From NCBI GenBank assembly GCA_019694595.1, contig JAIBBQ010000055.1, forward strand, positions 1 through 33,926: 33,926 nucleotides of DNA, in the 5' to 3' direction. The notes under the pieces were generated by a model. It did no database searches. It had not been told where the DNA came from and worked only from the letters and a program-made list of their open reading frames with translations. Shown here piece by piece: positions 1-33,926 of the stretch (positions are counted from its first letter, which is position 1; each line of letters opens with the position of its first letter). The stretch is from Myxococcaceae bacterium (lineage in GTDB: Bacteria > Myxococcota > Myxococcia > Myxococcales > Myxococcaceae). The position numbers were made by a program, and so were the translations under genes.

Positions 1-5
1 GAGCG

Positions 6-1244
6 ATGCGGCTTCACCACTTCGTCTGTGTCCTTCTACCGTCGCTGGCCCTGGCGCAGACGCCCGCGCCCGCGCCGAGCGCCCCGTGCGACGAGCCGGT
101 GCCGAGCGAAGCGCAGGTCGCGCCCCCTGCTGCGGCGCCCGCGACCGCGCCGGTGGCGGGGGCGAGCACGGCGGTGGCGGCCGACGCGCCGGCGACCTTC
201 AAGGGCTTCGACCTGCGGCTCACCGTCTTCTCGTCGTCGGGCGTCTTCTTCGGCGCCGAGGGCTACACCAACACGCTCACCCTGTGGTTCGAGCCCAGCT
301 ACGCCCTGGGCAAGCAGCTCTTCGCCGGCAAGTTCTTCGAGCCGCTCACCGTGGGGCTGCGGTTGCCGCTGGAGATCGAGCTCGCCGGCACCGACCCGCG
401 CTTCCGCGGCCCCAGCTTCAGCTCGAGCGCGCTCTTCGGCAGCCCCGAGCAGGCGGTGCTGGCGGACGCGGCGGCGCAGAACCGGCAGATCGACGGCACC
501 GAGCACCGCCCGGTGGTGGTGGGCGACACCTGGCTCAGCTTGAGCGACCCCAAGCTCTTCGTCATTCCCAAGGTGGGCATCGAGGTGGGGGCGGGCGCGC
601 GCTTCGTGCTGCCCACCAGCGCGTCGAGCCGCAACGCGGGGCTCATCACCGCGGCGTCGCTGGGCGTCTTCGCCGACAAGCAGCTGGGGCCGGTGAACCT
701 CTCGTACGCGGTGCGGCCGTCGAAGTACTTCTTCAGCCGCGCGGTGCCCGAGCTGCACGGCACCAGCGAGACGGTGCTGGTCAACGGCAAGCAGGAGACG
801 CTGTGGCGACCGCCGTCGACCGGCGTGCCCAACCCCAACTGGGGCGTGGTGCACGGCGCCTCGGTCGAGGTGGAGCTGCCCAGGCACTTCGCGCTGTCGC
901 TCAACTACTACCTGCTGCACACCACGCCGTATCGCCCGTCGCAGTGCCTGGTCGACGGCACGCCGGGCGCCGACGTCTGCCGCGATGGCCCGCTGGTGGG
1001 CGACGTGCGCGGCGACGCGATGCGGGTCGACCAGTGGTTCCTCGCTTCCGCCGACTTCCGCGCCGCCTTCGCCACCTTCTCGCTGGGCGTCTCGACGTTC
1101 CGTCCGCTCGTCGACCCCGACGGCAAGGTCGCGCAGCCGTTCTTCGTCTCCAACCGCAACAACTACACCACGCTGTACCTGTCGATGGTCGTGAGCGCCG
1201 AGCAGCTGGCGCAGGCCGTCTCGGGGAAGGGCCACACGCCATGA
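6..1244 (+). CDS. Secreted probable outer-membrane beta-barrel protein
   Basis: The 412-residue product begins with a short signal peptide (MRLHHFVCVLLPSLALA, cleavage likely before Q18). An Ala/Pro-rich low-complexity stretch follows to about residue 60, and then a body of alternating hydrophobic and polar segments rich in Gly, Ser and aromatic residues. This is typical of an outer-membrane barrel or a porin-like protein of unknown family. No catalytic motif was found. The stop codon overlaps the ATG of the next gene (ATGA, 1241-1244), so the two are probably translationally coupled. The start lies only 5 bases into the window, so its ribosome binding site cannot be judged, and a start further upstream cannot be excluded. 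The barrel assignment is inference from composition. Confidence 0.75.
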   Translation: MRLHHFVCVLLPSLALAQTPAPAPSAPCDEPVPSEAQVAPPAAAPATAPVAGASTAVAADAPATFKGFDLRLTVFSSSGVFFGAEGYTNTLTLWFEPSYALGKQLFAGKFFEPLTVGLRLPLEIELAGTDPRFRGPSFSSSALFGSPEQAVLADAAAQNRQIDGTEHRPVVVGDTWLSLSDPKLFVIPKVGIEVGAGARFVLPTSASSRNAGLITAASLGVFADKQLGPVNLSYAVRPSKYFFSRAVPELHGTSETVLVNGKQETLWRPPSTGVPNPNWGVVHGASVEVELPRHFALSLNYYLLHTTPYRPSQCLVDGTPGADVCRDGPLVGDVRGDAMRVDQWFLASADFRAAFATFSLGVSTFRPLVDPDGKVAQPFFVSNRNNYTTLYLSMVVSAEQLAQAVSGKGHTP

Positions 1245-4200
1245 AGCGCTTGCTCGCCGTCACCGCCGCCGCCTGTGCGGCGCTCTCGTGTGGAGGCCCG
1301 GTCGCGCCGCGCACCACCGTGCAGGCCGACGCCATCGCCAAGGCCGACCTCCAGGGCACCTGGTACTACCGCCAGACGGTCATCGGCGTGCCGTTCACCA
1401 CCGGCTTCACGTTCATCGGCGAGCAGGGCGAGAACGAGATGGAGAAGGTGGTCTGGGACATCCAGGAAGACGTGCTCACCGCGCGCCGCGCGTACGAGTA
1501 CGTGAAGGGCTCGGAGAAGGGCGAGCCGAGCCACGCGGGCCCGGCCGGCTATCAGGGCGCGGCGGTGGCCGCGTTCCGCATCAAGAGCCACTTCGACATC
1601 ATCCGTGAGTACAACCCGTCGACCGGCGAGGAGTACGACAAGGTCGTCGAGAGCCAGGAGCGCAAGTGGTACGAGCGCGCCTTCGTTCGCGTGGACTGGT
1701 CGACCAACCTGGTCTCGAACTTCAACTTCCTCGCCGACTGGTCGGCCCCGAGCATCCAGCCGATCCGCACCGACCCGGTGCCCTACTACGTGTCGGATCC
1801 GAAGGACCCCGACGCCTTCCGGCTCGAGCGCCCCGATTCCAGCTCGGCGGCGAACTACATGGAAGTCACCCAGAAGCTCATCGCCCAGCCGGAGATGGTG
1901 ACCTTCGAAGACGGGTCGACCTGGCCCCTGTGCTTCCTCGAGTACACGGTGGCGGACTGCGCGAGCCAGGAGCTCAAGGTGCGCAGCTCGTTCCTGCGCG
2001 CCGAGAAGCGCGACTACGAGCCGCTGGTCTACGACGACAAGATGATGGAGCGCTTCGGGTTCTTCTCCACCGAGCGCAAGTCGTACAACCGCGAGTACGG
2101 GCTCACCGAGGCGGGCCGCTCGCGCTTCATCAACCGCCACAACCTCTGGCGCCGCTCGCTCACCACCGACGAGTGCCGCAAGGACGCGGACTGCGGCGCC
2201 GCCGCGCCCGGCCGCCGCTGCGTCACCGAGCTGCCCGACGCGCTCATCGACGAGAAGAGCGGCGTGGTGACGGGGGTGTGCTCGCTGCCGTACGCGGTGC
2301 GAAACCTGGAAGACCCGAGCAACCCGGCGAGCGCCGACCTGGGCCCCAGGCCCCTCGTCTACTTCCTCAACGACACGTTCCCCGAGGACCTGAAGGGCGC
2401 CGCCAAGAACCTGCAGGACCAGTACGACGCCATCTACAAGGGCATCGTCAAGCAGCTCACCGGCAAGGACGTCGCGGGCCAGCTGTACGTGGTGTGCCCC
2501 AACAACCCGGTGAAGGACGGCGACCCGGCAGCCTGCGGCCCGGCGGGCACGCACGCGCGCGTGGGCGACCTGCGCTACAGCTTCCTCTACTGGGTCGACG
2601 AGCCGACCTCGGGCGGGCTGCTGGGCTACGGCCCCAACTCCAACGACCCGGAGACCGGCGAGGTCATCTCTTCCAGCGCCTTCGTCTACGGCGCCTCGGT
2701 CGACGAGTACTCGGCGTACGCGCGCGACCTGGTGCGGCTGGTGAACGGTGAAATCGCGCCCGACGCCTTCATCTCGGGCGTCAACGTGCGCGACTGGCTG
2801 GCGAACACCACCTTCGGCCAGAAGGCGAAGACCGCCGACGTGGCGCAGTCGGCCGCGGCGATGAACACCGAGTGGGCCAAGGGCCTGCCGAAGACCAAGG
2901 CCATTCGCAAGGGCTCGGCGGCGGCGGTGCACCAGATGCGCATCGACCGGCACGCGCAGCTCGCGGCGCTGCCGTCGCTCAAGGGGGAGCCGGGCATGGT
3001 CTCGCGGCGGCTCGCCAAGCTGCACGGCACCGACGTGGAGTCGCGCCTGGTGAGCCCGGAGACGCTCTTCCTGCGCGGCATCAACCCCAAGGCGCCCGGT
3101 CTGGTGGCCGACGCGGCGAAGGTGCGGCCGCTCGACCTCTTCAACCCCGCGGTGCGCACCTTCCGCGCGCAGCAGCGCCGGCAGCTGGGCGCGCACGGCG
3201 TGGACTTCGCGTTCCTCGACGACAACATCCTCGGGTTCGCGCTGGCGCAGAAGGGCAAGGACCCCGCCGAGGTGTGGCGGAAGATCCGCGAGCAGGTGTT
3301 CCTCTCCACCGCGCTCCACGAGGTCGGCCACACCATGGGCCTGCGCCACAACTTCGCGGGCAGCTACGACCCGATGAACTACCCCAAGACGTACTGGGAC
3401 CTGCGCACCAACAACGGCACCATCGACGCGCACCCCCGCTACGTGGACCCCGAGAGCGACAGCCAGCTCAAGGGCGTGACGCTGCCCAACGGGCTGCACG
3501 CCGGCATCAGCGAGTTCATGCAGTCGTCGATCATGGACTACGGCGCCAACTTCAACTCCGACATCCAGGGGCTGGGGAAGTACGACGTCGCCGCGCTCAA
3601 GTTCGGCTACGGCCAGCTGGTCGAGGTCTTCACCGACGTGAAGGACCCGTACCTGCTCGGTGAGCTGCAGGCCTCGGTGACCTACGGCGAGGCGTTGCCG
3701 GTGTTCACCGACTGCACCGGCAACGACTTCATCTCCTCGCACTACTCGTCGCTGCCCAAGCTGGTGTCGCTCGAGAAGCGCGCCGACGTCTCGGCGGTTG
3801 GCCTGGTGAAGCAGGTGGTGGCGCCGAGCTGCAAGTACCCCGACCAGGTGGAGACCGACGCGCAGCGGCGCATCGTGGTGCCGTACAAGTTCTGCTCCGA
3901 CGAGTTCGAGGGCGCGTCCACCGGCTGCCAGGCCTTCGACCGCGGCGCCGACCCGTACGAGGTGGCGCGCCACTACGCGAACACCTACCGCAACTACTAC
4001 GTGTTCGACGCCTTCCGCCGCGAGCGGCTGGGCTTCAACCCCGAGTGGTACCTGGACCGCGTCTACGGCCGGTACCTCGAGCCGCTGCGCACCATGATGC
4101 AGTTCTACGTGCTCGACCGCGGCTATTACGAAGGCGCGGTGCCCGACACCTTCTGGACCGCGGAGAACGGCTACGGCCCGCTGACGCAAGGGGTGAGCGA

Positions 4201-5047
4201 CACCTTCGACCTCTTGGGCGAGATGCTGCTGATGCCCGAGCCCGGCGAGTACCGCGAGTACCTGGGCGATGACGGCCGCGAGAACTGGTACCTGGATCCG
4301 TACGGCGACGGCCCCGCGGGCTTCACCCTGGGCCTCTCCCAGAGCCGGTACTTCACCACCGAGTGGGAATACGACTCCGGGTACTTCTGGTACGAGCGGC
4401 TGCGCAACGTCGGCAGCTTCGAGGACAAGGTCGCCGCGCTGGTGGAGATGGTCGACCCCGAGACGTACTTCATCGGCAAGGACGAGGCGGCCGACCTGCG
4501 GCAGTTCTCCATCAACTACTGGCGGCTCTACCCCGACCAGATGATGAACCTCTTCACCAACACGCTCACCGACCGCTGGGACCTGATGGCGCCGGTGTTC
4601 GACACCAAGTCGGGCTACCACCTGCGGCCGATTTCCCAGCCCATCGCGGCGCTCGCGCCCACCGCGCGCCCGGTCGACCCGGCCCTGGGCTTCTCGGTGC
4701 AGCTGTGGACCGCGAGCCTGGGCAACGGCCTCATCCCGCTCACCTTCGACCCCACCTACTCGGACCGGGCGCGGGTGTGGCTCGCCGGCAACGGCGACCA
4801 GATTTCGTCCACGCTGCCGACCGTCACCTACGTCGATGCGGAAGGCGGCAAGACGTACACCGCCGTCTCCTACCTGGTGGCGGGCAAGGAGCAGGGCCTC
4901 GGGGCGCGCATGATTGCCCGCGCCAACGAGCTCAAGGCGCTGCTCGACCCCAAGGACCCGTACACCGTGACGGCCCTGCGCAACTATGTGCAGCTGCTGG
5001 AGTCGCAGCGCTCCATCAGCGCGGTCTACGCCGACCCGACGTACTGA
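1241..5047 (+). CDS. Large zinc-dependent metalloprotease lipoprotein (metzincin-like, DUF4953/DUF5117-type)
   Basis: The product has 1268 residues. It starts with a lipoprotein signal whose lipobox is LSC followed by GG (Cys about residue 17), so it is probably anchored to a membrane and exposed to the periplasm or surface. The zinc site is HEVGHTMGLRH starting at His693, which fits HExxHxxGxxH with a third His ligand. A downstream SIMDY (Met765) fits the Met-turn of metzincins. The size and the RHNF sequence after the motif resemble large bacterial zinc-dependent metalloproteases carrying DUF4953/DUF5117 regions. An internal Cys-rich segment around residues 310-330 (TTDECRKDADCG) may be disulfide-bonded. 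The start is chosen from the ATGA overlap with the preceding gene and the signal peptide; the open frame runs further upstream but has no support there. The substrate is unknown. Coupling to the barrel protein suggests a joint envelope role. Confidence 0.88.
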   Translation: MKRLLAVTAAACAALSCGGPVAPRTTVQADAIAKADLQGTWYYRQTVIGVPFTTGFTFIGEQGENEMEKVVWDIQEDVLTARRAYEYVKGSEKGEPSHAGPAGYQGAAVAAFRIKSHFDIIREYNPSTGEEYDKVVESQERKWYERAFVRVDWSTNLVSNFNFLADWSAPSIQPIRTDPVPYYVSDPKDPDAFRLERPDSSSAANYMEVTQKLIAQPEMVTFEDGSTWPLCFLEYTVADCASQELKVRSSFLRAEKRDYEPLVYDDKMMERFGFFSTERKSYNREYGLTEAGRSRFINRHNLWRRSLTTDECRKDADCGAAAPGRRCVTELPDALIDEKSGVVTGVCSLPYAVRNLEDPSNPASADLGPRPLVYFLNDTFPEDLKGAAKNLQDQYDAIYKGIVKQLTGKDVAGQLYVVCPNNPVKDGDPAACGPAGTHARVGDLRYSFLYWVDEPTSGGLLGYGPNSNDPETGEVISSSAFVYGASVDEYSAYARDLVRLVNGEIAPDAFISGVNVRDWLANTTFGQKAKTADVAQSAAAMNTEWAKGLPKTKAIRKGSAAAVHQMRIDRHAQLAALPSLKGEPGMVSRRLAKLHGTDVESRLVSPETLFLRGINPKAPGLVADAAKVRPLDLFNPAVRTFRAQQRRQLGAHGVDFAFLDDNILGFALAQKGKDPAEVWRKIREQVFLSTALHEVGHTMGLRHNFAGSYDPMNYPKTYWDLRTNNGTIDAHPRYVDPESDSQLKGVTLPNGLHAGISEFMQSSIMDYGANFNSDIQGLGKYDVAALKFGYGQLVEVFTDVKDPYLLGELQASVTYGEALPVFTDCTGNDFISSHYSSLPKLVSLEKRADVSAVGLVKQVVAPSCKYPDQVETDAQRRIVVPYKFCSDEFEGASTGCQAFDRGADPYEVARHYANTYRNYYVFDAFRRERLGFNPEWYLDRVYGRYLEPLRTMMQFYVLDRGYYEGAVPDTFWTAENGYGPLTQGVSDTFDLLGEMLLMPEPGEYREYLGDDGRENWYLDPYGDGPAGFTLGLSQSRYFTTEWEYDSGYFWYERLRNVGSFEDKVAALVEMVDPETYFIGKDEAADLRQFSINYWRLYPDQMMNLFTNTLTDRWDLMAPVFDTKSGYHLRPISQPIAALAPTARPVDPALGFSVQLWTASLGNGLIPLTFDPTYSDRARVWLAGNGDQISSTLPTVTYVDAEGGKTYTAVSYLVAGKEQGLGARMIARANELKALLDPKDPYTVTALRNYVQLLESQRSISAVYADPTY

Positions 5048-5080
5048 CGCGGGCGGGGGTGGCCGTTACAGTCCTTCCCC

Positions 5081-6202
5081 ATGGCACACGAACTCACCCG
5101 GCGTGACGCGGTGGTTGGCCTCGCGGCCGCCGGCGCGGCGTGCGCGGAGAAGCCCAGGGCAATACAGGAAGGCGCGATGAGCACCACCGTCGACCCCGTC
5201 ACCGCCGTGCACGCGCTGGGCTTCGCCTGGCCGACGCCGGATCCGTTCCTCTTCTGCGTCCACCACGACGACCACTACCCCAAGGGCAACGAGCGCTTCG
5301 GGCCCGCGGCCTCGCTCGCCGGCCGCACCATCGGCCAGGATTTCGAAGGCAAGGACGGCTGGCGCATGTACCACGGCAGCGTGGTGCCGGGCTTTCCCCA
5401 GCACCCGCACCGCGGCTTCGAGACGGTGACGGTGGTGCGGCGCGGGCTGCTCGACCACTCGGACTCCATGGGCGCCGCCGCGCGCTACGGCCAGGGCGAC
5501 GTGCAGTGGCTCACCGCGGGCGCGGGCATCCAGCACGCGGAGATGTTCCCGCTGCTCCAGCAGTCGAAGGAGAACCCGGTCGAGCTGTTCCAGATCTGGC
5601 TCAACCTCCCGCGCGCCGACAAGCTCGCGACGCCGCACTTCTCGATGCTGTGGGGCCCGCAGATTCCCACCCACCAGTTGAAGGACGACGCCGGCCGCGC
5701 GGTGGAGGTGACCACCGTCGCCGGCACGCTGCTCGGCAAGGCACCGCCGAAGCCGCCGCCGAGCTCGTGGGCCTCGCGGCCCGACTCCGACGTCGCCATC
5801 TGGACGGTGAAGCTCTCGCCGCGCGCGCAGTGGACCTTGCCGGCCGCCAAGCCCGGCACCAACCGCTGGCTGTACTTCTTCAAGGGCGACGCGCTGCGCG
5901 TGGGCAGCCGCGCGCTCGACCCGTCGCACGCTGCCGAGCTCAAGCCCGACGTGGCGGTGACGCTGACCGGCGGCGCGCAGGAAGTCGAGGCGCTGGTGCT
6001 GCAGGGCCGGCCCATCGCCGAGCCGGTGGTGCAGTACGGGCCGTTCGTCATGAACAGCCGCGAGGAAATCCAGCAGACCTTCCTCGACTACCAGCGCACC
6101 CAATTCGGCGGCTGGCCGTGGAAGAGCGACGACCCGGTGCACGGCCGCGACGAAGGCCGCTTCGCCCGCCGCCCCGACGGCACCGTCGAGCGCCCCGCCT
6201 AG
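5081..6202 (+). CDS. Pirin-family cupin protein, with possible Tat-type leader
   Basis: This is a bicupin of the pirin family, up to 373 residues. The N-terminal cupin holds the four expected metal ligands: His108 and His110 in HPHRGFET, and His152 and Glu154 in QHAE. Pirins are iron proteins, some with quercetin 2,3-dioxygenase activity; the reaction here is not evident. The start is ambiguous. ATG 5081 gives a leader with TRRDAVVGLAAAGAACA, which resembles a twin-arginine signal, but it has no clear ribosome binding site. ATG 5177 (MSTTVDPV) has AGGAAGG just upstream and begins where a standard cytoplasmic pirin would. The gene lies 33 bases after the metalloprotease and may be co-transcribed with it. 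The family call is firm; the start and cell compartment are open. Confidence 0.9.
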   Translation: MAHELTRRDAVVGLAAAGAACAEKPRAIQEGAMSTTVDPVTAVHALGFAWPTPDPFLFCVHHDDHYPKGNERFGPAASLAGRTIGQDFEGKDGWRMYHGSVVPGFPQHPHRGFETVTVVRRGLLDHSDSMGAAARYGQGDVQWLTAGAGIQHAEMFPLLQQSKENPVELFQIWLNLPRADKLATPHFSMLWGPQIPTHQLKDDAGRAVEVTTVAGTLLGKAPPKPPPSSWASRPDSDVAIWTVKLSPRAQWTLPAAKPGTNRWLYFFKGDALRVGSRALDPSHAAELKPDVAVTLTGGAQEVEALVLQGRPIAEPVVQYGPFVMNSREEIQQTFLDYQRTQFGGWPWKSDDPVHGRDEGRFARRPDGTVERPA

Positions 6203-6209
6203 GTTCGCG

Positions 6210-7157
6210 CTACGGCGCCGGCGCCTCGACAGGCGCTGGCGGCGCGACTGCTTGCACCTCGGCGTAGCCCTTGCCCACCGCGCCGCTCGCGAAGCGCCGT
6301 TCCATCGCCGCGATGTCGTGCGCCACCACCACGTCGACGGTGGGGTTCGCCTTCTTGAAGTCCTTGATGGCGCGCAGCTGGTGCACGATGGCCTCGTCGT
6401 CTTCGCCCATGGCGAGAGAGACCAGCCGGGCGCGAGTGCTCTCCTTCTCGAGCGCCAGCTCCTGCCAGGCGATGTCGCCGACGAGCAGGAACTCCGCGCC
6501 GCCCGCCTGGCGCACGTAGAGCATCTGCGAGCCGGGCGTGTGGCCCGCGGCGGTGACCGCCACCACGCCCGGCGCCACCGGGTGCAGCGAGCCTTCGGCC
6601 CCCGACTCCAGCGTCGCCGGCCCGGAGAGGTCGCGCGCCACGCCGCCGAAGGGCGCCTTGCGCCGCTGCGCCGCGGTCAGCTTGAGCTTGGCGCCGAAGC
6701 CGTCGAAGTGCGCCGACTGGGCCGCGCCGCCGAGGTGGTCGTAGTGCTCGTGGGTGACGGCGATGACGCTGGCCTTGGAGAGCGCCGCTTCCTGCCGCGT
6801 CCACGCCGCGTCGTCGTAGGTGGACTCGGCCGGCAGCGATTCGGGCCTGGCGTTGACGGGGTCCAGCACCACCGAGGTGCCGTCGGCGTAGGCGAGCTGC
6901 CAGCCGTAGAAGCCGAAGGTGAGCTTCTCGAAGGCGCTGCCGGCCACCACCAGGGGGCCGGGGAACTTCTGGTCCGCCACCTTCTCGGCGCGGACGGAGA
7001 CGGGGCCTGCTTCCTGCGGGCCCGCCGCCTGGCGGAGCGCCGCGAGGTCGAGCGTGAAGCGCGCCTTCTCGGGCAAGCCGCGCGCGGTGAGGAGAGCGAA
7101 CTTCACCACCAGCGCGAGTCCCACCAGCACCACCAGCACGACCCTGAGCTTTTTCAC
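6210..7157 (-). CDS. Membrane-anchored metallo-beta-lactamase-fold hydrolase
   Basis: The 315-residue product starts with a positively charged end and one hydrophobic segment (about residues 5-25), which acts as a membrane anchor or uncleaved signal and would place the enzyme in the periplasm. The metal site HEHYDHLGG begins at His136 and is a form of HxHxDH. Further family motifs are GHTPGSQ, the GDIAW aspartate and AHD near the C-terminus. This is the lactonase/glyoxalase-II-like branch of the fold, and the substrate cannot be told. The tail is Ala/Pro-rich. The gene converges on the pirin gene (7 bases between stops) and diverges from the PAP2-like gene. Confidence 0.85.
   Translation of the reverse strand: MKKLRVVLVVLVGLALVVKFALLTARGLPEKARFTLDLAALRQAAGPQEAGPVSVRAEKVADQKFPGPLVVAGSAFEKLTFGFYGWQLAYADGTSVVLDPVNARPESLPAESTYDDAAWTRQEAALSKASVIAVTHEHYDHLGGAAQSAHFDGFGAKLKLTAAQRRKAPFGGVARDLSGPATLESGAEGSLHPVAPGVVAVTAAGHTPGSQMLYVRQAGGAEFLLVGDIAWQELALEKESTRARLVSLAMGEDDEAIVHQLRAIKDFKKANPTVDVVVAHDIAAMERRFASGAVGKGYAEVQAVAPPAPVEAPAP
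6216..6241 (+). terminator. Hairpin just after the pirin stop, possible terminator
   Basis: An 11-base stem (CGCCGGCGCCT pairing with AGGCGCTGGCG, one G-U pair in RNA) closes a CGAC loop, 13 bases after the pirin stop. It has no T-run. It lies inside the 3' end of the convergent gene, where it encodes the Ala/Pro-rich tail, so it could be a by-product of that codon composition. Confidence 0.3.
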
Positions 7158-7243
7158 GTCGCGGGCCTTACCACGCCGGCCGGCGCCGTCGTCCGGGGCA
7201 GCAAAAGGGGCGTCACCCCGGGAGACGACTAGGCTCGCGGGGC

Positions 7244-8371
7244 GTGGGCCGGGTCCGTCCGCTCGAGTGGGTCGTGGCCGCGTTCGCGGCGTTCGTGCTG
7301 GTCCGCGCGGGGCCGCAGGCGTTCCTCGCCTGGCCGGCGCTCCTCACCGACCGGGCGGGGGCGGTGCTCGCCGCGTGGCTGGTGGTGGCGCTGGTGCAGC
7401 AGGCGGTGCACCTGAAGCGTTCCCGGCGCGCGCTGCCGCGCTGGGCCCCGCTCACCCTGGCGCCGTCGTTCCTCTTCCTGGGGCTGACGCTGTCCGACGT
7501 CGAGCTGCGCGAGGCGCTCGCGGGCGCGCCCACGCTCGCCGACGCGCTCCTGGTGGTGGGCGCGCGGGTGCTCTTCCTCGCCGGGTGGTGCACCCCGGCG
7601 CCGCTCTTCGCTGCCTGGTGGGCGCTGCGTCAGCGCGGGGTGCCCTGGGGGGCGCAGCTGTGGCGCAGCCTGGTGAGCGCGGCGCGCGACCTGGGGCCGG
7701 TGCTCTTTCTCCTGTCCGGCTACTCGTGGATGGCGAGCGTCGTCGCGCCGCCGGAGCGCGACCTCGACGCGGTGATGGCCGCCGCCGACCGGGCGCTGAC
7801 GCTGGGCGGCGACCCGCTCCACGCGCTGGAAGGCCTGGTGCGCCCCGCGCTGTCCGAGTTCCTCGCGCTCGTCTACGCGAGCTACGCGCTCCTCATTCCC
7901 ATCTGCCTGGGGGTGCTGTCCTTCAGGCGCGGAGCGCCGTGGCGCGAGTCGGCGCTGGCGGTGGGGCTCATGCTGGCGCTCGGCTACGTGAGCTACACGC
8001 TCGTCCCGGTGCAGGGGCCGCTCACCACCATGCACTTCACGGTGCCGCTCGAGCTGTACCTGGTGCGGGAAGTGAAGGCCGCGCTGATGGACCGGCTGCG
8101 CATCACCTACGACTGCTTTCCGTCGATGCACACCGCGCTCACCGTGGTGTTGCTGGTGCAGTGCCGCCGCCACGCGCCGCGCCTCGCGAGGTGGGTGTGG
8201 CCCTTCGCCGCCCTGATGCCGCTCGCGTGTGTGTACCTGCGCTACCACTACCTGGTGGACGTGGTGGCGGGCCTGGGGCTCGCCATGTGGGTGTGTGCGC
8301 TCGCGCCCTGGCTTTCGGCGCTCCACGAGTGCGCCGCGTTGGAGCAGAATGCCGTGGGGGAGCACCCGTGA
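7244..8371 (+). CDS. Polytopic PAP2-family phosphotransferase, Aur1/inositolphosphorylceramide synthase-like
   Basis: The 375-residue product has multiple hydrophobic segments. The catalytic half contains CFPSMHTALT (His296) and YLRYHYLVDVVAG (His335 and Asp339). These match the two conserved motifs of PAP2_3 proteins, which include fungal Aur1 and related sphingolipid head-group transferases. Such enzymes move a phospho-head group between lipids at the membrane. A plain lipid phosphatase is the main alternative, because the N-terminal phosphatase motif KxxxxxxRP is not visible. The start is GTG, and the stop overlaps the start of the kinase gene (GTGA, 8368-8371), which implies co-translation. 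Confidence 0.8.
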   Translation: MGRVRPLEWVVAAFAAFVLVRAGPQAFLAWPALLTDRAGAVLAAWLVVALVQQAVHLKRSRRALPRWAPLTLAPSFLFLGLTLSDVELREALAGAPTLADALLVVGARVLFLAGWCTPAPLFAAWWALRQRGVPWGAQLWRSLVSAARDLGPVLFLLSGYSWMASVVAPPERDLDAVMAAADRALTLGGDPLHALEGLVRPALSEFLALVYASYALLIPICLGVLSFRRGAPWRESALAVGLMLALGYVSYTLVPVQGPLTTMHFTVPLELYLVREVKAALMDRLRITYDCFPSMHTALTVVLLVQCRRHAPRLARWVWPFAALMPLACVYLRYHYLVDVVAGLGLAMWVCALAPWLSALHECAALEQNAVGEHP

Positions 8372-10692
8372 ACGACGACCCGCAGAACCGCCCGACCCAG
8401 CTCGACGATCCGTACGGCGCGACCTCGATTCGCCGGTCGGATCCGAACCTCCCGGCCGTGAACGAGGGAGAAGCACGGCCCGGGGCCTTCACCCCGCCGG
8501 CGCAGGTGGGCCGCTTCAAGCTCGAGAAGCTCCTCGGCCGCGGCGGCATGGCGGCGGTGTTCCTCGCGCGCGAGGAAGGCACCGGGCGGCTGGTCGCGCT
8601 CAAGCTGATGGACCCCAACCTCCGCGGGGACCCGAGCTTCGTGGAGCGCTTCCTTCACGAGGCGAAGAGCTGCGCCTCGGTGAAGCACCCCAACGTCGTC
8701 GAGGTCTACGACTACGGCGACTTCCAGGGCTGGCACTACCTGGCGTGCGAGTTCGTCGACGGCGGCACGGTGGGAAGCCTGCTGGAGGCGATGGGCGAGC
8801 TGCCCGCGGCGCTGGCGGCCGAGCTGCTCACCCAGCTGCTCCAGGGCCTGTCGCACGCGCACGACAGCGGCGTGGTGCACCGCGACCTCAAGCCCGAGAA
8901 CCTGCTGCTCACCTCGAGCGGGGTCCTGAAGATCGCCGACTTCGGCATCGCGCGCTCCGCCGACAACAGCAAGCTCACCAAGACGGGCATGCTGGTGGGC
9001 ACCGCGGGCTACATGAGCCCCGAGCAGGCATCGGGCAAGAAGGTCGACGCGCGCAGCGACCTCTTCTCCACCGGCATCATCCTGTACGAGATGTTGACCG
9101 GGAAGAACCCGTTCGCCTCCGACAACCCGGCGACGTCCATCACCCGCATTCTCACCAACAGCTGCCCGCCCATCTTCGAGGTGAAGCCCACCGCGCCCGC
9201 CGAGCTGGAGACGATGCTCGAGCGGCTGCTGGCCTACGACGCCGACGCCCGCTTCCCGTCGTCGCGCGCGGCGGCCGAGGCGTTGATGCCGTACGTGGCG
9301 CAGCGACGCAGCGCCCAGCCGATGCTGGTCGCGGAGTGCATCAAGAACCCCAAGGACCTCAAGGCGCTGCTCGACAGCCAGTCGGCCATCGCGCTGGTGA
9401 ACGAGGTGCGGGGCGACGTCGAAGGCAACGCGCTGCAGATGAACCACGCGGCCATCAAGCTCTTCTTCGCGCTGCAGCTCGACGCCGGCAACCGCGAGGC
9501 GCGGATGCTGCTCGACTACCTCGGCTCGAAGATGCGGCTCAACTTCGGGCCGCCGCAGAACCCCAAGCTGGTCGAGCTCGAGGCCCAGCTGGAGCGCGAC
9601 CCGCAGAACACGCTGGTGCTCACCCAGCTGGCGCAGCTCTACAAGGCGGAAGGCAACATCCTGCGCGCGGCGATGTACCTGCGGCGATACCTGCGGCTGA
9701 AGCCGACCGACAGCTACGTCGCCAGCCAGCTGAACCAGCTGATGGGCGAGCGCAGCAAGCCGGCGACCCTCGCGGGTGCTCCGGCGGTGGGCACGGCGGT
9801 GCTCCCGGCGCCCGGGCCCAGCACCCAGGACCTGGTGCGCGGCGTGAAGACCGGCGGCATGAAGGCGCCGCGGCCGTCTGCCCCCACGGGCCTGAGCACC
9901 CAGCGCCCGCGGTCCACCGAGGCGGTGGCGGGGTTCGACGTGGTGCAGGTCGAGGCGAAGGACCCGCGCAAGGCCCAGTTCGCCAAGCTGGGCGTCATCG
10001 CGCTGGTGCTGCTGGTGGCGGTGCTCGCCTTCCGCAAGCTGACCCGCTCGGTGGACAACGTGGTGCAGGGCAGCCAGGAGACGACGGAGCAGCTGCGCGC
10101 CCGCTTCGACCCCGGCCAGCCGCCGCCCCAGGTGGACCCGGTGGCGCCTTCGCCGGGTGGCACCGAGCCGGGCGCCGGCGGCGTCGCGGGCGGCGCGGAG
10201 AAGGCCGCCGCGCTCTACAACTCGGCGCTGCGCGCGGAGAACACGCAGGACTACCGCGCCGCGCTCGCCCAGTACGAAGAGGTGATGCGCGAGTACCCCA
10301 AGCGCTCCCAGGCCGAGAGCGCGGCGTTCCACGTGGGCAAGGTGCACCTCGCGCTGTCGGAGTCCACCGAGGCGCTCACCGCCTTCGACGACTTCCTGCA
10401 GCGCTACCCCGGCTCCACCGACGCCACCGAGGCCTTGATTCGCCGCGGCGAGGTGAAGGCCAAGCTGGGGCGCCACGAGCAAGCCGTCACCGACTACACC
10501 GCGGTGCTGGAGCAGCACGCCGCGAGCCCGCTGGTGACCGAGGCGTACGTGCTCCGGGGCGAGGCGCGCACGGCGCTGAACGACCCGCAGGGGGCCCGCG
10601 CCGACTTCGCGCTGGCACAGAGCCGCTGCTCGCCGTCGGACCCCTGGTACAAGCGGGCCGCGGTCGGGCTCGAGGTGCTGCCCAAGCCCTGA
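8368..10692 (+). CDS. Membrane-spanning Ser/Thr protein kinase with C-terminal TPR region
   Basis: The product has 774 residues from a GTG start overlapping the preceding stop. The kinase domain spans about residues 45-320: glycine loop GRGGMAAVF at 57, Lys79 in VALK, catalytic loop HRDLKPEN with Asp173, DFG with Asp191, and TAGYMSPEQ. All key catalytic residues are present, so it should be active. A second helical stretch around 400-470 resembles TPR repeats. A Pro/Ala-rich linker and one transmembrane segment (about 542-560) follow. The C-terminus (about 610-770) has TPR-like repeats that would lie outside the cytoplasm, as in YbgF/CpoB-like arrays. Overlap with the lipid phosphotransferase gene hints at linked expression. 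The phosphorylation target is unknown. Confidence 0.92.
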   Translation: MNDDPQNRPTQLDDPYGATSIRRSDPNLPAVNEGEARPGAFTPPAQVGRFKLEKLLGRGGMAAVFLAREEGTGRLVALKLMDPNLRGDPSFVERFLHEAKSCASVKHPNVVEVYDYGDFQGWHYLACEFVDGGTVGSLLEAMGELPAALAAELLTQLLQGLSHAHDSGVVHRDLKPENLLLTSSGVLKIADFGIARSADNSKLTKTGMLVGTAGYMSPEQASGKKVDARSDLFSTGIILYEMLTGKNPFASDNPATSITRILTNSCPPIFEVKPTAPAELETMLERLLAYDADARFPSSRAAAEALMPYVAQRRSAQPMLVAECIKNPKDLKALLDSQSAIALVNEVRGDVEGNALQMNHAAIKLFFALQLDAGNREARMLLDYLGSKMRLNFGPPQNPKLVELEAQLERDPQNTLVLTQLAQLYKAEGNILRAAMYLRRYLRLKPTDSYVASQLNQLMGERSKPATLAGAPAVGTAVLPAPGPSTQDLVRGVKTGGMKAPRPSAPTGLSTQRPRSTEAVAGFDVVQVEAKDPRKAQFAKLGVIALVLLVAVLAFRKLTRSVDNVVQGSQETTEQLRARFDPGQPPPQVDPVAPSPGGTEPGAGGVAGGAEKAAALYNSALRAENTQDYRAALAQYEEVMREYPKRSQAESAAFHVGKVHLALSESTEALTAFDDFLQRYPGSTDATEALIRRGEVKAKLGRHEQAVTDYTAVLEQHAASPLVTEAYVLRGEARTALNDPQGARADFALAQSRCSPSDPWYKRAAVGLEVLPKP

Positions 10693-10704
10693 GGCCGCGC
10701 CTCA
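10690..10704. terminator. Perfect dyad made by the two convergent stop codons
   Basis: TGAGGC-CGC-GCCTCA is a perfect palindrome around a 3-base centre. Its outer triplets are the TGA of the kinase gene on the plus strand and the TGA of the TetR gene on the minus strand. It could act as a small bidirectional hairpin, but it has no T-run on either side. Confidence 0.3.
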
Positions 10705-11379
10705 GGCGGTGCGCGCGCGCAGGCCGTCGACCACCAGGGTCACCAGCGCCAGCGGAATCTCGAGCACGTTGCCCATCTCCTCGTCGAGGAGCACGCCGAG
10801 GAACAGCCGCTCCGCCGCGCCCACCACCGCGCGCGCGGTGACCGGCACCGGCAGTGGCTTGAGCAGCCCGTGCTTCTGGGCGACGGTGGACACTTCTTCC
10901 GCGAGGTCGATGACCCGCTTGGCGAGCGCGCCGATGGGCTTGCGGGTGCCCACCGCAGGCGCGCGGCATTCCTGGAGGTAGAGCCGCGCGGGCCCGGGCG
11001 ACTCGAGCAGCAGCGAACCCAGCGCCTCGCCGATGCCCCGGTAGGCTTCGATCTGCCGCTCGGCGGTGACCGCGTCTTCCAGCATGTCGCGCGCGGTGAT
11101 GAGCGCACTGGTGAGCGTGCGGCGCGCCGGGGCGATGAGCTCCTCGACCAGCGCTTCCTGGTCCTCGAAGTACCGGTAGAAGCTGCCCTTGGCCACGCCC
11201 GCCTTGGTGGTGATGTCGTCGACCGCCACGTTGGAGACGCCGTGGTCCAGGTACAGCAGCAGCGCCGCGTCGATGAGCGCCGCCTTGCGCGCCTTGCGGT
11301 TGGTGTCCCGCACGCCGCCGGGCTTGCCGGGTCGCTTGGAGCCACGAGGGACTTGTCTTTTTGATGACCGTCTGGTCAT
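10702..11379 (-). CDS. TetR/AcrR-family transcriptional regulator
   Basis: The product has 225 residues. After a basic N-terminal tail of about 25 residues there is a TetR-type helix-turn-helix: IDAALLLYLDHGVSNVAVDDI, then TKAGVAKGSFYRYFEDQEALV (about residues 35-80). The remaining helical region (about 85-225) is the ligand-binding and dimerisation domain; its ligand is unknown. The start ATG at 11379 lies within a perfect dyad, which fits autoregulation. The gene diverges, with 42 bases between starts, from a membrane hydroxylase-like gene that is the obvious regulatory target. Confidence 0.92.
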   Translation of the reverse strand: MTRRSSKRQVPRGSKRPGKPGGVRDTNRKARKAALIDAALLLYLDHGVSNVAVDDITTKAGVAKGSFYRYFEDQEALVEELIAPARRTLTSALITARDMLEDAVTAERQIEAYRGIGEALGSLLLESPGPARLYLQECRAPAVGTRKPIGALAKRVIDLAEEVSTVAQKHGLLKPLPVPVTARAVVGAAERLFLGVLLDEEMGNVLEIPLALVTLVVDGLRARTA

Positions 11380-11382
11380 GAT
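11353..11382 (+). promoter_or_regulatory. Candidate sigma-70-type promoter for the hydroxylase-like gene
   Basis: TTGTCT (11353-11358) and CATGAT (11377-11382) are separated by 18 bases and each match four of six consensus positions. The stretch is AT-richer than its surroundings. The TetR dyad fits between and over the two boxes, as expected for a repressor site. Confidence 0.4.
11364..11379. promoter_or_regulatory. Probable TetR-family operator
   Basis: ATGACC-GTCT-GGTCAT is a perfect 6-base inverted repeat with a 4-base centre. It sits in the divergent control region and includes the TetR start codon on the minus strand. Its size and GACC/GGTC half-sites resemble known TetR-family operators. 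Binding would block both genes. Confidence 0.6.
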
Positions 11383-11421
11383 TTGGCCTCGGACAGGCCG
11401 CGCAGGAGGCAGGAGCACGTC

Positions 11422-11991
11422 ATGGTCGGAATCCCGTTGGGTCTCGCGTGGGCGAATGCGTTCGAGTGGGTGTTCCACAAGTACATCCTTCACGAGCGAG
11501 GACAGGACAAGCGGAGTTTCTGGTCCTTCCATTGGCACGAGCATCATCGGGAGTCGCGCAAGCACGCCTTCGAGGACCCGTGCTACCGGCGCAGCGTCTT
11601 CAGCTGGTCGCCGCAGGGGAAGGAAGCGGCGGCGCTGGCGGCGGGCGCCGTGGCGGTGGCGCCGCTCTTCCCGGTGGCGCCCTTCTTCGTGGGTACGCTG
11701 TGGTGGAGCGCGCTCCACTACTACCGGGTGCACAAGCGCTCGCACCTGGACCCCGAGTGGGCGAAGGCGAACCTGCCCTGGCACTACGACCACCACATGG
11801 GGAAGGACCAGAACGCCAACTGGTGCGTCACCCACCCGTGGTTCGACTACGTGATGGGCACGCGCAAGCGCTACGACTACGACGAGAAGCTCAAGGCCAC
11901 CGAGCAGCTCGCGCCGGAGGCGGGCGGGGTGCTCGGGCGGGCGCGGCGCTACCTCGGCAACGTGGTGACGCAGGTGGCGCAGCCGATCTAG
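11422..11991 (+). CDS. Small membrane protein with histidine clusters, fatty acid hydroxylase-like
   Basis: The product has 189 residues, starting at an ATG preceded by AGGAGGCAGGAG. The histidine-rich motifs are HKYILH, HWHEHH, HYYRVHKRSH and WHYDHHMGKDQNANW. This arrangement is that of the fatty acid hydroxylase/sterol desaturase superfamily, which binds two irons at the membrane. Hydrophobic segments lie at about residues 1-20 and 70-95. The protein is short compared with typical members (about 250 or more residues), so it may be a compact subfamily. The gene is divergent from, and probably repressed by, the TetR regulator. The substrate, a lipid or a sterol-like molecule, is unknown. Confidence 0.75.
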   Translation: MVGIPLGLAWANAFEWVFHKYILHERGQDKRSFWSFHWHEHHRESRKHAFEDPCYRRSVFSWSPQGKEAAALAAGAVAVAPLFPVAPFFVGTLWWSALHYYRVHKRSHLDPEWAKANLPWHYDHHMGKDQNANWCVTHPWFDYVMGTRKRYDYDEKLKATEQLAPEAGGVLGRARRYLGNVVTQVAQPI

Positions 11992-12016
11992 CGGCGTTGG
12001 CGTAGGGTGGCGCGCG

Positions 12017-14935
12017 ATGGCCGAACCGGCACCGCCGCGCCCCTGGTGGCGCAAGAAACGCGTCCGCATTCCGCTCGCGCTGCTCGCGCTCTACACGCTG
12101 CTGGGCTTCGTGGTGCTGCCCCGCGTGCTGGAAGCGAAGCTCCCCGAGAAGCTCTCGCCGGTGCTCAAGCGCCCGGTGACGGTGGGGAAGATTCGCTTCA
12201 ACCCCTTCGCACTCGAGCTCGAGGTGCACGACTTCTCGGTCACCGAGAAGGACGGGGCGCCCTTCGTCGCCTTCCGCGCGCTCACGGTGAACGCGTCGTT
12301 CTTCGCGCTGCTGCGCGGGCGGGTGGGCTTCGACGCCATCGCGCTCGACGGGCTGCGCGCGAGCGTCACCTTGCTGCGCGGAGGCGCGCTGTCCTTCGCC
12401 GACCTGCTGGAGCCCGACCCGGCGGCGCCGCCGCCTCCTCCTCCGTCGAAGAGCGAGCCCGTCACCGTGAGCATCGCCGCGCTCAAGGTGAGCGACGGGG
12501 CCTTCACCTTCCGCGACTTGACGGGCGTGCAGCCCTTCACCGCGCAGCTCGAGCCGCTGGCGCTCGAGCTCCAGGACTTCACCACCGAGACGGGGAAAGG
12601 CAGCACCTACGCCTTCAAGGCGAAGCTGGGCGCCGCCACGCTGGACTACGAAGGCGACTTCAGCGCGCGCCCGCTCAAGTCGGCGGGCCGGCTGTCGATG
12701 CAAGGCATCCGGCTCCCGGTGGCGCAGCCGTACGTCGCCGGGCTGACGCAGCTCGAGCTGCTCGAAGGCGTGCTGGGCGTCTCCGCGCGCTACACGCTCG
12801 ACGGCTCGGCGGAGCCGCTGCAGCTCGCGCTGCACGACGCCAAGGTGACCCTCGACGGCCTCAAGGTGGGTGGCGTCGGCGAGGCACAGCCGGTGTTCGA
12901 GCTCGCGCAGCTCGAGGTCACCGCGCCCACGGTGGACGTGGCGGCCAAGCACGCGGAGGTGTCCGCGCTGGTGCTCAAGGGCGGCACGGTGCGCGCGCGG
13001 CGGGAGAAGGGCGGTCAGGTGCAGCTGGTGCGGCTCGCCAGTCGCCCGAAGGGCGGCGCCGCGGACGTGGTCGACGCGGGCGCGCCGGACCCGGCGCCGG
13101 TGGCGGCGACGCCTGCCCCGGCTCCCGCTCCCGCGCCCGCGCAGAAGCCCGGCTGGTCGGTCGCGCTGGGCCGCTTCGCGCTCGAGCAGTGGGCGCTCCA
13201 CTGGGCGGACCAGTCGCTCGAGTACCCGGTGGCGCTGGACCTGGACCAGCTCGACCTCGTGCTCCCGGACCTGAAGTGGCCCGAGCCCAGGCCCATCGAC
13301 GCGTCGCTCTCCTTCCGCTGGCAGGAGACGGGCACCGTGTCGCTCTCGGGGCCGGTGACGCTGGAGCCGCCCGGCGCCGCGCTCGCGCTCAAGGTGAAGG
13401 ACCTGAACTTGAAGCCCATCGACGGCTACCTCTGGGACTCGGGGCTCAACCTCACGCTGCAGCAAGGCGTGCTGGGCGCGGCGCTGGAACTCAAGGCCTC
13501 CGAAGGCGGCAAGCGCCTCGCGGTGAAGGGCGACGTGAACGTGGAGCAGCTCGCGCTGCTCGACGGCGACGACAAGCCGCTGATGGAGCTGCGCGCGCTG
13601 GGTCTCCAGGGGCTCGACTTGCAGTCCGCTCCGGCCGTGCAGGTGTCGCTCGAGGCGCTCAAGCTCGCCGGCCTCAAGCTGCGGGTGGAGAAGGACGCCA
13701 AGGGCGTGCTCAACCTCTCTCAGCTCTCGCGCGCCCCGGCGGCGCCTCCCGTCGCGCCCGCGCCGCCCGCGGCCGAAGGGCCACCGCCGACCGCGGCCAT
13801 CAAGGCGCTGGTGGTGGACGACCTCAACGTCGACTGGCTCGACAAGACGACGTCGCCGCCGTTCGCCACCGCGCTGTCCAAGCTCACCGGGAAGCTGACC
13901 CAGGTGACGTACCCGGTGAAGAAGCCGGTGGGCGTGGCGCTGGGGGCGCGGCTCGACCAGGCGCCGCTGCGCATCGGGGGCACGGTGCTGCCGCTGGGCA
14001 AGGCGCCGCTGGTGGACCTGACCGTCTCCCTCGAGGGCTACGACCTCTCCCACGCCACGCCGTACTCGGTGCAGTACGTGGCGCAGCCCATCAACGCCGG
14101 GAAGCTGGGGCTCGACGTGAAGGCCAAGCTCGCCTCGCGCAAGCTCGACTCCAGCACGCACGTCATCGTGGACCTGCTGGAGTTCGGCGAGAAGGTGGCG
14201 AACCCGGGGCCCGACGCGACGAGCCTGCCGCTGGGCCTCGCGGTGGCGGTGCTGAGCGACCGCAACGGCCGCATCGACCTCGAGCTGCCCATCCTCGGGG
14301 ACCAGGACGACCCGGATTTCCGCTGGGGCGGCGTGCTGTGGAAGGTGCTCACCACGCTGATGGAGAAGGTGGCCACCGCGCCCTTCGCGCTGCTGGGAAA
14401 TCTCCTCGGTGGCGCGGACCCCGAGGTGCTCAAGCTCATCGCGTTCGCTCCCGGGCAGAGCGTGGCGACGGGAGACGAGGCGAAGAAGCTCGACACCCTG
14501 GCCTCGCTGCTCAAGGACCGGCCGCAGCTCAAGCTCGAGCTGACTCCGGGCGCCGACGAGGTGACCGACCGGGATGCCCTGCGCCACCGCGCGCTGGAGC
14601 GCTCGCTCACCGCGCGCACGGGGCAGGGGGCCGTCGCGGACGGAGGCACGCCGGTGCTCGCGCGCGAGGACTACGAGCGGCTGGCGACGACGGCCTGGAA
14701 GAAGCTCGCGGTGGGGCGGCCCGACGCGGGCAGCGTGCCCTTCGCGGAGATGGAAGCGGAGCTGCTCGCGCGCCAGGTGGTGGCGCCGGAAGAGCTCGCG
14801 GAGCTCGGCCGCGACCGCGTCGCGTGGTGCCAGGCCGGGCTCGAGGAGCGGGGCGTCAGCGTCACCCGCGTCTTCTCGGTGCAGCCGGAAGGCGGCAAGG
14901 GCGCGCGCGCCCAGGTGGACATCGGGCTGCGCTAG
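12017..14935 (+). CDS. DUF748/AsmA-like envelope protein with OmpA-like C-terminal segment
   Basis: The product has 972 residues. It has one N-terminal transmembrane segment (about residues 17-37) after a basic start. A long beta-rich AsmA-like body follows, and then the DUF748 hallmark region with LGLDVKAKLASRKLDS, DLPI-type repeats (DLELPILGDQDDPDFRWG) and LLGNLLGG at about residues 695-800. A segment resembling the start of an OmpA-like domain follows (IAFAPGQSVATGDEAKKLDTLASLL). Proteins of this kind span the periplasm and are linked to envelope integrity or lipid transport. Pro-rich linkers (six Pro near residue 140; alternating Ala-Pro near 365) separate modules. The stop shares a CTAG tetranucleotide with the convergent ankyrin gene. 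Confidence 0.85.
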   Translation: MAEPAPPRPWWRKKRVRIPLALLALYTLLGFVVLPRVLEAKLPEKLSPVLKRPVTVGKIRFNPFALELEVHDFSVTEKDGAPFVAFRALTVNASFFALLRGRVGFDAIALDGLRASVTLLRGGALSFADLLEPDPAAPPPPPPSKSEPVTVSIAALKVSDGAFTFRDLTGVQPFTAQLEPLALELQDFTTETGKGSTYAFKAKLGAATLDYEGDFSARPLKSAGRLSMQGIRLPVAQPYVAGLTQLELLEGVLGVSARYTLDGSAEPLQLALHDAKVTLDGLKVGGVGEAQPVFELAQLEVTAPTVDVAAKHAEVSALVLKGGTVRARREKGGQVQLVRLASRPKGGAADVVDAGAPDPAPVAATPAPAPAPAPAQKPGWSVALGRFALEQWALHWADQSLEYPVALDLDQLDLVLPDLKWPEPRPIDASLSFRWQETGTVSLSGPVTLEPPGAALALKVKDLNLKPIDGYLWDSGLNLTLQQGVLGAALELKASEGGKRLAVKGDVNVEQLALLDGDDKPLMELRALGLQGLDLQSAPAVQVSLEALKLAGLKLRVEKDAKGVLNLSQLSRAPAAPPVAPAPPAAEGPPPTAAIKALVVDDLNVDWLDKTTSPPFATALSKLTGKLTQVTYPVKKPVGVALGARLDQAPLRIGGTVLPLGKAPLVDLTVSLEGYDLSHATPYSVQYVAQPINAGKLGLDVKAKLASRKLDSSTHVIVDLLEFGEKVANPGPDATSLPLGLAVAVLSDRNGRIDLELPILGDQDDPDFRWGGVLWKVLTTLMEKVATAPFALLGNLLGGADPEVLKLIAFAPGQSVATGDEAKKLDTLASLLKDRPQLKLELTPGADEVTDRDALRHRALERSLTARTGQGAVADGGTPVLAREDYERLATTAWKKLAVGRPDAGSVPFAEMEAELLARQVVAPEELAELGRDRVAWCQAGLEERGVSVTRVFSVQPEGGKGARAQVDIGLR

Positions 14936-15399
14936 CGGCGCTTCTTGGCGTTCGACTCGGCGCGCTCCACCCGCTCGAGGCGCTTGAGCGGGTCGTCGTT
15001 GCCGAGGAAGGCCGACGCGTTGGCGCCGGCCTTGGCCACCCCCTTGGCGAAGTTCGACGGCCCCGCGTACTCCGGGCCGTGCGCCTTGCCGTAGGCGGCG
15101 AGGAACGACTTCGCGAGCTCCTGCTCGTCGGGCGGCGACTCGTCGACGAGCAGCACGCAGACCGCGCGGTGGCCGTTGGCGGCGGCCTTGAGCAGCGCCG
15201 TCTCCTGGTCGTCGTCCTTCCACTGGGGCTCGGCGCCCGCGTCGAGCAGCACGCGCACCAGCTCGAGGTGGCCGGCCTTGGCGGCGGCGATGAGCGGTGT
15301 CTGGTTGCCCTCGCGCACCTCGTTGAGGTCCGCCCCCGACTTCACGGCGGCCTTGAGCGCGGCGAGGTCGTTGGCGTCGACGGCGTCGAAGAGGCTCAT
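14932..15399 (-). CDS. Ankyrin-repeat protein
   Basis: The product has 155 residues and about three ankyrin repeats in the first 100: MSLFDAVDANDLAALKAAVKSG, then QTPLIAAAKAGHLELVRVLLDAGAEP, then ETALLKAAANGHRAVCVLLVDE. The tail is charged and lysine/arginine-rich, ending in KKRR. There is no signal peptide, so the protein is probably cytoplasmic and acts through protein binding. The stop codon overlaps that of the DUF748 gene. It lies downstream of the membrane protein gene at 15453-16100 on the same strand, 53 bases away, and may be co-transcribed with it. Confidence 0.85.
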   Translation of the reverse strand: MSLFDAVDANDLAALKAAVKSGADLNEVREGNQTPLIAAAKAGHLELVRVLLDAGAEPQWKDDDQETALLKAAANGHRAVCVLLVDESPPDEQELAKSFLAAYGKAHGPEYAGPSNFAKGVAKAGANASAFLGNDDPLKRLERVERAESNAKKRR

Positions 15400-15452
15400 G
15401 CGCGGGAGTCTAACGCCCGGACCGAGCGGGTGATTTCTGAAGAAGTGTTGCC

Positions 15453-16100
15453 TCAGGCCTTGAAGGCCGCCACGAGGCGAGGGTCGAGGAGCTCCACCTC
15501 GAAGGAGGCCGCCTGGGTCGCCAGGAGCGCGAGGCGTTCGCCGATCCCGCGGGTCAGCGTGTACTTCTTGAGCGCCGGGACGGCGCAGATGACCTTCGCC
15601 GCGCAGCTCCATTCCATGGTGCGCGCCTCCGCACGCTCCGCGGCCGCCCGGGCGAGCGCGGTGGCGACGATCACCACCAGCCGCTGCACCTCGGGCCGCG
15701 TGACGCCGAGCGCCGCCGCGAGCTCCGCCTGGAGCCGGGTCGACTCCTCGACCGACAGGTGGGCGCCCCGGGACCAGAGCGCCGCGCCCTGGGCGACGTC
15801 GGCGACGTTCACGGCGCGTCGCACGGGCGATCGGTCGAGGTCGCTGACCCGCTTCAGCGGCCCGAGGATGAAGTGGTTGAGCCCCTGGCCGATGGCGAGC
15901 CCGAGGAGGGGCCCCACCACCAACGACGCCAGGAAACCGTTCCACGCGCCGGCCCGGCCACCGCTGCCCTCGAAGATCGAGACGAGGAAGAAGAAGACGA
16001 CGGGCGTCGTGAGGATGACGCTGCCCATCAGGAACGGCAGCCGCTGGGCGACCGCCCAATCGCTCTCGTCGTAGTACCGCTCGAGCGTCCTGCGTTCCAT
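15453..16100 (-). CDS. Unrecognised membrane protein with two N-terminal helices
   Basis: The 215-residue product belongs to no family I recognise. Two hydrophobic helices lie at about residues 20-45 and 55-80, followed by a soluble alpha-helical domain rich in Ala, Glu and Arg. It contains two Cys in EWSCAAKVICAVPALKKY near residue 170. The ATG at 16100 is chosen because GGAG lies 5 bases upstream; a GTG at 16124 in the same frame, preceded by GAGG, would add 8 residues. The two-helix plus cytoplasmic domain layout could suit a sensor or anchor role, but no function can be assigned. Confidence 0.65.
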   Translation of the reverse strand: MERRTLERYYDESDWAVAQRLPFLMGSVILTTPVVFFFLVSIFEGSGGRAGAWNGFLASLVVGPLLGLAIGQGLNHFILGPLKRVSDLDRSPVRRAVNVADVAQGAALWSRGAHLSVEESTRLQAELAAALGVTRPEVQRLVVIVATALARAAAERAEARTMEWSCAAKVICAVPALKKYTLTRGIGERLALLATQAASFEVELLDPRLVAAFKA

Positions 16101-16217
16101 GGCGTCTCCGGGGTCGAGGTTCACGCACCTCGAAGACTGACCCAGGATGAACGATGAATCTCAGTACCGGTTGTCGGCCATTCGATAACTGAGGGTGTAG
16201 AATGCGCCCGAGGCGAA
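16101..16217 (-). promoter_or_regulatory. AT-richer intergenic region with a 6-base dyad, likely promoter region
   Basis: This gap between bioD and the membrane protein gene is visibly poorer in GC than the coding DNA, especially 16141-16200. It contains CTCAGT (16160-16165) and ACTGAG (16188-16193), a perfect inverted repeat with 22 bases between. It may hold the promoter for the minus-strand membrane protein gene, a termination signal for the biotin operon, or both. No convincing -35/-10 pair was found. Confidence 0.3.
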
Positions 16218-16874
16218 TCAGCCCTTTGCGAGGCCGGCGACGACCCGGCGCGCCGCGGCCAGCCGCCTCGCGGGGTGTGCGTGAAAGCCCACCGGCCCCA
16301 GCACGCGGACCCCGGGATGCCGGCGCTCGAGCCAGCGCACATTGTGCTCCACCGACGCATCCACGCCGCGCACCGACTGCACCAGCACCACCGCCGCCAC
16401 CGGGAGCTTCCGCCGCGCGAGCTCCGCCAGCGAGAGCCCGACGTGGTTGAGCGTGCCCAGCCCGGCGCGCCCGACCAGCACCACCGGGAGCTGCAGTGCC
16501 TGCGCGAGGTCGGCCACGTCGTGGCGCCCATCGAGCGGCACCAGCAAGCCTCCGGCGCCTTCCACCACCGCGCACGCGCCCATCGCGCGCTCGAGGTGCC
16601 GGCGCACCTTGGCGAAGGACACCGGCCGCCGCTCGAGCTCCGCCGCCACGCCCGGCGCCAGGGGCGCGCGGAACCGCGCCACGCACACCTCGTCGAGGTC
16701 TTGCCGGGCGCCCGCACGGCGCCGCAGGAACTCCGCGTCGCCCACGCCGCCCGACTCGTACGGCTTGAACGCCCGGGGCTCGAGACCGTTCGACTCCAGC
16801 TCGGCGAGGAGCGCGCCCGACACCAGCGTCTTGCCCACGCCGGTGTCGGTGCCGGTGACGAAGAAGCGCTTCAC
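16218..16874 (-). CDS. bioD: Dethiobiotin synthetase
   Basis: The product has 218 residues, close to the usual length of BioD. It converts 7,8-diaminopelargonate, CO2 and ATP into dethiobiotin. The P-loop GTDTGVGKT lies at residues 8-16, the substrate-binding Lys is in FKPYESGG, and [11 protein letters not shown] carries the conserved Glu and glycine stretch. The start overlaps the stop of bioA by 4 bases (16871-16874). It is the last gene of the biotin operon. Confidence 0.95.
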
Positions 16875-18223
16875 CGGCCGCAGACCGCGTCGATGGACTC
16901 GCGCACCGCGCGCGTCAGCAACTCAGCCTCGTCGAGCGTGAGCGACAGCGGCGGCATCAGCACCAGCACGTTCCCCAGCGGCCGCAGCAGCACGCCGCGC
17001 TCGCGCGCCTTGCGGCACACCTGCATGCCCATGCGCTCTTCCGCCGGGTAGTCGAGCCGCTTCGCCTTGTCCTGCACCAGCTCGACGCCCACCATCAGGC
17101 CCCGCCGGCGCACGTCGCCCACGTGCGGGTGCCCAGTCAGCGGCCTGAGGCCCACCGCGAGCGTCTCCACCACCGGCTTGAGCTTCGCGAGCGTCTGCTC
17201 TTCCTCGAAGAGCTCCAGGTTCCGCAGCGCCACCGCGCACGCCAGCGGGTTCCCCGTGTACGTGTGCCCGTGGAAGAACGTCTTGGCGTCCTTCGCGCTG
17301 CCCAGGAAGGCGTCGAAGACCTGCGGCGTGGTGAGGGTCGCCGCGAGCGGCAGGTACCCGCCGGTGAGCCCCTTCGCCACGCACAGGAAGTCCGGCGCCA
17401 CGTCTTCCTGCTCCACCGCGAACATCGTCCCGGTGCGGCCGAAGCCGGTCGCCACCTCGTCGCAGATGAGCAGCACCTCGTGCTTGCGGCAGAGCGCGCG
17501 CAGGCCCGAGAGGAAGCCTTCCGGGTGCATCCACATGCCGGCGGCGCCCTGCACCAGCGGCTCCACCACCAGCGCGGCGAGCTCGTGCGCGTGCGCCGCC
17601 AGCAGCGCCTCGGCCTGCGCGAGCGCTTCCTTGAGCACGTCGGCGCCGCCCTTCCAGCGGTAGCGGTGCGGCGACGGCAGCCGCAGCACGTCGAACACCA
17701 GGTCCTGGAAGCGCTGGTGGAACAGCTCGATGCCGCCCACCGAGACCGCGCCCAGGGTGTCGCCGTGGTAGCTCTCTTCGAGCGCGGCGAAGCGGCGCTT
17801 CTGCGGCCGGCCCACCTGGCGCCAGTACTGGTACGCCATCTTGAGCGCCACCTCGACCGCGGTGGAGCCCGAGTCCGAATAGAAGACCTTCGACAGCCCG
17901 GGCGGCGCCAGCTCCGCGAGCTTCGCCGCCAGCTCGATGGCCGGCACGTTCGCCGCGCCCAGCAGCGTGCTGTGGGCGAGCTTGTCCACCTGGGCCTTGA
18001 GCGCCTCGTCGAGCGGCGCCTTGCGGTGCCCGTGCACCGTCACCCAGAGCGAGGAGATGCCGTCGAGGTAGCGGCGGCCCAGCGTGTCGATGAGCCAGTT
18101 GCCTTCGCCGCGCTCGATGATGAGCGGCTCGTCGCCCGGCCACAGCTGCATCTGGGTGAAGGGGTGCCAGACGTGCTTCAGGTCGAGCGCCCACAGCCGC
18201 TCGTGGCGCTCCTGCGGGGTCAC
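16871..18223 (-). CDS. bioA: Adenosylmethionine-8-amino-7-oxononanoate aminotransferase
   Basis: The product has 450 residues, a class III PLP aminotransferase that uses S-adenosylmethionine as amino donor to make 7,8-diaminopelargonate. The PLP lysine is Lys284 in AKGLTGG, and [13 protein letters not shown] holds the PLP-ring aspartate. The N-terminus HVWHPFTQM and the SLWVTVHGH region are typical of BioA. The start is GTG at 18223, overlapping the bioF stop (GTGA). It is the third gene of the operon. Confidence 0.95.
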
Positions 18224-19419
18224 AGCCGCGCCCCGGCGAAGGTCTCCAGCGCCTGCACCGGCACGCGCGGGAGCACCACCGCCAGCGCCTGCATCGCCCG
18301 CTCCAGGTGCTCCGGGGTGTGCGCCGCCGTCACCGTGAAGCGCAGGCAGCTCTTGCCCTGGGGCACCGTGGGCGGGCGAATCGCCTTCGCCAGCACGCCC
18401 TGGCGCCGCAGCGCGAGCGACGCTTCCACCGCGGCCTCGGGCGTGCCCAGCACCACGCTGAAGATGGCGGAGCGCGCCTTGGCGGGCAGGCCGAAGTGCT
18501 GCAGCCCTTCGGCGAAGGTGCGGATGTTGTTCCACAGCCGCTCGCGCAGCGAGGAGTCGACCCGCAGCCGCTCCAGCGCCGCGGCGCCGACCCACGCCAG
18601 CACCGGCGACATCGCGGTGGAGAAGACGAACGAGCGGCTCTGGTTGAGGAAGAGGTCGCACAGCGTGCGGCTCGCGCCCGCGAAGGCCCCTGCGCTGCCC
18701 AGCGCCTTGGACAGCGTGCCCAGCTTCACGTCGGGGGTGACGCCAGCGCCCTCGCACGCGCCGCCGCCCGTGGGGCCGAGCACGCCGAGCGCGTGGGCCT
18801 CGTCGACCATCAGCGCCGCGCCGTGGTGCGCGCACACCAGCGCGAGCTCGGCGAGCGGCGCCACGTCGCCTTCCATCGAGAAGACCGCGTCGGTCACCAC
18901 CAGCTTGCGCTTGGCGTTGGACGCGTGGAGCTGGTGCTGCAGCGCCTCCACGTCGGCGTGCGGGTAGATGTGCACCTGCGCGCGCGACAGCCGGCAGCCG
19001 TCGATGAGGCTCGCGTGGTTGAGCGCGTCGGAGAAGACCGCGTCGCCGGGGCCCACCAGCGCGCTGATGAGGCCCACGTTGCCCGCGTAGCCCGAGGTGA
19101 AGGCCAGCGCGCTCTCGGTGGCGAAGACGCGCGCCGCCGCCTCTTCCAGCGCGCGGTGCGCCGGTCCGTCGCCCACCACCAGGCGCGAGGCGCCCGCGCC
19201 CACGCCGAACAGGTCGACCGCCTGGTGCGCCGCGGCGATGAGCCCGGGGTCGCTGGAGAGCCCGAGGTAGTCGTTGGACGAGAAGTTCACCAGCGCGCCG
19301 CCGCCCTCGAGCTGCACCACCGGGCCCTGACGGGACACCAGCGGCTCCAGGGTGCGCTTGAGCCCGCGCGCCTCGAGCGCGGCGAGGGTCTCCTTCGCCC
19401 AGCCGTCGGCGACGCCCAC
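18220..19419 (-). CDS. bioF: 8-amino-7-oxononanoate synthase
   Basis: The product has 399 residues and belongs to the alpha-oxoamine synthase family. It condenses pimeloyl-ACP or pimeloyl-CoA with alanine, the first committed step after pimelate synthesis. [14 protein letters not shown] near residue 45, the [13 protein letters not shown] motif and PLP Lys238 in [12 protein letters not shown] are all present. The start is GTG at 19419, 6 bases after the bioB stop. The genes that make the pimeloyl substrate (bioC, bioH) are not in the window. Confidence 0.95.
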
Positions 19420-19425
19420 GACCGG

Positions 19426-20466
19426 TCAGCTCCGCGCCGGAGCGCCCGTGGTGTCGGGCTCGAGCGGCTTCACGCCGGCGTCGGCGAGCAGCTTCATGTC
19501 GGCGGCGAACTCGGGGTTCGCGGTGGTGAGCAGGGTGTCGCCGAAGAAGATGGAGTTGGCGCCCGCGAGCATGCACAGCAGCTGCGCTTCCTGCGACAGC
19601 GACAGCCGGCCGGCGGACAGGCGCACCATCGCGCCCGGCATCAGGATGCGCGCGGTGGCGATCATCCGCACCAGCTCCACCGGCTCGACCTGCTTGCTGC
19701 CCGCGAGCGGCGTGCCTTCCACCGGCACCAGCGCGTTCACCGGCACCGACTCCGGGTGGTGCTCCTGGTTGGCGAGCGTCACCAGCATGCCGCAGCGGTC
19801 GTCGATGGACTCGCCCATGCCGATGATGCCGCCCGAGCACACGCTGATGCCCGCCGCGCGCACGCGCGCCAGCGTCTTCAGCCGGTCGTCGTAGGTGCGG
19901 GTGGAGATGATGTCGCCGTACTTCTCGGCCGAGGTGTCGAGGTTGTGGTTGTACGCGGTGAGGCCGGCTTCCTTCAGGCGCTTGGCCTGCGAGTCGCTCA
20001 GCATGCCCAGCGTGCAGCACGCCTCCATGCCCAGCGCGCGCACGCCGCGCACCATGTCGAGCACCGAGTCGAACTGGGGGCCGTCCTTCACCTCGCGCCA
20101 GGCGGCGCCCATGCAGAAGCGGGTGGCGCCGGCCTGACGGGCCTGCTTCGCCGACTCCAGCACCTGCTGCACCTGCATCAGCTTCTCGGCCTTGACCCCG
20201 GTGTCGTAGCGCGCGGCCTGCGGGCAGTACGAGCAGTCCTCGGAGCAGCCGCCCGTCTTGATGGACAGCAGGCTGCAGAGCTGCACCGCGTTGTCCTTGA
20301 ACACCGCCCGGTGCACCGTCTGCGCGCGGTAGACGAGGTCGAGCAGCGGCGTGTCGTGAATCGCGCGGACCTCGGCGACGGTCCAGTCGTGGCGCAGCGG
20401 AATTTCCTGGGGCACCGCGGGGCCGTGGTGCGTGTGGGCGTGGCCGGTAAACGCGTGGTCGGACAT
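19426..20466 (-). CDS. bioB: Biotin synthase (radical SAM)
   Basis: The product has 346 residues. It inserts sulfur into dethiobiotin using a radical-SAM [4Fe-4S] cluster and a second [2Fe-2S] cluster. The cluster cysteines are Cys74, Cys78 and Cys81 in [27 protein letters not shown] and RLSAGR, all typical of BioB, are also present. The N-terminus has an unusual histidine-rich start (His4, 9, 11, 13 and 14). It is the first gene of the operon and is preceded by a candidate promoter and BirA-type operator. Confidence 0.96.
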
Positions 20467-20514
20467 GGCGCGGGCGTGCCTCGGGTGAGGGGGAAAAGCT
20501 CGAAGAAGCCCGAG

Positions 20515-20543
20515 TGGTTAGAAGGCGTCCGCCCGCTTGTCAA
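20515..20543 (-). promoter_or_regulatory. Candidate promoter of the biotin operon
   Basis: On the minus strand, a perfect -35 TTGACA (20538-20543) is followed after 17 bases by TAACCA (20515-20520), a weak -10. The -35 lies inside the BirA-like operator, which is the usual geometry for repression. The leader to the bioB ATG would be about 40-50 bases. Confidence 0.45.
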
Positions 20544-20568
20544 CCCGACGCGACCCACGGGTTGACGA
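20537..20568. promoter_or_regulatory. BirA-type biotin operator
   Basis: TTGTCAACC (20537-20545), 14 bases, then GGTTGACGA (20560-20568). The known BirA operator has the form TTGTAAACC-N14 to N16-GGTTTACAA, so spacing and half-site pattern agree. The core GTCAACCC and GGGTTGAC are perfect inverted repeats. It lies directly before bioB, so repression by biotinylated BirA with a DNA-binding domain is predicted. The alternative, a terminator for the gene ending at 20578, is less likely because there is no T-run. Confidence 0.7.
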
Positions 20569-20577
20569 GGCTCGCGG

Positions 20578-22143
20578 TCACTTCACGTCGACGGGCTCGA
20601 AGCCCTTGGGAGCCTTCTCGCGCGTGGCGGCGGGCTGCACCTCGCCCTTGGCCAGCGGGAAGGGGCTCACCTCACCGCTCGCTGCTTTGCCCTTGGCCTC
20701 GAGCTGCTGCGCCTCTTCCGGCGTCAGCAAGGCGACCACGTCCTTCATCTCCGGCGTGGGCTTGAGGCTCAGCCCTTCCTTCGCGGCCTCGCCGAGCAGC
20801 TTCTTGGCGTCGTCCTTCTTGTCCTGCTTGAAGGCCAGCAGCGCGAGGTTGAGCTTCGCGCGGCCGCGGGTGCGCCACTCGCCGGGCGCCTTGGCCGAGG
20901 CGTAGGCGCGGGTGAGCAGCGCATTCGCGTCGTCGAGCTTGCCCGCGAGCAGCTTGGCGTAGCCCAGCCGCACCAGCACCTCGCCGCGCACGTCCTTCTT
21001 CGCCGCGAGCGGCTCCAGCACCGCCATCGCCTTGTCGAGCTGCCCGCCGTCGACGTAGCGGCTCGCGAGCTCGAGCGAGAGCTCCTCGGAGTCGGGGTCG
21101 AAGGCCAGCGCCTTCTCCGCGAAGCTCGCCGCCTCCGCCGTCTTGCCCAGCTTGGCGAGGCTGCCCGCGAGCCGGGAGATGATGAAGGCGTTGGTCGGCG
21201 TGCGCGCCGCGTACTCCTGCCACAGCCGCGCCGCGTCCTGGTGGCGGCCGAGCGCGGTGTAGAGCTCGGGCAGGTAGGTGCGCGCGAGCAGGAAGCCGGG
21301 GAGCGTGGCGATGGCCTCGAGCAGCACCTTCTCGCCCGCCTCGCCCGACTGGTAGCGCGTCACCAGCCAGAAGCGCGCGAGGATGGCGTTGGCCACCGGC
21401 GTGCCCGAAGCCTTGGCCTGCGAGAGCGCGAAGACGGCGCGCTCGTCGTTGCCCAGGAAGGCGGCCGCCAGCGCGAGCGAGCCCCACGCTGCGTGGAGCT
21501 GCGGATCGGCCTTCACCGCCGCGCCGCACAGGCCCACTGCGCGGGTGAGCTGCACCTGATTGAGCACGGTGGGGTTCTCGAGGCCGAGCGGCTGCTCGAG
21601 CAGGAGCGCCTGGCAGGCGGCGAAGTCGCGCATCGCCCCGTCCTTCGACGGCAGCGCGGTGGGGAACGGGTCTTCCTTCACGCCCTGCGCCGCGCGCACC
21701 GCGGAGGCGATGGCCGTGGCCGCCGCCGGCACCAGCACCGCTTCGCCCGCGGGGAACTCGACGCTCCCTTCCTTCACGCCGACCTCGCCCACCTTGCCCA
21801 CCGCGTAGTCGAGCTTCCAGCCCTTGGGCGTCTTGGTGGCAGTGCTGTAGGCGAAGACGCGGGCACCCACGCGCTCCGCGGCCTGGCGCGCCACGTTGGG
21901 GTCGCCCATGGCGTCGAGCTTCATGCGGTGCCGGCTCGCCATGTTCGCCAGCTGCCGCCCGTGCAGCACCCACTCGCGCTTGCTGAGCAAGAGCGCGCTC
22001 GCGTGCTCCTGGATGGCGAGCGCGATGCCCTCGGAGGCGCGGCCGCCCTGGAAGGCCGGCGGCAGCACCACCACCACCGGAGACTCCGCCGCCGAGGCGG
22101 TGAGGGACAGGCACAGCGCGGCCACGGCGAAGGAGCGGGTCAT
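20578..22143 (-). CDS. Secreted TPR-repeat protein
   Basis: The product has 521 residues with a signal peptide (MTRSFAVAALCLSLTASAA). The N-terminal domain (about 20-150) starts with VVVVLPPAFQG and includes a Rossmann-like alternation seen in CsgG/FlgO/TolB-type N-terminal domains; this resemblance is loose. From about residue 185 to 460 there are TPR-like helical repeats. The C-terminus is Lys/Pro-rich. It is probably a periplasmic protein that scaffolds other proteins. The ATG at 22143 is set by the signal peptide; no clear ribosome binding site precedes it. The gene ends 111 bases before bioB and is not expected to share its promoter. Confidence 0.82.
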   Translation of the reverse strand: MTRSFAVAALCLSLTASAAESPVVVVLPPAFQGGRASEGIALAIQEHASALLLSKREWVLHGRQLANMASRHRMKLDAMGDPNVARQAAERVGARVFAYSTATKTPKGWKLDYAVGKVGEVGVKEGSVEFPAGEAVLVPAAATAIASAVRAAQGVKEDPFPTALPSKDGAMRDFAACQALLLEQPLGLENPTVLNQVQLTRAVGLCGAAVKADPQLHAAWGSLALAAAFLGNDERAVFALSQAKASGTPVANAILARFWLVTRYQSGEAGEKVLLEAIATLPGFLLARTYLPELYTALGRHQDAARLWQEYAARTPTNAFIISRLAGSLAKLGKTAEAASFAEKALAFDPDSEELSLELASRYVDGGQLDKAMAVLEPLAAKKDVRGEVLVRLGYAKLLAGKLDDANALLTRAYASAKAPGEWRTRGRAKLNLALLAFKQDKKDDAKKLLGEAAKEGLSLKPTPEMKDVVALLTPEEAQQLEAKGKAASGEVSPFPLAKGEVQPAATREKAPKGFEPVDVK

Positions 22144-22230
22144 GGGGGCGCACGATGCCAAAGCGCGCGGCGTCGCGGGAGGCAATTGCGCGCCACCGGC
22201 CGAGGCGTAGATTCCCGCGCGCCTCACCCC

Positions 22231-22244
22231 TCTCTCTCTCTCTC
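22231..22244 (+). repeat. (TC)7 dinucleotide tract in a leader
   Basis: Seven TC units lie directly before the AAGGAA ribosome binding site of the small secreted protein gene at 22255. A pure pyrimidine leader could affect translation, and dinucleotide tracts can change in length. It is outside the coding frame. Confidence 0.8.
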
Positions 22245-22254
22245 AAGGAACGCC

Positions 22255-22488
22255 ATGTCCAAGCTCCTGCAGTCTGCCGTGCTCGCCGCCGCGCTCGCCT
22301 TCCCCACCGTCGCCTTCGCCGAGAAGCAGCCGCACATGCGCGCGGCGCACGAGGCGCTCAAGAAGGCGCGCGAGGCGCTGGAGAAGGCGTCCCCCGACAA
22401 GGGCGGCCACCGCGTGAAGGCCATCGAGCTCGTCGAGGCCGCGCTCGCCGAGGTGAAGGCGGGCATGGAATTCGACGACAAGCACTGA
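22255..22488 (+). CDS. Small secreted helical protein
   Basis: The product has 77 residues with a clear signal peptide ending in AFA before Glu24. The mature part of about 54 residues is a charged, probably two-helix protein. It contains DKGGHRVKAIELVEAALAEV and ends MEFDDKH. Similar short proteins with a conserved DKGGHR-KAIE motif seem to occur in proteobacteria, but I know of no function. The four His residues could bind metal; this is a guess. AAGGAA precedes the ATG by 4 bases. The gene is 14 bases upstream of the hydrolase gene and may be co-transcribed. Confidence 0.85.
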   Translation: MSKLLQSAVLAAALAFPTVAFAEKQPHMRAAHEALKKAREALEKASPDKGGHRVKAIELVEAALAEVKAGMEFDDKH

Positions 22489-22502
22489 GCGGCCTCGAAG
22501 TG

Positions 22503-23393
22503 ATGCTCGACCGCCTGACGGCTCCACCGCTTCCGGACTGGCTCGCGGCCGAGCTCCCCTTCTCCCGGTACACCGTGCGCGCGGCCGGCCGCACGGTGCA
22601 CGTGATGGAGCAGGGCGAAGGCGTGCCGGTGCTCCTGGTCCACGGCAACCCGACCTGGGGCTTCCTCTGGCGCAAGGTGGCGCGCGCGCTCGCCGGAGCG
22701 CGCCTGCGGCTGGTGATGCCCGACCTCGTGGGCCTGGGCCTCTCGGAGCACCCCGGCGCCGACTTCCACACGCTCGAGAACCACGGCCAGGTGCTCGCCG
22801 CGCTCATCGAAGGCCTCGGGCTCGACGCCCCCGTCTTCGTCTGCCAGGACTGGGGCGGCGCCATCGGCGGACTGGGCCTGTCGCTCGCGGGCGTGATGCC
22901 CCGCGCGGTGGTGGCGATGAACACCGTGCTCGGCCCGCCGCGCGAAGGCTTCCGGCCCACCGCGTTCCACCGCTTCGCCCGGATGCCGGTGGTGAGCGAC
23001 CTCGCGTTCCGGGCCCTGAGCTACCCGCAGCGGGCGCTGCACCTGGCGCAGGGCGACCGCGGCTCGATTCGCGGGGCGACCGCGAAGGCGTACCGCTGGC
23101 CGCTGTCGTTCGCGAAGGGCAACGCGGCGCCGCTCGCTCTGGCGCGCATGGTGCCCGACTCGCTCGAGCACCCGTCCATCGCGCCGCTCAAGGCGTGCGA
23201 GGCCTTTCTGCTGCGGCACCCGGGGCCGCAGGAGGTGGTGTGGGGAGACCGCGACCCGGTGCTCGGCCGCGCCTTCAAGCGGCTCCACGCCACGTTGCCG
23301 CGCGCCAACGTCACGCACACCCAGGCCGGGCACTTCCTGCAGGAAGAGGTGCCGGACGACATCGCCGCCGCGATTCGCCGCGCCGCGGGGTGA
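22503..23393 (+). CDS. Alpha/beta hydrolase of the haloalkane dehalogenase/OleB group
   Basis: The product has 296 residues. The HGNPTWGFLWRK oxyanion region, the nucleophile Asp116 in CQDWGGAIGG with the adjacent halide-binding-type Trp117, the acid in WGDRDP and the catalytic His in QAGHFLQEE together mark the haloalkane dehalogenase family. The NPTW and DWGGAIG wording is also close to OleB, the beta-lactone decarboxylase of olefin synthesis, which is homologous to dehalogenases. No oleA, oleC or oleD gene is present in the window. It has no signal peptide. The substrate cannot be decided from sequence alone. Confidence 0.85.
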   Translation: MLDRLTAPPLPDWLAAELPFSRYTVRAAGRTVHVMEQGEGVPVLLVHGNPTWGFLWRKVARALAGARLRLVMPDLVGLGLSEHPGADFHTLENHGQVLAALIEGLGLDAPVFVCQDWGGAIGGLGLSLAGVMPRAVVAMNTVLGPPREGFRPTAFHRFARMPVVSDLAFRALSYPQRALHLAQGDRGSIRGATAKAYRWPLSFAKGNAAPLALARMVPDSLEHPSIAPLKACEAFLLRHPGPQEVVWGDRDPVLGRAFKRLHATLPRANVTHTQAGHFLQEEVPDDIAAAIRRAAG

Positions 23394-23521
23394 CGAAACG
23401 GTCGTCGGCGGCACCGGGCGGGTGACAGCCTGTCGCTCGCCGGAGCTGCGCGGTCGGCCCAAGTCCGCGCCGCTGCTGGTGCGAGGGGCCTGGCGCGCCG
23501 CGTGCTCTCACCTCGCGCACC

Positions 23522-24295
23522 ATGTGGCGCGCAGCGGGACTCGCGGTGTTCATCGCAGCAGTGGTCTTCTCGCAGGTGGAACCGTCGCTCGACGAGCGGC
23601 CCATCGCCCTCGCGCTGACGGCACCCGCGGCGAGGCCCGCGCTTCCTCGACGCGCGGTGAGTGTGGAAGCGCTGGGCCGGCTCTTCTTCGTCCCCCAACC
23701 GAAGGTCGTGAGCGCGCCATCGCGGGTGCGCGTGGTGGGAACGCTCGACGGCCCGCGGCCCGAGGAGAGCCTGGTGGCGCTGGAGGTCGACGGCGCGGGT
23801 CGCACGCACCTGCTCGGCGTGGGCGACCGGGTGGGCGCCTGCGAGCTGGAGTCGGTCGCGCACGGCCGCGTGTGGGCCCGCTGCGACGGCGAGAAGCGCG
23901 AGCTGCGGGGCGACGCGGTGACGCCTCCGGTGACCTCGGCGGCGGGAGGTCCAGCCAGTCTGGTCAGCGCGCTCGGGCCCAACCGGTACCAGGTCGACCG
24001 CGCGCGGCTGGAGTCCGAGCTCCCGGCGCTCCTGCCGCAGTTGATGGACGGCACCCACCTGGTGCCGCACTTCAGCCAGGGCGCGAACGACGGGTTCCGC
24101 CTGTACTTTCGACGGGGCTCGCTCTTCGAGTCGGTGGGGCTCGCGTCCGGCGACCTCCTGATGCGGGTCGACGGGGAAGCGCTCCGGCCCGAGGTGGTCG
24201 CGCGGCTCCTGGCAGGGCTGCGGCAACGCCGAGCCGCGGTGGTGGAGGTCAGGCGCGGTGAGGCCGTGGTCGAGCTGCGCCTCGAGGCGCGCTGA
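23522..24295 (+). CDS. GspC-like protein (type II secretion inner-membrane/PDZ protein), orphan
   Basis: The product has 257 residues. One N-terminal hydrophobic segment (about 3-18) is followed by a linker. The HR-like domain (about 65-125) contains VRVVGTLDG and LLGVGDRVGACELESV. The C-terminal region (about 155-257) has LVPHFSQGANDGFRLYFRRGS and SVGLASGDLLMRVDGEAL, typical of GspC PDZ-like domains. GspC links the inner-membrane platform to the secretin. No other gsp gene is nearby, so it either serves a system encoded elsewhere or has another role. No good ribosome binding site is seen before the ATG. Confidence 0.72.
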   Translation: MWRAAGLAVFIAAVVFSQVEPSLDERPIALALTAPAARPALPRRAVSVEALGRLFFVPQPKVVSAPSRVRVVGTLDGPRPEESLVALEVDGAGRTHLLGVGDRVGACELESVAHGRVWARCDGEKRELRGDAVTPPVTSAAGGPASLVSALGPNRYQVDRARLESELPALLPQLMDGTHLVPHFSQGANDGFRLYFRRGSLFESVGLASGDLLMRVDGEALRPEVVARLLAGLRQRRAAVVEVRRGEAVVELRLEAR

Positions 24296-24372
24296 CCGAG
24301 CCGCGCGATGGAGCCACCGGGCCTCCCGGCGCTCGGGTAGGGTGCGCCCGCGTCGCCGACGAGGAGCTGCCC

Positions 24373-24666
24373 ATGAGCAACGACAAAGCGCTGACCACCC
24401 TGGTGCCCACGAGCGTCGAGCGCGTGCTGGCGGAGTTCGCCGAGCGCAACCGCAAGGCGATGAGCGGCGACTCCACCGCCAAGAAGGTGCGCGTCACCGT
24501 GCACCTGAAGAGCGGCCGGGAGCTGCGCGGCTTCCCGCTCGCGGTCGGCGAGGCGCGGGAGACGGTGCTCCTCCAGCTCGACACCTCGATGGCCACCGCC
24601 GACGTCTCCCACGTGCCCTTCAGCTCGGTGGAAGCCGTCACCGTGCACTCCATCTTCGAACTCTGA
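24373..24666 (+). CDS. Small protein with an LSm-like strand pattern, unknown function
   Basis: The product has 97 residues and no signal peptide. The start is well supported by GAGGAG 7 bases upstream. An N-terminal helix (about 8-30) is followed by beta-strand-like segments with KKVRVTVHLKSGRELRGF, resembling the Sm-fold pattern in which strands frame a K/R-SG-G turn. The resemblance is by eye only. It precedes the response regulator gene by 109 bases. Confidence 0.7.
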   Translation: MSNDKALTTLVPTSVERVLAEFAERNRKAMSGDSTAKKVRVTVHLKSGRELRGFPLAVGEARETVLLQLDTSMATADVSHVPFSSVEAVTVHSIFEL

Positions 24667-24703
24667 GGCGGGGCGCAGGGTTTGCGGGCAGGGGTCGGTA
24701 GAT

Positions 24704-24714
24704 GCAGAATCTGC
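24704..24714. promoter_or_regulatory. Perfect 11-base dyad upstream of the response regulator
   Basis: GCAGA-A-TCTGC is a perfect palindrome around a single base. It lies about 40 bases before a sigma-54-like element and about 65 bases before the regulator start. It could be a protein-binding site. Confidence 0.3.
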
Positions 24715-24745
24715 GCGTCTGCTGGCTGATCGGGCCGGTACGACT

Positions 24746-24762
24746 CGGGCACACCATTTGCT
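24746..24762 (+). promoter_or_regulatory. Sigma-54-like element close to the response regulator start
   Basis: CGGGCACACCATTTGCT keeps GG and GC exactly 10 bases apart and matches 10 of 12 fixed positions of TGGCACG-N4-TTGCW. Transcription would begin near 24773, only about 3 bases before the ATG and after the GGGAGG ribosome binding site. It would therefore give a leaderless message, or it may not act as a promoter. Confidence 0.35.
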
Positions 24763-24775
24763 CTCGGGAGGTTCC

Positions 24776-26170
24776 ATGGCCCTCACCCGAGTCCTGATCG
24801 TCGACGACGAGGTCAATGCGCGGCAGGCGCTGCGCACCATCCTCACCGAGGAAGGGTACGAGGTCGCCGAGGCGGGAGACGGCGCCGACGCGCTGCCGCT
24901 GCTCGAGACCTTCCGGCCCGCGGTGGTGCTGTGCGACGTGCGCATGCCCAAGCTCGACGGCCTGTCGCTGCTCAAGCAGGCGCGCGCCAACGGCGACACC
25001 GCGAGCTTCGTGATGATGACCGCCTTCGCCAGCGTGGAGACGGCGGTGGAGGCCATGCAGGCCGGCGCCGAGAACTTCCTCATCAAGCCGCTCGAGGTGA
25101 AGGCGGTGCTGGTGGTGCTGCAGAAGGTGCTCGAGAAGCGGGCGCTGATCCGCGAGGCGGACACCCTGCGCGAGCGCGTCAAGGAGCGCTACCGGTTCCC
25201 CGGCATCATCGGCGAGGCCCCGCAGCTCCAGGCGGTGTTCGAGGTGGTGAAGCAGGCCGCGCCCACCAAGGCGACCGTGCTCATCCTCGGCGAGTCGGGC
25301 ACCGGCAAGGAGCTCATCGCCCAGGTGCTCCACGAGAGCTCGCCGCGCAAGGACAAGCCCTTCATCAAGGTGAACTGCGCCGCGCTGTCGGAGTCGCTGC
25401 TCGAGAGCGAGCTGTTCGGCCACGAGAAGGGCTCGTTCACCGGCGCGCAGGGCCGCCGCGAAGGCCGCTTCGAGCTCGCCGACACCGGCACGCTGTTCCT
25501 CGACGAGGTGGGAGAGATTTCACCCGCGCTGCAGATCAAGCTCCTGCGCGTGCTGCAGACCCGCGAGTTCGAGCGCGTGGGCGGCACCCAGTCGGTGAAG
25601 GTCGACGTGCGGCTGGTCGCGGCGACCAACCGCGACCTCGCGGCCGAGGTGAAGGCCGGGCGCTTCCGCGAAGACCTCTACTACCGGCTCAACGTGGTGG
25701 CGGTGACGCTGCCGCCGCTGCGCCAGCGCAAGGGCGACATCCCCGCGCTGGTGGGCCACTTCCTCGAGAAGTACTCCGCCGCCTACGGCAAGCAGGTGAA
25801 GTCGCTGGCGCCGGGCACGCTCAACGCGCTGCTCGCCCACTCGTGGCCGGGCAACGTGCGCGAGCTCGAGAACGCGGTCGAACGCGCGGTGGTGCTCTGC
25901 AAGAGCGAGGAACTCTCGGCCGACGACCTGCCGCCGTCGCTCCAGGGCGCGCGGCCCCGGCCGGGCGACCCCGCCGCGCTCATTCCCGGCGCGACGATGG
26001 CGGAGATCGAGCGCGAGGCCATTCTGCGCACCATGGAGATGGTGCAGGGCTCGACGTCGCGCGCCGCCGAGGTGCTGGGCATCAGCGTGCGCACCATCCA
26101 GTACCGGCTCAAGGCGTACGCCAGCGGCGACCCCGCGAACCCCGAGCACCAGGCGCCGCTCGACGACTAG
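24776..26170 (+). CDS. NtrC-family sigma-54-dependent response regulator
   Basis: The product has 464 residues. The receiver domain (1-120) has Asp10/Asp11, phospho-acceptor Asp54, Thr82 and Lys104. The AAA+ domain (about 143-370) has Walker A GESGTGKE at 172, the sigma-54 contact loop GSFTGA at 219-224 (Ser in place of the usual Ala) and the Walker B-like FLDEVGEI. A Fis-type helix-turn-helix ends the protein ([21 protein letters not shown]). GGGAGG lies 4 bases before the ATG. No histidine kinase gene is adjacent, so it is an orphan. Its nearest likely targets are the sigma-54-type promoters at 27401 and 28937. Confidence 0.95.
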
Positions 26171-26180
26171 CGCGGTCGGT

Positions 26181-26918
26181 TCAGCGCGCGAGCAGCTCTT
26201 CGGGCGCCGGCGGCTCGGCGGGGCCACCTGCGGGCACCACGTAGCCGGCCTGGCGCGCCACCCAGCGGGCGACGTCGAGCGCGGAGACGATGCCGCACAC
26301 CCGGCCGTCGCGCCCCAGCACCGGCACGCGGTGCAAGCCTTCGAGCGCCATCAGGGCCGCCACCTCGCCGAGGTGGGCGGTGTCCTGCACGCAGGTCGGC
26401 CGCTCGCTCATCACGTCGGCCACGGTGCGTGGGGTCCCTTCCTCGGGGTCGATGGCCGCCTCGTAGGCTTCCCGCACCAGGTCGGTCTTCGACACCATGC
26501 CCACCGGCCGGCCTTCGGGCGTCACCACCGGCGCGCCGGAGAAGCGCAGGGTGAGGAAGAGCTCGGTGAGGCGCTCCAGCCCCAGCGACGGCTCGACGCA
26601 GGTCACGTCGGTGGTCATCACCTCGGTGACCAGCGTCTGCTGGAGCACGGCTTCCATCGCGCACCCGAGCAGCGACGGCTTGCGGGTCAGCTCGGGCCGG
26701 CTCGGTGGGGGCGGGCGGCAGTGGACCGCGACCGCGCGCCCGCTGCGCGACTGCTCGATGCGCTCGGTGTGCACGCAGCCTTCGCAGCGCTCCAGCGCGA
26801 CCGGGTCATCCGAGCGAGGGCAGGTGGCCACCGAGACGGCGCAGGAGCCGCCTTCCGACTCCACGTGGCGGGTGCGCACGGTGACCCGGCGCAAGGGTGG
26901 CCGTTGTTCGTCGCTCAT
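26181..26918 (-). CDS. CBS-pair protein with N-terminal cysteine cluster
   Basis: The product has 245 residues. The N-terminal part has Cys33-x11-Cys45-x2-Cys48 and Cys67, with another at Cys26, so it could bind zinc or an iron-sulfur cluster. Two CBS domains follow (about 90-150 and 165-225), with the typical VMTTDVTCVEP, GMVSKTDLV, VMSERPTCVQ and GIVSALDVARW. CBS pairs usually sense adenosine nucleotides. The ATG at 26918 has AAGGAGAG upstream and overlaps the stop of the lipoprotein gene (ATGA). It converges on the response regulator gene, 10 bases between stops. Confidence 0.88.
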   Translation of the reverse strand: MSDEQRPPLRRVTVRTRHVESEGGSCAVSVATCPRSDDPVALERCEGCVHTERIEQSRSGRAVAVHCRPPPPSRPELTRKPSLLGCAMEAVLQQTLVTEVMTTDVTCVEPSLGLERLTELFLTLRFSGAPVVTPEGRPVGMVSKTDLVREAYEAAIDPEEGTPRTVADVMSERPTCVQDTAHLGEVAALMALEGLHRVPVLGRDGRVCGIVSALDVARWVARQAGYVVPAGGPAEPPAPEELLAR

Positions 26919-27262
26919 GGGCTCTCCTTGGGCTTCGCCACGCCCAGCAGGTCGTCGGCAGGGGAGGCGACCGACACCACCTTGCGCTGCGCAGGGTCGA
27001 GCGCCACCACCAGGCGCCGCTTCGAGCGCGGGCCGACGATGCCGAAGTGGACGCGCAGGAGGTTGGGCCCCAGCTCTTCCACCCGGTCGACCTGGCTCGA
27101 CTCCCCCGGCTCCAGCGCCAGGCTGTCGCTCGCCAGCTGCACCGCGTCGCTCACCTGAGCCTGCAGCGAGGCGCTGGTCGGCGGCGGCGAGCGCCGCAGC
27201 GGCCCGGTGGACGCGCTGGCGCAGGCGGTGAGGCAGAGTGCGACGACTGCCAGTCTGGTCAT
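26915..27262 (-). CDS. Small lipoprotein, unknown function
   Basis: The product has 115 residues with a lipoprotein signal (MTRLAVVALCLTAC, lipobox LTAC, Cys14). The mature part has one strand-rich segment (RVHFGIVGPRSKRRLVVALDPAQRKVVSV). I do not recognise a family. It is translationally coupled to the cysteine-rich CBS gene by a 4-base overlap, so the two are one operon. No good ribosome binding site precedes the ATG. Confidence 0.75.
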   Translation of the reverse strand: MTRLAVVALCLTACASASTGPLRRSPPPTSASLQAQVSDAVQLASDSLALEPGESSQVDRVEELGPNLLRVHFGIVGPRSKRRLVVALDPAQRKVVSVASPADDLLGVAKPKESP

Positions 27263-27366
27263 TGGAGAGAAGGGTGCTGCAGCCGGCAGGCCAGAGGATC
27301 TCCCGGGGAAAGGGCCTCTTCGTGCGCACCCTCTGCGTTCGACGGGGTCTGGCGACGAAGGGCTTG

Positions 27367-27387
27367 CGTGAGCGGCCCAGGCTCACG
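27367..27387. promoter_or_regulatory. Inverted repeat upstream of the hsp20 promoter
   Basis: CGTGAGC-N7-GCTCACG is a perfect 7-base inverted repeat. Its centre lies about 26 bases before the GG of the sigma-54-like promoter, so it could be an activator or accessory-factor site. Activators of sigma-54 usually bind further away. Confidence 0.35.
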
Positions 27388-27400
27388 TGGGCCGGTGTGG

Positions 27401-27417
27401 TTGGAACGGCGATTGCT
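27401..27417 (+). promoter_or_regulatory. Sigma-54 promoter of hsp20
   Basis: TTGGAACGGCGATTGCT matches TGGCACG-N4-TTGCW at 11 of 12 fixed positions (A in place of C after GG). GG and GC are exactly 10 bases apart. The predicted start, about 12 bases after the GC, is near 27428 and gives a leader of about 54 bases before the hsp20 ATG. Confidence 0.7.
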
Positions 27418-27436
27418 GTCGTGTCCACCGGGTCTC

Positions 27437-27462
27437 GCGATGGCCGCGGATCCGTGGATCGC
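27437..27462 (+). promoter_or_regulatory. Hairpin in the hsp20 leader
   Basis: GCGAT pairs with ATCGC and CCGCG with CGTGG (one G-U pair in RNA). A GG bulge lies on the 5' side and the loop is GATC. It ends 6 bases before the GGAGGG ribosome binding site (27469-27474). It may stabilise the message or respond to temperature. Confidence 0.45.
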
Positions 27463-27481
27463 AATCATGGAGGGAAACGTC

Positions 27482-27979
27482 ATGGCAGACATCGCTGTGC
27501 GCAAGAGCGTCGGTGGAGCACCGGTGGTGAGCGCCAACCGGGAGCTGGAGCCGTACCAGCTGATGCGTGAGCTGCTGCGCTGGGACCCCTTCGGCGAGAT
27601 GACGCCGGCCTGGACCGAGGCGCGCGGGCTCGGCTTCGCGCCCGCCTTCGAGGTGAAGGAAGTGAAGAACGCGTACCTCTTCAAGGCAGACCTGCCCGGG
27701 GTGAAGGAGGCCGACCTGGAAGTCACCATGACCGGCAATCGCCTCACCGTGACCGGGAAGCGCGAGGAGGAGCACGAGGAGCACCAGGGCACCTACTTCG
27801 CCCGCGAGCGCTCGTACGGGCAGTTCACCCGCGCCTTCACGCTCCCCGAGGGCGCCGACGCCACCCAGGTCCACGCGGACCTCAAGGCGGGCGTGCTGAC
27901 CGTCGCGGTGCCCAAGCGGCCCGAGGTGCAGCCCAAGAAGATCGCCGTCGGCTCTGGCGAGCGCCCGAACAAGTCGTGA
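27482..27979 (+). CDS. Small heat shock protein, Hsp20/alpha-crystallin family
   Basis: The product has 165 residues. The alpha-crystallin domain spans about 55-150: FAPAFEVKEVKNAYLFKADLPGVKEADLEVT, NRLTVTGKREEE, FTRAFTLPEGAD, and the signature LKAGVLTVAVPKR. Such ATP-independent chaperones form oligomers that hold unfolding proteins. The C-terminus VQPKKIAV carries an I-x-V-like motif for oligomer contact. The start at 27482 is supported by GGAGGG 7 bases upstream; an in-frame ATG at 27467 overlaps that site and is less likely. It is the first gene after a sigma-54-type promoter and lies before uspA. Confidence 0.95.
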   Translation: MADIAVRKSVGGAPVVSANRELEPYQLMRELLRWDPFGEMTPAWTEARGLGFAPAFEVKEVKNAYLFKADLPGVKEADLEVTMTGNRLTVTGKREEEHEEHQGTYFARERSYGQFTRAFTLPEGADATQVHADLKAGVLTVAVPKRPEVQPKKIAVGSGERPNKS

Positions 27980-27991
27980 GGCAGACTCACC

Positions 27992-28022
27992 GGGGTGCCG
28001 GCCGACGTCTGGCCGGTGCCCC
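27992..28022 (+). terminator. Strong hairpin between hsp20 and uspA
   Basis: A 12-base stem, GGGGTGCCGGCC with GGCCGGTGCCCC (two G-U pairs in RNA), closes a 7-base loop, 12 bases after the hsp20 stop. There is no T-run. It may end or pause hsp20 transcription, or protect the hsp20 3' end if the two genes share a message. Confidence 0.5.
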
Positions 28023-28048
28023 CACGCTGATGAGGAGCTGAGACCGCC

Positions 28049-28471
28049 ATGAAGACCATCATCGCCGCCCTCGACGGATCCGACCCTGCGCTGCACGCCG
28101 CGACCAAGGCCGCGGAGCTGGCGCGCGCCCTCGGCGCCCGGCTGGTGCTGACCTCGGTGGTCACTCCGGTCTTCATCCCCATGGAAGCCGGGGCCATCGA
28201 CCTCGCGGCCATCGAGGACGCGATGGCCAAGGACGCCGAGGCCCAGCTGACGAAGGCGGCGACCACGCTGCAGAGCCCCGGGTTGAAGATCGACCGCAAG
28301 GTGCTGCGCGGCACCACGGTGGAATGCCTCATCGACCTCGCCCAGAAGGAGCAGGCCGACCTGGTGGTCGTCGGCAGCCACGGCCGCGGCGCGGTGCAGC
28401 GGGCGCTCCTGGGGAGCGTGTCCAGCCGGCTCGTCCACCAGTGCCCGCGTCCGGTGCTGGTGGTGCGCTAG
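28049..28471 (+). CDS. Universal stress protein UspA, single domain
   Basis: The product has 140 residues, the normal length for one Usp domain. It begins MKTIIAALDGSDPA with the conserved Asp. The nucleotide motif GSHGRGAVQRALLGSVS (G-2x-G-9x-GS) is complete, so ATP binding is likely. GAGGAG precedes the ATG by 11 bases. It follows hsp20 by 69 bases and converges on the CBS gene, with stops 3 bases apart. Confidence 0.95.
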   Translation: MKTIIAALDGSDPALHAATKAAELARALGARLVLTSVVTPVFIPMEAGAIDLAAIEDAMAKDAEAQLTKAATTLQSPGLKIDRKVLRGTTVECLIDLAQKEQADLVVVGSHGRGAVQRALLGSVSSRLVHQCPRPVLVVR

Positions 28472-28474
28472 CCG

Positions 28475-28900
28475 CTAGCCCTCGGCGGCGTCCGCCTCGC
28501 CGTCGAGCGGGCCTGCCCCGACGCGCTCCGCTGCCACCTTCAGCAGGTCGGTGGCGGTGAGCAGCCCCACCAGCGTGCGGTCGCTCTCCACCACCGGCAG
28601 GCAGCCGAGGCGGTAGCGCAGGAGCAGCCGCACCGCCTCCTGCGCCGAGCTGCCGGGGCGCACGGTCATCACCTTCTTCTTCATCACCTCGCCCGCGCGC
28701 GCCGGGGCCTCGCCGTCTCGCTGGCGGGCCGCCTGGGCGAGGAGCTCCCGGTGGGTGAGGAGCCCCACCAGCGTCCGCCCGCGGACCACCGGCAGGTGGT
28801 GCAGGTGCGCCAGCGAGAGCCACCGGCGCACGTCGTCGAGCGGCTCCTGCTCGTCGAGCGTCACCAGCTGGGTCGACATCAGGTCGTTCACCAGGAACAT
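28475..28900 (-). CDS. Stand-alone CBS-pair protein
   Basis: The product has 141 residues, two CBS domains and little else. CBS1 (about 5-60) has DLMSTQLVTLDEQEPL and VGLLTHRELL; CBS2 (about 73-130) has VMKKKVMTVRPGSSA and VGLLTATDLLKVA. Such proteins bind adenosine nucleotides and act as regulatory partners. An excellent sigma-54-type promoter lies 37 bases upstream. The gene is divergent from the triple-Usp gene (184 bases between starts). Confidence 0.93.
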   Translation of the reverse strand: MFLVNDLMSTQLVTLDEQEPLDDVRRWLSLAHLHHLPVVRGRTLVGLLTHRELLAQAARQRDGEAPARAGEVMKKKVMTVRPGSSAQEAVRLLLRYRLGCLPVVESDRTLVGLLTATDLLKVAAERVGAGPLDGEADAAEG

Positions 28901-28936
28901 GCGGCCTCGGGCAGACCTCGGGGTCCAGAGCAGGGC

Positions 28937-28952
28937 AGCAACCGACGTGCCG
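28937..28952 (-). promoter_or_regulatory. Sigma-54 promoter of the CBS-pair gene
   Basis: Read on the minus strand, CGGCACGTCGGTTGCT matches TGGCACG-N4-TTGCW at 11 of 12 fixed positions (C for the first T). GG and GC are 10 bases apart. Transcription would start near 28926, leaving a leader of about 26 bases before the ATG at 28900. Confidence 0.7.
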
Positions 28953-28978
28953 CGCCCTTCCTGCGGCCTGGGTGACCT

Positions 28979-28990
28979 GGCGTGCACGCC
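28979..28990. promoter_or_regulatory. 12-base palindrome upstream of the CBS-gene promoter
   Basis: GGCGTGCACGCC is a perfect palindrome, centred about 34 bases upstream of the GG of the sigma-54-type promoter. It lies in the divergent control region shared with the triple-Usp gene and may bind a regulator. It shares only the CGTG/CACG half-site core with the dyad before hsp20. Confidence 0.3.
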
Positions 28991-29084
28991 GTGCAGGCCG
29001 GCGAGGCGCCGCGCAGCCCTTGCGCGACGGCCCGGGCTCCTCCGTCGAGAGCGGGTGGTACGACTCGTGAAGCGAGGTGTGCCC

Positions 29085-30422
29085 ATGAGCGTGCTGTGTG
29101 GGTTCGACCTCTCCCGCGCTTCGCAGCGTGCCGCCACGGTGGCGGCGGCGCTGGCCCGGGCGCGCCGCGAGCCCCTGGTGCTCGTGTACGCCGTGCCGCC
29201 CTGGCCCAACGAGTGGGAAGGCTCGGGCCGAGGCGAGCTCCTCGCGGGGCTGCGGCGCGCGCTCGACCGGGAGACCGAGCGGCTGCGCGGGCCCGAGCTC
29301 GCGGTGTCCGCGCGGCTCGTCGCCGCGACGCCGGTGGAGGCGCTCGCCCGCGAGGCTGCCGACAGCGAGGCCACCTTGGTGGTGCTGGGCTCCGCCGCGC
29401 CTTCCGAGCGCATGGGAGGCCGCGCAGGCCGGCTCGCCGAGCGGCTCGCGCAGCGCAGCCCGCGGCCCACCCTGGTGGTGCGCGACGCCGAGCCGTGGCT
29501 CGCCTGGCTGTCGGGCGGCGCGCCGCTCGAGGTCCTGGTGGGCGTCGAGCCCGGGCCCACCTCGGAGGCCGCCTGGCGCTTCGCGGTGTCGCTTGGCGCG
29601 CTCGCGCCGGTGAAGGTGACCGGCGCGCACCTCTACTGGCCGCCGCACGAGTTCAAGCGGCTGGGCCTCACCGGCGTGCGCAGCTACGTCGACGTCGACC
29701 CCGAGGTGGCGCGGGTGCTCGAGCGCGAGCTGTCGGCCCGGCTCCCCGGCGGACCGGGCGCCACCGTCGGCTTCTTCAGCGCGCCCAGCCTCGGGCGGCC
29801 GGCCGACCACCTGGCGAGCCTGGGCGCGGAGCGCGGCGTCCACCTGCTCGTGGTGGGCACCCACCGGCGCTCCTTCGTCGAGCGGCTGTGGGAAGGCTCG
29901 GTCTCCCGCGGGCTCCTGCGTGGCGCCACCGTCGCCGCCGCCTGCGTGCCGGCGCACGGGGTGCCCGTGCCTGCGCCGCCCGAGGAGCCGCGGCACGTGC
30001 TCGCGGCGACCGACCTCACCGCGCTCGGCAACGCGACGGTGGAAGCGGCCTTCGCGCAGGCCGGCGAGCACGGCGCCATCACCGTGGTGCACGTGCTGGA
30101 GCCGCCGCCGCACCACCGCGACCTGGACCCGCACGACGTCTTCGAGGTCTCCGCAGAGAACGCCCCGCGCAAGGCGCAGGTCCTCGCCGAGCTCACCGCG
30201 CTGGGCACCTCGCACGGGGCAGGCCGGCTCACGCCGCTGGTGCTGGAGTCGCACTCGCCGGCCAAGGCCATCGCCCAGGCCGCGGAGCGCGTCGGCGCCA
30301 CGCTGGTGCTGGTGGGCACGCGCGTGAGGGAAGGCAGCCGGCCCGGCCCCGGCGCGGTGCTCGAAGGGGTGCTCCAGGGCACCACCCGGCCGGTGCTGGT
30401 GGTAAGGCCGCCGGGCCGATGA
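29085..30422 (+). CDS. Triple universal-stress-protein fusion
   Basis: The product has 445 residues and three Usp-like domains in a row (about 1-133, 147-295 and 303-445), each ending in a V-x-V strand (LVVRD, VAAACVPA, VLVVRPPGR). Each domain has lost part of the G-2x-G-9x-G nucleotide motif: GSAAPSERMGGRAG, GTHRRSFVERLWEGS and GTRVREGSRPGPGAVLEG. ATP binding is therefore doubtful. Usp proteins usually have one or two domains. The ATG at 29085 follows GAGG by 7 bases. Its stop overlaps the start of the beta-CASP nuclease gene (ATGA). Confidence 0.88.
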   Translation: MSVLCGFDLSRASQRAATVAAALARARREPLVLVYAVPPWPNEWEGSGRGELLAGLRRALDRETERLRGPELAVSARLVAATPVEALAREAADSEATLVVLGSAAPSERMGGRAGRLAERLAQRSPRPTLVVRDAEPWLAWLSGGAPLEVLVGVEPGPTSEAAWRFAVSLGALAPVKVTGAHLYWPPHEFKRLGLTGVRSYVDVDPEVARVLERELSARLPGGPGATVGFFSAPSLGRPADHLASLGAERGVHLLVVGTHRRSFVERLWEGSVSRGLLRGATVAAACVPAHGVPVPAPPEEPRHVLAATDLTALGNATVEAAFAQAGEHGAITVVHVLEPPPHHRDLDPHDVFEVSAENAPRKAQVLAELTALGTSHGAGRLTPLVLESHSPAKAIAQAAERVGATLVLVGTRVREGSRPGPGAVLEGVLQGTTRPVLVVRPPGR

Positions 30423-31834
30423 CCGAACCGCTCGCGCCCACGCTCACCTTCGCCGGCGGCGCGGGCACCGTCACCGGCTCCAAGTACCTCGTGCAGGCCC
30501 AGGGCCGCCGCGTGCTGCTCGACTGCGGGCTCTTCCAGGGGCTCAAGGCGCTGCGGCTGCGGAACTGGGCGCCCCCGCCGTTCGACCCGCGCTCGGTGGA
30601 CGCGGTGGTGCTGAGCCACGGCCACCTCGACCACTCGGGGGCGCTGCCGCTGCTCGCGCGCGCGGGTTTCGCCGGCCCGGTGTACTGCTCGAGCGCCACC
30701 GCGGACCTCCTGGGCGTGGTGCTGCGCGACGCGGCGCACGTGCAGGAAGACGACGCCGCCCGCGCCAACCGGCACCGCTACTCGAAGCACGAGCCTGCGT
30801 TGCCGCTCTACACCCTGGCCGACGCCGAGGCAGCGCTCGCGCTCGCCGCGCCGAAGCCGACCGGGACCTCGTTCGAGGTGGCGCCGGGCCTCGACGTGCT
30901 GCTGCGCCGCTCGGGCCACATCCTCGGGGCGAGCACCGTGGAGCTGAACATCGGTGGGCCGAAGCCGGTGCGCCTCGTCTTCTCCGGCGATCTCGGCCGC
31001 TGGGACCGGCCCATCCTCAAGGACCCGGAAGCCGTGCCCAGCGCCGACGTGCTGCTCCTCGAGTCCACCTACGGCGACCGGCTCCACCCGGGGAACGCCG
31101 ACGAGCAGCTGCGCGAGGTCATCAGCCAGACGGTGCGCCGCGGCGGCGTGGTGGTGGTGCCGGCCTTCGCCATCGGCCGCACGCAGGAGCTGCTCTGGCG
31201 CATCCAGGTGCTGCGCGAGAAGGGCATGCTGCCCCTGGTGGGGCTCTTCCTCGACAGCCCGATGGCGAACGCGGTGAACCAGGTCTACTGCCGGCACCCC
31301 GAGGAGCACGACCACGAGATGGCCGAGCGCACCCACCACGGGAAGTGTCCGCTCTGCTCGCCGACCGCCCAGCTGGTGCGCACCGCCGAGGAGTCGAAGG
31401 GCCTCAACCGTCACCACGGCAGCGCGGTCATCATCGCCGGGAGCGGCATGGCCACCGGCGGCCGGGTGCTGCACCACCTCAAGTACCGGCTCCCCGATGC
31501 GCGCAACACCGTGCTGCTCTCGGGCTTCCAGGCCGAAGGCACCCGCGGCCGCGCGCTGCAGGAAGGGGCGCGCCGCCTGCGCATCCACGGCGAGGAGGTC
31601 GAGGTGCGCGCCAAGGTCGAGACCATCGAGGGCCTGTCGGCCCACGCCGACCAGGGCGAGCTGCTGCGGTGGCTCGAAGGGTTCCAGCGCCCGCCGCGGC
31701 AGACGTACCTGGTGCACGGCGAGCCCAGGGCGTCGGAGGCTCTGGCGGGGAAGATTCGCGAGCGCTTCGGCTGGAACGTCGCGGTCGCGGTCGATGGCGC
31801 GACGGTGGACCTCGCCGCCAGCGGGCAGGGGTGA
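30419..31834 (+). CDS. Beta-CASP metallo-beta-lactamase-fold ribonuclease
   Basis: The product has 471 residues. The metal motif HGHLDH lies at 67-72, then RSGHILGAST, FSGDLGRWDRP and LLLESTYGDR. The beta-CASP and RNA-specificity parts show AFAIGRTQELL, IIAGSGMATGGRVLHHLK, LSGFQAEGTRGR, EGLSAHADQ and LVHGEP. This is the CPSF-100/YSH1-like group of RNA endo/exonucleases. An insertion holds a CPLC pair (Cys310, Cys313). The ATG overlaps the triple-Usp stop, and mntP follows 7 bases after its stop, so the three genes form one operon. A role in RNA turnover under stress is inferred. Confidence 0.93.
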   Translation: MTEPLAPTLTFAGGAGTVTGSKYLVQAQGRRVLLDCGLFQGLKALRLRNWAPPPFDPRSVDAVVLSHGHLDHSGALPLLARAGFAGPVYCSSATADLLGVVLRDAAHVQEDDAARANRHRYSKHEPALPLYTLADAEAALALAAPKPTGTSFEVAPGLDVLLRRSGHILGASTVELNIGGPKPVRLVFSGDLGRWDRPILKDPEAVPSADVLLLESTYGDRLHPGNADEQLREVISQTVRRGGVVVVPAFAIGRTQELLWRIQVLREKGMLPLVGLFLDSPMANAVNQVYCRHPEEHDHEMAERTHHGKCPLCSPTAQLVRTAEESKGLNRHHGSAVIIAGSGMATGGRVLHHLKYRLPDARNTVLLSGFQAEGTRGRALQEGARRLRIHGEEVEVRAKVETIEGLSAHADQGELLRWLEGFQRPPRQTYLVHGEPRASEALAGKIRERFGWNVAVAVDGATVDLAASGQG

Positions 31835-31841
31835 CGGCGCG

Positions 31842-32393
31842 ATGGGGCTCGTCGAGCTGCTGGTGCTCGCGCTCGCGCTGGCGATGGACGCCACCGCCGC
31901 GGCCGCCGCGCGCGGCCTGCTGGTGAAGGAACTCACCGCCGCGCACTACCTCAAGGTGGCGCTCTTCTTCGGCGGCTTCCAGGCGCTGATGCCGGCGCTG
32001 GGCTACGTGCTGGGCAGCCAGGTCGCGCCCTGGCTCCACGACTGGAGCCGCTGGGTGGGCGCGGCGCTGCTCATCGCGCTCGGGCTCAAGCTCATCCGCG
32101 AGAGCGGCGGGGCGGGCGAGCCGGGCGACGTGCCGGCGGATCCGTTCGGCACCCGGGTGATGCTGCTCCTGGCGCTCGCCACCAGCATCGACGCGCTCGC
32201 CGCCGGCTTCACGCTGTCCATGCTCGAGGCGCCGGTGCTCGTCTCGCTGGTCACCATCGGCGTGGTGACCGCGGCCTGCAGCGCGGTGGGGCTCGCCGCC
32301 GGCCGGCTGGTCGGCGCGCGGCTGGGGTCGCGCCTCGACCTGGTGGGTGGCCTCACGCTCGTGGTGCTGGGACTCAAGACCGGCTTCGCCTGA
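31842..32393 (+). CDS. mntP: Manganese efflux pump MntP
   Basis: The product has 183 residues, six predicted membrane helices and the usual length of MntP. The two repeated halves carry the key acidic residues: ALAMDATAAAAARG in helix 1 and LATSIDALAAGF in the second half. MntP exports Mn2+ when it is in excess. It is the third gene of the operon with the triple-Usp and beta-CASP genes, an unusual place for it. No yybP-ykoY-type leader is possible here because the gap to the previous stop is only 7 bases. Confidence 0.93.
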   Translation: MGLVELLVLALALAMDATAAAAARGLLVKELTAAHYLKVALFFGGFQALMPALGYVLGSQVAPWLHDWSRWVGAALLIALGLKLIRESGGAGEPGDVPADPFGTRVMLLLALATSIDALAAGFTLSMLEAPVLVSLVTIGVVTAACSAVGLAAGRLVGARLGSRLDLVGGLTLVVLGLKTGFA

Positions 32394-32399
32394 GCCGCG

Positions 32400-32669
32400 T
32401 CACCCCTTGGAGCGCGCCGCTTCGGGCGCCGCCGGCACCTCGTCGGGCTTCGACGGCTCCTTCACGGGAATGACGCCTTCCCGGGTGATGATGACCTGCC
32501 CGAGCTCCTCGGCCTTCAAGGTGCCGCCCTTGAGCAGCGCCTCGACGATGGCCTTGTGCGCCTGCTCGTGCTCGTGCGGGAGCGCGTCGGAGTCGGACTC
32601 CAGCTTCACCAGCACGTTCTTCTTCTTGGTGACCGGGTCGACTTCCAGCCGCAGGGTCAGCGTGGCCAT
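32400..32669 (-). CDS. Small partner protein of the FtsH-like protease, unknown function
   Basis: The product has 89 residues and no signal peptide. An N-terminal strand pair (TLTLRLEVDPVTKKKNVLVKLES) is followed by a helix with a His/Glu-rich stretch (LPHEHEQAHKAIVEALL), a short strand (QVIITREG) and a Pro/Ala/Glu-rich tail. The gene starts 6 bases after the stop of the FtsH-like gene, so they are one operon. It is likely an adaptor or regulator of the protease; this is inference from position only. Confidence 0.78.
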   Translation of the reverse strand: MATLTLRLEVDPVTKKKNVLVKLESDSDALPHEHEQAHKAIVEALLKGGTLKAEELGQVIITREGVIPVKEPSKPDEVPAAPEAARSKG

Positions 32670-32675
32670 CGCAGG

Positions 32676-33926
32676 TCAGCCCTTTCCCTTCGCGGGCAGC
32701 AGGTCCTTGAGCGCCTCGCGGTCGAGCACCTTCTTCTGCAGGAGCACCGCGCGCAGCGACTCCACCAGGGCGCGCTGCTCCTGGAGGATCGCCTTGGCCC
32801 GGGCGCGCTGCTCGTCGAGCACCGCGCGCACCGCCGCCTCGCTCGTCGTCTTGAGCTGCTCGGAGTGCTCGGGCTCGTTCTTGCCGACCAGGAGCCGCCG
32901 CACGCCGACGCCGTCGCCGCCCATGCCGAACTCTTCCACCAGGGCGCGGGCGATGTCGGTGGCGCGCTCGAGGTCGGCCGCGCTCCCCAGCGTGAGGTCG
33001 TCGAGGAACAGCAGCTCGGCTTCCCGGCCGCCGAAGAGCACGCAGATCTGATCGACCAGCTGGCCGCGGGTGGTGACGTAGCGGTCGGACGGGTTCGAGT
33101 AGGTCACCGCGCCCAGCGCGCCGGCGAGGTCGCCGCGAATGCTGATGCGCTCGATGGGCGGGGTGTGGGGGCAGAACATCGCCACCACCGCGTGGCCGCA
33201 CTCGTGGGTGGCCACCACGTGCTCCTCGCGCGCCGAGAGCTGCGGGCGGTCGGCGAACTCGGTGAGCGAGGCTTCCACGTCGTCGACGGTGGACTCCCCG
33301 GTGCGCTTCTCGCGCAGCCGCTTGCGGGCCAGCGAGCGGGCGAGCGCCTGCAGGTGGTCGCCGCTGTACCGGGACGTGGTGCCTTCCACCAGGTCGCCGG
33401 TGCGCTTCACCGCGTAGTCCAGCGCGCGCGGCGACAGCTCGAGCGCGAGCTTGCGGTCGTAGATGGAAAGGATCTCCCGCCGGTCCTGCGCGTCGGGGAA
33501 GGGAATCTGCAGGTGGAACTCGAAGCGGCCCGGGCGCAGCAGCGCGGGGTCGAGCGACTCCACGAAGTTGGTGGTGCCCACCACGAAGACCAGCTCTTCC
33601 TTGCGGAAGCCGTCCATCTCGGTGAGCAGCTGGTTCACCATCGAGTGCTCGACGCCGCTGCCGCTGTAGGTGCCGCGCGCGGTGGCGAAGCTGTCGAGCT
33701 CGTCGAAGACGATGATCGCCGGCGCCGCCTGGCGCGCGCGCACGAAGACGCGGCGCAGGTTCTCTTCGCTCTCGCCCACCCACTTGCTCTTGAGCTCGGG
33801 GCCCGACACCACCGTCACCGCGGCGCCCAGCGCGGTGGCCATCGCCTTGGCGAAGAGCGTCTTGCCGGTGCCGGGGGGGCCCCAGAAGATCATGCCGCGC
33901 GGGAGCAGCCCTTCGATGCGCTTCAC
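32676..33926 (-). CDS. FtsH-like AAA+/M41 zinc protease (5' end outside window)
   Basis: At least 416 residues are visible; the gene runs off the right edge and its true start is not in the window. The AAA+ part has Walker A GPPGTGKT, Walker B IIVFDELDS and the second region of homology (TTNFVESLDPALLRPGRFEFHL). The M41 part has the zinc motif HECGH (33192-33206), with Cys where FtsH usually has Ala, and a later LGSAADLERATDIAR that supplies the third ligand. A charged coiled coil (QRARAKAILQEQRALVESL) ends the protein. Whether it has membrane helices like housekeeping FtsH cannot be seen. Confidence 0.9.
   Translation of the reverse strand: MKRIEGLLPRGMIFWGPPGTGKTLFAKAMATALGAAVTVVSGPELKSKWVGESEENLRRVFVRARQAAPAIIVFDELDSFATARGTYSGSGVEHSMVNQLLTEMDGFRKEELVFVVGTTNFVESLDPALLRPGRFEFHLQIPFPDAQDRREILSIYDRKLALELSPRALDYAVKRTGDLVEGTTSRYSGDHLQALARSLARKRLREKRTGESTVDDVEASLTEFADRPQLSAREEHVVATHECGHAVVAMFCPHTPPIERISIRGDLAGALGAVTYSNPSDRYVTTRGQLVDQICVLFGGREAELLFLDDLTLGSAADLERATDIARALVEEFGMGGDGVGVRRLLVGKNEPEHSEQLKTTSEAAVRAVLDEQRARAKAILQEQRALVESLRAVLLQKKVLDREALKDLLPAKGKG

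Follow-up and report, generated by a model that had tools for sequence, protein, structure and literature searches.

A probable BirA operator over the promoter of a bioBFAD operon in the Myxococcaceae

The DNA analysed here, referred to throughout as the window, is a stretch of 33,926 nucleotides from a Myxococcaceae bacterium (assembly GCA_019694595.1, contig JAIBBQ010000055.1, positions 1 to 33,926). It carries four biotin synthesis genes, all on the minus strand and in the order bioB-bioF-bioA-bioD. Specifically, these are bioB, encoding biotin synthase (19426..20466; TIGR00433, 395 bits against a cut-off of 225); bioF, encoding 8-amino-7-oxononanoate synthase (18220..19419; best hit TIGR00858, at 416 bits just below the cut-off of 426); bioA, encoding adenosylmethionine--8-amino-7-oxononanoate transaminase (16871..18196, start approximate; TIGR00508, 558 bits, cut-off 405); and bioD, encoding dethiobiotin synthase (16218..16874; TIGR00347, 135 bits, cut-off 83). 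bioB and bioF are 6 bases apart and bioF and bioA about 23, while bioD shares 4 bases with the end of bioA. The bioBFAD operon proposed in a preliminary description of this DNA is thus borne out by matches to curated families, with bioF falling marginally short. An ORF at 16923-18194 was also considered as bioA and rejected, being in the wrong frame and having no family match; the frame that holds bioA is that of ORF 16871-20020. No BioC above the cut-off was found in the organism's own genome, which gave weak methyltransferase matches (best 82 bits, cut-off 185). The gene upstream of the operon encodes a TPR-repeat protein (20578..22227, minus strand; PF14559 and other TPR families) and is not thought to be part of the biotin unit. 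Elsewhere in the window are genes for a large DUF748 protein (12017-14935, plus strand, 699 bits) and a Pirin family protein (5081-6202, plus strand).

Between the TPR-repeat gene, whose stop codon is at 20578, and bioB, whose ATG is at 20466, lies an inverted repeat, TTGTCAACC-N14-GGTTGACGA (20537..20568, no strand assigned), which reads TCGTCAACC-N14-GGTTGACAA on the operon strand and lies 70 bases upstream of the bioB start, before the biotin synthesis genes bioB-bioF-bioA-bioD. Its arms stretch two bases further inwards, as TTGTCAACCCG-N10-CGGGTTGACGA, with one mismatch between them. The repeat fits the BirA palindrome TTGTAAACC-N14/15-GGTTTACAA, in which base five is unscored and the C/G found there is a published variant; it matches 15 of the 16 scored consensus bases with an N14 spacer. 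The palindrome stands in the DNA exactly as originally described. The C/G in place of A/T is likewise present as described, but at base five of a nine-base half-site and not at base four; its reading as a GC-adapted form is conjectural, since Geobacter and Desulfuromonas are listed with this variant too. None of 100 shuffled versions of the window contained the exact pattern, although, as this pattern was derived from the site itself, the published consensus is a fairer test. Using TTGTNAACC-N14-GGTTNACAA with base five free and up to three mismatches, one place was found in the window, against a shuffle mean of 0.02. Across the genome of 7,275,791 bases the box is the sole site with fewer than three mismatches at N14 (it has one), three other sites having three, and a second exact copy was not found in this genome even when spacers of 15 or 16 bases were also allowed.

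The operon-proximal half-site contains a perfect TTGACA -35 hexamer (20538..20543, minus strand), so the proposed overlap of box and -35 is also correct. With a 17-base spacer, the probable -10 is TAACCA (20515..20520, minus strand), a weak match that shares two of six bases with TATAAT, and a strict scan for the sigma-70 consensus called no promoter at the box. When the 17-base spacer is assumed for relatives, 15 of 22 genera have a majority of A at -11 and 11 of 22 a majority of T at -7, the pattern expected of a GC-rich -10; the -10 of the window has A at -11 and also A at -7. The overlap of the -35 with the box supports repression by steric block, itself a mechanism that we infer.

An inverted repeat in this position could also act as RNA, for example as a terminator of the upstream TPR-repeat gene, for it lies nine bases past the stop codon of that gene and its arms are able to pair. 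However, no terminator-like site was found, an Rfam scan of the window gave no match, and across genera it is the letters of the half-sites that recur, beyond mere pairing. We therefore regard a role as RNA as highly improbable and the BirA operator as the far better reading.

Conservation of the box had been named beforehand as a point on which the BirA reading could fail. Among 96 genomes of the same family, 90 have a bioB over the cut-off (the closest named relatives by bioB are Myxococcaceae, Myxococcus qinghaiensis among them), and 89 upstream regions were counted, one genome (G068) being dropped as the start of its bioB is missing. When a site had to match 13 or more of the 16 bases, with a 14- or 15-base spacer and no further than 300 bases upstream of bioB, the box was found to precede bioB in 84 of the 89 regions and in 22 of 23 genera, the genus count being the fairer figure because close relatives are not independent; none of 1780 dinucleotide-preserving shuffles reached the threshold (maximum 12). 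Invariance in counts of the half-site columns follows by construction, as the search pattern, which 83 of the 89 regions fit, fixes most bases, and is given no weight here. The five misses are the three genomes of one genus, g23 (G125, G126 and G127), together with G055 and G082. G055 (L131) counts as a miss owing to a bioB at a contig edge, and a box adjoins its second bioB fragment (G055:C43:457). In G082 the distal half is replaced by other sequence, while the proximal TTGACAA survives. A GC-rich inverted repeat, ggaccggtgctcccgaggctgggggcaccggtcc, occupies the place of the distal half-site in this genome (L173), just ahead of TTGACAA.

It could be argued from these data that the promoter alone is conserved, TTGACA being retained for its role as the -35 hexamer and the distal half being there by chance; TTGACA lies in the proximal half-site of 83 of the 84 family sites (the exception is L169), and TTGACAA or near remnants of it remain without a distal half in G082 and g23. 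Yet all 84 family sites have the distal half, separated from the proximal one by 14 or 15 bases of variable sequence, and in the sister family f3 the proximal half is GGTTGACGA, so that the box has been kept there in spite of an imperfect TTGACA. Conservation of the promoter alone is accordingly very unlikely to be the explanation.

Outside the family, the box was found in 23 of 41 upstream regions of the order, comprising all 22 regions from f3 and one from family f7, with 13-15 of 16 bases matched; none was found at bioB in ten regions of family f2 or in eight of other families. In f3, second boxes precede genes for BioH-like hydrolases at all five loci that were scanned with profiles (G016, G017, G021, G022 and G024), and in G021 the BioH-like gene is followed by one for a BioC-like methyltransferase. 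These names are likely rather than certain, as the scores lie under the curated cut-offs: the bioH matches reach 109-147 bits against 207, with a PcaDC model slightly above bioH in G022, and the BioC-like match, from a partial gene, reaches 146 bits against 185. G137 has another box ahead of bioF and bioA, which both score above their cut-offs. The suggestion that further boxes would lie near bioC or bioH is thus upheld in the sister family but not in the organism's own genome, which has one box.

The preliminary description had also predicted that the host possesses a BirA with a DNA-binding domain. The whole genome yields one match to PF03099 (BPL_LplA_LipB), and the protein carrying it, its only biotin ligase, does have an N-terminal HTH_11 domain. 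Its 331 residues comprise HTH_11 (11-62), BPL (94-215) and BPL_C (280-325), all above the Pfam cut-offs, and it scores 57.8 bits with TIGR00122 (birA_repr_reg), below the NCBIfam cut-off of 70. Its alignment with E. coli BirA (1bia) extends over residues 13-325 and takes in the helix-turn-helix, where lglsrtavwkhvevlr stands opposite lgmsraainkhiqtlr, and the ligase motif, where gkgrrgr stands opposite grgrrgr. Judged by this N-terminal helix-turn-helix together with ligase and C-terminal domains, this full-length enzyme is classed as a Group II biotin-protein ligase (BirA). The birA gene and the bio operon are on different contigs, and the genome yielded no box other than that upstream of bioB.

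Retention of the DNA-binding domain by the host BirA bears on a further possibility, namely that the site belongs to a different biotin regulator, for instance BioR of the GntR family or BioQ of the TetR family. The BioR palindrome is TTATMKATAA, and with up to one mismatch it has no match in the window, which counts against BioR. BioR does control biotin genes in some alphaproteobacteria (PMC5343134; PMC4554459), and an ORF with a TetR_N domain lies within the window. Since the motif at the site is the BirA consensus, and the BirA of the host has kept its DNA-binding domain, we give binding by such a regulator scarcely any weight and retain BirA as the probable cognate protein. The ORF in question (10702-12069, minus strand) has the TetR_N domain in its second half, and its true start is probably internal.

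If BirA reads the box, genomes whose repressor has no DNA-binding domain might also be without the operator, and the family provides a natural test of this. In the three genomes of g23 the frame of BirA has 16-24 residues before the ligase match, which is too short for a winged helix-turn-helix, and the box is absent from its usual place; absence of box and helix-turn-helix together is observed directly in this genus. G125 has a site 318 bases upstream that matches at 13 of 16 bases and has a spacer of 16; it falls outside the count, which was limited to 300 bases and spacers of 14-15. G126 has a match with two mismatches elsewhere in its genome. The scan for boxes over multiple genomes covered 52 of 145 genomes of the order, and a control with the reversed pattern matched in 3 of these 52, so single matches of this kind are expected by chance. 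The loss of the helix-turn-helix in g23 is one event within a box-bearing family. A further five genomes (G009, G037, G040, G140 and G144) have bioB, a BirA match that begins after the helix-turn-helix, and no box, but belong to families in which the box was not seen in any case; in G009 and G144 the open frame extends 131 and 280 residues, respectively, upstream of the ligase match. In the other direction, G026 and G121 have the box and no BirA match, and G032 has the box with a fragment of BirA. Wherever both can be read, the box is accompanied by a BirA with the helix-turn-helix. The converse fails, as nine f2 genomes and G038, G039, G143, G041 (where the upstream region is short) and G082 have a BirA with the helix-turn-helix region but no box at bioB, and the link is therefore not absolute.

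With the site, its conservation, the operon, the domains of BirA and the joint absence of box and helix-turn-helix in one genus all observed directly, we are confident that the palindrome is the BirA operator of the bioBFAD operon. BirA is a bifunctional biotin-protein ligase and repressor, and our account of binding, dimerisation, the co-repressor and repression is carried over by analogy from the E. coli protein. When biotin is ample and apo-carboxylase acceptors are exhausted, BirA would carry biotinyl-5'-AMP and dimerise, and the two winged helix-turn-helix domains of the dimer would sit on the two half-sites. Because the TTGACA -35 lies inside the operon-proximal half-site, RNA polymerase would be blocked by BirA on the operator. 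With acceptors in good supply, the adenylate would be used for ligation, BirA would leave the DNA and the operon would be expressed. The bio operator of E. coli has the same palindrome spacing and the same type of half-site and overlaps its promoter; it differs in having A/T at half-site base five, where C/G is found here. The biotin genes of E. coli are arranged as a divergent bioA / bioBFCD pair, whereas here there is one operon in a single direction.

The site is an ordinary one of an already described kind, as the same form was published in 2004 for related bacteria. In Table 1 of that study, TTGTcAACC-[N14]-GGTTgACgA precedes bioF in two Geobacter species, and half-site variants with C/G also occur in Desulfuromonas (Rodionov et al., 2004; PMC545781). 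The half-sites, their order and the N14 spacer are identical to those of the bioF sites in G. sulfurreducens and G. metallireducens, and the position ahead of biotin genes is shared with the boxes of Geobacter, Desulfuromonas and Desulfovibrio; unlike in Geobacter, where the identical form stands before bioF, the site here stands before bioB, and myxobacteria do not appear in the table (PMC545781). A second source places BirA regulons in the gamma and delta subdivisions and reports that alpha and beta groups have lost the DNA-binding domain (PMC5343134). Among the matches listed in searches of the literature on BirA in myxobacteria none concerned this operator in that group, which is weak evidence that it is absent from the literature. 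The finding leaves the understanding of BirA unchanged; counted directly, a vitamin regulon already known now takes in one myxobacterial family and a sister family.

Family f2 keeps a BirA with a helix-turn-helix, at about 50% identity, and has no recognisable box at bioB; inspection of its upstream regions did not find a BirA-like palindrome. BirA in this family may thus recognise another operator or have other target genes. That the DNA-binding role of BirA has been lost or rewired more than once within the order is a possibility we put forward tentatively, and we lean somewhat against it. Several of the f2 regions (L247-L256) carry TGATACT, TGCTACC or similar motifs resembling an extended -10 shortly upstream of the bioB start codon; transcription there could be leaderless.

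Follow-up and report, generated by a model that had tools for sequence, protein, structure and literature searches.

A probable NmpR-type low-oxygen regulon with sigma-54-like promoters and a fused globin-kinase sensor in a member of the Myxococcaceae

The closest described system is NmpRSTU of Myxococcus xanthus, and the arrangement of nmpU, nmpT and nmpS has been published for both M. xanthus and Anaeromyxobacter (PMC6211767, PMC11841059). In this relay, NmpS phosphorylates NmpR, not other receivers (PMC6211767), and a sign inversion is built in, as oxygen-active NmpU turns NmpS off. The published NmpR site is GCGCA-N5-TGCGC, present in tandem and usually with 14-15 nt between sites, and in M. 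xanthus sites with mismatches in GCA-N5-TGC tended to be left unbound by NmpR (PMC11841059). The targets of NmpR in Anaeromyxobacter were stated as unknown by the NmpR authors.

The window analysed here is a stretch of 33,926 nucleotides from a Myxococcaceae bacterium. Judging from sequence, the island between 24.7 and 31.8 kb (Table 1) is very likely an NmpR-type low-oxygen regulon with sigma-54 promoters, whose relay has apparently been replaced by a fusion kinase. Like NmpRSTU, it has an orthologous NtrC-like regulator, tandem GCGCA-N5-TGCGC sites 14-15 nt apart and predicted sigma-54 promoters. In the proposed mechanism, low oxygen would activate the fusion kinase encoded on contig C96, the active kinase would phosphorylate NmpR, and phosphorylated NmpR would bind the tandem enhancers in three intergenic regions and activate sigma-54 RNA polymerase at promoters that lie some 40 bp downstream of the nearer site of each pair. 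These promoters would serve nmpR itself, hsp20-uspA, CBS1 and the double-USP-metallo-beta-lactamase genes, and probably lipoprotein-CBS2. The signal is probably oxygen limitation and not general stress; which way oxygen acts is inferred solely from the target genes and by comparison with M. xanthus. The first-pass annotation had placed Hsp20, UspA and the CBS protein in one regulon under the regulator at 24776, and this proposal gained support from the paired enhancers, the conservation upstream of hsp20 and the linkage of these genes to nmpR.

Table 1. Predicted features of the island and candidate targets elsewhere in the genome. Domains in the window were assigned with Pfam; D, distance (bp) of the -24 GG from the enhancer centres (nearer/farther).
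Feature	Position	Strand	Details
Tandem enhancer pair upstream of nmpR	24672..24717		S1 GGCGCAGGGTTTGCGGG 15.3, S2 GATGCAGAATCTGCGCG 17.0; 29 bp apart
Sigma-54-like site GGGCACACCATTTGCT before nmpR	24747-24762	+	2 mismatches; GG 39 and 68 bp from enhancer centres
NmpR ortholog	24776..26170	+	Receiver (D54), AAA+ with GSFTGA, Fis-type HTH
CBS2, two CBS domains	26181..26918	-	CBS x2; overlaps end of lipoprotein-like gene
Small lipoprotein-like protein	26915..27262	-	Leads the CBS2 pair; no Pfam match
Weaker sigma-54-like site TGGCCTGCCGGCTGCA for lipoprotein-CBS2	27278-27293	-	PWM 11.4; D 39/70
Enhancer pair, lipoprotein gene/hsp20	27323..27370		S1 TGCGCACCCTCTGCGTT 10.8, S2 GACGAAGGGCTTGCGTG 7.9; 31 bp apart
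Probable sigma-54 promoter TGGAACGGCGATTGCT of hsp20	27402-27417	+	PWM 17.2; 80 bp before ATG at 27482; D 41/72
Hsp20/alpha-crystallin small heat shock protein	27482..27979	+	HSP20 6e-27
UspA	28049..28471	+	Usp 7e-33; starts 69 bp after hsp20
CBS1, two CBS domains	28475..28900	-	CBS x2
Probable sigma-54 promoter CGGCACGTCGGTTGCT of CBS1	28937-28952	-	PWM 15.8; 52 bp before ATG at 28900; D 38/67
Tandem enhancer pair common to CBS1 and double-USP	28981..29026		PWM, exact-pair scan
Sigma-54-like site TGGTACGACTCGTGAA before double-USP	29056-29071	+	PWM 8.5; D 39/68, geometry exact
Multi-domain universal stress protein (double-USP gene)	29085..30422	+	Usp, 3 stretches
Metallo-beta-lactamase/beta-CASP/RMMBL protein	30419..31834	+	Overlaps USP stop
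HemN-type radical SAM behind tandem enhancers	L163:1605-3020		Sigma-54-like site at D 42, low score
Cytochrome-like gene upstream of pyruvate phosphate dikinase (PPDK), behind tandem enhancers	L164:1601-3040		D 39, low score
Hemerythrin behind tandem enhancers	L167:1057-1434		Sigma-54-like site at D 41, low score
USP (contig C294) behind tandem enhancers	L169:972-1439		Sigma-54-like site at D 40

Within the island, hsp20 and uspA probably form one transcript, and the double-USP and metallo-beta-lactamase genes probably form one operon. Elsewhere in the window, a biotin biosynthesis cluster was apparent at 16218-20466 (minus strand), where inspection of the translations indicated bioD-, bioA-, bioF- and bioB-like genes.

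At the sequence level, the gene at 24776-26170 is an ortholog of M. xanthus nmpR. Its product is 67-79% identical to the homologs at the NmpR position in relatives, whereas the nearest paralog within the genome reaches 48%. A reciprocal search with a relative's ortholog returned the window gene at 78% versus 49% for the runner-up; the reciprocal best hit refers to homologs from loci arranged like the published nmpRSTU, rather than to the named M. xanthus NmpR. Homologs above the threshold were present in 45 of 60 relatives, in a few only as more distant paralogs, and the close ones were mostly 67-79% identical. About 28 of 39 neighbourhoods have the nmpR ortholog next to genes for a protoglobin histidine kinase, a double-receiver protein and a receiver-kinase hybrid, and the protoglobin kinase, which is the NmpU homolog, matches 5ohe, a globin-coupled histidine kinase of solved structure (E 4.5e-107). 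Because these three neighbours reproduce the published nmpU/T/S arrangement, the window regulator was taken as NmpR. Moreover, it carries GSFTGA and the phosphoacceptor D54, the same number as that published for M. xanthus NmpR. The regulator had been described as an orphan of the NtrC type; the type is right, and the word orphan no longer applies to an NmpR with a probable kinase on another contig. HsfA/LonD and DosR, considered as possible parent systems, were set aside, as NmpR fits by sequence and site.

The enhancer motif was obtained independently of the window. A gapped-palindrome search upstream of nmpR in 36 relatives, which excluded the window and preceded our reading of the NmpR papers, found GCA-N5-TGC in 22 of 36 (2.5 expected), often paired 19, 29 or 39 bp apart; since visual inspection of those very sequences had suggested the search, this count is descriptive. 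The de novo motif equals the published consensus, whose gap of 14-15 nt corresponds to 29-30 bp from start to start. With a PWM trained without the window, the three best window matches lay at 24701, 24672 and 29010, the nmpR pair taking the top two scores. Two pairs, 24672/24701 and 28981/29010, are tandem with 29 bp from start to start, that is, a 14-nt gap, and 29011-29025 is the single stretch of the window that matches GCGCA-N5-TGCGC perfectly. Genome-wide, the exact tandem pair was counted 8 times versus 0 in the control, and 2 of the 8 are in the window. The hsp20 pair is imperfect: S1 agrees with GCGCA-N5-TGCGC at 9 of 10 positions, and one half-site of S2, the proximal enhancer, is degenerate, with GAA for GCA. 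Searching for a single enhancer consensus with 2 mismatches was useless at this GC content (107 matches versus 115 expected) and was abandoned.

Enhancers and promoters are arranged with a fixed geometry. At the five sigma-54-like sites, those of nmpR, hsp20(-uspA), lipoprotein-CBS2, CBS1 and double-USP, the distance from the -24 GG is 38-41 bp to the nearer enhancer centre and 67-72 bp to the other. Strict modules of an enhancer pair plus a promoter numbered 3 in the window, 0 in 300 simulated windows and 0 in 895 kb of sequence from relatives, reversed as a control, with limits (distance of 36-66 bp, pair spacing of 28-31 bp) that were picked after the first sites had been seen. Additionally, 39 related neighbourhoods contained 31 enhancer pairs versus 0 in the control, all of them called intergenic. 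In the lipoprotein-CBS2/hsp20 and CBS1/double-USP regions, back-to-back promoters have one enhancer pair in common.

The promoters before hsp20 and CBS1 had originally been noted as matching 11 of 12 fixed positions of TGGCACG-N4-TTGCW, which is true of both; GG-N10-GC is intact at 27402 and 28937. The coordinates given for the second site (28937-28952) were confirmed, and the start given for the first, 27401, was one base early. The expectation of well under one chance match also stood, with a shuffled mean of 0.37 per window (at most 1 mismatch); at least two matches occurred in 2 of 100 window shuffles, only about p=0.02. In the 7.28-Mb genome, the 11/12 pattern matched 44 times versus 57 for the backwards control, and without a genome-wide excess the consensus match by itself is not diagnostic. 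Consensus counts as sole proof were therefore dropped. These counts would fit chance matches at both sites, with the genes using housekeeping or heat-shock promoters; however, the sites precede both genes, the matched enhancer pairs appeared in none of the 300 simulations, and hsp20 sites recur in 9 of 29 relatives, so that we regard chance as highly improbable. The two sites are very probably real promoters, a judgement based on context and conservation, not on counts.

Three further sites were missed by the first-pass annotation, at 24747-24762 (+), 27278-27293 (-) and 29056-29071 (+), the last two being weaker by a sigma-54 matrix that was approximated from the consensus and not trained on mapped promoters. 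The double-USP site at 29056 has GA, not GC, at -12 and so departs from strict GG-N10-GC. The site at 27278 predicts a short leader of about 5 nt for the lipoprotein gene, and that at 24747 predicts a leader of about 3 nt, so the nmpR transcript would be leaderless or the promoter is mis-assigned. Sites like 24747 were found near the nmpR start in several relatives. Also in several relatives, TGCTAnnnT occurs near the nmpR ATG, which suggests extended -10 sigma-70 leaderless promoters that replace or overlap the sigma-54 site. A purely sigma-70 extended -10 promoter for nmpR (TGCTA near the ATG) suits several relatives but not the window, and was rejected. An inverted repeat, CGTGAGC-N7-GCTCACG, was seen at 27368-27388, between the hsp20 enhancers and the -24 element; it was dropped as an enhancer candidate because none was seen at the other promoters. 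Outside the window, a type IV pilin-like gene is preceded at 40 bp by a near-consensus sigma-54 site, AGGCACGCGCGTTGCT (L012; G000:C100:21681-21696), as would be anticipated for pilA.

The best -24/-12 site belongs to the hsp20 promoter, but its enhancer pair is the weakest of the three, and hsp20 is therefore the least certain strong target. The scan for conservation covered 29 hsp20 homologs in relatives at family and order level, at a score of at least 12 on the approximated sigma-54 matrix within 120 bp before the start; 9 had a comparable sigma-54 site (L034, L035, L038, L047, L048, L053, L055, L057 and L058), whereas about 0.1 were expected from reversed nmpR neighbourhoods (44 in 698 kb, both strands). 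The remaining 20 had no strong sigma-54 site, so the predicted control of hsp20 is lineage-specific. Conceivably, NmpR controls CBS1, double-USP and nmpR, and hsp20-uspA depends on sigma-54 with another enhancer-binding protein. The weak pair (10.8 and 7.9) beside the best sigma-54 score would fit such a division, as would L034, L047 and L055, where the site before hsp20 is accompanied by no clear NmpR site, and about 50 NtrC-type ATPase domains in the genome would provide alternative activators. We nevertheless consider it unlikely, because the hsp20 pair keeps the same distances to the -24 element (41/72) as the other four promoters and good NmpR-type sites lie upstream of hsp20 in L035, L053 and L057. 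Furthermore, linkage of nmpR with USP/CBS/Hsp20 genes extends over the family and order: the nmpR ortholog adjoins hsp20 in genomes G006 and G026 and lies within 5 kb of it in G021, where a double-USP gene follows hsp20. Control of hsp20-uspA by NmpR is thus the preferred reading.

The probable sensor is encoded on contig C96 (G000:C96:31916-33094, minus strand; L171:9917-11095), by the one clear protoglobin kinase gene in the genome. The product combines a protoglobin with HisKA/HATPase domains (Pfam), as in globin-coupled histidine kinases, and its proximal His96 and distal Tyr42 correspond, as sequence motifs, to His99 and Tyr45 of an NmpU homolog. It shares the protoglobin domain and the corresponding Tyr and His with AfGcHK of Anaeromyxobacter sp. 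Fw109-5. Its globin reaches 69% identity to NmpU. Unlike that of AfGcHK, the kinase half comes from NmpS (62-64% identity to the best, up to 63.5%) and not from NmpU (about 34%). Consistently, NmpU and NmpS kinases part at 100/100 in the tree, with the fusion kinase inside the NmpS clade, and the phosphoacceptor helix SHEIRNPLNAAGLQLSVLERR is of the NmpS type. The linker from LDLEL to the catalytic His has 43 residues, versus 37 in all 16 NmpU proteins measured.

No full NmpS or NmpT ortholog was found in the genome, an absence that rests on an estimated completeness of 99% in an assembly of 394 contigs, and a scan of the contigs with the fusion kinase gave one possible full-length relative (L176) among the matches listed, plus unrelated kinases. 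With one fusion in place of NmpU, NmpT and full NmpS, the locus represents an NmpR ortholog and its regulon, not a four-component NmpRSTU system. Among 195 genomes of the phylum, a second globin-NmpS fusion was found, at the threshold used, in G020 only (L158, G020:C47). It lies near an nmpR ortholog, has a linker of about 32 residues, and is likewise accompanied by no detected NmpS or NmpT in that genome. The two fusions are not united in the tree, and they therefore probably arose separately.

The fusion gene lies behind a P-type cation ATPase gene on a different contig from nmpR, and the assembly is fragmented, so the regulon could be NmpR's with an unrelated fusion kinase, the signal coming from another kinase or from true NmpS/NmpT in assembly gaps. 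This seems quite improbable given the NmpS-like helix, the position in the NmpS clade and the parallel case in G020; moreover, the ATPase-fusion gene pair is preceded by a perfect NmpR consensus, GCGCACCCTCTGCGC (L171:13572-13588), accompanied by no clear sigma-54 site. The interpretation that we somewhat favour is that two lineages of myxobacteria independently reduced the four-protein relay to a two-component system by grafting the NmpU globin onto NmpS, with a regulon that includes Hsp20. Given the sign inversion of the original relay, such a graft must either reverse the output or change the sign of the coupling between globin and kinase.

The predicted regulon is wider than initially noted, adding nmpR, double-USP, lipoprotein-CBS2, HemN, hemerythrin, another USP and others. 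The HemN, cytochrome-like, hemerythrin and USP genes behind tandem enhancers would fit a low-oxygen response. Some sigma-54-like sites of these out-of-window targets have TTGAA at -12. The enhancer pairs at C294:17579 and C301 lack such a promoter and may be chance occurrences.

Compared with NmpRSTU, CBS and USP proteins are again among the predicted targets, CBS1 and double-USP flanking one enhancer pair, and hemerythrin likely belongs to the set from elsewhere in the genome. In contrast to M. xanthus, where nmpR lies inside a CBS-led operon, nmpR stands alone here and has an enhancer pair and a sigma-54-like site to itself, promoters lie back to back around common enhancers, and the NmpU/NmpT/NmpS relay is apparently replaced by the globin-NmpS fusion. 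In addition, Hsp20 is a predicted target here, whereas the M. xanthus regulon paper does not name it (PMC11841059). The Hsp20 target, the enhancer-sharing layout and the fused sensor are thus predicted to go beyond the published system.

A comparable set of targets is known from the DosR dormancy regulon of Mycobacterium tuberculosis, in which a heme sensor kinase and a response regulator control alpha-crystallin Hsp20, USP and CBS targets at low oxygen. The DosR regulator is of the LuxR type, not sigma-54-dependent, and its sensor is unrelated to the system described here, so that the likeness would be a functional analogy only.

What had appeared as an orphan regulator beside two promoters thereby becomes a defined, predicted low-oxygen regulon open to testing, and the NmpR system would be extended beyond M. 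xanthus. With Hsp20 added, the target set would match in kind that of the dormancy regulon of mycobacteria, but under sigma-54 control. The fused kinase would represent a natural experiment in phosphorelay simplification and in the setting of sign in oxygen signalling.
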